64,000 bases of DNA. Source: Pseudomonas sp. GM79. GTDB taxonomy: Bacteria > Pseudomonadota > Gammaproteobacteria > Pseudomonadales > Pseudomonadaceae. Shown here in pieces: positions 1 through 64,000 of the stretch. A program made the position numbers and the translations under genes. How positions within the stretch are numbered: the stretch's first letter is position 1; the number at the start of each line of letters is the position of its first letter. The DNA lies in assembly GCF_000282495.1 (NCBI RefSeq), contig NZ_AKJE01000026.1, positions 1 to 64,000 on the forward strand, read 5' to 3'. The notes under the pieces were generated by a model, which worked only from the letters and a program-made list of their open reading frames with translations, was not told the origin of the DNA and searched no databases.

Positions 1-1
1 A

Positions 2-118
2 GCCGAACGCAGCCTCGCCGGGGCTCGACAGCTGCTACAAGCCGAACGCAGCCTCGCCGGGGCTCGACAGCTGCTACAAGCCGAACGCAGCCTCGCTGGA
101 GCTCGACAGCTGCTACAA
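2..118. repeat. Three contiguous 39-bp tandem repeats
   Basis: Three head-to-tail 39-bp units begin at 2, 41 and 80 and end in GACAGCTGCTACAA. The first two are identical and the third differs at two bases. The array may continue left of the window. The core (AGCCGAACGCAGCCT ... AGCTGCTACA) is the same family as the palindromic element at 8709-8805, so this looks like a tandemly amplified half of a Pseudomonas intergenic repeat. There are no spacers between units, so it is not a CRISPR array. Confidence 0.9.
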
Positions 119-141
119 AGAGTGCGTCGCGGCTTAACTGG

Positions 142-1674
142 CTAGCGGTGGCTAAAACTGTGCAGGGCTTTTTCGATGCATTGCGCGGTTTTGCCGAACG
201 CCTGCACGGTGATTTCCGAGAACGGCCCGCCGCCCTGATCCGCCACCACGATCATGATCACCCGACCATTGTTGACCAGGGAGCGCAGCAGCAGGTGTTC
301 ACCGCTGAACTGCGAACGCAGGCTGGCCGGCAACAGGGCCGAGAATTGGGCGTTGTTGGCCGGCGTCAGGCGCACCTGAGCCTGTTGTGCGAGCAGACGC
401 TGCAGCACAGCACTCTGGCTGACCACCAGGTTCAGGCCGGCCACTTCTTTGGGCAGCCCGGCAATCTGGTGCACACGCAGACTGGCGTGTGTGCGATCGG
501 CCATCAGGATCATCACTCGCCGCATACCACACGCCACCAAGGCATCTCGGGCCGATGTGGTCAAGTGCATGGCATTGGTAAACCGGCTCGGCTCCAGCAG
601 CAACTCGGCACATTGTTTACGCCACTTCGCCAGGTCTTCGGCGGTCGGCGCCGGGGCCGGCAGCAAACCAGCGTGAACGCGGTTCATGCCCGCCGGCCAG
701 ATCAACGCTTCGGCCGGGTGCCAGAGGTCCGGCATGGCATGTTGCCGGGCGCTGTTGGCGGCCTGTTGGTGCAACTGTTGCTGCACTTCATCCATCGGCA
801 TTTGCAGATAAAGGCTGGTCAGGTACTGCCAGCGTTCACAGTGAGGACTGTCCCAGGCCTGTTGTGCCGACAACGCCAGACCATTGGCCAGCAGCACGGT
901 GTTGGCGGGCTGGTTGAGCCAACGCCGTAGCGTCGGGTCGTCATCAAGACGATTCTGCTGGCGTAGCGGGTGATCATCGTCCCGTGCGATGCGCAGGACT
1001 TTCACCAGTTCGCGTTGTTCATTGAGCAGCAGCCGATAACCCTGCTGGACCCAGATCGGCAAACGCCAGATATCCACCAGCGCCAGACAGATTTCCAGCA
1101 GACGCACGCCGAACAATTGCTTTTCGACTTTGCGCGCCGACTCGCCTTTATGGATGACCCGCAGTTCCCATTCTTCAAGCATCTGCGGATGGGTCAACGC
1201 CATGGGCCACAGTGGCGAAAGAAACAGCAGGCTGCCCCAGTGGATGTCCTGCCACAACCGCGCCAGGCGACTGGCAAAAAAACCATTAGCCTGTTGAGTG
1301 GCGTGCTGACTGATCAGCTGAAGCTGGCGCAGGGCAACGGGGATCTGCGATTGGGGTTCGGCGTGCAAGCGCTCGAGCAATTCTTCGGTGCGTTTCAAAC
1401 CGAGGCGATTAATTGCCACTTCAAGATTTTCAGCAGGCGTGGCCATGCTGCCATGAGTGTGGCGATTGGCTTCGCGAATCACACTCAAGGCCAGGGCCGG
1501 GCTGTCCTGCATCATTTCGGCAATGTCGCGCAGCGAGCTGCGGCTATCGCGGATGGCTTTGCAGACGCGGTCGTGACTGGCTTGCGGAACCGGCAGGCGC
1601 ACACCATCGAGCAGCTTGACCCAGCCTTCGAGCGTGGTCGGTTTTGGCGTTGGGACGTTCGTTTCGTTAGCCAT
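142..1674 (-). CDS. HDOD-domain signalling protein
   Basis: The 510-residue protein has an HDOD domain (HD-related output domain, roughly residues 20-220, beginning LDGVRLPVPQASHDRV). It ends in a region of about 150 residues that looks GAF-like (roughly 355-505). No enzymatic HD metal motif is obvious, which is normal for HDOD proteins; they usually act in regulation of motility, stress or cyclic-di-GMP-linked pathways, but no precise role can be read here. It is transcribed divergently from motA, with which it shares a short intergenic region, and the same neighbours occur in other pseudomonads (from memory). The start at 1674 gives MANETNVPTPKP; no strong ribosome-binding site is visible. 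The family call is firm, the function is open. Confidence 0.85.
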   Translation of the reverse strand: MANETNVPTPKPTTLEGWVKLLDGVRLPVPQASHDRVCKAIRDSRSSLRDIAEMMQDSPALALSVIREANRHTHGSMATPAENLEVAINRLGLKRTEELLERLHAEPQSQIPVALRQLQLISQHATQQANGFFASRLARLWQDIHWGSLLFLSPLWPMALTHPQMLEEWELRVIHKGESARKVEKQLFGVRLLEICLALVDIWRLPIWVQQGYRLLLNEQRELVKVLRIARDDDHPLRQQNRLDDDPTLRRWLNQPANTVLLANGLALSAQQAWDSPHCERWQYLTSLYLQMPMDEVQQQLHQQAANSARQHAMPDLWHPAEALIWPAGMNRVHAGLLPAPAPTAEDLAKWRKQCAELLLEPSRFTNAMHLTTSARDALVACGMRRVMILMADRTHASLRVHQIAGLPKEVAGLNLVVSQSAVLQRLLAQQAQVRLTPANNAQFSALLPASLRSQFSGEHLLLRSLVNNGRVIMIVVADQGGGPFSEITVQAFGKTAQCIEKALHSFSHR

Positions 1675-1734
1675 GTCTGGACGCTGCTTTACCTATCCCT
1701 GCGTGGGCCAAATTGGCTTTTCGCCTTAACTGGC

Positions 1735-1761
1735 TATAGTCTGGCGCAGTTTTGCCGATAA
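1735..1761 (+). promoter_or_regulatory. Sigma-28 (FliA) promoter of motAB
   Basis: TATAGTCT, an 11-base spacer, then GCCGATAA. The known FliA consensus is TAAAGTTT-N11-GCCGATAA, so the -10 half matches 8/8 and the -35 half 6/8 with exact spacing. It lies 69 bases upstream of the motA start, as expected for late flagellar genes. An overlapping sigma-70-like reading (TTGGCT at 1713, 16-base spacer, TATAGT at 1735) is also possible. Confidence 0.85.
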
Positions 1762-1829
1762 GGAGAAGAAGAGATTTTTTAACTTCCGAATATGACCTTG
1801 AACCCGACTCAGTAAGTGCTCTCCTACCT

Positions 1830-2681
1830 ATGGCTAAAATTATCGGCATCATCGTCGTATTCGCGAGCGTGCTCGGCGGATACGTGCTTTCCCACGGCAA
1901 GATTGCCGCCCTCATTCAGCCTTTCGAGGTGATGATTATCGGTGGCGCGGCCCTTGGTGCATTCCTGCAAGCCAACCCCGGTCATATGACGATGCACGTG
2001 CTCAAGAAGTCTTTGGGCATGTTCAGTTCGCGTTTCAACCACACCTTCTACCTTGAAGTGTTGGGGCTGATTTACGAGATTCTTAACAAGAGCCGTCGCG
2101 AAGGCATGATGGCAATCGAAGGCGACATCGAAGATGCCGCCGCGAGCCCGATTTTCGCCAAGTACCCGGCAGTCCTGAAAGATGACCGCATGACTGCGTA
2201 CATCTGCGATTACCTGCGCATCATGTCCTCCGGCAACATGGCTCCCCATGAGCTTGAAGGCTTGTTCGACATGGAACTGACCAGCCTCAAGGAAGACCTG
2301 GATCACCCCTCCCACGCAGTCAACGGCATCGCCGATGCCATGCCGGGTTTCGGTATCGTTGCGGCGGTATTGGGTATCGTGGTGACGATGGCTTCGCTGG
2401 GTGAAAGCGACCAGAAAATGATTGGCTTGCACGTAGGTGCGGCTCTGGTAGGTACCTTCTTCGGTATTCTCGCGGCCTATGGTTTCTTTGGCCCGCTGGC
2501 CCACGCTCTGGGCCACGATGCCAAGGAAGAACTGAACGTCTACGAAGCCATCAAGGCCTCGCTGGTGGCTTCGGCTTCCGGCATGCCGCCATCGCTGGCA
2601 GTGGAATTCGGTCGCAAGGTTCTGTACCCGGCGCACCGTCCTAGCTTCGCTGAGCTGGAACAAGCGGTTCGCGGTCGCTAA
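1830..2681 (+). CDS. motA: Flagellar motor stator protein MotA
   Basis: MotA and MotB form the inner-membrane proton channel that drives flagellar rotation. The 283-residue product starts MAKIIGIIVVFASVLGGYVL and has the four membrane segments of the MotA/ExbB family: two near the N-terminus and a pair around residues 165-220, including the conserved PGFGIVAAVLGIVVTMASLG helix with its proline. The cytoplasmic loop between them contacts the rotor. An upstream in-frame start at 1752 would add 26 residues unlike the family, so the ATG at 1830 is chosen. Its ribosome-binding site is weak. motB follows after 3 bases. Confidence 0.97.
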   Translation: MAKIIGIIVVFASVLGGYVLSHGKIAALIQPFEVMIIGGAALGAFLQANPGHMTMHVLKKSLGMFSSRFNHTFYLEVLGLIYEILNKSRREGMMAIEGDIEDAAASPIFAKYPAVLKDDRMTAYICDYLRIMSSGNMAPHELEGLFDMELTSLKEDLDHPSHAVNGIADAMPGFGIVAAVLGIVVTMASLGESDQKMIGLHVGAALVGTFFGILAAYGFFGPLAHALGHDAKEELNVYEAIKASLVASASGMPPSLAVEFGRKVLYPAHRPSFAELEQAVRGR

Positions 2682-2684
2682 GTC

Positions 2685-3713
2685 ATGGAAAATAACCAGC
2701 CGATAATCATCAAACGCGTCAAAAAGTACGCGGGCGGGCATCACGGGGGCTCCTGGAAAATCGCCTTCGCGGACTTCGCGACGGCGATGATGGCGTTCTT
2801 CCTGGTGTTGTGGCTGTTGTCCACGGCAACGCCGGAACAGAAGATCGCCATTGCCGGTTACTTCAAGGATCCGGTCGGTTTCAGCGAAAGCGGCACGCCA
2901 TACATCATCGATCTGGGCGGCTCGCCGACCCTGGCACCGGAGAACACTCTCAACCCCGAGGTGAAATCCCAGCCTCAGCCGGACAAGGTGACTATCGATT
3001 CCGAACAGGTCGAAGGCATGGCCGAGCAGGTTGAGAAAGAGCGCCTGGAATTGCTGCTGCAAGAGTTGCAGAACAAGGTCGAAGAAAACCCGCAACTGCA
3101 GAAGTTCAAGGATCAGATCCTCTTCGAGATCACCCAGGACGGTTTGCGCATCCAGATTGTGGACGCCGAAAACCGCCCGATGTTCGACTCCGGCAGTGCG
3201 CGTCTGAAGCCGTATTTCGAAGACATTCTGCTGGCCATGGCCGACACCATCAAAGCGGTGCCGAACAAGATCAGCATCAGCGGCCACACCGATGCCAAGC
3301 CGTACTCGGGCACCGGCGACTTCGGCAACTGGGAACTCTCGGCCAACCGTGCGAACGCGGCTCGCCGTGCATTGATCGCCGGCAGCTATCCGGACGCTCA
3401 AGTAGCGCGAGTCGTGGGTTATGCCTCGTCGGCGCTGTTCGACCGGGAAAACCCGTTCAACCCGGTCAACCGCCGCATCGATATCATCGTGCTGACCAAG
3501 AAAGCCCAGCGTGCCATCGAAGGTTCGCAAGGTGCCGAACCTGCGCCAGTGCCGACGCAAGGGCAGGGCGGCCCGGGCGAAGTGCCTGCGCCGCCAGCCG
3601 ATCCGAACGCATTGCCGGCGGATAAGGAGCCGCTGCCGGCACATGAGCTTCGGGAGCGTTTGAATCTGTTTGATGATCCGGTGCCGAAACCGGCAGCGTC
3701 AGCCAAGCAGTGA
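2685..3713 (+). CDS. motB: Flagellar motor stator protein MotB
   Basis: The 342-residue stator partner of MotA has a short basic cytoplasmic N-terminus and a single membrane helix (about 26-47). That helix carries the conserved proton-accepting aspartate (D30 in FADFATAMMAFF). A linker leads to a periplasmic OmpA-like peptidoglycan-binding domain (about 150-275, with ISGHTDAKPY and NWELSANRANAARR). The C-terminal tail is rich in proline and alanine. It is co-transcribed with motA (gap of 3 bases) and closed by a strong terminator. This MotA/MotB pair is the proton-type stator; pseudomonads often also carry motCD elsewhere. Confidence 0.97.
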   Translation: MENNQPIIIKRVKKYAGGHHGGSWKIAFADFATAMMAFFLVLWLLSTATPEQKIAIAGYFKDPVGFSESGTPYIIDLGGSPTLAPENTLNPEVKSQPQPDKVTIDSEQVEGMAEQVEKERLELLLQELQNKVEENPQLQKFKDQILFEITQDGLRIQIVDAENRPMFDSGSARLKPYFEDILLAMADTIKAVPNKISISGHTDAKPYSGTGDFGNWELSANRANAARRALIAGSYPDAQVARVVGYASSALFDRENPFNPVNRRIDIIVLTKKAQRAIEGSQGAEPAPVPTQGQGGPGEVPAPPADPNALPADKEPLPAHELRERLNLFDDPVPKPAASAKQ

Positions 3714-3716
3714 TCA

Positions 3717-3746
3717 CAAAAAGCCGACAGAGATGTCGGCTTTTTG
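3717..3746 (+). terminator. Rho-independent terminator of motAB
   Basis: The hairpin AAAAAGCCGACA-GAGA-TGTCGGCTTTTT starts directly after the motB stop and has a T-run on the descending side. Confidence 0.9.
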
Positions 3747-3852
3747 TCTCTGCTGTCTCGTCCTGAATAAGGTTTACACCTTCCGACTTCTTATCAGGAA
3801 GTCGTTATGGGCCATCAATCCCGGCCACAGCTGCAATGGCGAAACCGCTGCA

Positions 3853-4023
3853 ATGGATGCCGCTAATCATTTTCGTGGCGTCACGAAAATGATCGAGGTC
3901 GGCAAAGGCGACCAGCGATTGTCGATCTGGAACGCTGAGATTGCGTCAAACCCTCAAGGTTACAAAAGGGTGGATGGCCACCGCTTGATCAAGACCATTC
4001 AAGAAGCCTTTGGCCTCAATTAA
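3853..4023 (+). CDS. Possible small protein of unknown function
   Basis: A 56-codon frame starts MDAANHFRGVTKMIEVGKGD and ends LIKTIQEAFGLN. I do not recognise it. The frame is open further upstream but runs back through the motB terminator. No clear ribosome-binding site precedes the ATG, and codons 5-14 lie inside a perfect inverted repeat (3866-3893). It is the only candidate gene in the stretch between motB and the TIR-caspase operon, and its C-terminal half looks protein-like. It may be the remnant of a larger gene. The rest of 3747-4155 shows one small hairpin (3784-3804) and nothing else I can name. Confidence 0.3.
   Translation: MDAANHFRGVTKMIEVGKGDQRLSIWNAEIASNPQGYKRVDGHRLIKTIQEAFGLN
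3866..3893. repeat. Perfect inverted repeat, 12-bp arms
   Basis: The arms ATCATTTTCGTG and CACGAAAATGAT flank a 4-base loop (GCGT). It is AT-rich with no T-run, so it resembles an operator or recombination site more than a terminator. It lies inside the doubtful small frame at 3853-4023. Confidence 0.8.
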
Positions 4024-4155
4024 TTCATTTTTTTTTCGCACAGTATCACTAGCGTTGATAGCGCGCGTAAATCCTGTTTCTTGGCCGTTAGGAGGGCACT
4101 TAAGAGTCTCGTTTAAGTGAACAGCATTGCAATCATCGCGGCTTTTTTGCGCCTG

Positions 4156-4641
4156 TCAGAAACCGCGTCGGATGCGGCTCTTGAGTTGGTCGTGGAACAA
4201 CTCGGCGTTGCCTCTGTAGGTGCGGTAAAGGGATTCATTGATCGAACCCAGCGTCATTGAGCGCTTGGTCGCCACTTCTTCACGATAGGCATCAATGAAA
4301 AACTCCAGATCCTTGTCGGTGCTGAGCTTTGGCCATTTATCGAGATACAGCGGCAGTTCCGCCGGTCCGGTCTTGAATGAGCATATCCGCCGGTTGCTGA
4401 TGGTCGCTTCACCGATTTCGAACGGCACCCACCACGACAGCGCGGTCTTGTCCGAGACTATCGCCAGCAGATGCGTGCACTCGGTGATGTTGCGGGTGAT
4501 GACCCCGGTGATGTCGTCAGTGGTCTGTGATTCCGGATCCAGCACGTCGAAGTAGGTCTTGATGTTGGCCCGAATCAGACGGGTGCTGATGGCGATGGCG
4601 TGGGACCGATCGGTATGGCGGTAACTGATAAACACAGGCAT
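4156..4641 (-). CDS. TIR-domain protein, third gene of TIR-caspase operon
   Basis: The 161-residue protein is a single TIR domain plus a short helical tail. It starts MPVFISYRHTDRSHA, with the TIR box-1 motif FISYRHTD at residues 4-11. The SWWVPFEIGEA segment (residues 69-79) contains glutamates E75 and E78, one of which should be the catalytic glutamate of NAD-cleaving TIR enzymes. No membrane segment or signal peptide is seen. Its ATG overlaps the stop of the caspase gene by one base (TGATG), implying translational coupling. It could be a second NAD-derived signal producer, an NADase effector, or a regulator of the first TIR protein; the sequence does not decide. An in-frame extension upstream overlaps the caspase gene and is not likely used. 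Confidence 0.85.
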   Translation of the reverse strand: MPVFISYRHTDRSHAIAISTRLIRANIKTYFDVLDPESQTTDDITGVITRNITECTHLLAIVSDKTALSWWVPFEIGEATISNRRICSFKTGPAELPLYLDKWPKLSTDKDLEFFIDAYREEVATKRSMTLGSINESLYRTYRGNAELFHDQLKSRIRRGF

Positions 4642-5600
4642 CAGAAATGTCCCTTGATCGCGAGTTCGCGGTAATAGGCGCCGAGGGCGGTAAGACGGCA
4701 TCCGGTGGAGTGGATGGCGGCGTAGTACATGTGCTCGGCGTCCACCGGTTCGATCAGGCTGTGGCGATTGCACTTTTGCAGTTGGGCGAAGACTTCGCCG
4801 TGTTCCGGGTCGAACGTGGCTTCGGTAGGTTCGTAGCTCGGATCGAGGGCAAACATTGACTCCGCCTCTTCGAACCAATCAGGCAGTTTGCGCAGGATCT
4901 CTTTGGGTATTAGCGGCGAGACTTCTCGCAATGAAATGAACTGCGACACATTGGTCTTGAACACGGGGCGCTGTTCCCACGCGTCGAGAGCGTTGTCGAC
5001 GAATGAATAGAGGCTGCCGGGGGTAATCTTTCCCAATATGTTTGCGGCGCCGCCGTGCAGTGCTTGCAGCAACAGCCCCGTGAAGACGCCGTGGTTGGCG
5101 CCTTCCATGGCCGGCTCTGCCTTTTTGCACGCGGTGAGGATGGTCATGCCTTCGCACACCATGCTGCTTTCGCTGCGTAGCGCCCGCACTTCGCCCGCCG
5201 AGCCCGCCTGGCAGCAGTCGAGAATAATCACTTTGTTTTTGATTTTTACCGCTTTGGTCGCCCAGTTCAGGATGTCGCTGATGCGAATTCCATCCTTGGC
5301 GGACTTGTAGTCCTGGGGGATCAGCATGCCTTCGTCCGTATCGACGTCGAAGTTGCCGTGACCGGCGAAGTACAACAGTGCAACGCTGCAATCGCCTGAA
5401 AACAACTCCTGGATATGCCCTTCGAGCTTTTCGCGGCTCAGATAATCTTCGGCGGAGGTCAGGACCAGGTTCTTGAAATTCGGATCGCCATTGGCGTCGG
5501 TTTTCAGCACCGAAGCCATGGCCATTGCGTCGTTGTTGCAACCACTCAATTGCGAAACATGGCTGTAGTTATTAATGCCGATGAACAATCCCTTGCGCAT
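4641..5600 (-). CDS. Caspase-like protease (peptidase C14 family)
   Basis: The 319-residue protein begins MRKGLFIGINNY, the first strand of the caspase fold. The catalytic dyad is visible: H81 in LLYFAGHGN and C130 in ILDCCQAG. The caspase domain covers about 1-225. A separate C-terminal part (about 235-319, with LIEPVDAEHMYYAA and GCRLTALGAYY) may sense a ligand or partner. By established knowledge, TIR-caspase (type IV Thoeris) systems use a TIR enzyme to make N7-cADPR, which activates a caspase-like protease that degrades cell proteins and stops phage growth. This gene sits between two TIR genes in one tight operon, so the same role is inferred. No signal peptide or membrane segment is seen, so it should be cytoplasmic. 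Confidence 0.9.
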   Translation of the reverse strand: MRKGLFIGINNYSHVSQLSGCNNDAMAMASVLKTDANGDPNFKNLVLTSAEDYLSREKLEGHIQELFSGDCSVALLYFAGHGNFDVDTDEGMLIPQDYKSAKDGIRISDILNWATKAVKIKNKVIILDCCQAGSAGEVRALRSESSMVCEGMTILTACKKAEPAMEGANHGVFTGLLLQALHGGAANILGKITPGSLYSFVDNALDAWEQRPVFKTNVSQFISLREVSPLIPKEILRKLPDWFEEAESMFALDPSYEPTEATFDPEHGEVFAQLQKCNRHSLIEPVDAEHMYYAAIHSTGCRLTALGAYYRELAIKGHF

Positions 5601-5603
5601 GGT

Positions 5604-6011
5604 TCAGCCCGCCGCGTGAGTGCGAATGGCATCGATGATGCTGTTGGTGTTCCACGCACACTCCGCGTGCGCCGCCCGGCGTACCACCGTGGAAATCCGT
5701 TCGGCGCCAAACGGCTTTATCGCAATGATGACCTTGCCCATTCGCCTGGCGATCTCGATTTCCTTGTTGATCCACTTGCTGTAGGTCGAATACATCCCCG
5801 CCATGATCAGCACTGCCGAGCAGAGCCGAATCTTGTTTTCGATGGCTTCTTCAAGTTGTTTGTCGGTTTGCGCGCCGATGATCGGGTTGTCCGGTGGCAC
5901 CGAAAAATTCTTGAACGTGAAGCCGGGTTTGGCGTTGAGCAACCGCACGAGGTTGTCATGGGCGTGGGGGTAGTTCCACGAATGGCTGATGAACAGATGA
6001 TAGGTTTGCAT
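5604..6011 (-). CDS. ThsB-like TIR-fold protein, first gene of TIR-caspase operon
   Basis: The 135-residue protein is of the ThsB/DUF1863 TIR type. FISHSW is at residues 7-12, a SVPPDNPI stretch at 37-44, and SKWINKEIEIARRMGK at 78-93, where E84 or E86 should be the catalytic glutamate near W80. Proteins of this kind in Thoeris systems detect phage infection and make a cyclic ADP-ribose-type signal from NAD. It is the promoter-proximal gene; its stop lies 3 bases before the caspase start. That arrangement suggests it is the signal producer for the caspase. Which cADPR isomer it makes cannot be read from the sequence. Confidence 0.85.
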   Translation of the reverse strand: MQTYHLFISHSWNYPHAHDNLVRLLNAKPGFTFKNFSVPPDNPIIGAQTDKQLEEAIENKIRLCSAVLIMAGMYSTYSKWINKEIEIARRMGKVIIAIKPFGAERISTVVRRAAHAECAWNTNSIIDAIRTHAAG

Positions 6012-6223
6012 GGGTATCCCTCGGTATCGCCAAAATGCGAAGAGGGCTCGAATGTATGCACTTGCGTGGTCGCAACAAGACCTGCGCTGATAAAGAGAAT
6101 TTGCCTACAAACAGGCGCGCAGAAGCCTTACAGAAGTTTCTGACGTTTAAAGGGTGAGGATATTTGTAGGATGCTACAAGCGGCGCGCCGCCCCGTCAGT
6201 GTCGAGGCAGCGGGCGCGTCTGT

Positions 6224-7255
6224 TTAGTAGCTGGTTTCGGGCAAACTGGCGATGATCGAGCGGTAGCTGTTCATCCGTTGCTGCTGCACGCGACCCTCTT
6301 CCAGGGCCTTGAGCAGGGCGCAACCCGGTTCGCGGTCGTGCTTGCAATCGCGGAAGCGGCAGGTGCCGATCAGGTCGTTGAACTCGATGAAACCTGCTTC
6401 GACGTCGGCACGGCTGACGTGACCCAGGCCGAATTCCCGAATACCCGGGGAGTCGATCAACTCACCGCCACCGGGGAAGTGGAACAACCGCGCGGTGGTG
6501 GTGGTGTGGGTGCCTTGGCCCGACAGCTCGGACAGTGGGCCGACGCGGGTGTCGACTTCCGGCAGCAGGCTGTTGACCAGCGACGACTTGCCGACGCCGG
6601 ATTGGCCGACGAATACGCTGATGTGCCCGTCCAGCTGCTTTTGCAACTGTTCCATGCCATTGCCGTGGTGGGCCGACACTTCCAGCACCGGGTAACCCAG
6701 CGTGCGGTAAACCGCCAGCAAGGCATTCAGCGCCGGGGCGTTCTGCTCGTCGATCAGGTCGAATTTGTTCAACAGCAGTAACGGCCGAATACCGGCGTGT
6801 TCCGCAGCGACCAGATAACGGTCGATCAGGTTGGCGTGAGGCTCGGGCAGCGGCGCGAAGACGATCACGATCAAGTCGACGTTGGCCGCCACCGGCTTGA
6901 GCTGGCCACGGCTGTCGGGACGGCAGAGCTCGGTTTTGCGCGGCAGTTGCGCCACGATCACGCCGATGCCCTGGTTGCCGGCACGCCATACCACCTGATC
7001 GCCAGTCACCAGCGCTGGCAGGTTGGCGCGCAAATGGCAGCGGAACACCTGGCCGGCCAATTCGCCATCGAGGGCCTCGACTTCGACCTGCACACCGAAG
7101 TGCGCGATCACCAGGCCCGTCTGTTCCGGACCCAGGTCGCCGCCTTCGAGAGCCTCGACAGCCGAGGACTCGCGTTTGGCGGCGCGGGCAGCGCGCTCGC
7201 CCTGAATCTTTTCGATGCGCCAGTTTTGACGACGATTGAGTTGGCGTTTGGCCAT
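6224..7255 (-). CDS. rsgA: Small-subunit ribosome biogenesis GTPase RsgA
   Basis: This 343-residue circularly permuted GTPase checks late 30S subunit maturation and helps RbfA leave. It has a basic N-terminal tail ([18 protein letters not shown]) and an OB-fold domain (about 45-110). The GTPase domain has its motifs in permuted order: NKFD (G4), then [10 protein letters not shown] (G1), then DSPG (G3). The C-terminal zinc knuckle is [14 protein letters not shown]. It is divergent from orn. In P. aeruginosa, from memory, rsgA lies directly next to motB, so the TIR-caspase operon interrupts a conserved junction here. The 212 bases between rsgA and the first TIR gene hold no other gene. Confidence 0.97.
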
Positions 7256-7362
7256 GGGTGTTCCGTATCGAGAATGCAGCGATTAGGTAAAACGGCCGCG
7301 AGTTTAGCACGCCCGGTGGCCTCCCTAGGCTAAACTGCGCACCTACGCCGAGGAGCCGACTC

Positions 7363-7905
7363 ATGCAAAACCCGCTGAACCTGATCTGGATCGACCTGGA
7401 AATGACCGGTCTGAACCCTGATACCGACGTCATCATCGAGATGGCCACCATCGTCACCGACAGTAATTTGAACACCTTGGCCGAAGGTCCGGTGATCGCC
7501 ATTCATCACAGCGACGAGATCCTCGCCGGCATGGATGAGTGGAATACCCGTCAGCACGGCGGCTCCGGGCTGACACAACGGGTTCGCGACAGCCGCATCA
7601 GCATGGCCGAAGCCGAAGCCGAGACCATCGCTTTCCTGGAAAAATGGGTGCCGAAGGGCAAGTCGCCGATCTGTGGCAACAGCATCTGCCAGGACCGTCG
7701 CTTCCTTTATACCCACATGAAATCGCTGGAAAGCTACTTCCATTACCGCAACCTTGACGTGTCGACCCTCAAAGAGCTGGCCGCGCGCTGGGCACCGGAC
7801 GTACGCGACAGCTTCAAGAAGGGCAGCACCCACCTGGCCCTGGACGACATCCGCGAATCGATCGCCGAGCTGCAGCACTACCGCAAGAATTTCATCAAGT
7901 TCTGA
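7363..7905 (+). CDS. orn: Oligoribonuclease
   Basis: This 180-residue 3'-to-5' exonuclease degrades RNA fragments of 2-5 nucleotides, including pGpG from cyclic-di-GMP turnover. It is of the DEDDh type. The first acidic motif is [18 protein letters not shown] near the N-terminus, a middle motif is [11 protein letters not shown], and the last is [11 protein letters not shown] near the C-terminus. Length and start ([16 protein letters not shown]) are those of the family. A GAGGAG ribosome-binding site precedes the ATG. It is monocistronic by appearance, facing away from rsgA. Confidence 0.97.
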
Positions 7906-7930
7906 TTGGGTGGTGTGTCTGTTCTGACGC

Positions 7931-7998
7931 CTTCGCAGGCAAGCCTCGCTCCTACGGGGCCTGCGTTGTACCTGTAGGAGCGAGGCTTGCCCGCGAAG
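7931..7998. repeat. REP pair (REPIN-like)
   Basis: Two inverted copies (CTTCGCAGGCAAGCCTCGCT and TAGGAGCGAGGCTTGCCCGC) are separated by about 20 bases, between orn and the TRIC-type channel gene. It belongs to the GAGGCTTGCC subtype of Pseudomonas REP. Confidence 0.85.
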
Positions 7999-8087
7999 AA
8001 GGCGACGCGGTCTATTTGAATGAGCGCCCCCTTTTGGTGCCGGCCCTAAATGGCTAGACTGCGCGCCTTTCTGCCAGGACCGCCACC

Positions 8088-8699
8088 ATGTTGCTGATGC
8101 TCTATCTGATCGCCATCACTGCCGAAGCCATGACGGGCGCCCTGTCGGCGGGCCGTCGCGGCATGGACTGGTTTGGTGTGGTGCTGATCGCGTGCGTCAC
8201 GGCGTTGGGCGGCGGTTCGGTACGCGACGTGCTGCTCGGCCACTACCCGCTGACTTGGGTCAAACACCCGGAATACCTGGTGCTGACCTCCGTCGCGGCG
8301 ATGTTGACGATCTTCATCGCCCGCTGGATGCGTCATTTGCGTTCGCTGTTTCTGGTGCTCGACGCGGTGGGCCTGGTGGCGTTCACCCTGATCGGCTGCA
8401 TGACTGCCCTGGAAATGGGCCACGGCATGCTAGTGGCCTCGGTCAGCGGCGTGATCACAGGGGTGTTCGGCGGCATCCTGCGGGACATCTTCTGCAACGA
8501 CATCCCGCTGATATTCCGCCGCGAGCTCTACGCCAGCGTCTCGTTTGCCGCGGCGTGGTGCTATCTGCTCTGCATCTACCTGCAATTACCCGGCGAACAG
8601 TCGATCCTGATCACCCTGTTCGGCGGCTTCCTGCTGCGCTTGCTGGCGATCCGTTTCCACTGGGAAATGCCCAAGTTCGTTTACAACGACGAAGCTTGA
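8088..8699 (+). CDS. TRIC-family cation channel (UPF0126) membrane protein
   Basis: The 203-residue protein is almost entirely membrane-embedded (about seven segments). It shows the two-fold repeated module of the UPF0126/TRIC family: GTxxxGGSVRDVLLG-type in the first half (TALGGGSVRDVLLGHYPL) and the matching GVFGGILRDIFCNDIPLI in the second half. Bacterial members form trimeric potassium-permeable channels in vitro; the physiological role is unknown. It stands alone between a REP pair and a palindromic repeat. Confidence 0.85.
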   Translation: MLLMLYLIAITAEAMTGALSAGRRGMDWFGVVLIACVTALGGGSVRDVLLGHYPLTWVKHPEYLVLTSVAAMLTIFIARWMRHLRSLFLVLDAVGLVAFTLIGCMTALEMGHGMLVASVSGVITGVFGGILRDIFCNDIPLIFRRELYASVSFAAAWCYLLCIYLQLPGEQSILITLFGGFLLRLLAIRFHWEMPKFVYNDEA

Positions 8700-8708
8700 C
8701 ACGGTCTC

Positions 8709-8805
8709 TGTAGCAGCTGCCGAAGGCTGCGTTCGAGGCCGCAGGACTCGCTTTGCGGAATGACGACTGCTGCGCAGCCGAACGCAGCCTTCGGCAGCTG
8801 CTACA
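8709..8805. repeat. Palindromic intergenic repeat overlapping the queG stop
   Basis: The left arm (TGTAGCAGCTGCCGAAGGCTG) is mirrored by the right arm (CGCAGCCTTCGGCAGCTGCTACA) about 50 bases later. The family core is shared with the tandem repeats at 2-118. The right arm contains the stop codon of queG (8801-8803), so the element extends into the end of a coding frame. Confidence 0.85.
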
Positions 8806-9865
8806 GGAGTCCGTGTTGTTTCAAGGCCCATTCGACGTGTTCGCGCACCAGTTCCGACGGATAGTCCCGGCGAGCCTTGAGCGCTTCCAGCACCGGAATG
8901 CTTGACGGCGCATTACCCAGGCCGACCGCCAGATTGCGCAACCAGCGCTCGTAACCCGCGCGTCTGAGCGGTGAGCCTTCGGTGCTGCTGAGGAACTTCT
9001 CTTCGTCCCACATGAACAGTTCGGCCAGTTCGGCGTTGTCGAGGTTGTGCCTGGGTTTGAAGTCACTTTCGCCGGAAGGTCGGGCGAAGCGGTTCCACGG
9101 GCAGACGATCTGGCAGTCATCGCAACCGAACACCCGGTTACCGATCAATGGCCGCAAATCTTCAGGGATCGCACTCTTCAATTCGATGGTCAGGTACGAA
9201 ATGCAGCGTCGGGCGTCCAGTACATACGGGCCGACAAAGGCGTTGGTCGGGCAGATGTCCAGACAGGCGGTGCAGCGACCGCAGTGTTCGGTGGCGTGAG
9301 GCGGGTCCACTGGCAGCGGCAGGTCGACGAACAGTTCGCTGAGGAAGAAGTAGCTGCCGGCCTTGCGATTCAAGACCAGGGTGTTTTTGCCGATCCAGCC
9401 TAGGCCAGCCTGTTCTGCGATGGCTTTTTCCAGTACCGGGGCGCTGTCGACAAAGGCGCGGTAGCCGAACGGGCCGATTACCGCCTGAATTTTTTCCGCC
9501 AGTTGTTGCACGCGTTTACGGATTAATTTGTGGTAATCGCGGCCCAAGGCATAACGCGACACGTAGGCTTTTTCCGGTTGGGCCAGGCGTTTGGCCATTT
9601 CGGTGTCGCCCGGCAGGTAGTCCATGCGCAGGGAAACGACTCGCAAGGTGCCAGGCACCAGTTCTTCCGGATGCGAACGTTTGCTGCCGTGGGCGCCCAT
9701 ATACTCCATTTCGCCGTGGTAGCCGGCCGCGAGCCAGCGCTCCAGGTGCTGCTCATGCTCGGCCAGGTCGAGGCCGCTGATGCCGACTTGCTGAAAGCCC
9801 AGCTCGCGGCCCCAGTCCTTGATGGATTGGGCGAGGGCGGGCAGGTCTGTGGTAATAGCGGGCAT
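8801..9865 (-). CDS. queG: Epoxyqueuosine reductase
   Basis: QueG makes the last step of queuosine synthesis in tRNA, reducing epoxyqueuosine with cobalamin and two [4Fe-4S] clusters. The 354-residue product has the N-terminal cobalamin-binding domain. Cluster motifs are CGRCTACLDICP and CDDCQIVCPWN, and HEAT-like helices lie at the C-terminus. The ATG at 9865 (MPAITTDLPALAQSIKDWG) fits the family; the longer frame to 9937 would add 24 residues overlapping nnr. It is divergent from nnr with 63 bases between. Confidence 0.95.
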   Translation of the reverse strand: MPAITTDLPALAQSIKDWGRELGFQQVGISGLDLAEHEQHLERWLAAGYHGEMEYMGAHGSKRSHPEELVPGTLRVVSLRMDYLPGDTEMAKRLAQPEKAYVSRYALGRDYHKLIRKRVQQLAEKIQAVIGPFGYRAFVDSAPVLEKAIAEQAGLGWIGKNTLVLNRKAGSYFFLSELFVDLPLPVDPPHATEHCGRCTACLDICPTNAFVGPYVLDARRCISYLTIELKSAIPEDLRPLIGNRVFGCDDCQIVCPWNRFARPSGESDFKPRHNLDNAELAELFMWDEEKFLSSTEGSPLRRAGYERWLRNLAVGLGNAPSSIPVLEALKARRDYPSELVREHVEWALKQHGLL

Positions 9866-9928
9866 GAGACGAGAGAAACCGGAGCTGAGGTGCGTATAAT
9901 TCTGCCAGACATCGGAGCCTGAAGACGC

Positions 9929-11428
9929 ATGCCGCACACTAAAGATGAATTACCCGACGCGCTGTATAGCGCCGCGCAAGTCCGAGGGCTCGATGCGAGC
10001 CTGATTGCGGCCGGTACACCGGGCTTCGAATTGATGCAACGTGCGGCGCGGGCGACCTGGCGTGCGCTGGTCCGTCATTGGCCCACGGCCCACGAATTGA
10101 GCGTGGTGGCCGGCCACGGCAATAATGCCGGCGACGGTTACCTGGTGGCCGTGTTGGCCCGACGTGCCGGTTGGCACGTGCGGGTGCTGGCCGCCGGGGA
10201 TCCCGGGCGTTTGCAGGGCGATGCCGCGTCGGCCCATGCCGAGGCAGTAGCCGAAGGCGTCGCCATTCAAAACTGGAATGCGCATTCAGAATTGCGTGGC
10301 ATTGTGCTGGATGCCTTGCTCGGCACCGGCCTGACCGGTGAAGTGCGCGAGCCATACGCCAGCGTCATCGCCGCGATCAACGCCAGTGGGCTACCGGTTG
10401 CGGCGGTGGATATCCCCTCGGGGCTGTGCGCCGATACGGGGCGCCAGCTCGGCATTGCGGTTCGAGCGGACCTCACGGTGACGTTCATTGGCTTGAAGCT
10501 GGGCCTGTTCACCGGTGACGCTGCGGATGTGGTTGGCGATTTGGTCTTCAATGATCTGCTAGCCGCCCCCGAGACGTTTATCGGGGCCACGGTCAGCGCT
10601 CGTCGCCTGACGGCCGATAACGTGCCGCGTCTGACCGGTCGCGCTCCAACTTCCCACAAAGGCAAATTTGGCCACGTATTGCTGATCGGCGGTGATCGCG
10701 GTTTTGGTGGAGCCATCCTGCTCGGTGCACAAAGTGCTTTGCGCAGCGGTGCCGGCATGGTGTCTGTGGCCACCCGCAACGAACATGTTCCAGCCGCCTT
10801 GGCACGTTTGCCAGAAGCTATGGTGCTAGGCACTTCGTCGGCCAATCAATTGATGGGGCTGCTTGAGAAGGTCACGGTGCTGGTCGTCGGCCCAGGGCTG
10901 GGGCAGGCCGCTTGGGGGCGCAGTCTGCTGTCGGCCGCGGCCAATGCGCCGTTGCCGCAAGTCTGGGACGCCGATGCGTTGAACCTGTTGGCCGAAGGTG
11001 GCGTGAGCTTGCCCGCCCATTGTGTTATCACGCCGCACCCTGGCGAGGCGGCGCGATTGCTGGGGCTGTCGACGGCCGAAGTTCAGGCCGATCGTCCGGC
11101 CGCTGCCCATGCATTGAGCAGAAAATATACAGCGGTAGTGGTGCTCAAAGGCGCCGGCAGCCTGATCGCCAGCCCCGACGGGCGCCTGGCGTTGTGTCAT
11201 CAAGGCCATCCGGCCATGGCATCTGCCGGTTTGGGCGATGTGCTGGCCGGGCTGGTCGGCGCCTTGCTCGCTCAGGGTATGGATGCGTATGACGCGGCAT
11301 GCCTGGCGGTCTGGCTGCACGCCAATGCCGGCGAGCAACAAGGTAAATTCGGCCGCGGGCTGGCGGCCAGTGATCTGATTCCAGCCATTCGTCAGTTGTT
11401 GGAGGAGCAAGCACCGTGTCTGAAGTAA
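9929..11428 (+). CDS. nnr: Bifunctional NAD(P)H-hydrate repair enzyme
   Basis: This enzyme repairs damaged (hydrated) NADH and NADPH. The N-terminal YjeF_N domain (about 1-220, with VVAGHGNNAGDGYLVA) is the epimerase for the R and S hydrates. The C-terminal carbohydrate-kinase-like domain (about 235-495) is the ADP-dependent dehydratase, with the GPGLGQ segment and SAGLGDVLAGLVGALLAQG near the end. The length of 499 residues is normal for the fused form. Its stop overlaps the tsaE start by 13 bases, so they share a transcript. Confidence 0.96.
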   Translation: MPHTKDELPDALYSAAQVRGLDASLIAAGTPGFELMQRAARATWRALVRHWPTAHELSVVAGHGNNAGDGYLVAVLARRAGWHVRVLAAGDPGRLQGDAASAHAEAVAEGVAIQNWNAHSELRGIVLDALLGTGLTGEVREPYASVIAAINASGLPVAAVDIPSGLCADTGRQLGIAVRADLTVTFIGLKLGLFTGDAADVVGDLVFNDLLAAPETFIGATVSARRLTADNVPRLTGRAPTSHKGKFGHVLLIGGDRGFGGAILLGAQSALRSGAGMVSVATRNEHVPAALARLPEAMVLGTSSANQLMGLLEKVTVLVVGPGLGQAAWGRSLLSAAANAPLPQVWDADALNLLAEGGVSLPAHCVITPHPGEAARLLGLSTAEVQADRPAAAHALSRKYTAVVVLKGAGSLIASPDGRLALCHQGHPAMASAGLGDVLAGLVGALLAQGMDAYDAACLAVWLHANAGEQQGKFGRGLAASDLIPAIRQLLEEQAPCLK

Positions 11429-11886
11429 CCCTGTACCTGGCTGATGAAGAGGCGATGACCGCGTTTGGTGCGCGCATTGCACAAACCACTGAAGGGCACG
11501 GTCTGATTTTTCTCGAGGGAGATCTGGGCGCCGGGAAAACCACGCTGTCCCGGGGCATTATTCGTGGCCTGGGGCATACGGGCGCGGTAAAAAGTCCGAC
11601 CTTCACCCTGGTCGAGCCCTACGAGATCGGGGAGGTCCGCGCCTTCCATTTCGACCTGTATCGATTGGTCGATCCAGAGGAGCTGGAGTACCTCGGCATC
11701 CGCGACTATTTCGAAGACGACGCGTTGTGCCTGATCGAATGGCCCCGTAACGGTGCAGGCTTTTTGCCAAAGCCCGACCTGACCATTACCATTAGCCCGC
11801 AAGACAGCGGGCGTTCGCTGAAAATTTCGCCACAAGGCTCGCGTGGCGAGTCGTGGTGTGCCGCTTTGGCATTGGAATCCAAATAA
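11416..11886 (+). CDS. tsaE: tRNA threonylcarbamoyladenosine synthesis ATPase TsaE
   Basis: TsaE works with TsaB, TsaD and TsaC in making the t6A modification at position 37 of ANN-decoding tRNAs. The 156-residue protein has the Walker A motif GDLGAGKTTLSRG (from about residue 35) and the family's SPTFTLVEPY and HFDLYRL segments. It starts with GTG at 11416 inside the end of nnr, preceded by GGAGGAG. The N-acetylmuramoyl amidase gene begins directly after its stop. Confidence 0.96.
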   Translation: MSEVTLYLADEEAMTAFGARIAQTTEGHGLIFLEGDLGAGKTTLSRGIIRGLGHTGAVKSPTFTLVEPYEIGEVRAFHFDLYRLVDPEELEYLGIRDYFEDDALCLIEWPRNGAGFLPKPDLTITISPQDSGRSLKISPQGSRGESWCAALALESK

Positions 11887-13317
11887 ATGATGGGGTTAGG
11901 TATGCGCTTTCGCGCGTTGGTTGCTGCCGTAGGATTGTTGTTTCTGGCGGTGACCGTCGACGCTGTGGCCGAGACAAAGGTCAACAGTGTTCGCCTGTGG
12001 CGGGCGCCGGACAACACGCGACTGGTGTTTGACCTGACAGGGTCTGTCCAGCACAGCGTTTTTACCCTGACCTCCCCGGATCGGCTGGTGATCGACATTA
12101 ATGGTGCAACTCTCGGCGCACCACTGAACGTTAATACCTCGAACACCCCGATTACCGCGATGCGCTCGGCTCAGCGCACGCCGACCGACCTGCGGGTGGT
12201 CATCGACCTGAAAAAAGCCGTCACGCCAAAAAGCTTCACCCTGGCGCCAAACGCCCAATATGGCAATCGCCTGGTCGTCGACCTGTTCGACAATGCGGCC
12301 GATGCCGCGCCACCGCCTGCGCCAACGCCGTCCGTGGCGACGTTGCCTGCGGTCCCTGTCGCACCCTCCGAGCCCTCGATCAAATTGCCGCCCGCCCCAG
12401 CCGGCAAGCGCGACATCATTGTGGTGATCGATGCCGGCCACGGTGGTGAAGACCCGGGCGCCTCGGGCTCTCGCGGTCAGCGGGAAAAAGACGTGGTACT
12501 GGCCATCGCCCGTGAACTGCAGCGTCAGGTCAATGGCATGAAAGGCTTCCGCGCCGAACTGACTCGCACCGGCGACTACTTCATTCCGTTGCGCGGTCGT
12601 ACCGAAATCGCTCGTAAGAAGGGTGCTGACCTGTTCGTTTCGATCCACGCTGACGCCGCACCTTCGGCTGCTGCGTTTGGTGCCTCGGTGTTCGCCTTGT
12701 CTGACCGTGGTGCGACGTCGGAGACTGCCCGTTGGCTGGCCGACAGCGAAAACCGTTCCGACTTGATCGGCGGTGCCGGCAACGTCAGCCTCGACGACAA
12801 GGACCGCATGCTGGCTGGCGTGCTGCTCGATTTGTCGATGACCGCTTCCCTGACGTCGAGCCTCAACGTTGGCCAGAAAGTCTTGAGCAACATCGGCCGC
12901 GTCACGCCGCTACACAAACAGCGCGTAGAGCAAGCCGGGTTCATGGTGCTGAAGTCGCCGGACATCCCGTCGATTCTGGTGGAAACCGGGTTTATCTCCA
13001 ACGCCAATGAAGCGTCCAAGCTTGCCGCAGCGAACCACCAGCAAGCGCTGGCGCGTTCTATCAGCAGCGGCGTGCGGCAATTCTTTCAGCAGAATCCACC
13101 GCCGGGTACCTACATTGCCTGGCTGCGCGATTCCGGCAAAATCGCCCAGGGTCCACGTGACCATCGCGTGAATCCTGGCGAAACCCTGGCGATGATCGCC
13201 GTGCGTTATCAGGTGTCCCCGGCCACCTTGCGTAACGCAAACAACTTGAAAAGTGACGAGCTGAAGATTGGTCAGACTCTGACCATCCCTGGCACTGAAC
13301 TGGCGGCCAAAGAATGA
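11887..13317 (+). CDS. amiB: N-acetylmuramoyl-L-alanine amidase with AMIN and LysM domains
   Basis: This periplasmic cell-wall hydrolase splits daughter cells. It has a signal peptide ([16 protein letters not shown]), an AMIN domain (about 30-130) for septal targeting and a proline-rich linker. The zinc-dependent Amidase_3 domain (about 175-400) has [16 protein letters not shown] and the later VSIHADA and ETGFISN motifs. A C-terminal LysM domain (about 428-473) starts [13 protein letters not shown]. LysM at this end fits the AmiB/AmiC-type enzyme of Pseudomonas. A second ATG at 11902 sits nearer the signal peptide and may be the real start. mutL overlaps the stop by 4 bases. Confidence 0.95.
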
Positions 13318-15224
13318 ACCAGGTGCTGACCAACGCTGCGCGCATCGAACTGCTCAGCCCGCGGCTGGCGAACCAGATTGCCGCCGGTGAAGTGGTTGAG
13401 CGCCCGGCCTCGGTGATCAAGGAGTTGCTGGAAAACAGCCTCGACTCCGGTGCCAAACGCATTGACGTCGATGTGGAGCAGGGCGGCGTCAAGTTGCTGC
13501 GGGTGCGCGACGATGGCAGCGGCATTTCTGCCGATGACCTGCCCCTGGCCCTGGCCCGTCACGCCACCAGCAAGATTCGTAACCTGGAAGACCTTGAACA
13601 GGTGATGAGCCTGGGGTTTCGTGGTGAGGCGCTGGCGTCCATCAGCTCCGTGGCGCGTCTGACCCTGACGTCCCGCACTCGCGATGCCGATCAGGCCTGG
13701 CAAGTGGAAACCGAAGGCCGGGACATGGCGCCGCGGGTGCAGCCGGCCGCCCATCCGGTGGGCACTTCGGTGGAAGTGCGTGATTTGTTCTTCAATACGC
13801 CGGCGCGCCGCAAGTTTCTCAAGACCGAAAAAACCGAATTCGATCACCTGCAAGAAGTGATCAAACGTCTGGCGCTGGCGCGGTTCGACGTGGCGTTCCA
13901 CCTGCGCCACAACGGCAAAACCATCCTCAGCCTGCACGAAGCCCACGATGACGCGGCCCGCGCCCGGCGTGTGGCGGCGATCTGCGGGGCGGGTTTCCTG
14001 GAGCAGGCGCTGCCGATCGAGATCGAGCGCAATGGCCTGCATTTGTGGGGTTGGGTCGGGTTGCCGACCTTTAATCGCAGCCAGGCGGACTTGCAGTATT
14101 TCTTTGTGAACGGCCGTGCCGTGCGCGACAAACTGGTGGCCCACGCGGTGCGCCAGGCTTATCGCGACGTGCTGTTCAACGGTCGGCACCCGACGTTCGT
14201 GCTGTTTTTCGAAGTCGATCCGGCGGGCGTCGACGTCAACGTGCACCCGACCAAGCACGAAGTACGCTTCCGTGACGGGCGCATGGTTCACGATTTCCTC
14301 TATGGCACTTTGCACCGCGCCCTCGGCGATGTGCGGCCGGAGGATCATCTGGCCGCACCTGTCGCGACCGCCATTGTCCGGCCCACCGGGCTCGACGCCG
14401 GTGAGTTCGGTCCGCAGGGCGAAATGCGTCTGGCGGCCAATGCGCTGCTGGAACAGCCTCAGGCACAACCGTCGTTCAACACGCCGGCTGGCTCGGGCGC
14501 TGGCGCCGGTTATCAGTATCAATACACGCCGCGGCCTCAGTCCGGCGTGCCCGTCGCCGAAGCTCAAGCGGCCTACCGTGAGTTCTTCGCGCCACTGCCC
14601 GAAGCCAACGCGGTCGCGCTGCCAGCCGGGCAGGACGACATTCCACCGCTGGGTTATGCGTTGGCGCAGCTCAAGGGCATCTATATTCTTTCGGAAAACG
14701 CCCAAGGCCTGGTGCTGGTGGACATGCACGCCGCCCACGAGCGGATCATGTACGAACGCCTGAAAATCGCCATGGCCAGCGAAGGCCTGAGTGGTCAGCC
14801 GCTGTTGGTGCCGGAGTCCCTGGCGGTCAGTCAGCGCGAAGCCGATTGCGCCGAAGAACACGTCGCGTGGTTCCAGCGGTTGGGCTTTGAGTTGCAGCGT
14901 CTTGGCCCGGAGTCGCTGGCGATCCGGCAAATCCCCGCGCTTCTGAAACAGGCGGAAGCCAATCGATTGGTCAGCGACGTTCTGGCGGATTTGATGGAAT
15001 ACGGCACCAGCGACCGGATTCAGGCACACCTGAACGAACTGCTCGGCACCATGGCCTGCCACGGCGCAATTCGCGCGAATCGGCGTCTGGCCTTGCCGGA
15101 AATGAACGGTCTGCTGCGGGACATGGAAAACACCGAACGCAGCGGTCAATGCAACCATGGCCGACCGACCTGGACCCAATTGGGCCTGGACGATCTGGAC
15201 AAACTGTTTTTGCGCGGTCGTTGA
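13314..15224 (+). CDS. mutL: DNA mismatch repair protein MutL
   Basis: The 636-residue protein couples MutS mismatch recognition to strand incision. The N-terminal GHKL ATPase domain carries [20 protein letters not shown] and the ENSLDSGA and GFRGEAL motifs. A proline/glutamine-rich linker spans about 370-450, and the dimerisation domain is C-terminal. Near residue 470 the sequence [12 protein letters not shown] fits the DQHA(X)2E(X)4E endonuclease motif, as expected where MutH is absent. It overlaps the amidase gene at its start, and its TGA shares a base with the miaA ATG. Confidence 0.97.
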
Positions 15225-16195
15225 TGAGCCAGCTCCCTCCTGCGATTTTCCTGATGGGGCCGACGGCTGCCGGCAAGACCGACCTGGCCATCGAACTCAC
15301 CAAAGTTTTGCCCTGCGAGCTGATCAGCGTCGATTCGGCGCTGGTTTACCGTGGCATGGACATTGGCACCGCCAAGCCTTCCAAAGAGTTGTTGGCCGAA
15401 TTTCCGCATCGGTTGATCGATATTCTCGACCCGGCCGAGAGTTATTCCGCTGCGGATTTTCGTCGTGATGCGCTTGAGGCCATGGCAGAGATCACCGCTC
15501 GGGGCAAAATTCCGCTGCTGGTAGGCGGCACAATGCTCTACTACAAGGCTTTGCTCGAAGGTCTGGCCGACATGCCGGCGGCCGATCCGCAGGTGCGCGC
15601 GCAAATCGAAGAAGAGGCTGCACGCCTTGGCTGGCAAGCCCTGCACGATCAATTGGCGGTCATCGATCCGCAATCGGCCGCGCGAATTCATCCGAACGAT
15701 CCGCAGCGCCTCAGTCGCGCGCTGGAAGTTTATCGCGTCAGTGGTCAGAGCATGACTGAGCTACGCTTGCGACAATCTGCGCAAAGTACTGAAGCAGCCG
15801 CTTCGGGACTGCAACAATTGCCCTATACTGTCGCGAACTTGGCTATCGCCCCGGCAAATCGCCAGGTACTGCACGAGCGTATTAAACAAAGATTCACAAA
15901 TATGTTGGAACAGGGATTCATCGACGAGGTCGTAGCCCTGCGAGATAGAGGTGACCTGCATTCGGGGATGCCGTCTATACGTGCTGTAGGTTATCGACAA
16001 GTCTGGGATTACCTGGATGGCAAGCTGACGCAAGCCGAGATGCAGGAACGTGGAATCATTGCCACGCGCCAATTGGCAAAGCGCCAGTTCACCTGGCTAC
16101 GCAGTTGGGCTGATTTACACTGGTTGGACAGCCTCGATTGCGACAATCTGCCGCGCGCCTTGAAATACCTTGGGACCATCTCCATATTGAGCTGA
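15224..16195 (+). CDS. miaA: tRNA dimethylallyltransferase MiaA
   Basis: MiaA adds the dimethylallyl group to A37 of tRNAs reading UNN codons. The 323-residue protein starts [20 protein letters not shown], with the P-loop at residues 12-19. It contains the family's [16 protein letters not shown] and [12 protein letters not shown] segments. The ATG at 15224 overlaps the mutL stop by one base; the in-frame start 75 bases earlier lies inside mutL and is rejected. hfq follows, as in other gamma-proteobacteria. Confidence 0.97.
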
Positions 16196-16289
16196 GTCCT
16201 TGCAATTGCCGTCTATCCTTGGGGGTGTGACGGCCCCAAGCCATCTGTTTACCTATTTTTTATATTGAATCCTTAAAGGAGTGCGGCAC

Positions 16290-16550
16290 ATGTCAAAAGG
16301 GCATTCGCTACAAGACCCTTACTTGAATACTTTACGTAAAGAGAAAGTGGGGGTTTCCATCTACCTGGTCAACGGGATCAAACTGCAAGGCACGATCGAG
16401 TCTTTCGACCAGTTCGTAATCCTGCTGAAAAACACCGTTAGCCAAATGGTTTACAAACACGCTATCTCTACAGTGGTGCCGGTTCGTCCAATTCGTCTGC
16501 CTAGCGCAACCGAATCCGAAGCAGGTGACGCTGAGCCAGGTAACGCCTGA
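16290..16550 (+). CDS. hfq: RNA chaperone Hfq
   Basis: Hfq forms a hexameric Sm-like ring that pairs small RNAs with mRNAs and, in Pseudomonas, acts with Crc in catabolite repression. The 86-residue protein has Sm1 ([20 protein letters not shown]) and Sm2 ([10 protein letters not shown]) motifs and the short C-terminal tail typical of pseudomonads. The ATG at 16290 ([12 protein letters not shown]) is preceded by AAAGGAG. The gene lies between miaA and hflX in the conserved order. Confidence 0.98.
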
Positions 16551-16562
16551 TAGGAGTCTCCT

Positions 16563-17864
16563 TTGTTCTTTGAGCGCCACGGTGGTGGTGAACGGGCAAT
16601 TCTCGTTCACTTGGATGGTCAGGACCCTGAGGCGCGCGAAGATCCGCAGGAGTTTCAGGAGTTGGCAATTTCGGCTGGCGCCGAGACCGTCGCGTTTTTT
16701 AACGTGCCGCGTCATCGGCCAACCGCCAAAACCCTGATCAGCAGCGGCAAGGTCGAAGAGTTACGCGATCTGGTCAGCGCCGAACAGGTCGATCTGGTGA
16801 TTTTCAATCACATCCTCACGCCCAGTCAGGAACGTAACCTCGAACGTATTTTCGAGTGCCGCGTGATTGACCGCACGGGTTTGATTCTCGATATCTTCGC
16901 CCAACGCGCCCGCACCCATGAAGGCAAGCTCCAGGTTGAACTGGCTCAGCTTGAACACATGAGTACGCGGCTGGTTCGTGGCTGGACTCACCTTGAGCGG
17001 CAGAAGGGCGGTATCGGTCTGCGCGGCCCGGGTGAAACCCAGCTGGAAACCGACCGGCGCCTGTTGCGGATTCGCCTGCGGCAGATCAAGGGGCGCCTGG
17101 AAAAGGTCCGCAGCCAACGCGAGCAATCTCGTCGCGGGCGCAAACGTGCTGACATTCCGACGGTTTCACTGGTGGGTTACACCAACGCCGGCAAATCGAC
17201 GCTGTTCAACTCGGTCACCGATTCCGACGTCTTCGCCGCCGACCAGTTATTCGCTACCCTCGACCCGACCTTGCGCCGACTCGAACTCGACGACCTCGGG
17301 CCGATCGTGCTGGCCGACACCGTAGGCTTCATTCGCCACCTGCCGCACAAACTGGTCGAGGCATTTCGGGCTACGCTCGAAGAGTCGAGCAACTCCGACC
17401 TGCTGCTGCATGTGATCGATGCGCATGAGCCTGAGCGTATGGCCCAGATTGAACAGGTCATGGTGGTGCTCGGGGAGATCGGGGCACAAGACTTGCCGAT
17501 CCTTGAGGTATACAACAAACTCGATTTGCTCGAGGGTGTCGAGCCGCAGATCCAGCGCGATGCCGAAGGCAAACCGCAGCGGGTCTGGTTATCGGCCAAG
17601 GATGGTACCGGTCTTGACCTGCTCAAGCAGGCCGTGGCCGAACTGTTAGGCAGTGATTTGTTTGTTGGCACCTTGCGCTTGCCGCAACGTTTTGCTCGAC
17701 TGCGTGCGCAGTTTTTCGAACTGGGTGCGGTGCAAAAAGAAGAACACGACGAAGAAGGCATCAGCTTGCTGGCCGTTCGCTTGCCACGGATCGAACTGAA
17801 TCGACTCGTGAGCCGCGAAGGTCTGCAACCGATGGAATTCATCGAGCAACACACTTTGCAATAA
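16563..17864 (+). CDS. hflX: Ribosome-associated GTPase HflX
   Basis: HflX splits stalled or stressed 70S ribosomes. The 433-residue protein has the N-terminal HflX domain (with GKVEELRDLV and RTGLILDIFAQRA) and a coiled-coil stretch after GGIGLRGPGETQLETDRR. The GTPase domain has its G1 motif GYTNAGKSTLFN near residue 204 and DTVGFIRHLP after it. The start is a TTG at 16563 (MFFERHGGGERAIL), with TAGGAG just upstream. It follows hfq by 12 bases. Confidence 0.96.
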   Translation: MFFERHGGGERAILVHLDGQDPEAREDPQEFQELAISAGAETVAFFNVPRHRPTAKTLISSGKVEELRDLVSAEQVDLVIFNHILTPSQERNLERIFECRVIDRTGLILDIFAQRARTHEGKLQVELAQLEHMSTRLVRGWTHLERQKGGIGLRGPGETQLETDRRLLRIRLRQIKGRLEKVRSQREQSRRGRKRADIPTVSLVGYTNAGKSTLFNSVTDSDVFAADQLFATLDPTLRRLELDDLGPIVLADTVGFIRHLPHKLVEAFRATLEESSNSDLLLHVIDAHEPERMAQIEQVMVVLGEIGAQDLPILEVYNKLDLLEGVEPQIQRDAEGKPQRVWLSAKDGTGLDLLKQAVAELLGSDLFVGTLRLPQRFARLRAQFFELGAVQKEEHDEEGISLLAVRLPRIELNRLVSREGLQPMEFIEQHTLQ

Positions 17865-17960
17865 AAGCCTGAGAAAGCGGTTGTGCCGCGGTGACAGGCA
17901 TTCTGTAGCATTGGTCGGCGCGCCGTGGGTGCGTCTTTGCTTTATCAGATGGAGAGCGCT

Positions 17961-19133
17961 ATGGCTTGGAATGAGCCGGGTGGCAACTCGAATAATCAGG
18001 ATCCTTGGGGTGGCAAGCGCCGCAATAACGGCGACCGCAAGGGACCACCGGATCTCGACGAGGCCTTCCGAAAGCTGCAGGAAAGCCTGAACGGGTTGTT
18101 CGGTGGTGGTAAAAAACGCGGTGACGAGGGCGGTCGCCCGGGCAAGAGTGGCGGCTTCGGCGGCCTGCTCGGCATCGGCCTGGTCGTGCTGGCGGCTGTG
18201 TGGCTGTACAGCGCTGTCTACGTGGTCGACGAGCAGGAGCAAGCCGTAGTGCTGCGCTTCGGCAAATACTATGAAACCGTCGGCCCGGGCCTGAACATCT
18301 ATTTCCCGCCGATCGATCGCAAGTACATGGAAAACGTCACGCGTGAGCGTGCCTATACCAAGCAGGGTCAAATGCTGACTGAAGACGAAAACATCGTCGA
18401 AGTGCCGCTGACCGTGCAGTACAAGATCAGCAACCTGCAAGACTTCGTACTGAACGTCGATCAGCCGGAAATCAGCCTGCAGCATGCAACCGACAGTGCC
18501 TTGCGTCACGTGGTGGGTTCTACCGCCATGGATCAGGTGCTGACCGAAGGTCGTGAGTTGATGGCCAGCGAAATCAAGGAGCGTCTGCAACGCTTCCTCG
18601 ATACCTACCGCACCGGTATCACCGTCACCCAGGTCAACGTACAGAGCGCAGCTGCACCGCGTGAAGTCCAGGAAGCCTTCGATGACGTGATCCGCGCCCG
18701 TGAAGACGAGCAGCGTTCGCGAAACCAGGCTGAAACCTACGCCAACGGTGTCGTGCCGGAAGCCCGTGGTCAGGCCCAGCGCATCCTCGAGGATGCCAAC
18801 GGTTACCGCGACGAGACCGTCTCCCGCGCCAAGGGTGAGGCCGATCGCTTCACCAAGCTGGTGGCCGAGTATCGCAAGGCCCCTGAAGTCACCCGCCAGC
18901 GTCTGTATCTGGACACCATGCAGGAAATCTTCAGCAACACCAGCAAGGTTCTCGTGACCGGCAACAAGGATGGCCAGAACAATCTGCTCTACTTGCCGCT
19001 GGACAAGATGATCGACAGTGGTCGCAGTCCCGGCGCTCCGGTGACCGGTGCGGCAGCCAGCAGCAATGAAGTGAATGCGCGTGCGGCAGCTGATCTGCAG
19101 CAACAGCAAGCACGTACCAGGGAGAGTCGCTGA
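17961..19133 (+). CDS. hflK: Protease-modulator membrane protein HflK
   Basis: HflK and HflC form a large band-7/SPFH cage around the FtsH protease. The 390-residue protein has a glycine-rich, charged cytoplasmic N-terminus (about 1-65) and one membrane helix (GLLGIGLVVLAAVWLYSAVY). The band-7 domain lies on the periplasmic side, followed by a long helical part. The C-terminus is alanine/glutamine-rich. ATG at 17961 follows ATGGAGAG. Its stop overlaps the hflC ATG by one base. Confidence 0.97.
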   Translation: MAWNEPGGNSNNQDPWGGKRRNNGDRKGPPDLDEAFRKLQESLNGLFGGGKKRGDEGGRPGKSGGFGGLLGIGLVVLAAVWLYSAVYVVDEQEQAVVLRFGKYYETVGPGLNIYFPPIDRKYMENVTRERAYTKQGQMLTEDENIVEVPLTVQYKISNLQDFVLNVDQPEISLQHATDSALRHVVGSTAMDQVLTEGRELMASEIKERLQRFLDTYRTGITVTQVNVQSAAAPREVQEAFDDVIRAREDEQRSRNQAETYANGVVPEARGQAQRILEDANGYRDETVSRAKGEADRFTKLVAEYRKAPEVTRQRLYLDTMQEIFSNTSKVLVTGNKDGQNNLLYLPLDKMIDSGRSPGAPVTGAAASSNEVNARAAADLQQQQARTRESR

Positions 19134-20002
19134 TGAGCAATAAATCGCTGATCGCCCTTATTATCGGCGTCGTCGTGGCGATCGTTGCCTGGAACTGCTT
19201 CTACATCGTGGCTCAGACCGAGCGTGCGGTGTTGCTGCAGTTCGGTCGCGTGGTCCAGGCCGATGTTCAGCCGGGCCTGCATGTGAAAGTGCCTTACGTG
19301 AACAAGGTGCGCAAATTCGACGCGCGCCTGATGACACTGGATGCACCGACACAACGCTTCCTGACGCTGGAAAAGAAAGCCGTAATGGTCGATGCCTACG
19401 CCAAGTGGCGCGTGAAAGATGCCGAGCGCTTCTACACCGCGACTTCCGGCCTCAAGCAGATTGCCGACGAGCGTCTTTCCCGTCGTCTGGAATCGGGCCT
19501 GCGTGACCAGTTCGGTAAGCGCACCCTGCACGAAGTAGTGTCCGGTGAGCGTGATGCGCTGATGGCTGACATCACCAACTCGCTGAACAAGATGGCGGAA
19601 AAAGAGCTGGGCATCGAAGTTGTCGATGTCCGGGTCAAAACCATCGACCTGCCGAAGGAAGTGAACCGCAGCGTGTTCGAACGTATGAGCACCGAGCGTG
19701 AGCGTGAAGCTCGCGAGCACCGCGCCAAGGGTAACGAGCTGGCTGAAGGCATCCGTGCCGACGCCGACCGTCAACGCCGTGTGCTGCTGGCTGAAGCCTA
19801 TCGTGAATCTGAAGAGGTTCGCGGTGACGGTGATGCCCAGGCTGCTGCGATCTACTCCAAGGCCTACGGTCAGGATCAGGAGTTCTACGCGTTCTACCGT
19901 AGCCTGCGTGCCTACCGTGAAAGCTTCGCGAACAAATCCGACGTCATGGTCCTGGACCCGGGCAGCGACTTCTTCCGTTACCTGGAAAAAGCCAAGCCTT
20001 GA
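19133..20002 (+). CDS. hflC: Protease-modulator membrane protein HflC
   Basis: This is the partner of HflK in the FtsH-associated membrane complex. The 289-residue protein has an N-terminal membrane anchor (LIALIIGVVVAIVAWNCFYI), a band-7 domain (about 20-190) and a helical region with DADRQRRVLLAEAYRESEEVR-type repeats. It is translationally coupled to hflK. A strong terminator lies 87 bases after its stop. Confidence 0.97.
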   Translation: MSNKSLIALIIGVVVAIVAWNCFYIVAQTERAVLLQFGRVVQADVQPGLHVKVPYVNKVRKFDARLMTLDAPTQRFLTLEKKAVMVDAYAKWRVKDAERFYTATSGLKQIADERLSRRLESGLRDQFGKRTLHEVVSGERDALMADITNSLNKMAEKELGIEVVDVRVKTIDLPKEVNRSVFERMSTEREREAREHRAKGNELAEGIRADADRQRRVLLAEAYRESEEVRGDGDAQAAAIYSKAYGQDQEFYAFYRSLRAYRESFANKSDVMVLDPGSDFFRYLEKAKP

Positions 20003-20032
20003 TACGGCGTTGACCTGAATCATCCCCCGCCT

Positions 20033-20112
20033 GGCGGCTAAAACCTCGGGCGGGGTGATCCTTTGGGAAAACGTGTGTATGATGCGGCAGCCGGGAAATT
20101 CCCGGCTTTTTT
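20033..20112 (+). terminator. Terminator region after hflC
   Basis: A GC-rich inverted repeat (CCCCGCC at about 20034 with GGCGGGG at about 20049-20055) is followed by a canonical terminator, AGCCGGGAA-ATT-CCCGGCTTTTTT, at 20089-20112. The latter ends the hfq-hflXKC transcript. Confidence 0.85.
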
Positions 20113-20115
20113 GCG

Positions 20116-20319
20116 TCTGCACGTTTGATTGCTGTTTTTATGCAGGCACCCGAGTTGAATGACTCGACAGGTTTTTCGAGGAAAGTGGTTGGCGAAGCCG
20201 GTTTAAGGCTTTTCGCCCCGTTGTCCATGCGCGCGGTTTGTGCGCATGGGCCGATCATTTTCTGCTTCACTCAAGGCTCGCCCAAAGGCTTGTCGCCCGG
20301 ATCATAGGGGAATGGCGTA
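20116..20319 (+). other. Gene-free leader of hisZ-purA with hairpins
   Basis: No convincing gene is seen. The stretch can fold into at least two hairpins on the + strand. One spans about 20190-20217 (GGCGAAGCC paired with GGCTTTTCGCC, one bulge). The other is a perfect 8-bp stem CCATGCGC...GCGCATGG at 20225-20249. In P. aeruginosa a small DUF2065 gene sits here, from memory; I find no frame resembling it. The region may be a structured untranslated leader. Confidence 0.5.
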
Positions 20320-21507
20320 ATGGCAACGGTAGACCGCTGGCTGCTGCCAGATGGCATCGAAGAAGTACTGCCACCAGAAGCTGCGCGCATCGAAATAGCG
20401 CGTCGCCAGGTGTTGGATCTGTTCCAGAGCTGGGGTTACGAGTTTGTCGTGACTCCCCATATCGAGTACCTGGAATCCCTGCTGACCGGCGCGGGTTCGG
20501 ACCTCGATCTGCGTACCTTCAAGGTCATCGACCCGCAGTCGGGCCGGCAGATGGGTTTCCGTGCCGACATCACGCCGCAAGTGGCGCGCATCGATGCGCA
20601 TACCCTGCGTCGCGAAGGGCCGAGCCGTCTGTGTTATGCCGGTAGCGTGCTGCATGCTCAGCCGCGTGCCTTGTCGTCCTCGCGTAGCCCGATTCAACTG
20701 GGCGCCGAGTTGTACGGCGATGCCAGCCCGAGCAGTGACGTGGAAGTCATCAGCCTGATGCTGGCCATGCTGCAACTGGCCGATGTGCCGGATGTGCACA
20801 TGGACCTCGGCCATGTCGGCATCTATCGCGGCCTGGCCCGCGCCGCCGGTTTGTCCGGCGAAGTCGAGCAACAGTTGTTCGATGCATTGCAACGTAAAGC
20901 CATCGACGAGGTCATTACCTTGACCGAAGGCCTGCCTGCGGATCTGTCGGGCATGCTGCGAGCGCTGGTCGACCTGTGTGGCGGTCGTGAAGTGTTGAGC
21001 GCCGCGCGTGAGCGTCTGGCCAATGCGCCGGCGCCCGTGCTGGCGGCCCTGGACGATTTGCTGGCAATTGCCGAGCGTCTGTCCACGCGTTTCCCGGAAT
21101 TACCGCTGTATTTCGACCTGGGCGAGTTGCGCGGCTACCACTACCACACCGGTGTAGTGTTCGCCGTGTTCGTACCGGGTGTTGGCCAGTCCATTGCTCA
21201 GGGCGGTCGTTACGACGACATCGGTGCCGACTTCGGTCGTGCCCGTCCGGCAACTGGTTTCTCTACCGATTTGAAAACCCTGGTGACCCTGGGGCGTGCT
21301 GAAATCGAGCTACCGTCTGGCGGTATCTGGATGCCTGACAGTACGGATGCAGCACTCTGGCAGCAGGTTTGCCAGTTGCGCAGTGAGGGTCAGCGTGTCG
21401 TTCAGGCATTGCCTGGGCAGCTTTTGGCCGCCGCCCGTGAAGCGGACTGCGACCGGCAATTGATTCAGCAGAACGGGCTTTGGCAAGTATTGCCGCTGGC
21501 TTCTTGA
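20320..21507 (+). CDS. hisZ: ATP phosphoribosyltransferase regulatory subunit HisZ
   Basis: HisZ is a histidyl-tRNA-synthetase-like protein that pairs with short-form HisG in the first step of histidine synthesis; it does not charge tRNA. The 395-residue protein has class-II synthetase-like segments ([17 protein letters not shown], and [12 protein letters not shown] near the C-terminus) but is shorter than HisS. It starts ATG at 20320 ([20 protein letters not shown]) and precedes purA, as in other pseudomonads. Confidence 0.96.
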
Positions 21508-22854
<1,347 letters not shown>

Positions 22855-22875
22855 TAAGTCGTTGATGTAAAACAC

Positions 22876-22903
22876 AAAGGCCCCTTAATTGGGGCCTTTG
22901 TCG
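22876..22903 (+). terminator. Rho-independent terminator of purA
   Basis: AAAGGCCCC-TTAATT-GGGGCCTTT followed by a T-rich stretch, 21 bases after the purA stop. Confidence 0.9.
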
Positions 22904-23003
22904 TTTATGCCTGTCGAACGGCATGACCTTTGCTGTGAACATTGAAAAAGCATCGTTTCTGACGTGCTATCAATTTGATGGCGTCAAAGCAGAGGGATTT
23001 TCA

Positions 23004-24938
23004 GTGTCGGCCGTTCTCTCACTGTTACAAAGCCGTCTCTTGCGGCCCGTGTTCGTTACCCTGGGTATCGCCCTTTTGGTGCAGGTGCTGGTAGCTGTCG
23101 CTCTGACCCGGAGCACAGTGACTGCGCTGGAAGCTGATTTGGGTATGCGGTTGGACGCCGATAGCCAAAAGCTCTCTGGTGAGCTTGAGCAGGCAGGGCG
23201 TGAAGTCACGTCGAGCCTGGATAGCCTGTCCACCAGTACCCGTCAGCGCCTGACGGCCGGGCTGTCTTCGCGTCTGAAGGACGAGCAAGCGCAACTGCGT
23301 GCGACGTTGGAGAAGGACCTGAAGGATTCGGCCAACGACATGGCGCAGCTTCTGGCCTCGGTCGCACCCCGCGCCATGTGGGACAGCGACATCCCCACCC
23401 TTTCCGAATTCGCTCGCCGTGCCCAGCGCAATCCCAATGTGTTGTTCGTGGTCTACGACGACGCCACGGGCCAGCACCTGACGCGCTACCTCAACCGGGA
23501 GAACCCGATCAACAAGGCGCTTCTGGAAAAAGGCCAGGGCGAGCGGGCGCTGGACAAGGTGCTGGATGCGGCGAAGAACGATCCGTCGGTCTACTACCTT
23601 GAAGCCTCGATCAATCCCAATGGGGTGGAGATCGGCAAGGTGTTGATGGGCGTCTCGACCGCCTCCGTGGAAACCGATGTGGCGGCGCTGGACAAGCGAT
23701 TCTCGGCGCTGATCGCCAGCAGTGATCAACTGGTGGGTGACAGCCTCAAAGGCGCGGCGGCTGACAGCGCAGCGGCGATGCGCGGGCGCTTGCAATCGGC
23801 GCAATCTACCGCCACTGAAATGAAAGCCAATACCACCACTGCCGTGCAGGAAGCTGCGGGGACTTTACGCTGGCGCATCGGCATGGGCCTGGCGCTGGTA
23901 GGTTTTGGTGTGCTGCTGTTGCTGGCGGTGGTGCTGGGCCGTCGAGTGGTCAACCGCTTGAAGCTGCTGATCGCTGCCATGGATGACCTGGCGGCGGGTG
24001 AGGGCGATCTGACCAAGCGTGTGCAGATCAACAGCCAGGATGAGATTGGCGACATGGCCTCGGCGGTCAATCGCTTTGTGGATAAGTTGCAGCCGATCGT
24101 GCGGGAGGCAGGCGATGTGGCCCAGCGGACCGGCGTGGAAATCGGCGCCATGACCCTGCGCAATGCCGGCGCCGATGCCGCGGCGGGCATGCAGCGCGAT
24201 GAAGTGGCCGAAAGCTTGCGCGCGTTGTCGCAAATGGCTGATGAAGCCCAGTCTGAAAGTCACGCCATGCAGGCCGCTTTGCAGCAGGTGGTGGGCATTC
24301 GTCAGGCTACGGATGAAAACACTCGGACCTCGGCGAAAGTTGGCAGTCTCATTGAGGCATTGGCCGGACAAGTCGACACCGGTGCGAAAGTCATCGAGCG
24401 CCTGGCGCAGCAGAGTGAGCAGATTGAAGTGGTGTTGACGGTGATTCACGGGATCGCCGAACAAACCAACTTGCTGGCGTTGAACGCGGCCATTGAGGCG
24501 GCGCGTGCCGGTGAGACCGGTCGCGGGTTTGCCGTGGTGGCGGATGAGGTGCGGGCACTGGCGAGCAAGACTCAGAGCTCAACCGGCGACATTCAGGCCC
24601 ACATCGTTGCGTTGCAGCAGGGCGCGCGAGAGGCTGTTGCGGCAATCGGACAGGCCGGACGTCAGGCCAGCGAAGGTTTGCTGGTGTTGCGCGACAGTGC
24701 GCGGTTGCAGCAGTCGGTGCAGGTGTCGGTCGAGCAGGTGCATGCGGCGATCGGTCTGGCGACACAGGCTGCGGCGCATCAGGCGCAAGGTGCGCAGGCC
24801 GTGCGTGGGCGGGTTGAGACCATTCATGCTCAAGCTGAAAAGGCTGCTCAGGCGGTGGTGGAAACCACGGCCAGTGGCAAGGTGCTGGATGGTTTGGCGG
24901 CGCAATTGAAGGCGAGCCTGGGGCAGTTCAGGGCTTGA
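23004..24938 (+). CDS. Methyl-accepting chemotaxis protein
   Basis: The 644-residue transmembrane chemoreceptor has a first membrane helix at about residues 15-35 and a mostly helical periplasmic sensor domain of roughly 270 residues. A second helix ([18 protein letters not shown]) and a HAMP domain follow. The cytoplasmic signalling hairpin carries the invariant tip sequence [23 protein letters not shown] start at 23004 with AGAGGG just upstream is preferred over the ATG at 22923, which would add 27 non-hydrophobic residues. The ligand is unknown; no CheR-binding pentapeptide is seen at the C-terminus. Separated from purA by a terminator. Confidence 0.93.
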
Positions 24939-24957
24939 TGGGATGTCAGGGATGGCC

Positions 24958-25053
24958 CCTTCGCGAGCAAGCCCGCTCCCACATTTGATCTCTGGTGTTC
25001 ACCAATGGTGTGATCACGGCAGATCAAGTGTGGGAGCGGGCTTGCTCGCGAAG
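24958..25053. repeat. REPIN
   Basis: Inverted REP copies (TTCGCGAGCAAGCCCGCTCC and GGAGCGGGCTTGCTCGCGAA) flank about 50 bases. It lies between the convergent chemoreceptor and permease genes. Confidence 0.92.
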
Positions 25054-25059
25054 ACTATC

Positions 25060-26625
25060 TCAGCGGCTCAAATACATCCGGGTCGTTAACAGGTAGACCG
25101 GCAACCCCGACACCAGTATCAACAGCGCCGCATAAGGCGCCGCCGCCGCAAACTCCACATTCGCAGTATGCGCCCAGACTTCCGTCGCCAGCGTATTGAG
25201 CCCGGTCGGACTCAGCAACAGCGTCGCCGTCAGCTCCTTCATCGCATCCAGAAACACCAGTGCAAAGGCTGCCCCCAAGGCGGGGAAGATGATCGGCAGC
25301 GTCACTCGACAAAACGCGCTGAAGGACGACGCTCCCAGCGTGCGTGCGGCCTCTTCCAGTTGTGGTGCTGCCTTGTTCAGCGCCGTACGAATCGGTGCCT
25401 GCGCCAGCGGCAGAAACAATAGCGCGTAAGCAATCAGCAGCAGCGCCGAGGTCTGGTACAGCACTGGCACATAATGCAGGGCGAAATACACCAGAGTCAG
25501 CGCAATCACCAATCCCGGCAGCGCATGCAGCAGATACGGCAGGCGCTCGGCCCAGATTGCCAGTCGGCCTTTATGGCGCACCACCAATAATCCCACCGGT
25601 ACCGCCAGCACCAGGCACAGCGCCGCACCACCGAGAGACAGCGCCAGAGACGACAACAACGCCTCGCTGATCGCGGCGACCGGGAACGCCGCCGACGAAC
25701 CCACCATCAGCCAGTACGCCAGCATCCCCAGCGGAATGCCGCTGCCGATGATCGCCAGCAGCAGGCAGTAAAGCTGTCCGACAGTCGTCCATGGCCCCAG
25801 GCGAACCTGTTGCGCCTGCCTCGCCGCGCCTTGGCCGGTGCGCACATGTCGGCCCTTGCCACGCACGCGTAGCTCCAGCCATAGCAGCACCAGACACAGC
25901 GCCAACAGCACCGCCGAGAGCATCGCTGCGTTAGCGTTGCTGAATTCCAGTTCGAACTGTTGGTAGATCGCTGTCGTGAAAGTCTGCAGCCCGATGATCG
26001 ACAGCGCGCCGAACTCCACCAGCATGTGCAGCGCAATCAGCAGCGAACCGGCCAGCAGTGACGGCCAGAGCAAAGGCAGGGTGATTTTGAAGAACACGCC
26101 CCAGCGATTCTGCCCCAGGGTTCGTGCAGACTCCTCCAGGGACGGATCGAGATTGCGCAGGGTTGCCGCCACTGGCAGAAAAATCAGCGGGTATTTGGAC
26201 AGGGTCATCACCAGAATCGCGCCGCCTAGCCCTTCGAAGTGAGCGCTCAGGGAGACCCAGGTGAAGCTGCTGACAAATGCCGGCACCGCGAACGGCAGGC
26301 ACAGGATCACGCCCCATAGCCGTCGACCTGGCAGAGTGCTGCGTTCCAGTAACCAGGCGAGCGACAAGCCAATCACGCCGCAGGCCAGCGTGACGCCCAC
26401 CATCAGCGCCAGCGTATTACGCAGCAGGCCAAGCACGTAAGGTCGCCACAACAGATGCAGCGCCTCGGCCAAGCCTGCTTGCCAGGTCTTGAGGCCAACA
26501 TAAGCCAGTGGCAACAGGCTGAGCACCACCAGCAGCAAAACCGGCAGCAACAACCAGATCGACGGCCGCTTGCGCCGTGGCACGTAGCCCCCACGCAAGG
26601 CGGGGGCAGATAACGATGCGCTCAT
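25060..26625 (-). CDS. Iron(III)-type ABC transporter permease (fused, FbpB-like)
   Basis: The 521-residue inner-membrane protein has about twelve membrane segments in two homologous halves, each with the permease signature (SLEESARTLGQNRWGVFFKITLPLL in parts in the first half; LEEAARTLGASSFSAF in the second). This double layout is typical of FbpB/AfuB-type ferric-iron permeases. The start ATG overlaps the stop of the binding-protein gene by one base. No ATPase gene is adjacent, so the ATP-binding subunit must be encoded elsewhere. Confidence 0.88.
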   Translation of the reverse strand: MSASLSAPALRGGYVPRRKRPSIWLLLPVLLLVVLSLLPLAYVGLKTWQAGLAEALHLLWRPYVLGLLRNTLALMVGVTLACGVIGLSLAWLLERSTLPGRRLWGVILCLPFAVPAFVSSFTWVSLSAHFEGLGGAILVMTLSKYPLIFLPVAATLRNLDPSLEESARTLGQNRWGVFFKITLPLLWPSLLAGSLLIALHMLVEFGALSIIGLQTFTTAIYQQFELEFSNANAAMLSAVLLALCLVLLWLELRVRGKGRHVRTGQGAARQAQQVRLGPWTTVGQLYCLLLAIIGSGIPLGMLAYWLMVGSSAAFPVAAISEALLSSLALSLGGAALCLVLAVPVGLLVVRHKGRLAIWAERLPYLLHALPGLVIALTLVYFALHYVPVLYQTSALLLIAYALLFLPLAQAPIRTALNKAAPQLEEAARTLGASSFSAFCRVTLPIIFPALGAAFALVFLDAMKELTATLLLSPTGLNTLATEVWAHTANVEFAAAAPYAALLILVSGLPVYLLTTRMYLSR

Positions 26626-27635
26626 CAGTTCAGGCCAACGTCACGTTCCAGGTCCAGGGCTTCTTCGGCGTTGCCGAGATCGGCGGGCGTGACGTTCGGT
26701 GCTTGCAGTTCGCTGAACGGCTTGAGGCCGCGATCCGATTCCATGCCTTTGTGCAGCGGGTATTCGGCGGTGGTCTGGGTGATCACGCGCTGACCTTCTT
26801 CGCTGGCCATGTAGGCGAGGAATTGCTGGGCTTCTTCTGGATGTTTGCTGGATTTCAGTACGGCGGCGCTGGAAACAGTGATCAACCCGCCGACGTCGCC
26901 GCCGGTAAAGTAATGCAGTTTCGAATCGAGCTGGCCTTTTTCACGCTGCAAGGCGAACCAGTAGTAATTGTTCACCAGTACGGTGGCGACTTCGCCGTTT
27001 TCCACAGCCTTCAGCGCGACCATGTTGTTGCTGTAGGTCTTGCCGAATGCACGCAGGCCGGTGAGCCATTCTTCGGCGGCGTCCATGCCGTGGACTTTAA
27101 TGATCGCCACGGCCTGTTCCTGGAATGCGCCGCTGGTGGGCACGAAGCCGACTTTGCCTTGCCATTTCGGATCGGAGAACTCCATTACCGACTTGGGCAG
27201 GTCTTTTTCATCGATCAACTTGGGGTTGAACGCAACCACGCGGACTCGCGCAGTGATACCGATCCAGGTGCCGTTGCCGGCGACGTAGTCCTTTGGCAGA
27301 ACGGCGAGGGTGGTGGCGTCGGTTTTCGCCAGCAGGCCTTGTTCGCCGAGTTTGTTCAGTGGTGGGGATTCTTCGGTGTAGATCACATCGGCGGGGGATC
27401 GATCGCCTTCTTCGACGATCTGGCTGGCGAGCTGGTTGCTGCTGCCCTTGCGCACATTGACGTGAATCCCGGTCTTGGCTTCGAAGGCTTTGGCGACGGC
27501 ATCGCCGACTTCCTTGTGTTGGCCGTTATAGAGTGTCAGGGAAACCGGATCGGCGGCTTGGGTGAGGGGAGTGGCGAGTGTCAGGCCGAGCAGGGTGATG
27601 GTCAGGCCGCGGCGCAGGGTATTTCGAAACATCAT
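26625..27635 (-). CDS. Iron(III)-type ABC transporter substrate-binding protein
   Basis: The 336-residue periplasmic protein has a signal peptide (LTITLLGLTLATPLTQAAD) and the Fbp/AfuA-type fold (SLTLYNGQHKEVGDAVAKAF at the mature N-terminus, then NYYWFALQREKG). Paired tyrosines in such proteins bind ferric iron. It is the first gene of a two-gene operon with the fused permease. A Fur-box-like palindrome lies about 40 bases upstream of the start, consistent with iron control. Iron is the inferred substrate. Confidence 0.88.
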   Translation of the reverse strand: MMFRNTLRRGLTITLLGLTLATPLTQAADPVSLTLYNGQHKEVGDAVAKAFEAKTGIHVNVRKGSSNQLASQIVEEGDRSPADVIYTEESPPLNKLGEQGLLAKTDATTLAVLPKDYVAGNGTWIGITARVRVVAFNPKLIDEKDLPKSVMEFSDPKWQGKVGFVPTSGAFQEQAVAIIKVHGMDAAEEWLTGLRAFGKTYSNNMVALKAVENGEVATVLVNNYYWFALQREKGQLDSKLHYFTGGDVGGLITVSSAAVLKSSKHPEEAQQFLAYMASEEGQRVITQTTAEYPLHKGMESDRGLKPFSELQAPNVTPADLGNAEEALDLERDVGLN

Positions 27636-27675
27636 TCGCAGGGTTCCTCACTGTCGCATTGCAAAAACTTGTAAC

Positions 27676-27700
27676 AATGATAAACGATATTGTTTCTCAT
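27676..27700 (-). promoter_or_regulatory. Fur-box-like palindrome
   Basis: AATGATAAACGATATTGTTTCTCAT is an imperfect palindrome rich in the GATAA/TTATC-like half sites bound by Fur. It lies just upstream of the iron binding-protein gene. By family knowledge Fur with iron would repress here. Confidence 0.6.
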
Positions 27701-27751
27701 GTGCGTCTTGCGGGTCTGAGGAGTGTTTGCTAGAAGGGCGGGGGCGAGTTT

Positions 27752-27873
27752 TGTGGCGAGGGAGCTTGCTCCCGCTCGGCTGCGAAGCAGTCGTAAACCC
27801 TGAGAGTGCGGTGTAACTGTTGGAATGATGAGGAGCGCTTCGCACTCCAGCGGGAGCAAGCTCCCTCGCCACA
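27752..27873. repeat. REP-like inverted pair, GAGGGAGCTTGCTCCCGCT type
   Basis: TGGCGAGGGAGCTTGCTCCC at the left is mirrored by GGGAGCAAGCTCCCTCGCCA at the right, with about 70 bases between. The core differs from the GCGGGCTTGC REPINs elsewhere in the window. It lies between the iron transporter promoter and the first tRNA-Leu. No gene is seen in 27701-27948. Confidence 0.85.
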
Positions 27874-27891
27874 GGGAAGTATTGGCTTTGC

Positions 27892-27914
27892 AAAAACCCG
27901 CTTTCGCGGGTTTC
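27892..27914 (-). terminator. Terminator of the downstream tRNA-Leu copy
   Basis: On the minus strand AAACCCGCGAAAGCGGGTTTTT forms a stem with a T-run, 35 bases past the 3' end of the tRNA at 27949-28035. Confidence 0.8.
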
Positions 27915-27948
27915 TGTGAAATTCAAGATCGTGACCTTGAATTTGAAT

Positions 27949-28035
27949 TGGTGCCCAGAAGAAGACTCGAACTTCCACGACCTTGCGGTCACCAGCACCT
28001 GAAGCTGGCGTGTCTACCAATTTCACCATCTGGGC
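27949..28035 (-). tRNA. tRNA-Leu (anticodon CAG)
   Basis: The 87-base gene encodes its own CCA. The acceptor stem GCCCAGA pairs with TCTGGGC. The anticodon stem CCAGC/GCTGG encloses the loop TTCAGGT, giving anticodon CAG. A long variable arm (GACCGCAAGGTC) and TTCGAGT in the T loop fit tRNA-Leu. The same 87 bases recur at 28201-28287. Confidence 0.97.
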
Positions 28036-28069
28036 ATAATCGCAAGCGTTGCCGCTGTTGATGTGGCGC

Positions 28070-28098
28070 ACTATACGGAGAGCATTTTGATCTGTAAA
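28070..28098 (-). promoter_or_regulatory. Promoter of tRNA-Leu (27949-28035)
   Basis: On the minus strand TTTACA, a 17-base spacer, then TATAGT, 35 bases before the tRNA 5' end. The same promoter recurs before the other copy. Confidence 0.85.
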
Positions 28099-28137
28099 CC
28101 CCTGATTTAATTTTAATAAACCGGAAGCCTTAAATGC

Positions 28138-28163
28138 AAAAACCCGCTTTCGCGGGTTTTTGT
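28138..28163 (-). terminator. Terminator of the upstream tRNA-Leu copy
   Basis: AAAAACCCGC-TTTC-GCGGGTTTTT is symmetrical, with an A-run on one side and a T-run on the other, 38 bases beyond the 3' end of the tRNA at 28201-28287. Confidence 0.85.
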
Positions 28164-28200
28164 GTGAGCCCTGAAATTGATCTAATCTCAAGCTCGAAAT

Positions 28201-28287
28201 TGGTGCCCAGAAGAAGACTCGAACTTCCACGACCTTGCGGTCACCAGCACCTGAAGCTGGCGTGTCTACCAATTTCACCATCTGGGC
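28201..28287 (-). tRNA. tRNA-Leu (anticodon CAG), second copy
   Basis: The sequence is identical to the copy at 27949-28035, including the encoded CCA. It has its own promoter and terminator, so the pair is a duplication of a whole transcription unit of about 250 bases rather than a two-tRNA operon. Confidence 0.97.
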
Positions 28288-28323
28288 AGTATCGGCAGCG
28301 CGTGTGCGTCGTCGATGGCGCGC

Positions 28324-28352
28324 ACTATACGGAGCGTCTTTTTAACTGTAAA
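28324..28352 (-). promoter_or_regulatory. Promoter of tRNA-Leu (28201-28287)
   Basis: On the minus strand TTTACA, a 17-base spacer, then TATAGT, 36 bases before the tRNA 5' end. Nothing else recognisable lies in 28353-28513 before rnr. Confidence 0.85.
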
Positions 28353-28513
28353 CCCCCGGCATCGAAAAAACCTGGAAAATTTCTCCAGTGGTATTCAAAT
28401 CAGCTTTGCGATGTCGATAAAGGGCTTTAGATGGGCTGTCATAGCCTGAAATTTCCCGTTTCATTACGCCTATGCCAAACTAACCCGCATATAGACAAGG
28501 TGAAAACTCTCTA

Positions 28514-31144
28514 ATGGCCGATTGGCAGTCCCTCGATCCCGAGGCCGCTCGTGAAGCGGAAAAATATGAAAACCCTATTCCTAGCCGCGAACTGATCCTT
28601 CAGCACCTTGCTGATCGAGGTTCGCCTGCTAACCGCGAGCAGCTGGTCGAAGAGTTTGGTCTGACCACAGAAGACCAGATCGAAGCCCTGCGTCGTCGCC
28701 TGCGCGCCATGGAGCGCGACGCTCAACTCATCTATACCCGTCGCGGCACTTATGCGCCGGTGGACAAGCTCGACCTGATCCTGGGCCGCATCAGCGGTCA
28801 CCGTGACGGCTTCGGCTTTCTGGTCCCGGACGACGGCAGTGACGACCTGTTCATGAGTCCGGCGCAAATGCGTCTGGTGTTCGATGGCGACCGTGCCCTG
28901 GCGCGTGTTTCCGGCCTCGACCGTCGCGGTCGCCGTGAAGGCATGATCGTCGAAGTGGTGTCCCGTGCCCACGAGACCATCGTCGGTCGTTACTTCGAAG
29001 AGGGCGGTATCGGTTTCGTCGTCGCGGACAATCCGAAGATCCAGCAAGAAGTGCTGGTGACGCCGGGCCGTAACGCCAATGCCCAGATCGGTCAATTCGT
29101 CGAAGTGAAGATCACTCACTGGCCGACGCCACGCTTCCAGCCGCAAGGCGACGTGGTCGAAGTCGTGGGTAACTACATGGCGCCGGGCATGGAAATCGAT
29201 GTCGCCCTGCGCACTTACGATATCCCTCACGTCTGGCCTGAAGCGGTGCTCAAGGAAGCCGCCAAGCTCAAGCCTGAAGTCGAAGAGAAAGACAAAGAGA
29301 AGCGCATCGACCTGCGCCATCTGCCGTTCGTGACCATCGACGGCGAAGATGCACGCGACTTCGATGACGCGGTCTACTGCGAAGCCAAACCGGGCAAGCT
29401 GCGCCTGTTCTCCGGTGGCTGGAAGTTGTATGTGGCGATCGCCGACGTTTCCAGCTACGTGAAAATCGGTTCGGCGCTGGATAACGAATCCCAGGTTCGT
29501 GGCAACTCGGTGTACTTCCCCGAGCGCGTCGTGCCAATGCTGCCTGAGCAGCTGTCCAACGGCCTGTGCTCGCTCAACCCGCACGTCGATCGCCTGGCCA
29601 TGGTCTGCGAGATGACCATCTCCAAATCCGGCGAAATGACCGACTACTGCTTCTACGAAGCGGTGATTCACTCCCACGCCCGCCTGACCTATAACAAGGT
29701 CAGTGCCATGCTGGAGACGCCGAAAGCTACCGAAGCGCGTCAGCTTCGTGGTGAGTACACCGACGTCCTGCCGCACCTCAAGCAGTTGTATGCGCTGTAC
29801 AAGGTTCTGCTGGCGGCCCGTCACGTGCGTGGCGCGATTGATTTCGAAACGCAGGAAACCCGGATCATCTTCGGCTCCGAGCGCAAAATCGCCGAAATCC
29901 GTCCGACCGTTCGCAACGACGCCCACAAGCTGATCGAGGAATGCATGCTGGCGGCCAACGTGGCCACTGCAGAGTTCCTGAAGAAGCACGAAATCCCTGC
30001 GCTGTATCGCGTCCACGACGGTCCGCCACCGGAGCGTCTGGAAAAACTGCGCGCCTTCCTTGGCGAGCTAGGTCTGTCCCTGCACAAAGGCAAGGATGGT
30101 CCGTCGCCGAAGGATTACCAGGCTTTGCTGGCAGGCATCAAGGACCGTCCGGATTTCCACCTGATCCAGACCGTCATGCTGCGTTCGTTGAGCCAAGCGG
30201 TGTACAGCGCTGATAATCAGGGCCACTTCGGCCTGAATTACGAAGCCTATACCCACTTCACTTCGCCGATTCGCCGCTACCCGGACTTGCTCACGCACCG
30301 GGCGATTCGCAGCGTCATCCATTCGAAAATGGACACCCCGCACGTTCGACGTGCCGGTGCTATGACCATTCCGAAAGCGCGCATCTATCCGTACGACGAA
30401 GCGATTCTGGAGCAGCTCGGCGAGCAGTGCTCGATGAGCGAGCGCCGGGCCGACGAAGCGACCCGCGATGTCGTGAACTGGCTCAAGTGCGAGTTCATGA
30501 AAGACCGCGTGGGCGAATCGTTCCCGGGTGTGATCACCGCCGTGACCGGTTTTGGTCTGTTCGTCGAACTGACCGATATCTACGTCGAAGGCCTGGTGCA
30601 CGTCACCGCGCTGCCGGGCGATTACTACCACTTCGATCCTGTACACCACCGCCTCGCCGGTGAGCGTACCGGTCGCAGCTTCCGCCTTGGCGACACCGTT
30701 GAAGTTCGCGTCATGCGCGTCGACCTCGACGAGCGCAAGATCGACTTCGAGATGGCTGAAAAAACCATCAGCGCGCCGATCGGCCGCAAGAAGCGTGGGA
30801 CTGAAACCGCTGCTCCGGCTGTCAAATCCGCCGCAGAACCGGCACCGGCGAAAACCGGCCGTCGTCCTGCCAAGGAAAAAGTCGTCGAGGCCTATCGCCC
30901 GAGCGATGCCGCGGCAAAAAATGCCGAGTTGCGCAAAAGTCGTGAATTGAAACAGGCGTTGCTGTCTGAAGCGAAAAGCGGCGGTAAAGCGGCGTCTGGG
31001 GGAAAGACCGGGCGGTCGGCGCCTGACAAGGCCTCCGGCGGCAAGCCAGCGAAACCGAGCAAACACCGTAAAGGCCCGCCAAAAGCGGGTTCCGCTCCAG
31101 CCGCCAGAAGCGGCGGGGCGCGCAAACCTAAGGCCAAGTCATGA
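28514..31144 (+). CDS. rnr: Ribonuclease R
   Basis: RNase R is a processive 3'-to-5' exoribonuclease that degrades structured RNA. The 876-residue protein has an N-terminal winged-helix part and cold-shock domains. The RNB catalytic domain has its motif DGEDARDFDDAV near residue 276, and an S1 RNA-binding domain covers about 655-740 (SFPGVITAVTGFGLFVELTD). The C-terminal tail, about 130 residues rich in K, A, R, G and P, is basic and low-complexity. Its ATGA overlaps the rlmB start, so the two are translationally coupled, as in other proteobacteria. Confidence 0.97.
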   Translation: MADWQSLDPEAAREAEKYENPIPSRELILQHLADRGSPANREQLVEEFGLTTEDQIEALRRRLRAMERDAQLIYTRRGTYAPVDKLDLILGRISGHRDGFGFLVPDDGSDDLFMSPAQMRLVFDGDRALARVSGLDRRGRREGMIVEVVSRAHETIVGRYFEEGGIGFVVADNPKIQQEVLVTPGRNANAQIGQFVEVKITHWPTPRFQPQGDVVEVVGNYMAPGMEIDVALRTYDIPHVWPEAVLKEAAKLKPEVEEKDKEKRIDLRHLPFVTIDGEDARDFDDAVYCEAKPGKLRLFSGGWKLYVAIADVSSYVKIGSALDNESQVRGNSVYFPERVVPMLPEQLSNGLCSLNPHVDRLAMVCEMTISKSGEMTDYCFYEAVIHSHARLTYNKVSAMLETPKATEARQLRGEYTDVLPHLKQLYALYKVLLAARHVRGAIDFETQETRIIFGSERKIAEIRPTVRNDAHKLIEECMLAANVATAEFLKKHEIPALYRVHDGPPPERLEKLRAFLGELGLSLHKGKDGPSPKDYQALLAGIKDRPDFHLIQTVMLRSLSQAVYSADNQGHFGLNYEAYTHFTSPIRRYPDLLTHRAIRSVIHSKMDTPHVRRAGAMTIPKARIYPYDEAILEQLGEQCSMSERRADEATRDVVNWLKCEFMKDRVGESFPGVITAVTGFGLFVELTDIYVEGLVHVTALPGDYYHFDPVHHRLAGERTGRSFRLGDTVEVRVMRVDLDERKIDFEMAEKTISAPIGRKKRGTETAAPAVKSAAEPAPAKTGRRPAKEKVVEAYRPSDAAAKNAELRKSRELKQALLSEAKSGGKAASGGKTGRSAPDKASGGKPAKPSKHRKGPPKAGSAPAARSGGARKPKAKS

Positions 31145-31902
31145 GTCAGTTGGAAAAGATCTATGGCGTGCACGCGGTAGAAGCGTTGCTGCGTCACCAC
31201 CCAAAACGCGTCAAGCAGATCTGGCTGGCCGAAGGCCGCAGTGATCCGCGGGTTCAGGCGCTGATCGAGTTGGCGAACGAAAATCGCGTGGCCGTCGGCA
31301 ACGCCGAGCGTCGTGAGCTGGATGCCTGGGTTGAAGGCGTGCACCAGGGCGTGGTGGCGGAGGTGAGTCCGAGCCAGGTCTGGGGCGAGGCGATGCTCGA
31401 CGAACTGCTTGATCGCACCGAAGGCGCGCCGCTGTTGCTGGTGCTCGACGGTGTGACCGATCCGCACAACCTCGGCGCTTGCCTGCGTTCGGCCGATGCG
31501 GCCGGCGCGCTGGCGGTGATCGTTCCAAAGGACAAGTCGGCGACGTTGACCCCGACGGTGCGTAAAGTGGCCTGCGGCGCGGCGGAAGTGATTCCGTTGG
31601 TTGCGGTGACCAATCTGGCGCGCACCCTGGAGAAGCTCAAGCAGCGTGGCTTGTGGGTTGTCGGTACGGCTGGCGAGGCTGAACAGAGTCTGTATCAGCA
31701 AGACATGACCGGCCCGACCATCCTGATCATGGGGGCTGAAGGCAGCGGCATGCGTCGCCTGACCCGCGATCTGTGCGACTACCTGGTGCACCTGCCGATG
31801 GCTGGTAGCGTCAGCAGTCTCAACGTTTCCGTGGCGACCGGCGTCTGTCTGTTTGAAGCCCGGCGCCAGCGCAGCGTCAAGGCTGTCAGCAAAAAGTCCT
31901 GA
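31141..31902 (+). CDS. rlmB: 23S rRNA (Gm2251) 2'-O-methyltransferase RlmB
   Basis: RlmB methylates the ribose of G2251 in the peptidyl-transferase region of 23S rRNA. The 253-residue protein has the N-terminal substrate-binding domain (IYGVHAVEALLRHHPKRVKQ). The SpoU trefoil-knot methyltransferase domain has LDGVTDPHNLGACLRSADA, GAEGSGMRRL and the C-terminal MAGSVSSLNVSVATGV. It overlaps rnr by 4 bases. Confidence 0.97.
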   Translation: MSQLEKIYGVHAVEALLRHHPKRVKQIWLAEGRSDPRVQALIELANENRVAVGNAERRELDAWVEGVHQGVVAEVSPSQVWGEAMLDELLDRTEGAPLLLVLDGVTDPHNLGACLRSADAAGALAVIVPKDKSATLTPTVRKVACGAAEVIPLVAVTNLARTLEKLKQRGLWVVGTAGEAEQSLYQQDMTGPTILIMGAEGSGMRRLTRDLCDYLVHLPMAGSVSSLNVSVATGVCLFEARRQRSVKAVSKKS

Positions 31903-31918
31903 TCCGACGCAGTTCTAA

Positions 31919-32008
31919 TGTGGGAGCGGGCTTGCTCGCGAATACGGCCTGACATTCAACACTTGTGCTGAATGACACTCCGCTTTCGCGAGCAAGCCCG
32001 CTCCCACA
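31919..32008. repeat. REPIN
   Basis: TGTGGGAGCGGGCTTGCTCG and its inverted copy CGAGCAAGCCCGCTCCCACA flank a short centre containing CATTCAACAC, between rlmB and the rpsF promoter. Confidence 0.92.
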
Positions 32009-32060
32009 ATGATTTATGCCTGGCGAACATTGGTGGTTGTTCAAATAATCACCAATTGCC

Positions 32061-32089
32061 TTGCGCCTCTCTTGTCCCTTCTCTACAAT
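32061..32089 (+). promoter_or_regulatory. Promoter of the rpsF ribosomal operon
   Basis: TTGCGC, a 17-base spacer, then TACAAT. It leaves a leader of about 110 bases before rpsF. A small hairpin, CCGC-TTTTGA-GCGG (32168-32181), sits close to the ribosome-binding site. It could belong to the known S6:S18-binding leader motif, but I cannot confirm the fold. Confidence 0.65.
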
Positions 32090-32207
32090 TGCGCCCCTTG
32101 CTGTGACGGCAGGCACGCATGTGTCTATCGCAAGCAAGTCCATAAGTGTCATTCACTCCTTGTCTGACCGCTTTTGAGCGGCAGGCTACAACCCGTAAGG
32201 AGCATTC

Positions 32208-32630
32208 ATGCGTCATTACGAAATCATCTTTTTGGTCCACCCGGATCAAAGCGAGCAAGTCGGCGGCATGGTTGAGCGTTACACCAAGCTGATCGAAGAA
32301 GACGGCGGCAAAATCCACCGTCTGGAAGATTGGGGCCGTCGTCAACTGGCCTACGCAATCAACAATGTTCACAAGGCTCACTACGTGATGCTGAACGTTG
32401 AGTGCACTGGCAAGGCCCTGGCCGAGCTGGAAGACAACTTCCGCTACAACGATGCAGTGATCCGTAACCTGGTCATCCGTCGCGAAGAAGCCGTTACCGG
32501 CCAATCCGAGATGCTCAAGGCTGAAGAAAACCGCAGTGAGCGCCGTGAGCGTCGCGACCGTCCTGAGCACTCCGACGCCGAAGGCGTTGATGGTGATGAC
32601 AGCGACGCCAGCGATAACGCTGACGAGTAA
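32208..32630 (+). CDS. rpsF: 30S ribosomal protein bS6
   Basis: The 140-residue protein starts [20 protein letters not shown] and has the ferredoxin-like S6 fold. A long charged tail (ERRERRDRP then aspartate-rich to the end) may be extended by glutamate ligation, as RimK does to S6 in other bacteria. A TAAGGAG ribosome-binding site precedes it. It is the first gene of the rpsF-rpsR-DUF2232-rplI operon. Confidence 0.98.
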
Positions 32631-32658
32631 TCCACGGACCTTTTGAGGAGCCTATTAC

Positions 32659-32889
32659 ATGGCACGTTTCTTCCGTCGTCGTAAATTCTGCCGCTTCACC
32701 GCTGAAGACGTGAAAGAGATCGATTACAAAGATCTCAACACTCTGAAAGCTTACGTATCCGAGACCGGCAAAATCGTTCCAAGCCGCATCACCGGTACCA
32801 AAGCTCGTTATCAGCGTCAGCTGGCCACCGCTATCAAGCGCGCCCGCTTCCTGGCCCTGCTGGCCTACACCGACAGCCACGGCCGCTGA
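32659..32889 (+). CDS. rpsR: 30S ribosomal protein bS18
   Basis: The 76-residue basic protein starts [20 protein letters not shown] and ends in [15 protein letters not shown], typical of S18, which pairs with S6 on the platform of the 30S subunit. It follows rpsF by 28 bases, with TTGAGGAG ahead of the start. Confidence 0.98.
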
Positions 32890-32925
32890 GACCGGGCAGT
32901 CGACACGTAGCAAAGGATTGAATGC

Positions 32926-33819
32926 ATGCGCGCCTTAGCTGAGTTCATCATGCGCGGCCGTATGCAGGCCACTCTGGTAGTGGCCGGATGCGCAACGTTG
33001 CCGTTGTTGTATTGGTTGGGTGCTGCCGCAGGATGCCTTGTGCTCCTGCGGCGCGGATTGAAGGACGCCTTGGGCGTTCTTGCTCTGGGACTGCTGCCAG
33101 CGTTGATCTGGTGGCTTTATTCCGACGACCCACGGGCACTTCTGGTGCTGCTGGGGTCTTCGAGCCTTGCGTTGGTTTTGCGCGCAAGCGAGTCCTGGAA
33201 CCGCGTGCTGCTGGTCAGCATAGCGATGGGATTGGTGTTTTCAGTGGTGCTGGGAGCGGCTTTTGCGCCCCAGATCGAGATGCTGGCGCAGGCTTTGATA
33301 AAAGTCATGCCGTCGCTACTCGGTGATGTCTACCAGCAATTGTCGGTAGACGAGCAAGCGCGTTTCGCGTCCCTGATTGCACCGGTCCTGACCGGCCTGA
33401 TTGCGGCCTTGTTGCAAATCGTCAGTGTGCTGAGCCTGATTGTCGGGCGCTACTGGCAGGCGTTGTTGTACAACCCGGGTGGTTTTGGTCGCGAGTTTCG
33501 CGCCATCCGAATCCCGCTTTTACCGGCGATGTTGCTGCTGGTGTTGATGCTTCTGGGGCCTAACTTAGGCTCGCAGATGGCCATGTTGACACCGTTGTGC
33601 AGCGTACCGCTGGTGTTCGCCGGGCTGGCCCTGATTCACGGGCTGGTGGCGCAAAAGCGACTGGCCAAATTCTGGCTGGTGGGGTTGTACGTCACGCTGT
33701 TGCTGTTCATGCAACTGATCTATCCGTTGCTGGTGGTCTTGGCCATCGTCGACAGCCTGATTGATTTTCGCGGTCGTTCGGCACCGAAAGATGCCGATAA
33801 CGCGAACGGTGAAGGTTAA
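32926..33819 (+). CDS. DUF2232-type integral membrane protein
   Basis: The 297-residue protein is almost wholly hydrophobic, with about eight membrane segments, and ends in a short charged tail. It matches the DUF2232 (YybS-like) proteins that sit between rpsR and rplI in pseudomonads. The molecular function is unknown. Its position inside a ribosomal-protein operon means it is co-expressed with translation genes, though this need not imply a ribosomal role. Confidence 0.8.
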   Translation: MRALAEFIMRGRMQATLVVAGCATLPLLYWLGAAAGCLVLLRRGLKDALGVLALGLLPALIWWLYSDDPRALLVLLGSSSLALVLRASESWNRVLLVSIAMGLVFSVVLGAAFAPQIEMLAQALIKVMPSLLGDVYQQLSVDEQARFASLIAPVLTGLIAALLQIVSVLSLIVGRYWQALLYNPGGFGREFRAIRIPLLPAMLLLVLMLLGPNLGSQMAMLTPLCSVPLVFAGLALIHGLVAQKRLAKFWLVGLYVTLLLFMQLIYPLLVVLAIVDSLIDFRGRSAPKDADNANGEG

Positions 33820-33838
33820 AAGTTAAGAGGATTTTCAC

Positions 33839-34285
33839 ATGCAACTGATCCTTCTGGAAAAAGTCACCAACCTGGGCAACCTGGGTGACAAAGTGAACGT
33901 TAAGGCTGGTTACGGTCGTAACTACCTGCTGCCTTACGGCAAAGCTACCGCTGCGACCGCTGCCAACCTGGCTGCGTTCGAAGAGCGTCGCGCTGAGCTG
34001 GAAAAAGCCGCAGCAGACCGTAAAACTTCGGCTGAAAGCCGTGCCGCCCAACTGGCTGAGCTGGAAGTGACTATCACTGCCACCGCTGGTGACGAAGGCA
34101 AGCTGTTCGGTTCGATCGGCACCCACGACATCGCTGATGCACTGACCGCCTCTGGCGTTGAAGTTGCAAAAAGCGAAGTTCGTCTGCCGAACGGCACCAT
34201 CCGCAACGTAGGCGAATTCGACGTAGCCGTGCACCTGCACGCCGAAGTTGAAGCCACCGTACGCGTTGTCGTGGTAGCAGCTTAA
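33839..34285 (+). CDS. rplI: 50S ribosomal protein bL9
   Basis: The 148-residue L9 has an N-terminal RNA-binding domain with [19 protein letters not shown] and [14 protein letters not shown] long connecting helix (about 40-75) leads to the C-terminal domain. AAGAGG lies upstream of the ATG. It is the last gene of the ribosomal operon, followed by a terminator. Confidence 0.98.
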
Positions 34286-34330
34286 GCAGCACTTGTCGGC
34301 TGGCACCCTCGGGTGCTTGCCGGTAACATC

Positions 34331-34367
34331 GGGCACGATCCTGTTTACAGGTCGTGCCCTTTGTCTT
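34331..34367 (+). terminator. Terminator of the rpsF-rplI operon
   Basis: GGGCACGATCCTG-TTTA-CAGGTCGTGCCC is followed by TTTGTCTTT, between rplI and dnaB. Confidence 0.85.
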
Positions 34368-34408
34368 TCTGCGGTTCCTGATTTTCTACAAACTAATTCC
34401 AAGTGGCC

Positions 34409-35803
34409 ATGAACGATATTTCCGCTCCCGAGCAATACGATCTGCAAACCGCTGCCCTGAAGGTGCCGCCGCATTCCATCGAGGCCGAACAGGCTGTGCT
34501 CGGTGGTTTGATGCTGGACAACAACGCCTGGGAACGCGTGTTGGATCAAGTCTCCGACGGCGATTTCTATCGGCATGACCACCGCCTGATCTTCCGTGCG
34601 ATCGCCAAGCTCGCCGACCAGAACTCCCCCATCGACGTCGTGACCCTCGCCGAGCAATTGGACAAGGAAGGTCAGACCTCGCAAGTCGGTGGTCTCGGCT
34701 ACCTGGGTGAGCTGGCGAAAAACACGCCGTCCGTCGCCAACATCAAGGCCTATGCGCAAATCGTTCGTGCGCGGGCGACCTTACGGCAACTGATCGGCAT
34801 CGCCACCGAAATTGCCGACAGCGCTTTCAATCCGGAAGGCCGCACGGCTGAAGAGATTCTCGACGAAGCTGAGCGGCAAATCTTCCAGATCGCCGAGGCC
34901 CGGCCAAAAACCGGCGGCCCGGTGAGTGTGAATGACCTGCTGACCAAGGCTATCGACCGCATCGATACCTTGTTCAACACCGACAACGCCATCACTGGCC
35001 TGTCCACCGGTTACACCGACCTCGACGAGAAGACCAGCGGCTTACAGCCTGCCGACCTGATCATCGTCGCCGGCCGTCCGTCCATGGGTAAAACCACCTT
35101 CGCAATGAACCTGGTGGAAAACGCCGTGTTGCGCAGCGACAAGTGCGTGCTGGTTTACTCGCTGGAGATGCCAGGCGAATCGCTGATCATGCGTATGCTG
35201 TCGTCCCTTGGGCGTATCGACCAGACCAAGGTCCGGGCCGGTCGGCTGGACGACGACGATTGGCCGCGCCTGACCTCGGCGGTCAACCTGCTGAACGATC
35301 GCAAGCTGTTCATCGACGACACGGCCGGTATCAGCCCGTCGGAGATGCGCGCGCGGACCCGGCGTCTGGTGCGTGAGCACGGCGACATCGCCCTGATCAT
35401 GATCGACTACCTGCAGTTGATGCAGATTCCAGGTTCCGGTGGCGACAACCGGACCAACGAGATTTCCGAGATCTCCCGTTCCTTGAAAGCCCTCGCCAAG
35501 GAATTCAACTGCCCGGTGGTGGCGCTGTCCCAGCTCAACCGCTCCCTGGAGCAACGACCGAACAAACGCCCGATCAACTCCGACCTCCGGGAATCCGGAG
35601 CGATCGAGCAGGATGCTGACGTGATCATGTTCGTGTACCGGGATGAGGTCTATCACCCGGAAACCGAGCATAAAGGCATCGCCGAGATCATCATCGGCAA
35701 ACAGCGGAACGGCCCGATCGGCACGTCACGACTGGCGTTCATCGGTAAGTACACCCGCTTCGAAAACCTGGCGCCGGGCAGCTACAATTTCGACGACGAA
35801 TAA
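34409..35803 (+). CDS. dnaB: Replicative DNA helicase DnaB
   Basis: This hexameric 5'-to-3' helicase opens the replication fork. The 464-residue protein has an N-terminal primase-interacting domain (PPHSIEAEQAVLGGLMLDN) and a RecA-like domain with Walker A GRPSMGKTTFAMN near residue 221. Further motifs are IMIDYLQLM and SQLNRSLEQRPNKRP. A GTG two codons upstream (34403) is also in frame; the ATG giving MNDISAPEQ matches the usual length. Confidence 0.98.
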   Translation: MNDISAPEQYDLQTAALKVPPHSIEAEQAVLGGLMLDNNAWERVLDQVSDGDFYRHDHRLIFRAIAKLADQNSPIDVVTLAEQLDKEGQTSQVGGLGYLGELAKNTPSVANIKAYAQIVRARATLRQLIGIATEIADSAFNPEGRTAEEILDEAERQIFQIAEARPKTGGPVSVNDLLTKAIDRIDTLFNTDNAITGLSTGYTDLDEKTSGLQPADLIIVAGRPSMGKTTFAMNLVENAVLRSDKCVLVYSLEMPGESLIMRMLSSLGRIDQTKVRAGRLDDDDWPRLTSAVNLLNDRKLFIDDTAGISPSEMRARTRRLVREHGDIALIMIDYLQLMQIPGSGGDNRTNEISEISRSLKALAKEFNCPVVALSQLNRSLEQRPNKRPINSDLRESGAIEQDADVIMFVYRDEVYHPETEHKGIAEIIIGKQRNGPIGTSRLAFIGKYTRFENLAPGSYNFDDE

Positions 35804-35823
35804 GTTGTGTTGCGCCTGAGAGG

Positions 35824-35897
35824 GCCCCATCGCGGGCAAGCCCGCTCCCACAAGGATCACACCGAACCTGTGGGAGGGGCTTGCCCGCGATGGGGTC
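35824..35897. repeat. REPIN
   Basis: CCCATCGCGGGCAAGCCCGC and GGGGCTTGCCCGCGATGGGG face each other about 30 bases apart, between dnaB and ygiQ. Confidence 0.92.
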
Positions 35898-35992
35898 GCC
35901 GTAATTTCCGACCATAGCCGTCGGAATTGGTCAAATTTTGTGCTATATTCCGCGCCCGCGAAATTCAATGAAAGCCAACACCGGTTATCGAC

Positions 35993-38296
35993 ATGCAAGC
36001 AGCCAAGCCGTTATTTGACTATCCCAAGTACTGGGCCGAATGTTTCGGGCCAGCGCCATTCCTGCCGATGAGCAGGGAGGAGATGGATCAGCTTGGCTGG
36101 GATTCCTGCGACATCATCATCGTTACCGGTGATGCCTACGTCGACCACCCGTCGTTCGGCATGGCGATCATCGGCCGACTGCTGGAGGCTCAGGGCTTCC
36201 GCGTCGGGATCATTGCCCAGCCTAACTGGCAGTCCAAAGACGACTTCATGAAGCTCGGCGAGCCGAACCTGTTCTTCGGTGTCGCGGCCGGCAACATGGA
36301 CTCGATGATCAACCGCTACACCGCCGACAAAAAAATCCGTTCCGATGACGCCTACACCCCCGGTGGCCTGGCGGGCAAACGTCCGGATCGCGCGAGCCTG
36401 GTTTACAGCCAGCGCTGCAAGGAAGCCTACAAGCACGTGCCGATCGTTCTCGGTGGCATCGAAGCCTCCCTGCGCCGCATCGCCCACTACGATTACTGGC
36501 AGGACCGGGTGCGCAACTCGATCCTGATCGACGCCTGCGCCGACATCCTGCTCTACGGCAACGCCGAGCGTGCGATTGTCGAAGTCGCCCAGCGTCTGTC
36601 GTTCGGTCACAAGATCGAAGACATCACCGATGTGCGTGGTACCGCGTTCATTCGTCGTGACACGCCAAAAGACTGGTTCGAGATCGACTCCACGCGCATT
36701 GACCGTCCGGGCAAGGTCGACAAGATCATCAACCCATACGTGAACACCCAAGACACCCAGGCTTGTGCCATCGAGCAGGAAAAGGGGCCGGTTGAAGACC
36801 CGAACGAAGCGAAGGTCGTGCAATTGCTGCCGAACCCGCGCCTTACCCGCGAGAAAACGGTCATCCGTTTGCCATCGATGGAAAAAGTCCGTGGCGACTC
36901 GGTGCTCTACGCCCACGCCAACCGCGTGCTTCACCTGGAAACCAACCCGGGCAACGCCCGTGCGCTGGTGCAGAAGCATGGCGAAGTGGACGTCTGGTTC
37001 AACCCGCCTCCGATTCCCATGACCACCGAAGAAATGGACTACGTGTTCGGCATGCCTTACGCACGGGTTCCGCACCCGGCGTACGGCAAGGAAAAGATTC
37101 CTGCCTACGACATGATCCGCTTCTCGGTGAACATCATGCGCGGCTGCTTCGGCGGCTGTACGTTCTGCTCGATCACCGAGCACGAAGGCCGGATCATCCA
37201 GAACCGTTCCGAAGAGTCGATCATTCGCGAAATCGAAGAGATCCGCGACAAGGTGCCAGGCTTCACCGGAGTGATTTCCGACCTCGGCGGCCCGACCGCG
37301 AACATGTACCGCATCGCCTGCAAGAGCCCGGTCATCGAGTCCGCGTGCCGCAAGCCGTCCTGCGTGTTCCCGGGCATCTGTGAAAACCTCAACACCGATC
37401 ACTCGTCGCTGATCCAGCTCTATCGCAGCGCCCGTGCCTTGCCGGGTGTGAAGAAGATCCTGATCGCGTCCGGCCTGCGTTACGACCTCGCGGTCGAGTC
37501 GCCGGAGTACGTCAAGGAACTGGTGACTCACCACGTCGGTGGTTACCTGAAGATCGCCCCGGAACACACCGAGGAAGGTCCGCTCAACCAGATGATGAAA
37601 CCGGGCATCGGCAGCTATGACAAGTTCAAGCGCATGTTCGAGAAGTACACCAAGGAAGCCGGGAAAGAGCAGTACCTGATTCCGTACTTCATCGCCGCTC
37701 ACCCGGGCACCACCGACGAAGACATGATGAACCTGGCCCTGTGGCTCAAGGGCAACGGTTTCCGTGCCGACCAGGTGCAGGCGTTCTACCCGTCGCCGAT
37801 GGCTACCGCCACCGCGATGTACCATTCGGGCAAGAACCCGTTGCGCAAGGTCACTTACAAGAGTGACGGCGTGACCATCGTCAAGAGCGAAGAGCAGCGT
37901 CGTCTGCACAAGGCGTTCTTGCGTTATCACGACCCCAAAGGCTGGCCGATGCTGCGCGAAGCGCTGACCCGCATGGGCCGCGCCGACCTGATCGGGCCGG
38001 GCAAGAACCAGTTGATCCCGCTGCATCAGCCGGCGACCGACAGCTACCAGAGCGCCCGTCGCAAGAACTCGACACCGGCCGGCAGCCACAAAGTGGCCGG
38101 GGAAAAGACCACCAAAATCCTGACCCAGCACACCGGCCTGCCACCGCGTGCCAGTGATGGCGGTAACCCGTGGGACAAGCGTGAACAGGCCAAGGCTGCG
38201 GCATTCGCCCGCAACCAGCAGGCGGCCAAGGAGCGTAAGGACGCGGCCAAAGGCAAGGGACCCAAACCGGCCCGCAAGCCAGTCGTGCCGCGTTAA
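35993..38296 (+). CDS. ygiQ: YgiQ-family radical SAM protein
   Basis: The 767-residue protein has an N-terminal domain typical of UPF0313/YgiQ ([19 protein letters not shown]). The radical SAM core carries its 4Fe-4S motif CFGGCTFC near residues 385-392, then an extended C-terminal region. The last about 80 residues are rich in K, A and P. The reaction catalysed by this family is not known to me. The ATG at 35993 is supported by alignment of the N-terminus with the family from memory. It is monocistronic, ending in a terminator. Confidence 0.9.
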
Positions 38297-38313
38297 ACTT
38301 CGCGCTCTATCGC

Positions 38314-38346
38314 AAAACGCCAGCCTCAGTGCTGGCGTTTTGTTTT
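38314..38346 (+). terminator. Rho-independent terminator after ygiQ
   Basis: AAAACGCCAGC-CTCAGT-GCTGGCGTTTT followed by GTTTT. Confidence 0.9.
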
Positions 38347-38429
38347 CTAGCGAGGGTGTGGCCTGTTTGCTAAGGTGACGCGCACTTCAATGGCTGCCCG
38401 GGAAACTGATTTCCCTATACGACGCCAAA

Positions 38430-38458
38430 CCCTGTGGGAGCCGGGCTCGCTCGTGATG
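38430..38458. repeat. Solitary, degraded REP
   Basis: CCTGTGGGAGCCGGGCTCGC followed by TCGTGATG resembles one REP arm with a mutated core. No inverted partner is nearby. It marks the left edge of the accessory cassette at 38.5-40.3 kb. Confidence 0.6.
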
Positions 38459-38511
38459 ATGGCGGCACAGGCAATAAAGATCTCTCCCCCCGATCTTCAA
38501 GGACGATTCAC

Positions 38512-39429
38512 ATGAGCAACCCCTTACCGGGCATCGGCATGGACTACAGCCCTTCCCGGTTCATGGCCCGCCAACGCATCGAAAGCCAGATCAACCTGCC
38601 ACGCCTGTTTGCTGCCATCGACGCCGACCCCGGAATCGTCGGCGCGGGCGTGGTGTACATCGATGCCGAGTTCAACGTAGTGACCCTGCGCGAGTTCAAG
38701 CCGATTTGCAGTATCAAGCCCAAGCGAATCATTTTGCGCGAGGCGCAGAAGTACATTGCGCCTGCGCAATTCGCTGATCAGGTAAAGAACAACCCGCGTG
38801 AGTCTCGTTTAGTAGGGGAGGCGGTCAATACGACGTTATCCTGTGCCGGTGCCATTCTGGGCTGGATCGTGGTTTTCAGTGGCACGATTGCAGTTCCATT
38901 TACAGCAGGTGCCAGTTTGGTTGTAACAGCAATTGGAGCAACAGCTGCTGCCGCGAGTACTGCGCAGTGTGTGGTGGGAGGCATGAGGGCGTACAACGAA
39001 CTCAACGACCCATCAGCCAATGATGATATGGACAGCGAGGACTGGTATCGCTATGCAATGCCGGTACTGGATGCCGCATCATTGCTGGGAGCCGGTGCGT
39101 CTACTTTAACCACCCTGAGGCTCTTGCAGGCCAGGAAGGTCTCGACCGGCAGGAGTTGGTACGAGCTTTCTAAAGGTCTGACACGCCAGCAAAGAAAGGC
39201 GTTGACCAAAGAATTGTTAACATTAAAAGACCCGAGCCTGACAAATAAATTGTTGAAGCTTCGCCAGCGTTCGGGGACGCTTGCAAAGCGTTATACGGCC
39301 ACTCAAATCAACCACGCGACTGTCACTCAGATTCGCGACTCTCTGGGGGCGGCCATAGGTTTAACAGGAAGTAGCTTAGCCGGGAACCTCCGAACAATTG
39401 CTGTTGGTCTGTATGAGGAGATTGAGTAA
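38512..39429 (+). CDS. Putative membrane-active toxin-like protein, unknown family
   Basis: The 305-residue protein has an N-terminal soluble part (1-105, with VYIDAEFNVVTLREFKPIC). Two adjacent hydrophobic, glycine/alanine-rich helices (about 108-127 and 129-157) are followed by a charged helical C-terminal half. There is no signal peptide, PAAR or VgrG domain. The glycine-rich hydrophobic hairpin resembles pore-forming effectors. The next two genes are paralogous small membrane proteins overlapping or abutting it, the arrangement expected for immunity genes. I infer a toxin, possibly a type VI or contact-delivered effector; alternatively it is a structural membrane protein. The ATG at 38512 follows AAGGACG. 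The second half is visibly AT-richer than its neighbours. Confidence 0.55.
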   Translation: MSNPLPGIGMDYSPSRFMARQRIESQINLPRLFAAIDADPGIVGAGVVYIDAEFNVVTLREFKPICSIKPKRIILREAQKYIAPAQFADQVKNNPRESRLVGEAVNTTLSCAGAILGWIVVFSGTIAVPFTAGASLVVTAIGATAAAASTAQCVVGGMRAYNELNDPSANDDMDSEDWYRYAMPVLDAASLLGAGASTLTTLRLLQARKVSTGRSWYELSKGLTRQQRKALTKELLTLKDPSLTNKLLKLRQRSGTLAKRYTATQINHATVTQIRDSLGAAIGLTGSSLAGNLRTIAVGLYEEIE

Positions 39430-39890
39430 TGGATCGCAAGTATTCACTGAACGCTTTCCTTGCTCACTATTTTCCAATCTTTATCTGCGCCTTTTTTCTA
39501 GCTTGCTTTGCTCTTTCTGCTTCGATTTCATTAGTCTCAAGTACTTACTTTCGAGGAGATCCTGAACGGGGCAAGTATTCTTTTCTTCTGGCGCTGGTGT
39601 TGTCTTTGCTCTTGGCATTGAGCCATTTTGTCATGATCAGGGGACGGTCCTGGGGTGTGCGGGCCATCGTCGTGTTCTATTTGGTGTGTTTCCTCACAGT
39701 CCTTCCCACCTATGGTTATAAGCCGCATCCCGTCGCCTATGTGACTGGGTTGTTATTTCCGATGCTGGGTTTGCTACTGCTTAATAGCAAACGCCATCGA
39801 GAAATGCGCCAGAAGTTGCTTGAGTTACGTCATGAGCGTATCGCAGCAAAATCTGCCGTCGGGCTTCAGAAAAACAAGAAGGGACGCTAG
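39429..39890 (+). CDS. Small four-helix membrane protein, possible immunity protein (copy 1)
   Basis: The 153-residue protein has four likely membrane helices (about 13-35, 50-70, 80-97 and 106-121) and a basic C-terminal tail. It shares the segment LGLLLLNSKRHREMR with the next gene, and the two can be aligned throughout, so they are paralogues. Its ATG overlaps the stop of the preceding gene by one base (TAATG), so expression is coupled. Codon use and composition are AT-richer than the core genome. Function as an immunity protein is inferred from context only. Confidence 0.6.
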   Translation: MDRKYSLNAFLAHYFPIFICAFFLACFALSASISLVSSTYFRGDPERGKYSFLLALVLSLLLALSHFVMIRGRSWGVRAIVVFYLVCFLTVLPTYGYKPHPVAYVTGLLFPMLGLLLLNSKRHREMRQKLLELRHERIAAKSAVGLQKNKKGR

Positions 39891-40349
39891 ATGGAGAACT
39901 ATCCGTTTTTTCTCAATTTTATGAAGCGCTATTTCCCAACCTTTATCGCCGCGATCTTCGTGGCGAAAATATCGTGTTTGCTTGCTCTCTTTGCTCTTGT
40001 TGATAGCTTCTTTGTGAACGCTCCGCTGGCGGACGAAGCGAAATTTTTCGCCTTATGCACTGTGATTTGCACTGCGGTTCTGGTCCATAGCAACTTTATG
40101 GTCGTGCGCGGCAGACCTGGTTGGGTCTGGGTGTTCGCCGGGCTTTTTGTGGTCTGTCTGTTGTCTGTATTACCGACTATTGCCTATCGCCCAAATCGAT
40201 TCGTTTACGCGGTAGGCCTCCTCTTTCCATTGCTAGGCCTGTTGCTACTCAACAGCAAACGCCACCGCGAAATGCGCACCCAACTGGTTGAAATCCGCCG
40301 CCAGCGAGAGTTGATCAGGCAAGCCTTCAAGGCATCGCGCCGCCGTTAA
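39891..40349 (+). CDS. Small four-helix membrane protein, possible immunity protein (copy 2)
   Basis: The 152-residue paralogue of the preceding gene starts with no gap after its stop. It has the same four-helix layout, a matching VxRGRPGW loop (RGRSWG in copy 1) and the conserved GLLFPLLGLLLLNSKRHRE end. Divergence between the copies is considerable, so the duplication is old or the copies face different toxins. No clear terminator follows; 40350-40470 holds no gene. Confidence 0.6.
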   Translation: MENYPFFLNFMKRYFPTFIAAIFVAKISCLLALFALVDSFFVNAPLADEAKFFALCTVICTAVLVHSNFMVVRGRPGWVWVFAGLFVVCLLSVLPTIAYRPNRFVYAVGLLFPLLGLLLLNSKRHREMRTQLVEIRRQRELIRQAFKASRRR

Positions 40350-40470
40350 GTCGACTCGCCCATCGATCCGCCACATTTATGTGCGCCCCTGTGTGCACGA
40401 AAGCGAGCAATGCGCGCTTTTAGTGCTCTACTGCCTTGAGTAACCGAAGAAAGGGGCCGACCTGCCGGTA

Positions 40471-40486
40471 TGGCATAAGTCTTGCG
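40471..40486 (+). promoter_or_regulatory. Sigma-54-like promoter of the transglutaminase operon
   Basis: TGGCATA-AGTC-TTGCG, 39 bases before the GTG start. The invariant GG and GC of the -24/-12 elements have the correct spacing, but two consensus bases differ. Upstream, GTGCGCCCCTGTGTGCAC (40381-40398) is a near-palindrome resembling an NtrC site, though one base off the usual spacing. Confidence 0.55.
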
Positions 40487-40524
40487 CCGCTTTCGATAAC
40501 GTCCAGGCTCGCAGGAGGCACGCC

Positions 40525-43500
40525 GTGTCGATTCATGTCGCATTGCACCACGTCACGCATTACCGCTACGACCGCGCTGTCGAGCTCGGTCCGCAGATCG
40601 TTCGCCTGCGCCCGGCTGCCCATAGCCGCACGCGGATACTGTCCTATGCGCTGAAAGTCTCGCCCGAGCAGCATTTCATCAACTGGCAGCAGGATCCCCA
40701 GGGCAACTACCTGGCGCGGTTGGTGTTCCCGGAGAAAACCGATGAGCTGCGGATCGAGGTCGACTTGCTGGCGGAGATGGCGGTCTTCAATCCGTTCGAC
40801 TTTTTCCTCGAGCCTTACGCCGAAAAGATCCCTTTCGTCTACGCCGCGGATGAGCGCAAAGAGCTGGCGCCATACCTGGAAACATTGCCCCTGACGCCGA
40901 AATTCAAGGCCTATCTGGACGGCATTGATCGCACGCCGCTACCGAGCGTGGATTTCCTGGTTGCGCTCAATCAGCGCCTCAGCGAAGACATCGGCTACCT
41001 GATTCGCATGGAACCGGGTGTACAGACCCCGGAATACACCATCGAACATGCCTCCGGCTCCTGTCGCGACTCCGCGTGGTTGCTGGTGCAATTGCTGCGC
41101 AATCTCGGCCTGGCGGCGCGTTTCGTGTCCGGTTACCTGATTCAGTTGACCGCCGATGTCAAAAGCCTCGACGGCCCCTCGGGCACCGAAGTGGACTTCA
41201 CTGACCTGCACGCCTGGTGCGAGGTCTATTTGCCTGGTGCTGGCTGGATCGGCCTGGACGCAACCTCTGGGCTGTTTGCCGGTGAAGGGCACATTCCGTT
41301 GGCGTGTAGTCCTGATCCGTCCTCTGCGGCACCGATCAGTGGCTTGGTGGAACCGTGCGAGTGCGAATTTACCCACGAGATGTCCGTGGAACGGATTTGG
41401 GAAGCACCGCGGGTAACAAAACCCTACACCGAAGATCAATGGCTGGCGATTCAGGCATTGGGTCGGCAGATCGATGCCGACCTGCTCGAAGGCGATGTGC
41501 GCCTGACCATGGGCGGCGAGCCGACGTTCGTTTCCATCGATGATCCGGACGGCGCCGAATGGAATACCGCCGCGCTCGGCCCGAATAAACGTCGCCTGTC
41601 CGCCGAACTGTTCCAGCGCATGCGCAAGCATTACGCGCCCAAAGGCCTGGTGCATTTCGGTCAGGGCAAGTGGTACCCGGGCGAGCAACTGCCACGCTGG
41701 TCGCTGAACTGCTACTGGCGCCGCGATGGCGTACCGATCTGGCACAACAGCGCGCTGATCGCCGATGAGCAGGAAGACTACGGCGCCGATGGCGAGTTGG
41801 CCGGGCGTTTTCTGGCGAGTGTCGCCGAACGCTTGAAAATTCCGACACGCTTTGTGTTCCCAGCCTACGAAGACAATTTCTATTACCTCTGGCGCGAAGG
41901 CGCTTTGCCGCAGAACGTCAGCGCCGAAGACTCACGGCTGGAAGAACCTTTGGAGCGGGCGCGCCTGCGCAAAGTCTTCAGTCAGGGCCTGGACAAGGTG
42001 ATCGGCCAGGTCCTGCCGCTGGCGCGCACAGCCAAGGGCGATCAGTGGCAGAGCGGTCGCTGGTATCTGCGGGAAGAGCATTGCCGATTGGTGCCGGGGG
42101 ATTCGCCGCTGGGGTATCGCTTGCCACTCGGTTCGCAGCCCTGGGTGAAGGCAGCGGAGTATCCGTTCATTCATCCAGTCGACCCGAATCAGGATTTCCC
42201 TGAGCTGCCGGGCACCGACCAGCTACAGAATCACGCTCAACCGCAAACCGCCGACGAGCGTGCGCCAAAGATCGACGAGTCCGCCGACTGGCTGACCCGC
42301 ACCGCCTTCTGCGCCGAAGCGCGAGAAGGCCGGTTGTACCTGTTCATGCCGCCATTGGAGCGGGTCGAGGACTATCTGGAACTGGTCGCGGCCATCGAAG
42401 CCACCGCCGAGGAGCTGCATTGCCCGGTGTTGCTGGAAGGCTATGAACCGCCGAGTGACCCGCGTCTGAGCAACTTTCGCATTACTCCAGACCCCGGCGT
42501 GATCGAGGTCAACGTCCAGCCGTCCGCCACCTGGGATGAATTGGTGGAGCGCACCGAGTTTCTTTACGAAGAGGCGCGCCAGACGCGACTGACCACCGAG
42601 AAGTTCATGATCGACGGCCGGCACACCGGGACCGGCGGCGGCAACCATTTCGTCTTGGGTGGTGCGACTCCGGCTGACTCACCATTTCTGCGCCGTCCCG
42701 ATCTGCTGCGCAGCCTGATCAGTTACTGGCACAACCATCCGTCCTTGTCCTACCTGTTTTCCGGATTGTTCATCGGCCCGACGTCCCAGGCGCCGCGCGT
42801 CGATGAAGCGCGCAACGATTCGTTGTATGAGCTGGAAATCGCCTTCGCACAGATGCCGAAGCCGGGCGAGGAGTGTCCACCCTGGTTGGTGGATCGCTTG
42901 CTGCGCAATTTGCTGATCGACGTGACCGGCAACACCCACCGCGCCGAGTTTTGCATCGACAAACTCTATTCGCCGGACGGCGCCACCGGGCGCCTCGGAT
43001 TACTGGAACTGCGAGCCTTTGAAATGCCGCCCCATGCGCGTATGAGCCTGGCTCAGCAATTGTTGCTGCGGGCGCTGGTGGCTCGGTTCTGGCGCGAGCC
43101 TTATGCGCCGCCGAAACTGGCGCGCTGGGGTACAGAGTTGCACGACCGGTTCCTGTTGCCGCACTTTATCGAGCAGGATTTTGCTGACGTCATCGTCGAC
43201 CTCAATGCCGCCGGTTACCCCGTGCGGGCCGAGTGGTTCGCGGCGCATCTGGAATTCCGTTTCCCCAAGGTCGGCGACTACGCCGTCAGCGGCATCCAGC
43301 TGGAATTGCGTCAGGCGCTGGAGCCTTGGCATGTACTGGGCGAGGAAGGCGCTGCAGGTGGCACGGTGCGTTACGTGGATTCGTCGCTGGAGCGTTTGCA
43401 GGTCAAGCTCAGCGGTCTGCCGCCCCAGCGTTATCTACTGACCTGCAACGGCATCCCGGTGCCATTGCAACCCACGGGTCGGGTCGGTGAGTTCGTCGCC

Positions 43501-43800
43501 GGCGTACGCTTTCGGGCCTGGCAACCGGCCAATTGCCTGCAACCGACCATCCCGGTCCACGCGCCGCTGGTGTTCGACCTGCTCGACACCTGGATGGGGC
43601 GTTCGCTGGGCGGTTGTCAGTACCACGTCGCCCACCCGGGCGGGCGCAACTACGACAGCCTGCCGGTGAACGCCAATGAGGCCGAGAGCCGGCGGATGGC
43701 GCGTTTCTTCCGTCTCGGACACACGCCGGGGAAACTTCCTACACCGAATCTGGAAATTAACGACGAGCTGCCGATGACTCTCGATTTGCGACGTTTCTAA
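40525..43800 (+). CDS. Transglutaminase-like / DUF2126 fusion protein
   Basis: The 1091-residue cytoplasmic-looking protein has two parts. An N-terminal transglutaminase-like module (about 1-300) has the expected Cys180 (GSCRDSAW), His229 (DLHAWCEVY) and Asp (GLDATSG) triad. The long DUF2126 part has TMGGEPTFVS, GLVHFGQGKWYPGEQLPRW and a conserved MIDGRHTGTGGGNH segment. DUF2126 has been proposed to be a glutamine-synthetase-like COOH-NH2 ligase. The start is a GTG at 40525 with GCAGGAGG upstream. It is the first gene of a three-gene operon with an ATP-grasp/alpha-E protein and a second transglutaminase. The substrate is unknown. Confidence 0.88.
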   Translation: MSIHVALHHVTHYRYDRAVELGPQIVRLRPAAHSRTRILSYALKVSPEQHFINWQQDPQGNYLARLVFPEKTDELRIEVDLLAEMAVFNPFDFFLEPYAEKIPFVYAADERKELAPYLETLPLTPKFKAYLDGIDRTPLPSVDFLVALNQRLSEDIGYLIRMEPGVQTPEYTIEHASGSCRDSAWLLVQLLRNLGLAARFVSGYLIQLTADVKSLDGPSGTEVDFTDLHAWCEVYLPGAGWIGLDATSGLFAGEGHIPLACSPDPSSAAPISGLVEPCECEFTHEMSVERIWEAPRVTKPYTEDQWLAIQALGRQIDADLLEGDVRLTMGGEPTFVSIDDPDGAEWNTAALGPNKRRLSAELFQRMRKHYAPKGLVHFGQGKWYPGEQLPRWSLNCYWRRDGVPIWHNSALIADEQEDYGADGELAGRFLASVAERLKIPTRFVFPAYEDNFYYLWREGALPQNVSAEDSRLEEPLERARLRKVFSQGLDKVIGQVLPLARTAKGDQWQSGRWYLREEHCRLVPGDSPLGYRLPLGSQPWVKAAEYPFIHPVDPNQDFPELPGTDQLQNHAQPQTADERAPKIDESADWLTRTAFCAEAREGRLYLFMPPLERVEDYLELVAAIEATAEELHCPVLLEGYEPPSDPRLSNFRITPDPGVIEVNVQPSATWDELVERTEFLYEEARQTRLTTEKFMIDGRHTGTGGGNHFVLGGATPADSPFLRRPDLLRSLISYWHNHPSLSYLFSGLFIGPTSQAPRVDEARNDSLYELEIAFAQMPKPGEECPPWLVDRLLRNLLIDVTGNTHRAEFCIDKLYSPDGATGRLGLLELRAFEMPPHARMSLAQQLLLRALVARFWREPYAPPKLARWGTELHDRFLLPHFIEQDFADVIVDLNAAGYPVRAEWFAAHLEFRFPKVGDYAVSGIQLELRQALEPWHVLGEEGAAGGTVRYVDSSLERLQVKLSGLPPQRYLLTCNGIPVPLQPTGRVGEFVAGVRFRAWQPANCLQPTIPVHAPLVFDLLDTWMGRSLGGCQYHVAHPGGRNYDSLPVNANEAESRRMARFFRLGHTPGKLPTPNLEINDELPMTLDLRRF

Positions 43801-43888
43801 ACCGTACGCGACGCTCGGATTTTTCGTATATCCGGGCGTCATGAGCCTGCGTTAGTCTGACCGTTCTTTGCTGTCTGCCGAGCTTTCC

Positions 43889-46375
43889 ATGCCTGACCTG
43901 CTTGACCGCTACCCGCTGACCGCGGGCACTTACCACGAACTGCTCGACGACAGCGGCGCCGTGCGCCCGCACTGGCGGCGGCTGTTCGATCAATTGCAAC
44001 GCAGCACGCCAGCGCAACTGGTGCAGCGTCAGGCGCTGCTGACCCGACAGATCCAGGAAAACGGCGTGACCTATAACGTCTACGCCGACCCCAAGGGCGC
44101 TGACCGACCATGGGAGCTGGACCTGCTGCCTCATGTGATTGACGCCGATGAGTGGGAACAGTTATCGGCCGGGATCGCCCAGCGGGCGCGCTTGCTCAAT
44201 GCTGTGCTGGCGGATTTGTACGGCCCTCAGCGCTTGATCGCCGAAGGCCTGCTGCCGGCTGAGCTGGTGTTCGGTCACAACAACTTTCTCTGGCCCTGTC
44301 AGGGCATTTCGCCGCCCGACGGGGCCTTCCTGCATCTGTACGCCGTGGATCTGGCGCGCACGCCCGACGGTCGCTGGTGGGTGACGGCGGACCGGACTCA
44401 GGCGCCATCCGGTGCCGGTTACGCGCTGGAAAACCGCACCATCGTGTCCCGAGCCTTTCCCGAGTTGTACCGCGATTTGAAGGTGCAGCACCTGGCCGGA
44501 TTCTTCCGCACACTTCAGGAAACTCTGGCCCGTCAGGCGCCGAGCGATGACGAAGCGCCACTGGTGGTGGTGCTGACGCCGGGGCGTTTCAACGAAAGCT
44601 ATTTCGAACATCTGTACCTGGCTCGCCAGCTCGGTTATCCGTTGGTGGAGGGCGGCGACCTGACCGTGCGGGATGCCACGGTCTACCTGAAAACCTTGAG
44701 CGGCCTGCGTCGGGTTCACGCGATCATGCGCCGGCTCGATGATGATTTCTGCGACCCGCTGGAGCTGCGCACCGACTCGGCCCTCGGCGTGCCGGGGCTA
44801 CTCGAAGCCGTTCGCCAGGGCCGGGTGCTGGTGGCCAACGCACTCGGCAGCGGCGTGCTGGAGTCGCCGGGTTTACTGGGCTTCCTGCCGAAGATTAATC
44901 AGTATCTGTTCGGTGAAGAGCTGATCCTGCCGTCCATCGCGACCTGGTGGTGCGGTGAAGCGCCGGTGTTGGCCCAGGCCTTGGAGAAGCTGCCGGAGCT
45001 GCTGATCAAACCGGCGTTCCCGTCGCAAAGCTTCGCCCCGGTGTTTGGTCGTGACTTGAGTGAAAAACAGCGCCAGGCACTGGCCGAGCGCATGCAGGCA
45101 CGGCCTTACGCCTATGTTGCGCAAGAATTGGCGCAACTGTCTCAGGCGCCGATCTGGCAGGCCGAAGACGGCCAGTTGCAACCACGGGCCATTGGCATGC
45201 GCGTGTATGCGGTGGCCAGTCGGGATGGCTATCGGGTACTGCCCGGCGGGCTGACCCGGGTTGCCGCCGAAGCCGACGCCGAAGTGGTGTCGATGCAGCG
45301 CGGCGGTGCAAGCAAGGACACTTGGGTGTTGGGCGATCGCCCGCCCAGCGGCGAACAATGGAAAGCCCAGCGCAATATTGGCGTTCACGATCTGGTGCGA
45401 CGCGATCCGTATCTGCCGTCGCGGGTGGTCGAGAACCTGTTCTGGTTCGGCCGTTACTGCGAGCGCTGCGATGACAGCGCGCGACTGCTGCGCATCATGC
45501 TCGCGCGCTATGTCGATGGCGATGATCCGCAAGCCCTGGAGGCGGCGGTCGATCTCGGTGAACGCTTGAATCTGTTGCCGGAGGAGGGCGAGTTACCGGA
45601 GCGGTTGCTGGCGGCGCTGCTCGGCGATGATTGGCCGTTCAGCCTGCGCTCCAACCTGCAACGCTTGCAGTGGGCGGCGTCGCAAGTACGCGGCAAGCTC
45701 TCGCGAGAGAACTGGCAAGCGCTGGTGGAATTGCAGCGCGAGGCCATGGAACTGGAAACCGAAGAGCCGGATTTCGGCGAGCTGCTGGATTTCCTCAACC
45801 GACTGGTGATGTCGCTGGCGGCGCTGTCCGGTTTTGCCCTCGACGACATGACCCGGGACGAAGGTTGGCGTTTCCTGATGATCGGTCGGCGGATCGAGCG
45901 GCTGCAATTTCTCAGCGGCAGTCTGGCGGCGTTTCTGCGTGGCGCCGGGACTTTCGATCAGGCCGGGCTGGAATGGCTGCTGGAGCTGGGCAACAGCAGC
46001 ATCACTTACCGCTCGCGGTATCTGGCGGTGGCGCAATTGATCCCGGTGCTGGACCTGTTGTTGCTCGACGAGCAGAACCCTCACGCGGTGCTGTTCCAGT
46101 TGAAACTGGTGACCCGCACGTTGAAGCGCTTGAACGACGAGTTTGGCGCGCCGCGCGAAACAGGTCTGCCGCAGTTGGTGGAGCGGTTGGCGCGCTTCGA
46201 TCTGGGTTGCCTGGAAAACTCACTGTTTGGCGAGGCCAGTGTTCGCGCCGCCATAGAGGGGTTAGCCGATCTGTTGCAGGAGATCGCCGATGCCAGCGGA
46301 CAAGTATCGGATCGCCTGGCCTTGCGCCATTTCGCCCATGTCGATGATGTCAGCCAACGCACGGTGTCCGTCTGA
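43889..46375 (+). CDS. Circularly permuted ATP-grasp / alpha-E fusion protein
   Basis: The 828-residue protein joins a circularly permuted ATP-grasp type 2 domain (about 1-480, with NGVTYNVYADP, VLTPGRFNESYFEHLYLAR and the IKPAFPSQSFAPVFG region) to an alpha-E helical domain (about 500-828, starting LPSRVVENLFWFGRYCERC). In many bacteria these are two adjacent genes; here they are fused. ATP-grasp enzymes make peptide-like amide bonds with ATP, so a peptide synthesis or tagging step is inferred. The ATG at 43889 is chosen over the TTG at 43868. The stop overlaps the next start by one base. Confidence 0.88.
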   Translation: MPDLLDRYPLTAGTYHELLDDSGAVRPHWRRLFDQLQRSTPAQLVQRQALLTRQIQENGVTYNVYADPKGADRPWELDLLPHVIDADEWEQLSAGIAQRARLLNAVLADLYGPQRLIAEGLLPAELVFGHNNFLWPCQGISPPDGAFLHLYAVDLARTPDGRWWVTADRTQAPSGAGYALENRTIVSRAFPELYRDLKVQHLAGFFRTLQETLARQAPSDDEAPLVVVLTPGRFNESYFEHLYLARQLGYPLVEGGDLTVRDATVYLKTLSGLRRVHAIMRRLDDDFCDPLELRTDSALGVPGLLEAVRQGRVLVANALGSGVLESPGLLGFLPKINQYLFGEELILPSIATWWCGEAPVLAQALEKLPELLIKPAFPSQSFAPVFGRDLSEKQRQALAERMQARPYAYVAQELAQLSQAPIWQAEDGQLQPRAIGMRVYAVASRDGYRVLPGGLTRVAAEADAEVVSMQRGGASKDTWVLGDRPPSGEQWKAQRNIGVHDLVRRDPYLPSRVVENLFWFGRYCERCDDSARLLRIMLARYVDGDDPQALEAAVDLGERLNLLPEEGELPERLLAALLGDDWPFSLRSNLQRLQWAASQVRGKLSRENWQALVELQREAMELETEEPDFGELLDFLNRLVMSLAALSGFALDDMTRDEGWRFLMIGRRIERLQFLSGSLAAFLRGAGTFDQAGLEWLLELGNSSITYRSRYLAVAQLIPVLDLLLLDEQNPHAVLFQLKLVTRTLKRLNDEFGAPRETGLPQLVERLARFDLGCLENSLFGEASVRAAIEGLADLLQEIADASGQVSDRLALRHFAHVDDVSQRTVSV

Positions 46376-47265
46376 TGAATGCCCGTTACCAGATTTTCCA
46401 CGACACCCATTATCACTATGACAGCCCGGTGTCCCTGGCCCAGCAACTGGCGCACCTGTGGCCGCGGGCTTGTGTTTGGCAGCGCTGCACCGATCAGCAA
46501 TTGCAGATCAGTCCCGATCCGACCTCGCGCCGGGATGAGCTGGACGTGTTTGGTAATCCGCTGACCCGGTTGGCATTCGAGCGGCCGCACGATGAGTTGC
46601 TGGTCAATGCCAGCCTGACGGTCGAAGTGCTGGCCCGACCATCGCTGGACTTCAATCAATCGCCAGCCTGGGAAGCGACCTGCAACGCACTGACCTACAG
46701 CAGTCAGCCGCTCTCTCCTGAACTGCTGGAAGCCTGTCGTTACCGGTTCGAATCACCTTACGTGCACTTGAAGCGCAACTTCGTCGAGTTCTCCGAAAGT
46801 TGTTTTCCTCCTGGCCGGCCATTGCTGCTGGGGGTTCAGGCGTTGATGGAGAAGATTTTCAGCGAATTCACCTTCGACGCCGAAGCGACCCAAGTGGCAA
46901 CGCCGCTGGTGGAAGTGCTGGAGAGGCGGCGCGGCGTTTGCCAGGACTTTGCGCATTTGATGCTCGCTTGTGTGCGCTCCCGGGGATTGGCGGCGCGGTA
47001 CATCAGCGGTTACCTGCTGACCCAGCCACCACCGGGCCAGCCACGGCTGATCGGCGCCGATGCGTCTCATGCCTGGGTGTCGGTATTTTGCCCAGTGCTG
47101 GGTTGGGTGGATTTTGACCCGACCAATAATGTGCAGCCGGCGCTGGAGCACATCACCCTGGCCTGGGGCCGGGATTTTTCCGATGTGTCGCCGTTGCGTG
47201 GGGTGATTTTGGGCGGTGGCAGCCACGATCCGGAGGTTCGGGTCACAGTAATGCCATTGGAGTAA
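46375..47265 (+). CDS. Transglutaminase-like cysteine protease/ligase
   Basis: The 296-residue protein has an N-terminal beta-domain (YQIFHDTHYHYDSPVSLAQQ) and a transglutaminase core with Cys189 (RRGVCQDFAHL), His (DASHAWVSVFCP) and Asp (WVDFDPTNN). There is no signal peptide. Bacterial relatives act as peptidases or amidases more often than as cross-linkers. It closes the operon with the DUF2126 and ATP-grasp/alpha-E proteins and overlaps the latter by one base, so the three probably act on the same peptide substrate. Confidence 0.9.
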   Translation: MNARYQIFHDTHYHYDSPVSLAQQLAHLWPRACVWQRCTDQQLQISPDPTSRRDELDVFGNPLTRLAFERPHDELLVNASLTVEVLARPSLDFNQSPAWEATCNALTYSSQPLSPELLEACRYRFESPYVHLKRNFVEFSESCFPPGRPLLLGVQALMEKIFSEFTFDAEATQVATPLVEVLERRRGVCQDFAHLMLACVRSRGLAARYISGYLLTQPPPGQPRLIGADASHAWVSVFCPVLGWVDFDPTNNVQPALEHITLAWGRDFSDVSPLRGVILGGGSHDPEVRVTVMPLE

Positions 47266-47275
47266 CCGACATCCA

Positions 47276-47367
47276 GTGTGGGAGCGGGCTTGCTCGCGTA
47301 AACGGTTGAACATTCAATATTGACGTCGACTGACCCGCCGCTTTCGCGAGCAAGCCCGCTCCCACAG
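47276..47367. repeat. REPIN
   Basis: GTGTGGGAGCGGGCTTGCTC and GAGCAAGCCCGCTCCCACAG flank a centre with ACATTCAATATTGA, right after the transglutaminase gene. Confidence 0.92.
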
Positions 47368-47412
47368 GGAATGTGCAATTTTTTTGGAGAGGGATTTCAG
47401 ATGGGACTGTGA

Positions 47413-47437
47413 GGGTCAGCAACATCGTTGCTGACCC
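47413..47437. terminator. Perfect hairpin between convergent genes
   Basis: GGGTCAGCAAC-ATC-GTTGCTGACCC has 11-bp perfect arms. No T-run follows on either strand, so it is a possible but atypical terminator for the convergent genes at 47265 and 47486. Confidence 0.55.
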
Positions 47438-47485
47438 TGGACACAGATCCGGTGGGCCTGATCAGATCATCGGGCCCTGAGGGTC

Positions 47486-47674
47486 TCAGGCGTCGGGCGC
47501 CTGATCTTTCGGTGCTTCAGTTTCGTCTGTAGCCACTTCGCCTTCGGTATCCGGGTTCAGTGCTGCTGCTTCTTCTTCAGCTGTAGCTTTCTTGCGCTGA
47601 AGCTTTTCCTCTTTCTTCTGCTCCTTGGCCAAGTCTCTCTGACGTTTGGCGAAGGAATAATTAGGTTTAGCCAT
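47486..47674 (-). CDS. Small charged protein of unknown function
   Basis: The 62-residue protein has a basic, lysine-rich N-terminal half (MAKPNYSFAKRQRDLAKEQK) and an acidic C-terminal half ending DQAPDA. It looks like a small conserved Pseudomonas protein that I have seen only as hypothetical. It is entirely soluble and probably helical in the first half. The ATG at 47674 is preceded on its strand by AGAGGATCGCCC. No function can be assigned. Confidence 0.7.
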   Translation of the reverse strand: MAKPNYSFAKRQRDLAKEQKKEEKLQRKKATAEEEAAALNPDTEGEVATDETEAPKDQAPDA

Positions 47675-47742
47675 GGGCGATCCTCTGGGGTCGAAGGTGA
47701 GGTTGAGCGGCGCATATTCTGCCCTGTATCGGCACCGAGCCG

Positions 47743-48330
47743 TTAGCTGGGTTTTTGCTCGGTCCATTTTGGCGGTACCGAGGGTTGCCAGGCGTCCAGT
47801 GCATCGAGCAGGGTTTGCGGCGATTCGCTCATTTGCAGCATGTCACGGTGCGCTTCGCGAACGAAGCCTTCGCCGACGATATGATCAAGAAAAGTCGTCA
47901 ACTTGCTATAGAAACCGTTCACTTCCAGCAAACCCAGCGGTTTTCCGTGATAGCCGAGCTGGCCCCAGGTCCAGACTTCGAACAGCTCTTCCAGCGTGCC
48001 CAGGCCGCCGGGCAGAGCGATGAAGGCATCGCTGAGCTCGGCCATTCGCGCCTTGCGCGCGTGCATGCCGTCCACCACTTCCAGGCGGGTCAGGCCGCTG
48101 TGGCCGATTTCCTTGTCTTTGAGGCTCTGCGGGATGATCCCGATCACTTCACCGCCGGCCGCCAGCGCGGCATCGGCAACGATCCCCATCAGCCCGACGG
48201 CGCCGCCGCCATAGACCAGGGTCAGCTTGCGCTCGGCCAATGCTCGCCCCAGGGCGACAGCCGCTTCACGATAAGCCGGGTTAGTGCCAGTGCTGGCACC
48301 GCAAAATACACAAACGGACGCTAAAGACAT
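47743..48330 (-). CDS. LOG-family protein (cytokinin riboside monophosphate phosphoribohydrolase type)
   Basis: The 195-residue Rossmann-fold protein carries the family motif [16 protein letters not shown] (about residue 106 onward) and an N-terminal GGGAVGLMG nucleotide-binding loop. LOG enzymes release the base from nucleoside 5'-monophosphates (cytokinin activation in plants, a general nucleotide hydrolase in bacteria). The start [15 protein letters not shown] fits the family. It lies close to the azurin gene, as in P. aeruginosa from memory. Confidence 0.92.
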
Positions 48331-48389
48331 GCCTTACTCCATGGTCATCAGGGCCACAGAGTAAAGGCAGGCTTGCCTCGTTCCAAGGG

Positions 48390-48479
48390 TTAAACCTCGC
48401 GTTTTGGTGTTTCACAGGTGCCACTGGCGCCGCAGGCGTAGGCGGCGAGCAAACTGCACAACAAGCTGTTGAAAGGCAT
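48390..48479 (-). CDS. Candidate 29-residue peptide
   Basis: The frame reads MPFNSLLCSLLAAYACGASG and continues for 9 residues to TAA. It has a good ribosome-binding site on its strand (CTGGAGCGTCTGTC before the ATG) and a short hydrophobic N-terminus with a cysteine, like a very small lipoprotein or leader. No homologue is known to me. It lies between the LOG gene and azurin; the rest of 48331-48588 shows nothing else. Confidence 0.35.
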   Translation of the reverse strand: MPFNSLLCSLLAAYACGASGTCETPKREV

Positions 48480-48588
48480 GACAGACGCTCCAGATGAGAG
48501 ATGACGGCCCTGATGATAGGGCCGTGCCAGACGTCTGGCTGGTAGATTGTTTCGATGAGTGTCATAGCCCGAAAGTTGTATACAATTT

Positions 48589-48602
48589 TTGATTCAGGTC
48601 AT
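48589..48602 (+). promoter_or_regulatory. Possible ANR/FNR half-site upstream of azurin
   Basis: TTGAT-TCAG-GTCAT compares with the ANR consensus TTGAT-N4-ATCAA: the left half is exact, the right half matches 3 of 5. Azurin is ANR-controlled in P. aeruginosa, so the position (73 bases before the start) is plausible. Confidence 0.4.
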
Positions 48603-48674
48603 AGGAACTTGCGAAGATTTCAGGCAGTCTTCTGTCCATTAGCACTTTTGTTAACCCTGCCTTGGAGATTCACC

Positions 48675-49121
48675 ATGTTTGCCAAACTTGTTGCGGTATC
48701 CCTGCTGACACTGGCCAGCAGCCAATTGATGGCCGCCGAATGCAAGGTCACTGTCGACTCCACTGACCAGATGTCCTTCGATACCAAGGACATCACCATC
48801 GACAAGAGCTGCAAGACGTTCACCGTGGAACTGAAACATTCTGGCAGCCTGCCGAAAAACGTCATGGGTCATAACTGGGTGCTGAGCAAAGAAGCCGACA
48901 TGCAGCCGATCGCCACTGACGGCCTGTCGGCTGGCATCGACAAGAACTACCTGAAAGACGGCGATACCCGCGTCATCGCCCACACCAAAGTCATCGGCGC
49001 GAAGGAAACCGACTCGGTAACTTTCGACGTGTCGAAGCTCAATGCTGCTGAAAAATACGGTTTCTTCTGCTCGTTCCCAGGCCACATCTCGATGATGAAA
49101 GGCACTGTTACCCTGAAGTGA
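48675..49121 (+). CDS. azu: Azurin (blue copper protein)
   Basis: This periplasmic electron carrier is linked to denitrification and oxidative stress. The 148-residue precursor has a signal peptide cut after about residue 20 (LASSQLMAA then ECKVT). The type-1 copper ligands are visible: His in VMGHNW, then Cys, His and Met in [15 protein letters not shown] disulfide pair (Cys of ECKV and of KSCKTF) is present. The ATG at 48675 follows TTGGAG; the longer upstream frame lacks a signal peptide at its start. A strong terminator follows. Confidence 0.98.
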
Positions 49122-49136
49122 TTAAATTGCGTTCAT

Positions 49137-49169
49137 AAAAAAAGCGTCCTGCGAGGGACGCTTTTTTTG
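49137..49169 (+). terminator. Rho-independent terminator of azurin
   Basis: AAAAAAAGCGTCC-TGCGA-GGGACGCTTTTTTT, symmetrical with T-run. Confidence 0.92.
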
Positions 49170-49197
49170 TGCCTGACGATAGACCGAGTCATCGTTT

Positions 49198-49290
49198 TTC
49201 GCGGGCAAGCCTCGCTCCTACAGGATTTGCGTCGTGCCCATTACCGGGGGCCGACACAAAATCTGTGGGAGCGTGGCTTGCCCGCGAAGG
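49198..49290. repeat. REPIN
   Basis: TTCGCGGGCAAGCCTCGCTC and GAGCGTGGCTTGCCCGCGAA face each other between azurin and nadE. Confidence 0.9.
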
Positions 49291-49313
49291 CGTCGGTACA
49301 GACGCCGACGTCC

Positions 49314-50141
49314 TCAAGGCGCGAACGGCATCACGCGCTTGTGATGGGTCTTTTTGTACGTGTCGCAGATGATCTTGAACGCTTCCTCGCGGACCGACTC
49401 ACCATGCAGGAAGGCGTCGATCTCGGCGTAGGTCACGCCGTGGGATGCTTCGTCCGGTTTGCCCGGTGACAGGTCTTCAAGGTCGGCGGTCGGGATTTTT
49501 TCCACCAGCGACTCCGGCGCGCCGAAGCTGCGGGCAATCGCCCGGACCTGATTTTTCACCAGGCCGCTCAGCGGTGCGAGGTCGCAGGCGCCGTCACCGA
49601 ATTTGGTGAAGAAGCCCATCACCGCTTCTGCCGCGTGATCGGTGCCGATCACCAGGCCATGAGCCGCGCCAGCGATGGTGTATTGCGCGACCATGCGCAT
49701 CCGCGCCTTGGTATTGCCCAACACGAAGTCCACCGAGACCGCGTGCTTGCCTTCGAAGGCCGCCACTTCACTGGCCAGGGATTTGACTGCAGGGCCGATG
49801 TTCACCGTGTGGCGCTCATCCGGGGCAATGAAGTCCACCGAAGCCTGGGCGTCGTGTTCATCGAACTGCGTTTCGTATGGCAGGCGCACGGCGATGAACT
49901 TGTAGTTGCTGTCCCCGGTGCGTTCGCGCAGTTCACGCATGGCACGCTGGGCAAGCAGGCCGGCGGTCAGGGAATCGACGCCACCGCTGATGCCGAGCAC
50001 CAGGGTCTTGAGCCCGGAATCGACCAGGCAGTCCTGGATGAAGGTGATCCGCCGGGCGACTTCAGCCTCAAGGGCGAGTTGGTCCGCGAAGGGCGGCTGG
50101 ACCTTGAGCTGTTCAGCAATCTCACGCTGTACGGCTTGCAT
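49314..50141 (-). CDS. nadE: Ammonia-dependent NAD synthetase
   Basis: NadE makes NAD from nicotinate adenine dinucleotide, ATP and ammonia. The 275-residue protein has the ATP-pyrophosphatase loop [13 protein letters not shown] (about residues 48-60) and the [19 protein letters not shown] segment. There is no glutaminase domain, so it is the NH3-dependent type. The ATG at 50141 ([18 protein letters not shown]) lies 4 bases after the pncB stop; a longer frame into pncB is rejected. It forms an operon with pncB. Confidence 0.97.
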
Positions 50142-50145
50142 GAAT

Positions 50146-51372
50146 TCACTCCTTGCTTGATGTACTGGAAAGGGTGGCAGGTACTTGGAAAACATGTCGC
50201 AAGTAGGCGACGAAATTCGGGTCTTTGCAGTGAGTCTTGCCAGGCTCATCAGAAATCTTGGCCACCGGCTGGCCGTTGCAGGCCGTCATTTTAAGCACGA
50301 TGCTCATCGGTTCGACACCCGCAATGTCACACGTCAGGTTGGTGCCGATACCGAAGCTGACATTGATCCGACCGCGCAATGCCCGAAAAATCTCCAGAGA
50401 TTTGGGTAGCGTCAGGCTGTCGGAAAACACCAGGGTTTTGCTCATCGGGTCGATGCCAAGCTTGTGGTAGTGGGCAATGGCTTTTTCCGCCCACTGTACC
50501 GGGTCACCGGAGTCGTGGCGCAAGCCGTCGAAGAGCTTGGCAAAGAACAGGTCGAAATCGTTGAGGAAGGCATCGGAGGTGATGCAGTCGGTCAAGGCGA
50601 TCCCCAGCAAACCCCGGTATTCGCGGACCCAACAGTCGAGGGCGGCAATCTGGCTGTCGATCAGCCGTGGACCGAGTTGCTGGTGGGCCATGATCCATTC
50701 GTGAGCCATGGTGCCCAGCGGCTTCATGTCCAGCTCCCGGGACAGGTGCACGTTGCTGGTACCGACGAAGCGACCGGGGAAGTCATGCTTGAGCACGTTC
50801 ACCACTTCTTCCTGTACACGGTACGAAAAGCGACGGCGGGTGCCGAAATCGGCTACCTGCAACTCGGACAATTCGTCCGCGCTGGCGTTGGCGCTCAGCC
50901 AGTCGAACTTGCGATAGAGCTGTTCACGGGCCTGCTCCAGAATGATTTCCCGGTAGCGATAACGGTTGCGTACTTCGCTGACCATGGCCAGTAGCGGCAC
51001 TTCGAAAAGAATCACGTGCAGCCACGGCCCGCGCAGACGGATGAACAACTCGCCGTTTTCAATGCCGGTATGGATATAGCGAAGATTGAAACGGAACAGA
51101 CCGAGAAAACGCAGGAAGTCCGGTTTCAGGAAGCTGATGCGCTCCAGGAAACTCAATTGATCGGCACTCAGGCTCAACTCAGCCAGGCGCTCAATCTGGA
51201 AACGGATCTCCGCCAGGTATGGGCGCAGATCCTCACTGTTACGGCAACGAAACTCCCATTCGACTTCCACGTTCGGGTAGTTGTGCAGCACCGCCTGCAT
51301 CATCGTCAGTTTGTAGAAGTCGGTGTCGAGCAGGTTCTGCACGATGCGATCGGCAAACACACTCTCGCTCAT
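50146..51372 (-). CDS. pncB: Nicotinate phosphoribosyltransferase
   Basis: PncB converts nicotinate and PRPP to nicotinate mononucleotide in NAD salvage (Preiss-Handler pathway). The 408-residue protein starts [20 protein letters not shown] and has the family [10 protein letters not shown] and [10 protein letters not shown] segments around the active site, with [11 protein letters not shown] towards the C-terminus. It is first in the operon with nadE, so the two genes supply successive parts of the same route (with nadD elsewhere). Confidence 0.97.
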
Positions 51373-51495
51373 AACGGGGTTCTCCAGGCTGGCCGCGGCC
51401 CGTGGCAGCGACGTTGCAGCTGTTTCAATGAATGGGGCTAGTGGCGCATATCAGCGGTGAGGATTGCCAGCGATTTTTTAGATCTCAGCAGATCC

Positions 51496-51588
51496 CTGTG
51501 GGAGCGGGCTTGCTCGCGAAAGCGTAATGCCAGTCAACATTGATGTTGAATGTGCCGGCCCCTTCGCGAGCAAGCCCCCTCCCACAGG
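51496..51588. repeat. REPIN
   Basis: CTGTGGGAGCGGGCTTGCTC and GAGCAAGCCCCCTCCCACAG flank a centre with TCAACATTGATGTTGAATGT, between pncB and the LysR gene. Confidence 0.92.
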
Positions 51589-51602
51589 TATTGGGTGCAA
51601 CC

Positions 51603-52514
51603 CTAAATTTGCGGTATGTCTGGATTATCGATCTGCTCCAGCATCCACTTCACAAAATCCCGCACCTTGGGCACTTCCGCCGAATGCTCCGGATACGCCA
51701 GGTAATAGGCGTCGGTGCTGGGCATCGCATGCTTCCAGGGAATGACCAGTTTGCCGTCGGCCAATTCCTCTTCCACCAGAAACTTCGGCAGCAGCGCCAC
51801 GCCGCAGCCGACCTGCGCGGCGCGGATGCACATGTAGAAGGTTTCGAAACGCGGGCCGTGGTAGCTGTGTTCGGTGTGGTAGCCCTGACTGTCGAACCAG
51901 TCGTGCCAGGCTTGAGGCCGGGAAGCGTTTTGCAGCAGGACCAGGTCGGTGAGTTGCGTAGGGTCGGTGAACGGCGTATTCGGCAGGCTGCCCGGTGCGC
52001 AGACCGGCACCAGTTCCTCGCCGAACAGCTTCAGGCATTCGGTGCCGGGTCGAGAGCCCTGGCCAAAGTAGAACGCCAGGTCGCTGCGACCTTGTAGCAG
52101 ATCATCCGCTTCCTGTTCGCTGCACAGGTCCAGATGGATGGAGGGATGGCGCAGGCGCCAGCCTTTCAGGCGCGGCACCAGCCAGCGTGCACCGAAGGTC
52201 GGAGGTGTCGAGACGCGCAAGACTTCGGTATCACCGCCGTAGGAGCGCAGGTAATGGGTCGACATTTCGACTTGGGTGAGAATTTTTCGCACTTCCACCA
52301 AGTACAAATCGCCGGCGGGGGTCATTTGCAGGCGTCGGCGCACCCGGCGGAACAACAAGTGTTGCAACAACTCTTCGAGTTGCGCGACCTGTTTGCTCAC
52401 GGCGCTCTGCGTCAGGTTCAGCTCTTCGGCGGCACGGGTGAAGCTCAAATGCCGGGTCACGGCCTCGAAGCACTGCAACGCGGTGATCGACGGCAAGTAG
52501 CGTTTATTCAGCAT
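51603..52514 (-). CDS. LysR-family regulator, divergent from amaB
   Basis: The 303-residue regulator has an N-terminal winged helix-turn-helix (RYLPSITALQCFEAVTRHLS, then LNLTQSAVSKQVAQLE) and a substrate-binding co-inducer domain (about 95-295). It is transcribed away from amaB with a 185-base divergent region (52515-52699), the normal place for LysR operators. From synteny with other pseudomonads it probably controls the amaBA lysine/pipecolate genes; the inducer is unknown. No exact T-N11-A site was singled out. Confidence 0.9.
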   Translation of the reverse strand: MLNKRYLPSITALQCFEAVTRHLSFTRAAEELNLTQSAVSKQVAQLEELLQHLLFRRVRRRLQMTPAGDLYLVEVRKILTQVEMSTHYLRSYGGDTEVLRVSTPPTFGARWLVPRLKGWRLRHPSIHLDLCSEQEADDLLQGRSDLAFYFGQGSRPGTECLKLFGEELVPVCAPGSLPNTPFTDPTQLTDLVLLQNASRPQAWHDWFDSQGYHTEHSYHGPRFETFYMCIRAAQVGCGVALLPKFLVEEELADGKLVIPWKHAMPSTDAYYLAYPEHSAEVPKVRDFVKWMLEQIDNPDIPQI

Positions 52515-52699
52515 GGGTGGTCCTTTTTCTTGTTTCTCTGTGCTCTTTTTTTACCGGCAGATTCGCAGCATGAATAAACGGAATGATATCTCTCTTAAAG
52601 GTCGTTTGTTGGGTAACCTCCGGGGAGCTAAAACTACAGGTCTGATCAGCCGAATAAATCCGGCTGCACGTTTTCTGTTTTTTGCTTGAGGAGTGACCC

Positions 52700-54190
52700 A
52701 TGGTTGCCGCATTGCTTGATCGTCTTGGTGTGAACCCGGCCCTGTACCAGAACGGCAAAGTGCCGGTGCATTCGCCTGTCGATGGCAGCCGTATCGCTGC
52801 CGTGAACTGGGAAGGCGCCGCTGAAGTCGAGCAGCACATCAGTCGCGCAGATCATGCGTTCGAACTGTGGCGCAAGGTTCCGGCGCCGCGCCGTGGCGAA
52901 TTGGTGCGCCAATTGGGCGACATCTTGCGCGAGTACAAGGCCGACCTCGGTGAGCTGGTTTCCTGGGAAGCTGGCAAGATCACTCAGGAAGGGTTGGGTG
53001 AAGTTCAGGAAATGATCGACATCTGCGACTTCGCGGTCGGTCTGTCCCGTCAGCTGTACGGTTTGACCATCGCCTCCGAGCGTCCTGGCCACCATATGCG
53101 CGAAACCTGGCACCCGCTGGGCATCGTTGGCGTGATCAGTGCGTTCAACTTCCCGGTCGCCGTTTGGGCCTGGAATGCCACGCTGGCGCTGGTCTGCGGT
53201 AACCCGGTGATCTGGAAACCGTCGGAGAAAACCCCGCTGACCGCGTTGGCCTGCCAGGCGTTGTTCGACCGCGTCCTGAAAAATTTCAGCGACGCACCAC
53301 CGCACCTGAGCCAAGTGATTATCGGCGGCCGTGATGCCGGCGAAGCGCTGGTCGATGACCCACGTGTCGCGCTGGTCAGCGCCACCGGCAGCACCCGCAT
53401 GGGCCGCGAAGTGGCGCCGAAAATCGCGGCACGTTTCGCGCGTAGCATTCTGGAGCTGGGCGGCAACAACGCGATGATCCTCGGCCCAAGCGCCGATCTG
53501 GACATGGCCGTACGGGCGATTCTGTTCAGCGCCGTCGGCACCGCCGGTCAGCGTTGCACCACGTTGCGTCGCCTGATCGCCCATGAATCGGTGAAGGAGG
53601 AAATCGTCACCCGCCTCAAAGCCGCTTACTCCAAGGTGCGCATCGGCCATCCGCTGGAAGGCAATCTGGTTGGTCCGCTGATCGACAAACACAGCTTCGA
53701 AAACATGCAGGACGCGCTGGAACAGGCCTTGAGCGAAGGCGGCCGGGTGTTCGGCGGCGAGCGTCAGCTGGAAGACAAATTCCCCAACGCTTACTACGTT
53801 TCGCCAGCCATCGTTGAAATGCCGGAGCAGAGCGATGTGGTGTGCAGCGAAACCTTCGCGCCGATTCTGTACGTGATCGGTTACAACGATTTCGAAGAGG
53901 CATTGCGCCTGAACAACGCCGTGCCACAAGGCCTGTCGTCGTGCATCTTCACCACCGACGTACGTGAAGCCGAGCGGTTCATGTCGGCGGTGGGCAGCGA
54001 TTGCGGGATCGCCAACGTCAACATCGGCCCGAGCGGCGCGGAGATTGGCGGTGCGTTTGGCGGCGAGAAGGAGACGGGCGGTGGTCGTGAGTCCGGTTCG
54101 GATGCATGGCGCGGCTACATGCGCCGTCAGACCAATACCGTTAACTATTCGCTGGAGTTGCCGTTGGCTCAGGGGATTACGTTCGACTGA
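52700..54190 (+). CDS. amaB: Piperideine-6-carboxylate dehydrogenase (aldehyde dehydrogenase 7 type)
   Basis: AmaB oxidises aminoadipate semialdehyde (in equilibrium with piperideine-6-carboxylate) to 2-aminoadipate in lysine breakdown. The 496-residue NAD-dependent aldehyde dehydrogenase carries catalytic Cys286 (TAGQRCTTLRR), the glutamate in LELGGNNA, and VIGVISAFNFPVAVW-type coenzyme contacts. It has the antiquitin (ALDH7) signature residues GGRESGSDAWRGYMRR near the end. AGGAG lies before the ATG. amaA follows 165 bases later, with a REPIN between. Confidence 0.94.
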   Translation: MVAALLDRLGVNPALYQNGKVPVHSPVDGSRIAAVNWEGAAEVEQHISRADHAFELWRKVPAPRRGELVRQLGDILREYKADLGELVSWEAGKITQEGLGEVQEMIDICDFAVGLSRQLYGLTIASERPGHHMRETWHPLGIVGVISAFNFPVAVWAWNATLALVCGNPVIWKPSEKTPLTALACQALFDRVLKNFSDAPPHLSQVIIGGRDAGEALVDDPRVALVSATGSTRMGREVAPKIAARFARSILELGGNNAMILGPSADLDMAVRAILFSAVGTAGQRCTTLRRLIAHESVKEEIVTRLKAAYSKVRIGHPLEGNLVGPLIDKHSFENMQDALEQALSEGGRVFGGERQLEDKFPNAYYVSPAIVEMPEQSDVVCSETFAPILYVIGYNDFEEALRLNNAVPQGLSSCIFTTDVREAERFMSAVGSDCGIANVNIGPSGAEIGGAFGGEKETGGGRESGSDAWRGYMRRQTNTVNYSLELPLAQGITFD

Positions 54191-54225
54191 GATGAGCTCA
54201 GATCTTTGATCCAATGAAAATCCAA

Positions 54226-54315
54226 TGTGGGAGCGGGCTTGCTCGCGAAAGCGGTCTTTCAGTCACATAGATACTGAATACACGGACGCCTTCGCGAGCA
54301 AGCCCGCTCCCACAT
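54226..54315. repeat. REPIN between amaB and amaA
   Basis: TGTGGGAGCGGGCTTGCTCG and CGAGCAAGCCCGCTCCCACA are inserted between two genes of one pathway that read in the same direction. Confidence 0.92.
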
Positions 54316-54354
54316 TGAATGGTGTGTTGGTTAGGTTTCTGTTGGAGTCTGGCA

Positions 54355-55638
54355 ATGCCGTTACGCGAAGAGTGTCTGTGGGAAAAACTGACGCCGCAAA
54401 GGCCCGACAACGCGGCCCTCAAGGGCGAGGTGACGGTGGATGTCTGCGTCATCGGTGCCGGTTTCACCGGTTTGTCGGCGGCGGTGCATCTGCTGGAACA
54501 AGGTAAAAGTGTCTGTGTGCTGGAAGCGCATCGCGCCGGTCATGGCGGTTCGGGGCGTAACGTCGGGCTGGTCAACGCCGGGATGTGGATTGCACCGGAT
54601 GAAATCGAAGCCGGTTTCGGCGAGGCGGTCGGCAGTCAGCTCAACCGCATGCTGGGTGCGGCGCCATCGCTGGTATTCAGCCTGGTCGATAAATACAACA
54701 TCGATTGCCAGTTACGCCGCGAAGGCACGCTGCACATGGCGCACAACGCGCGTGGCGAAGCGGATCTGCGCAGTCGCGAAGAACAATGGAAACGTCGTGG
54801 TGCACCGGTGGAACTGTTAACCGGTCAAGCCTGCGAACAAGCCACCGGCACAAAAAAGATCGCCGCCGCCTTGCTCGATCGGCGCGCCGGCACGATTAAC
54901 CCGATGGCTTACACCACGGGGCTGGCCAACGCGGCCATCAGCCTCGGCGGTCAGCTGTTCGATCATTCCCCGGTCACCCGACTCGAACGTCAGGGCCAGC
55001 GTTGGTCGGTACAAACCGCCCAGGGGTCGGTGCTGGCCGAGCAGGTGGTCATCGCCTCCAACGCCTATACCGAAGGTGACTGGACGGAGCTGCGGCGCAA
55101 TTTCTTCCCCGGTTATTACTATCAAGTGGCCTCGGTGCCGCTGACTGAAGACGCCGCGCAGCAGATTCTGCCCGGCGGCCAGGGTTCCTGGGATACCCGA
55201 CAAGTGCTCAGCAGCATCCGTCGCGATGCCGAAGGGCGTTTGTTACTCGGCAGTCTCGGTAATGGCAACCAGAAACCGACCTGGTTCCTGAAAGCCTGGG
55301 CCGACCGGGTTCAGCAGCATTACTTTCCGTACTTGAAGCCGGTGGAGTGGGAGTGCACCTGGACCGGTTGTATCGCCTTCACTCCCGATCATTTGATGCG
55401 CCTGTTTGAGCCTGCACCGGGTCTGGTGGCCGTCACCGGCTACAACGGGCGAGGCGTGACCACCGGTACAGTCGTCGGCAAAGCCTTTGCCGATTATTTG
55501 TGTAATGGAAATCCTCAGGCCTTGCCGATTCCTTTCGCGCCCATGCAGCCATTGGCGGGTGTGGGGCTGCGAAGCTGCCTGTATGAGGCTGGATTTTCGC
55601 TGTATCACGCGGGCCAGTGCCTGCGGATCGTCATCTGA
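54355..55638 (+). CDS. amaA: L-pipecolate oxidase (FAD-dependent)
   Basis: AmaA oxidises L-pipecolate to piperideine-6-carboxylate, the substrate of AmaB. The 427-residue protein is of the DAO/GlpO fold. Its FAD-binding N-terminus is VCVIGAGFTGLSAAVHLLEQ, followed by an acidic residue in VLEA, then GHGGSGRNVGLVNAGMW and a C-terminal GYNGRGVTTGT segment. The ATG at 54355 (MPLREECLWEKL) follows GTTGGAG. With the upstream amaB and LysR genes it forms the pipecolate branch of D-lysine catabolism, as in P. putida. Confidence 0.92.
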   Translation: MPLREECLWEKLTPQRPDNAALKGEVTVDVCVIGAGFTGLSAAVHLLEQGKSVCVLEAHRAGHGGSGRNVGLVNAGMWIAPDEIEAGFGEAVGSQLNRMLGAAPSLVFSLVDKYNIDCQLRREGTLHMAHNARGEADLRSREEQWKRRGAPVELLTGQACEQATGTKKIAAALLDRRAGTINPMAYTTGLANAAISLGGQLFDHSPVTRLERQGQRWSVQTAQGSVLAEQVVIASNAYTEGDWTELRRNFFPGYYYQVASVPLTEDAAQQILPGGQGSWDTRQVLSSIRRDAEGRLLLGSLGNGNQKPTWFLKAWADRVQQHYFPYLKPVEWECTWTGCIAFTPDHLMRLFEPAPGLVAVTGYNGRGVTTGTVVGKAFADYLCNGNPQALPIPFAPMQPLAGVGLRSCLYEAGFSLYHAGQCLRIVI

Positions 55639-55930
55639 TTGTTGAAATATGTTGCTGGAAGCGGCGCTTTTCAGCGAAGCGGCTAGCCTGTAATGGTGCG
55701 GGTTGTAGCAGTCCCCGCACCAGCAGTGTGCAGTTCGGTGACGCGGGCTGTTACAGGCTGGTTGCACATCGTTTGGCGCTGCGGTTGCAATGATGGCGCG
55801 TGCGGGTTGCGCCTTTAAAAATAAATGGTTTCACCTCCCGCGGTTTAGACGGTTGCACGCCCAATGAAAATGGGCCCGAAACAGTCGAAAAAACAATAAG
55901 GCAGCGACTTTTCCCAGAATAAAAAACCGA
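55639..55930. other. Gene-free stretch upstream of the liv-like operon
   Basis: No gene is seen. It contains an inverted repeat TGGTGCGGG-N11-CCCGCACCA at 55694-55722, which could end amaA or bind a regulator, and a second one GCCCA-ATGAAAA-TGGGC near 55859-55875. The 3' part is AT-rich. A sigma-54 promoter follows at 55931, so enhancer-binding-protein sites are expected in this stretch, but none is certain. Confidence 0.55.
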
Positions 55931-55946
55931 TGGCACGGCCCTTGCT
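55931..55946 (+). promoter_or_regulatory. Sigma-54 promoter of the liv-like operon
   Basis: TGGCACG-GCCC-TTGCT matches the -24/-12 consensus TGGCACG-N4-TTGCW at every defined base. It lies 56 bases before the start of the binding-protein gene. Transcription should need RpoN and an activator such as NtrC. Confidence 0.88.
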
Positions 55947-56002
55947 CTGAGCATTCAGTGAAGTCGCAGTGCCAACTAAAAAAAACCTTGGAGCACCACC
56001 TC

Positions 56003-57136
56003 ATGTCCCAGACGTTTTACAAGAAAGGCTTTCTGGCCCTCGCAGTGGCAACTGCGTTGGGTGTTTCTGCGTTTGCTCAGGCTGACATCAAGATCGGCGT
56101 AGCGGGTCCAATGACGGGCGCCAACGCGGCATTTGGCGAGCAGTACATGAAGGGTGCGCAGGCAGCGGCTGATGCAGTCAACGCCGCTGGCGGTGTCAAC
56201 GGGGAAAAAATCGTACTGGTCAAAGGCGATGACGCCTGCGAACCGAAACAGGCTGTGACGGTCGCCAAGGACCTGACCAACCAGAAAGTCGCTGGCGTAG
56301 TCGGTCACTTCTGCTCCTCGTCGACCATCCCGGCCTCCGAGATCTACGACGAAGCGGGCATCATCGCGATCACTCCAGGTTCCACTAACCCGGCTGTCAC
56401 CGAACGCGGTCTGAGCGCCATGTTCCGTATGTGCGGGCGTGACGACCAGCAAGGCATCGTCGCCGGCGACTATATCGTTGACGTGCTCAAGGGTAAGAAA
56501 GTGGTGGTCTTGCACGACAAGGACACCTACGGTCAAGGTCTGGCGGATGCTACCAAGGCCCAGCTGGAGAAACGCGGCGTGAAGCCGGTGCTGTATGAAG
56601 GCCTGACCCGTGGCGAAAAAGATTTCAGCACCATCGTCACCAAAATCCGCGGCGCTGGCGCCGACGTCGTTTACTTCGGTGGCCTGCACCCGGAAGCCGG
56701 TCCTCTGGTTCGTCAACTGCGTGAGCAAGGCCTCAAGGACGTCAAGTTCATGTCCGACGACGGCATCGTAACCGACGAGCTGGTGACCACCGCTGGCGGT
56801 CCGCAATTCGTCGACGGCGTGCTGATGACCTTTGGCGCCGACCCACGCCTGCTGCCAGACAGCAAGACCGTGGTGGACGATTTCCGCAAGAAAGGCACCG
56901 AGCCTGAAGGCTACACCCTGTACGCCTATGCTTCGGTCCAGACCCTGGCTGCAGCCTTCAACGGCGCCAAGTCCAACAAGGGCGAAGAAGCGGCTGCATG
57001 GCTGAAGAAGAACCCGGTCAAGACCGTCATGGGCGAGAAGACCTGGGACAGCAAGGGCGACCTGAAAATCTCCGACTACGTGGTTTACCAGTGGGACAAG
57101 GATGGCAAATACCACCAGCTGGAAAAACAGAAGTGA
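56003..57136 (+). CDS. livK: Branched-chain amino-acid ABC transporter, periplasmic binding protein
   Basis: The 377-residue LivJ/LivK/BraC-type protein has a signal peptide (FLALAVATALGVSAFAQA then DIKIGVAG). The two-lobed periplasmic-binding fold has GDDACEPKQAVTVAKDL and VVGHFCSSSTIPASEIY, with the conserved disulfide-forming cysteines of the family. It is first in a five-gene operon. By synteny this is probably the second BraC-like system of Pseudomonas, so specificity may differ from leucine/isoleucine/valine. The ATG at 56003 follows TTGGAG. The downstream hairpin fits high expression of the binding protein relative to the permease. Confidence 0.93.
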   Translation: MSQTFYKKGFLALAVATALGVSAFAQADIKIGVAGPMTGANAAFGEQYMKGAQAAADAVNAAGGVNGEKIVLVKGDDACEPKQAVTVAKDLTNQKVAGVVGHFCSSSTIPASEIYDEAGIIAITPGSTNPAVTERGLSAMFRMCGRDDQQGIVAGDYIVDVLKGKKVVVLHDKDTYGQGLADATKAQLEKRGVKPVLYEGLTRGEKDFSTIVTKIRGAGADVVYFGGLHPEAGPLVRQLREQGLKDVKFMSDDGIVTDELVTTAGGPQFVDGVLMTFGADPRLLPDSKTVVDDFRKKGTEPEGYTLYAYASVQTLAAAFNGAKSNKGEEAAAWLKKNPVKTVMGEKTWDSKGDLKISDYVVYQWDKDGKYHQLEKQK

Positions 57137-57147
57137 TATGACTTGCT

Positions 57148-57178
57148 GATTGCCCGGCGCCTTGTGCGCCGGGCAATC
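57148..57178 (+). terminator. Perfect hairpin between binding protein and permease genes
   Basis: GATTGCCCGGCGC-CTTGT-GCGCCGGGCAATC has 13-bp perfect arms. No T-run follows. It probably stabilises the 3' end of the binding-protein mRNA or causes partial termination before livH. The rest of 57179-57306 has no gene. Confidence 0.75.
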
Positions 57179-57306
57179 AAAAAACATGTCCGTGCAGTAC
57201 CTGTCTTTTCTCGTAGAGCTGCATATCACCGTGTTGCGTCGGCGGCTGAACCCCGGTCCGGCGCACCCGGTTTTTGTGCAGTCTCTCAAATGCGTGAGAT
57301 TGCGTT

Positions 57307-58221
<915 letters not shown>

Positions 58222-58224
58222 GCG

Positions 58225-59508
58225 ATGTCTTCAACCACTAAAAAAACCATTGATCTCAAAAGAAGCCTGGTTGACGCGATTCTTGCCGGCCTGGTGGCCC
58301 TGATTGTGTTCGGCCCGATTGTTGGCGTGGTCCTCGACGGCTACGGCTTCAACCTGGAAGCGACCCGGGTGGCATGGATTGTCGCCATCGTCATGGCTGG
58401 CCGCTTTGCCTTGAGCCTGTTCCTGCAAACCCCCAAGGGCCTGAGAATTCTCGAAGGCTTTGAAAGCACTGGCTCCGGGGTTCATGTACTGCCACCTGAT
58501 TACAAATCCCGCTTGCGCTGGATCATTCCGGTGATGATCGTCATCGCCGTGGTGTTCCCGTTTTTCTCCAACTCCTACCTGCTGGGCGTGGTCATTCTCG
58601 GGCTGATCTACGTTCTGTTGGGCCTGGGGCTGAACATCGTGGTCGGCCTGGCCGGCCTGCTCGACCTCGGTTATGTGGCGTTCTACGCCATTGGTGCCTA
58701 CGGCCTGGCGCTCGGTTATCAATACCTGGGGCTGGGTTTCTGGACGGTGCTGCCGCTGGCGGCAATCACTGCCGGGTTAGCCGGTTGCATCCTGGGTTTT
58801 CCAGTACTGCGCCTGCACGGTGACTACCTGGCGATCGTGACGCTGGGGTTCGGTGAAATCATCCGGTTGATCCTCAATAACTGGCTGTCCCTGACCGGTG
58901 GCCCGAACGGTATGGCGGCTCCGTTGCCAACGTTCTTTGGCCTTGAGTTCGGCAAAAGGGCGAAAGAGGGTGGGGTGCCGTTCCATGAGTTTTTCGGCAT
59001 CGCCTATAACCCGGACGTGAAGTATTACTTCATCTACGCGGTGTTGTTCCTGGTGGTACTGGCCGTGCTGCATATCAAGCACCGCTTGACCCGGATGCCG
59101 GTCGGCCGGGCGTGGGAAGCGTTGCGTGAAGACGAAATCGCCTGCCGTTCCATGGGCCTGAACCATGTACTGGTCAAGCTCTCGGCGTTCACTATCGGCG
59201 CATCGACTGCCGGTCTGGCGGGTGTGTTCTTTGCTACTTATCAGGGGTTCGTCAACCCGACCTCGTTCACCTTCTTCGAATCGGCCCTGATCCTCGCCAT
59301 CGTCGTCCTCGGCGGCATGGGCTCGACCATCGGCGTGGTAATTGCCGCGTTCGTGCTGACTGTAGCCCCGGAACTGCTGCGCGGCTTCGCTGAGTATCGC
59401 GTGCTGCTGTTCGGCATCCTGATGGTATTGATGATGATCTGGCGACCGCGCGGCCTGATTCGGATCAGCCGCACCGGTGTGACCCCGCGTAAAGGAGTAG
59501 CGCCATGA
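58225..59508 (+). CDS. livM: Branched-chain amino-acid ABC transporter permease LivM
   Basis: The 427-residue permease has an extra N-terminal hydrophilic and membrane region compared with LivH, as usual for LivM/BraE. The core includes GLGLNIVVGLAGLLDLGYVA and the ATPase-contacting GRAWEALREDEIACRSMGLN. About ten membrane segments are likely. Its stop overlaps the livG start by 4 bases (ATGA). Confidence 0.95.
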   Translation: MSSTTKKTIDLKRSLVDAILAGLVALIVFGPIVGVVLDGYGFNLEATRVAWIVAIVMAGRFALSLFLQTPKGLRILEGFESTGSGVHVLPPDYKSRLRWIIPVMIVIAVVFPFFSNSYLLGVVILGLIYVLLGLGLNIVVGLAGLLDLGYVAFYAIGAYGLALGYQYLGLGFWTVLPLAAITAGLAGCILGFPVLRLHGDYLAIVTLGFGEIIRLILNNWLSLTGGPNGMAAPLPTFFGLEFGKRAKEGGVPFHEFFGIAYNPDVKYYFIYAVLFLVVLAVLHIKHRLTRMPVGRAWEALREDEIACRSMGLNHVLVKLSAFTIGASTAGLAGVFFATYQGFVNPTSFTFFESALILAIVVLGGMGSTIGVVIAAFVLTVAPELLRGFAEYRVLLFGILMVLMMIWRPRGLIRISRTGVTPRKGVAP

Positions 59509-60377
59509 GCGAAGTCGTACTCTCGGTAGACAAACTGATGATGCACTTTGGCGGCATCAAGGCTCTGAGCGATGTCAGCCTGAAGGTCAAGCGCAACTCG
59601 ATCTTCGCCCTGATCGGCCCCAACGGCGCTGGCAAGACCACCGTGTTCAACTGCTTGACCGGGTTTTACAAAGCGTCCGGCGGGCATATCGAACTCAACA
59701 CCCGCGGTGTGAAAACCGACGTCATCAAAATGCTCGGGGAACCGTTCAAGGCCGTCGATTTCGTTTCACCCAAAAGCTTTATCAACCGACTCCGCTACAA
59801 GATGTTCGGCGGCACGCACCTGATCAACCGTGCCGGTCTGGCGCGGACTTTCCAGAACATTCGCCTGTTCAGGGAAATGTCGGTGCTGGAAAACCTGCTG
59901 GTGGCCCAGCATATGTGGGTCAACCGCGGCATGCTGGCCGGCATCCTCAACACCAAGGGTTACCGCAAGGCCGAAAGCGATGCGCTGGACCATGCGTTCT
60001 ACTGGCTGGAAGTGGTGGATCTGGTGGACTGCGCCAACCGCCTGGCCGGTGAGCTGTCCTACGGTCAGCAACGCCGTCTGGAGATCGCCCGGGCCATGTG
60101 TACACGGCCGCAGATCATCTGCCTCGACGAACCGGCCGCCGGCCTCAACCCTCAGGAAACCGAAGCGCTGAGCGCGATGATCCGGCTGCTGCGCGACGAG
60201 CACGATCTGACCGTGGTGCTGATCGAACACGACATGGGCATGGTAATGAGTATTTCCGACCACATCGTTGTACTGGACCACGGCGTTGTCATTGCCGAGG
60301 GCGGGCCTGAAGCGATTCGACACGATCCGAAAGTGATTGCCGCCTACCTGGGCGCCGAAGAAGAGGAAGTGGTATGA
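59505..60377 (+). CDS. livG: Branched-chain amino-acid ABC transporter ATPase LivG
   Basis: The 290-residue ATPase has Walker A GPNGAGKTTVFNC (about residue 38), the ABC signature LSYGQQRRLEIARAM, Walker B IICLDEPAAG and the switch histidine in LIEHDMG. The long insert between Walker A and the signature, with FQNIRLFREMSVLENLL, is typical of LivG/BraF. It overlaps livM and livF by 4 bases each. Confidence 0.96.
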   Translation: MSEVVLSVDKLMMHFGGIKALSDVSLKVKRNSIFALIGPNGAGKTTVFNCLTGFYKASGGHIELNTRGVKTDVIKMLGEPFKAVDFVSPKSFINRLRYKMFGGTHLINRAGLARTFQNIRLFREMSVLENLLVAQHMWVNRGMLAGILNTKGYRKAESDALDHAFYWLEVVDLVDCANRLAGELSYGQQRRLEIARAMCTRPQIICLDEPAAGLNPQETEALSAMIRLLRDEHDLTVVLIEHDMGMVMSISDHIVVLDHGVVIAEGGPEAIRHDPKVIAAYLGAEEEEVV

Positions 60378-61090
60378 GTAAACCCATCCTCGAACTCAAG
60401 GATCTGGACGTGTTCTACGGGCCGATCCAGGCCTTGAAAAAAGTCTCGTTGCACATCAATGAAGGTGAAACCGTCAGCCTGATCGGCTCCAACGGTGCCG
60501 GCAAATCGACCCTGCTGATGTCGATCTTCGGCCAGCCGCGGGCGGCTGACGGGCAAATCGTCTATCAGGGTGTGGATATCACCCACAAGTCGTCCCACTA
60601 CATTGCGTCCAACGGTATTGCTCAATCGCCGGAAGGCCGGCGGGTGTTCCCTGACATGACCGTCGAGGAAAACCTGTTGATGGGTACGATTCCAATCGGT
60701 GACAAGTACGCCAAGGAAGACATGCAGCGCATGTTCGAGTTGTTTCCACGGCTCGAAGAGCGGCGTACCCAACGCGCCATGACCATGTCTGGCGGCGAGC
60801 AGCAAATGCTCGCCATCGCCCGGGCGCTCATGAGCCGGCCAAAGCTGTTGCTGCTCGATGAGCCGAGCCTGGGGCTGGCGCCGATAGTGGTGAAACAGAT
60901 CTTCGCGACCCTGCGGGAACTGGCCAGCACCGGTATGACCATCTTCCTGGTGGAGCAGAACGCCAACCACGCCCTCAAGCTGTCGGACCGGGCCTACGTG
61001 ATGGTCAACGGCGAGATCCGCCTCAGCGGCACCGGCAAGGAGCTGCTGGTGAACGATGAGGTGCGTAACGCCTACCTCGGCGGCCACTGA
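60374..61090 (+). CDS. livF: Branched-chain amino-acid ABC transporter ATPase LivF
   Basis: The 238-residue second ATPase has Walker A GSNGAGKSTLLMS, the signature MSGGEQQMLAIARAL, Walker B LLLLDEPSLGLAP and switch VEQNANHAL. Typical of LivF/BraG in length and sequence. It is last in the operon and followed by a terminator. Confidence 0.96.
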   Translation: MSKPILELKDLDVFYGPIQALKKVSLHINEGETVSLIGSNGAGKSTLLMSIFGQPRAADGQIVYQGVDITHKSSHYIASNGIAQSPEGRRVFPDMTVEENLLMGTIPIGDKYAKEDMQRMFELFPRLEERRTQRAMTMSGGEQQMLAIARALMSRPKLLLLDEPSLGLAPIVVKQIFATLRELASTGMTIFLVEQNANHALKLSDRAYVMVNGEIRLSGTGKELLVNDEVRNAYLGGH

Positions 61091-61109
61091 GTTCTGCGTT
61101 GCAACAACG

Positions 61110-61141
61110 AGCCCCGACGAGCAATCGCCGGGGCTTTTTTC
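61110..61141 (+). terminator. Rho-independent terminator of the liv-like operon
   Basis: AGCCCCGACGA-GCAA-TCGCCGGGGCT followed by TTTTT, 20 bases after the livF stop. Confidence 0.88.
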
Positions 61142-61163
61142 TATCCATAAAACACCACAAACC

Positions 61164-61254
61164 CTGTGGGAGCGGGCTTGCTCGCGAAGGCGGCGTTCCA
61201 GTCACTTTGATGCTGAATGTGCCACCGCTTTCGCGAGCAAGCCCGCTCCCACAA
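61164..61254. repeat. REPIN
   Basis: CTGTGGGAGCGGGCTTGCTC and GAGCAAGCCCGCTCCCACAA flank a centre with TGATGCTGAATGTGCC. Confidence 0.92.
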
Positions 61255-61355
61255 GGAGGGTGGGTTTTTTTTGGGGAATTGTGGAAAACAATATTCACGA
61301 CCTCTCAAAGCGCGACATAAAGCCGCTGCAAATTGCTGTTTTATCAAGGTTTTGA

Positions 61356-62697
<1,342 letters not shown>

Positions 62698-62709
62698 GAC
62701 CGCGTAACG

Positions 62710-62802
62710 GCCATCGCGGGCAAGCCACGCTCCCACAGGGTTTGTGTTGAATCGCTATTTCGCGAACGACACAAACCCTGTGGGAGCGGGCTTGCCCGCG
62801 AT
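62710..62802. repeat. REPIN
   Basis: GGCCATCGCGGGCAAGCCAC and GCGGGCTTGCCCGCGATAGC face each other, with inner ACAGGGTTTGTG and CACAAACCCTGT arms also pairing. It lies between the convergent SDR and AGE genes. Confidence 0.92.
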
Positions 62803-62815
62803 AGCTATCTATCCT

Positions 62816-63943
62816 TCAGCGAAGATACTCGGCCAACCCGCGATAGCAGGTTGCCAAGTGATAAGGCGTGGTCGAAGGCATGTCCTTGCGGCTCACTTCG
62901 CCCTGCTCATCGCGACACTCATACCAGCCGCCCGCATGTAAAAAGCGCTGTTGCAGCGCCTGCAATTGGCGCTGCACAGAGGCGTCGCTGCCCGGGCGCA
63001 AGGTCAGGGCACGCAGGTATTCGGCCTGGGCCCAGATGCGTTGGGTCGCATCACGAGGATGGTCATCCAGTTCCAGCATCGCGCTCACAGCCCCGGTCTG
63101 CTGATCCACGCCCGCTTGTTCGGTGAACGTAAAGGCACGGTCCAGCGACGCATGCAGTCTGGAGCCGCGCAGCAAGGGTGAGGACTCCAGCAGGAAATAC
63201 CATTCGAACTGATGGCCCGGCTCGAACCAGTTATCCACAGCCCCAAGCGGCTTTTCCATCAACACCGCATGTTGCGGATCGATGAAGCGCTTCTGCATGG
63301 CTGTGCATAACTCGACAAGCGCACTCTGCACAGCTACGTCCTCGCGCACCGAAAGGATGGCGAGGAAGGCTTCGGCCAAATGCATCAATGGATTCTGCAG
63401 CGGCCCGGAGTTGAGCGACGACCAATCACGGTCCAGGCTGGCTTCGTACAGGCCGTCGCCTGTGGCGAAGCGCTGCGCCAACACTTCCAGCGTGGCGTTG
63501 AGCACCGACTCCACCAATGGTTCGCGAACCTTGCCCCAGTAATGGGCGCAGGCGAACAGGATGAAGGCGTGGGTGTAGAGGTCTTTGCGCTGATCCAGCG
63601 GCTCACCTTGCGGGTCGATGCTGTAGAACCAGCCGCCATGCTCGGCATCGTGGAAATGCTGCTGCAAGGAGCGGAACAGCGCCGCCGCCCGTTCTTCGGC
63701 CTGAGGCACTTGGCCGATCAGGCTGGAAAACAGGTACAGCTGCCGCGCGCAAGCCATGGCCCGATAGCGCTGCGGTGGCAGCGGCTGATGCTCGGCGTCC
63801 AGCGCTTCATAAGGCAATGCCATGTCGGCATTCCAGCCGGGACCTTGCCAGAGCGGCACGATCACGTCCTGGAAGTGCTGTTGCACCGAGGCGAACAGGG
63901 CGGTCAATTCAGGCTGGGAAGCGGAGCGGGAAACAGAGGGCAT
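62816..63943 (-). CDS. AGE-family epimerase/isomerase (N-acylglucosamine 2-epimerase fold)
   Basis: The 375-residue protein is an (alpha/alpha)6-barrel enzyme of the family that includes N-acylglucosamine 2-epimerase, mannose isomerase and sulfoquinovose isomerase. Family segments are visible: YRAMACARQLYLFS, AEHGGWFYSIDPQGEP, KDLYTHAFILFACAHYW and WFEPGHQFEWYFLL, which carry the usual active-site histidines. The substrate cannot be told; a mannose or glucose isomerase is as likely as an acylated-sugar epimerase. The end of the window (63944-64000) holds its upstream region, with no gene seen. Confidence 0.88.
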   Translation of the reverse strand: MPSVSRSASQPELTALFASVQQHFQDVIVPLWQGPGWNADMALPYEALDAEHQPLPPQRYRAMACARQLYLFSSLIGQVPQAEERAAALFRSLQQHFHDAEHGGWFYSIDPQGEPLDQRKDLYTHAFILFACAHYWGKVREPLVESVLNATLEVLAQRFATGDGLYEASLDRDWSSLNSGPLQNPLMHLAEAFLAILSVREDVAVQSALVELCTAMQKRFIDPQHAVLMEKPLGAVDNWFEPGHQFEWYFLLESSPLLRGSRLHASLDRAFTFTEQAGVDQQTGAVSAMLELDDHPRDATQRIWAQAEYLRALTLRPGSDASVQRQLQALQQRFLHAGGWYECRDEQGEVSRKDMPSTTPYHLATCYRGLAEYLR

Positions 63944-64000
63944 TGGCTGGCGTCGTCACGGCAGGGGCGATTGCGCGACATGGTAGCAGAGAGGCAGGCC

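What the first reader, a model, noticed from the sequence alone, without database searches (positions are those of the whole stretch)
4156..6011. TIR-caspase-TIR operon: probable type IV Thoeris-like defence system with an extra TIR gene
Three genes packed in one operon (gaps of 3 and -1 bases) encode a ThsB/DUF1863-type TIR protein, a caspase-like protease with intact His81 and Cys130, and a second TIR protein of another subfamily. TIR-caspase systems are established as anti-phage (type IV Thoeris, N7-cADPR activating the protease). The genes interrupt the motB-rsgA junction, which is continuous in P. aeruginosa from memory, a pattern typical of a defence-gene insertion spot. The second TIR gene is the part that I do not know to be standard.
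Basis: partly seen in the sequence, partly recalled or inferred. Interest (0 to 1): 0.93.

Follow-up and report, generated by a model that had tools for sequence, protein, structure and literature searches.

The report
Two-TIR caspase immune operon in Pseudomonas
A three-gene bacterial operon, with two TIR genes either side of a caspase-like protease gene, likely forms a two-sensor version of a known anti-phage self-destruct system; in 35 related species that lack this protease, one of the TIR proteins survives with its predicted catalytic residue gone.

Summary
The operon is real and complete at 4156-6011 (- strand): TIR1 (ThsB-type), caspase (His81, Cys130), TIR2 (TIR_2-type), with spacings of 3 and -1 bases, between motB and rsgA.

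In 398 genomes of the genus the caspase gene stands at this site in 47. TIR2 accompanies it in 46, each time with its predicted catalytic Glu75. TIR1 is deleted or reduced in 5 of those 46; where measured, caspase and TIR2 stay under purifying selection. At the same site 35 other species keep TIR2 without the caspase; all 35 have lost Glu75, yet in the 29 measured the protein is still constrained (median dN/dS 0.19-0.27). One species keeps only the caspase, with Cys130 changed to Phe. So TIR2 catalysis and protease go together, although independent events are few (3 changes, 1 well supported).

Elsewhere the caspase family usually has a small TIR just upstream, and TIR2 is one of several alternative extra genes. 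I read this as a two-TIR variant of type IV Thoeris: TIR2 likely makes the signal, TIR1 likely helps sensing. Phage defence, N7-cADPR and protease activation are untested here. The stand-alone Glu-less TIR2s look like a conserved pseudoenzyme.

The parts
5604..6011 (-). TIR1, 135 aa, ThsB/DUF1863-type TIR; first gene of the operon; predicted catalytic Glu84 (codon 5760-5762)
   Evidence: Glu conserved in 120 of the 120 best homologues listed
4641..5600 (-). caspase-like protease, 319 aa; C14 fold residues 1-228 with His81 (codon 5358-5360) and Cys130 (codon 5211-5213), plus a well-predicted C-terminal region of about 90 aa of unknown role
4156..4641 (-). TIR2, 161 aa, TIR_2-type TIR domain plus C-terminal helical tail; predicted catalytic Glu75 (codon 4417-4419); start codon overlaps the caspase stop by one base
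2685..3713 (+). motB, one flank of the site (shared with empty sites)
6224..7255 (-). rsgA, other flank of the site (homology with the 11 empty sites compared resumes at 6220-6225)
3862..3898 (.). hairpin-like element also present in 4 of 11 empty motB-rsgA gaps compared (probably the old intergenic terminator); the operon lies between it and rsgA
   Evidence: matches in L160, L162, L163, L164; in L163 and L164 also inverted
6012..6223 (-). upstream region of the operon; largely retained in loci that have lost TIR1, so probably holds the operon's start signals
   Evidence: no sigma-70-like site was found there

Best explanation
This three-gene operon likely works as a two-TIR form of type IV Thoeris: on infection TIR2, probably triggered with the help of TIR1, is predicted to convert NAD+ into a cyclic-ADP-ribose-type signal (likely N7-cADPR) that would switch on the caspase-like protease, which would then degrade cell proteins and stop the phage. 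Shown here: the gene set, intact catalytic residues, the fixed site, the strict association of TIR2's Glu75 with presence of the caspase at this site in the genomes examined, and the persistence of caspase plus TIR2 under purifying selection after loss of TIR1. Inferred: signal chemistry, protease activation, TIR1 as sensor or recruiter, and phage defence. At the same site many Pseudomonas lack the protease but keep TIR2 as a constrained protein without its catalytic Glu, which would act, if at all, by binding rather than catalysis.
Against: Few independent events: parsimony gives 3 changes each for caspase presence and for Glu/not-Glu, and only 1 independent pair on well-supported branches. 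Glu75 is not the only change: eight other positions at least 97% conserved in the 45 live TIR2s are also lost in nearly all of the 29 Glu-less ones. P0123 (P. lini) has Glu75->Lys at 93% identity and its caspase status was not seen. Outside this site the near-constant partner is the small upstream TIR (31 of 34 loci score against the TIR1 profile, some weakly) and TIR2 is optional, so TIR1-type proteins may serve the caspase alone there. TIR1 keeps its own Glu in 120 of 120 listed homologues, so it is not an obvious catalytically dead sensor. Reference sequences of the characterised type IV system were not available. No activity was measured.
Confidence: 0.55

Rival explanations
1. Two parallel sensors: TIR1 and TIR2 each recognise a different phage trigger and each makes the same signal for the one caspase, so either can be lost.
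For: Both keep WxxxE glutamates. Outside Pseudomonas the caspase occurs with a TIR1-type gene and no TIR2-type gene in the fetched stretch (L228, L291, L293, L294, L298, L312, L316), and at this site with TIR2 alone (L018, L023, L024, L045).
Against: At this site no locus with TIR1 and caspase but without TIR2 was seen among 47 (in G232 TIR2 is on a second contig), and TIR1 alone keeps its Glu without the caspase in 4 of 4 loci (L141-L144), so TIR1 catalysis is not tied to the caspase here.
Confidence: 0.22
2. TIR1 is the signal maker, as in ordinary two-gene TIR-caspase operons, and TIR2 is an accessory or regulator.
For: A small ThsB-like TIR ORF that scores against the TIR1 profile lies directly upstream of the caspase in 31 of 34 loci outside the site (one more, L289, looks like one by eye), whereas the further gene varies (TIR2-type, S8 peptidase, metallophosphoesterase, others).
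Against: At this site TIR1 is deleted in 4 loci and reduced to a remnant in 1 that keep caspase and TIR2, with constraint on both in the 4 measured; TIR2's Glu is lost in 35 of 35 site loci without the caspase.
Confidence: 0.12
3. Not a phage-defence system: a resident stress or cell-death switch in some pseudomonads, kept at a fixed chromosomal site.
For: Fixed position (46 of 47 loci have rsgA in the fetched stretch next to the operon); ordinary G+C (0.561 against a mean of 0.594, sd 0.024, for same-length stretches of the window).
Against: Patchy presence with clean empty sites in close relatives, gene-by-gene mosaic identity, related gene sets on plasmids in several phyla, and PADLOC ThsB matches are typical of defence genes.
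Confidence: 0.08

Closest known systems
Type IV Thoeris (TIR-caspase; Rousset et al. 2025, doi 10.1126/science.adu2262; paper not held, known from passages in PMC12847820 and PMC13373217)
   Same: TIR gene(s) and a caspase-like protease gene in one operon, with catalytic residues intact; same inferred logic of NAD+-derived signal to protease.
   Different: Two TIR genes of different subfamilies flank the protease; at this site the downstream TIR is the constant, catalysis-coupled partner. That the characterised system has a single TIR is recalled, not read. Chemistry and defence untested here.
Type I Thoeris with two TIRs (Sau-Thoeris thsA/thsB1/thsB2 and Seq-Thoeris; PMC12578639, passages)
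   Same: Two TIR proteins plus one effector in an operon; in Sau-Thoeris one TIR binds the capsid protein and recruits the other, and in both only one TIR's catalytic site is needed.
   Different: Effector there is ThsA acting on NAD+; here a caspase-like protease. The division of labour here is inferred.
EACC1-associated caspase system (NCBIfam NF047832; PMC7159879, passages)
   Same: Related caspase domain (92.2 bits).
   Different: Below the family cut-off (140 bits); the other two genes of the operon are TIRs, not EACC1.
TIR-caspase gene sets with an S8 peptidase, metallophosphoesterase or other extra gene
   Same: Same caspase family (about 45% identity) with a TIR gene next door.
   Different: The gene after the caspase is not a TIR.

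Membership tests
Type IV Thoeris | TIR gene and caspase-like protease gene in one operon | tested here: met
   conserved order in tens of species
Type IV Thoeris | caspase fold with catalytic His and Cys | tested here: met
Type IV Thoeris | TIR with the NADase glutamate | tested here: met
   TIR1 Glu84 and TIR2 Glu75, both WxxxE; TIR2 Glu75 aligns with a Glu of BcThsB (8btn) and of a B. cereus TIR (8fz9) in the weak matches (E 0.22 and 0.007)
Type IV Thoeris | sequence relation to the experimentally characterised proteins | not tested
   paper and sequences not held; no NCBIfam family named for type IV Thoeris matched
Type IV Thoeris | TIR produces N7-cADPR | not testable with these tools
   needs biochemistry
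Type IV Thoeris | N7-cADPR activates the protease | not testable with these tools
   needs biochemistry
Type IV Thoeris | protects against phage | not testable with these tools
   needs plaque assays
Type IV Thoeris | a single TIR per system (recalled; may not be defining) | tested here: inconclusive
   two TIRs here; sets with TIR2-type gene, small TIR and caspase also in at least 8 of 34 loci outside the site
Type I Thoeris | ThsA effector acting on NAD+ | tested here: not met
   the operon's only non-TIR gene matches Peptidase_C14
EACC1-associated caspase system | caspase above the NCBIfam NF047832 cut-off | tested here: not met
   92.2 bits against 140

The most novel reading that the evidence does not exclude
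One chromosomal site of Pseudomonas has dissected a TIR-caspase immune system by natural deletion: live systems use TIR2 as the obligate enzyme for the caspase with TIR1 as sensor, and lineages that lost the protease turned TIR2 into a conserved family of catalytically dead, stand-alone TIRs with a new binding function (for example a guard, decoy or sponge for NAD-derived signals).
Probability: 0.4. Interest if true: 0.8.

Novelty: new variant of a known kind. Interest (0 to 1): 0.62.

Why it matters
TIR and caspase proteins are central to immunity in animals, plants and bacteria. A two-TIR caspase operon asks how labour is split between sensing and signal making, and the natural deletions at this site answer part of that without an experiment: the protease and the catalytic Glu of TIR2 stand and fall together in the genomes examined, while TIR1 can go. 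The 35 Glu-less TIR2s would be a clear case of an immune enzyme retained as a bacterial pseudoenzyme after its effector was lost, testable by simple deletions in laboratory pseudomonads.

Tried and rejected
Considered and dropped: (a) 'TIR2 is simply the extra gene' (reader): rejected for this lineage because TIR2 is in 46 of 47 loci and TIR1 is the one lost. (b) My own first reading, 'TIR1 is the extra gene everywhere': rejected, where a small upstream TIR is near-constant outside the site. (c) Strict orthology to the published type IV system: could not be tested (paper not held; a later paper on a TIR-caspase sponge not held either). (d) Recent foreign island: G+C is ordinary (8.8% of same-length windows are as low or lower). 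(e) Solo TIR2 as mere pseudogene: full-length open frames (152-166 aa in the 29) and median dN/dS 0.19-0.27 (pairs with dS 0.05-1.2 only, single pairs up to 0.85) speak against it. (f) A sigma-70-like promoter upstream: none found there. (g) PDB sequence search gave only weak metacaspase and TIR hits and, for TIR1, MTH538 at 2.3e-6. The VIA list gave nothing for the caspase's residues 229-319, which the list barely tests. (h) The genes after the caspase in L050, L228, L294, L309 and L315 got no Pfam match; labels such as SLATT, RyR or SLOG for them would be recall by eye and are not claimed. (i) Paper searches: none of the rows listed describes a two-TIR caspase system or the Glu-less TIR2s, but I saw listings and passages only and several lists were cut: 5 of 5 listed; 30 of 77; 40 of 5,593; 10 of 179; 2 of 2; 1 of 1; 10 of 261; 2 of 2; 10 of 10. 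The library lacks most subscription papers.

Full report
OBSERVATION. Searches show three minus-strand genes at 4156-6011: TIR1 (5604-6011, 135 aa), a caspase-like protein (4641-5600, 319 aa) and TIR2 (4156-4641, 161 aa), with a 3-base gap and a 1-base overlap. Pfam: ThsB_TIR for TIR1 (6.5e-14), Peptidase_C14 for the caspase (1.6e-18), TIR_2 for TIR2 (5.1e-10). PADLOC gives ThsB models for both TIRs and 'caspase' for the protease. NCBIfam gives for the caspase only the EACC1-type model below its cut-off (92.2 against 140). In weak PDB sequence matches TIR2 Glu75 aligns with a Glu of BcThsB (8btn, E 0.22) and of a B. cereus TIR (8fz9, E 0.007).

SITE. The caspase was sought in 398 genomes of the window's genus, one per species (unnamed, Pseudomonas by matching named records): 64 have some match at E<=1e-3. 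Reading the neighbourhoods, 47 genomes have the caspase gene at the motB-rsgA junction. 46 of these have rsgA within the fetched stretch; in G038 it is about 1.6 kb from TIR1 on the same contig. TIR2 is with it in 46 of 47 (in G232 on a second contig that begins inside the caspase gene). A full TIR1 is present in 41, a remnant in 1 and none in 5, the last including the locus that has neither TIR. One of the 47 caspases (L047) is frame-broken, and one further genome has only a caspase fragment at the site (L052). Sixty sites of relatives without the caspase at the site were fetched (picked from about 108 such genomes in a list cut at its best-scoring rows; two of them, G268 and G350, have a distant caspase elsewhere). 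55 could be read: 39 have motB and rsgA under 300 bp apart and 16 have 0.75-3.3 kb of unrelated sequence with ORFs; none of the 60 shows a match to TIR1, caspase or TIR2 at E<0.05. Against 11 empty sites, homology stops at or shortly after the end of motB (3708-3781) and resumes at rsgA (6220-6225), with a hairpin-like element (3862-3898) shared in four. G+C of the operon is 0.561 against 0.594 (sd 0.024) for same-length windows. DNA identity to the window differs gene by gene (L026: rsgA 92.0, TIR1 82.5, caspase 76.4, TIR2 90.5; L003: caspase 95.2, TIR2 82.0), so alleles appear to have been exchanged at the site (inference).

NATURAL DELETIONS. TIR2 with the caspase at this site: Glu75 kept in 46 of 46. 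In the 80 loci (many of the same species), 67 lie at the site: 61 have Glu84, His81, Cys130 and Glu75 (frame-broken L283 among them), 3 have no TIR1 match and 2 only part of one, with the other three residues intact, and 1 is the lone caspase. TIR2 at the site without the caspase: one search found TIR2 matches in 84 genomes; 46 are the ones above, 35 have TIR2 at 33-51% identity without this caspase, and three are others (G350 off-site with a caspase; G280 and G061 weak partial matches, of which G280 was read and is off-site). All 35 were fetched: 34 have both rsgA and motB in the stretch and one (L127) rsgA only, and all 35 have lost Glu75: Leu 18, Gln 8, Ser 4, Gly 3, Ala 2. One of them (L132) also keeps TIR1. 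Two of the 35 genomes (G007, G259) have a distant caspase-fold match elsewhere (27-28% identity). In 29 of the 35 aligned with 45 live TIR2s, 27 positions are conserved in both groups, several of them in the C-terminal tail (Ala146, Phe149, His150, Leu153, Gly160). Besides Glu75, eight other live-conserved positions are lost in the Glu-less group, so Glu75 is not the only change. Median dN/dS of these 29 is 0.27 overall (177 pairs) and 0.19-0.22 within two clades, against 0.15 for live TIR2, 0.14 caspase, 0.10 TIR1 and 0.02-0.11 for rsgA and motB, so they are constrained, less than the neighbours. On a TIR2 tree without the Glu column (78 rows), caspase presence and Glu state each need 3 changes and fall together (49 of 49 against 0 of 29), but only 1 independent pair stands on well-supported branches. 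The association is strict in this sample, the number of events small, and the order of the two losses unknown.

TIR1 is the gene that goes. In L018, L023, L024 and L045 it is absent and in L022 cut down. In L018, L023 and L024 upstream homology runs to about 30 bases into TIR1 and then the caspase follows; L045 keeps about 25 bases at each end of TIR1; L022 keeps the start and the 3' part. Caspase and TIR2 still evolve under constraint in the first four (dN/dS 0.04-0.12 and 0.05-0.09, comparisons with TIR1-bearing relatives L006 and L044 included; L022 not measured). TIR1 alone sits at the site in 4 genomes with its Glu intact (L141-L144). The one locus with caspase and no TIR (L046/L292, Pseudomonas akapageensis) has Cys130->Phe. 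Among the 120 best caspase homologues two others have lost a catalytic residue (P0114 His81->Asn, P0110 Cys130->Tyr), context not seen. Against the pattern: P0123 (P. lini) has Glu75->Lys among the 120 best TIR2s (119 Glu), context not seen.

WIDER FAMILY. Protein searches gave 5037 caspase, 574 TIR2 and 1094 TIR1 proteins at E<=1e-3 (best 120 of each listed). 43 plasmid records match the caspase at E<=1e-30, 22 of them typed conjugative, from Proteobacteria, Actinobacteria and Bacillota among others. In 34 loci away from the site (from; not a random sample), a small TIR-like ORF that scores against the TIR1 profile lies directly upstream in 31 (11-202 bits at E<=1, the low ones weak; two tested with Pfam and confirmed); L289 has one by eye, L297 has it downstream, and L310 has two divergent annotated TIR genes. 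TIR2-type genes accompany caspase and small TIR in 8 of 34 (L049, L051, L220, L289, L295, L305, L307, L311). Other genes after the caspase include S8 peptidase (L299, PF00082 8.4e-32) and metallophosphoesterase (L310, PF00149 5.2e-8). In a phylum-wide draw of 398 genomes, which includes the window's own, 7 have the caspase at E<=1e-20.

MECHANISM. [quoted passage not shown] From PMC12578639 (passages): in a two-TIR type I Thoeris, ThsB1 binds the phage major head protein and recruits ThsB2, whose Glu/Phe pair is needed while ThsB1's is not; in the Streptococcus equinus system it is ThsB1's catalytic site that is needed. By analogy, and because TIR2 catalysis tracks the protease here, I assign signal making to TIR2 and sensing or recruitment to TIR1. 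Parallel sensing by both TIRs is the main rival. None of the chemistry or defence was tested.

NOVELTY. The kind (TIR-caspase) is known. The two-TIR form, the coupled loss of protease and TIR2 Glu, and the constrained Glu-less TIR2s appear in none of the listings or passages I saw (several lists cut), in a library that lacks the defining paper.

Noticed in passing
L121-L140, L149-L157, L319-L324 (motB-rsgA site): 35 Pseudomonas genomes carry a TIR2 without this caspase (34 without TIR1 too) that has lost Glu75 but is still constrained (29 measured): a possible conserved pseudoenzyme family.
   Followed up: partly
L046:3001-3963 and L292 (Pseudomonas akapageensis): Caspase alone at the site, no TIR genes, catalytic Cys130 changed to Phe.
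   Followed up: yes
P0123; P0114; P0110: TIR2 with Glu75->Lys (P. lini) and caspases with His81->Asn or Cys130->Tyr; neighbourhoods not seen, P0123 could be a counterexample.
   Followed up: no
L054 / L287 (P. baetica, away from the site): A second caspase copy is broken by a stop or frame change while its neighbouring TIR2 keeps Glu75.
   Followed up: no
L299, L308, L300, L049: Caspase followed by a subtilisin-like (S8) peptidase gene (Pfam for L299, annotation for L308, by eye for L300 and L049), suggesting TIR-caspase-subtilase operons.
   Followed up: partly
L310:857-5972: Plasmid locus with caspase, metallophosphoesterase and two divergent TIR genes beside a SIR2-family gene.
   Followed up: no
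L160-L219 (motB-rsgA site of relatives without the caspase there): 16 of 55 readable sites hold other sequence with ORFs (gaps of 0.75-3.3 kb), so the junction accepts varied cargo.
   Followed up: partly
L133:4663-5838 and 5931-6875: Between the Glu-less TIR2 and rsgA lie an aminotransferase-like and a LysR-like ORF (identified by eye), a further insertion at the same site.
   Followed up: no
window 3670-4023 (+): Small ORF between motB and the operon; apart from its motB-side end and the hairpin it did not align with the 11 empty sites compared; may be a remnant.
   Followed up: no
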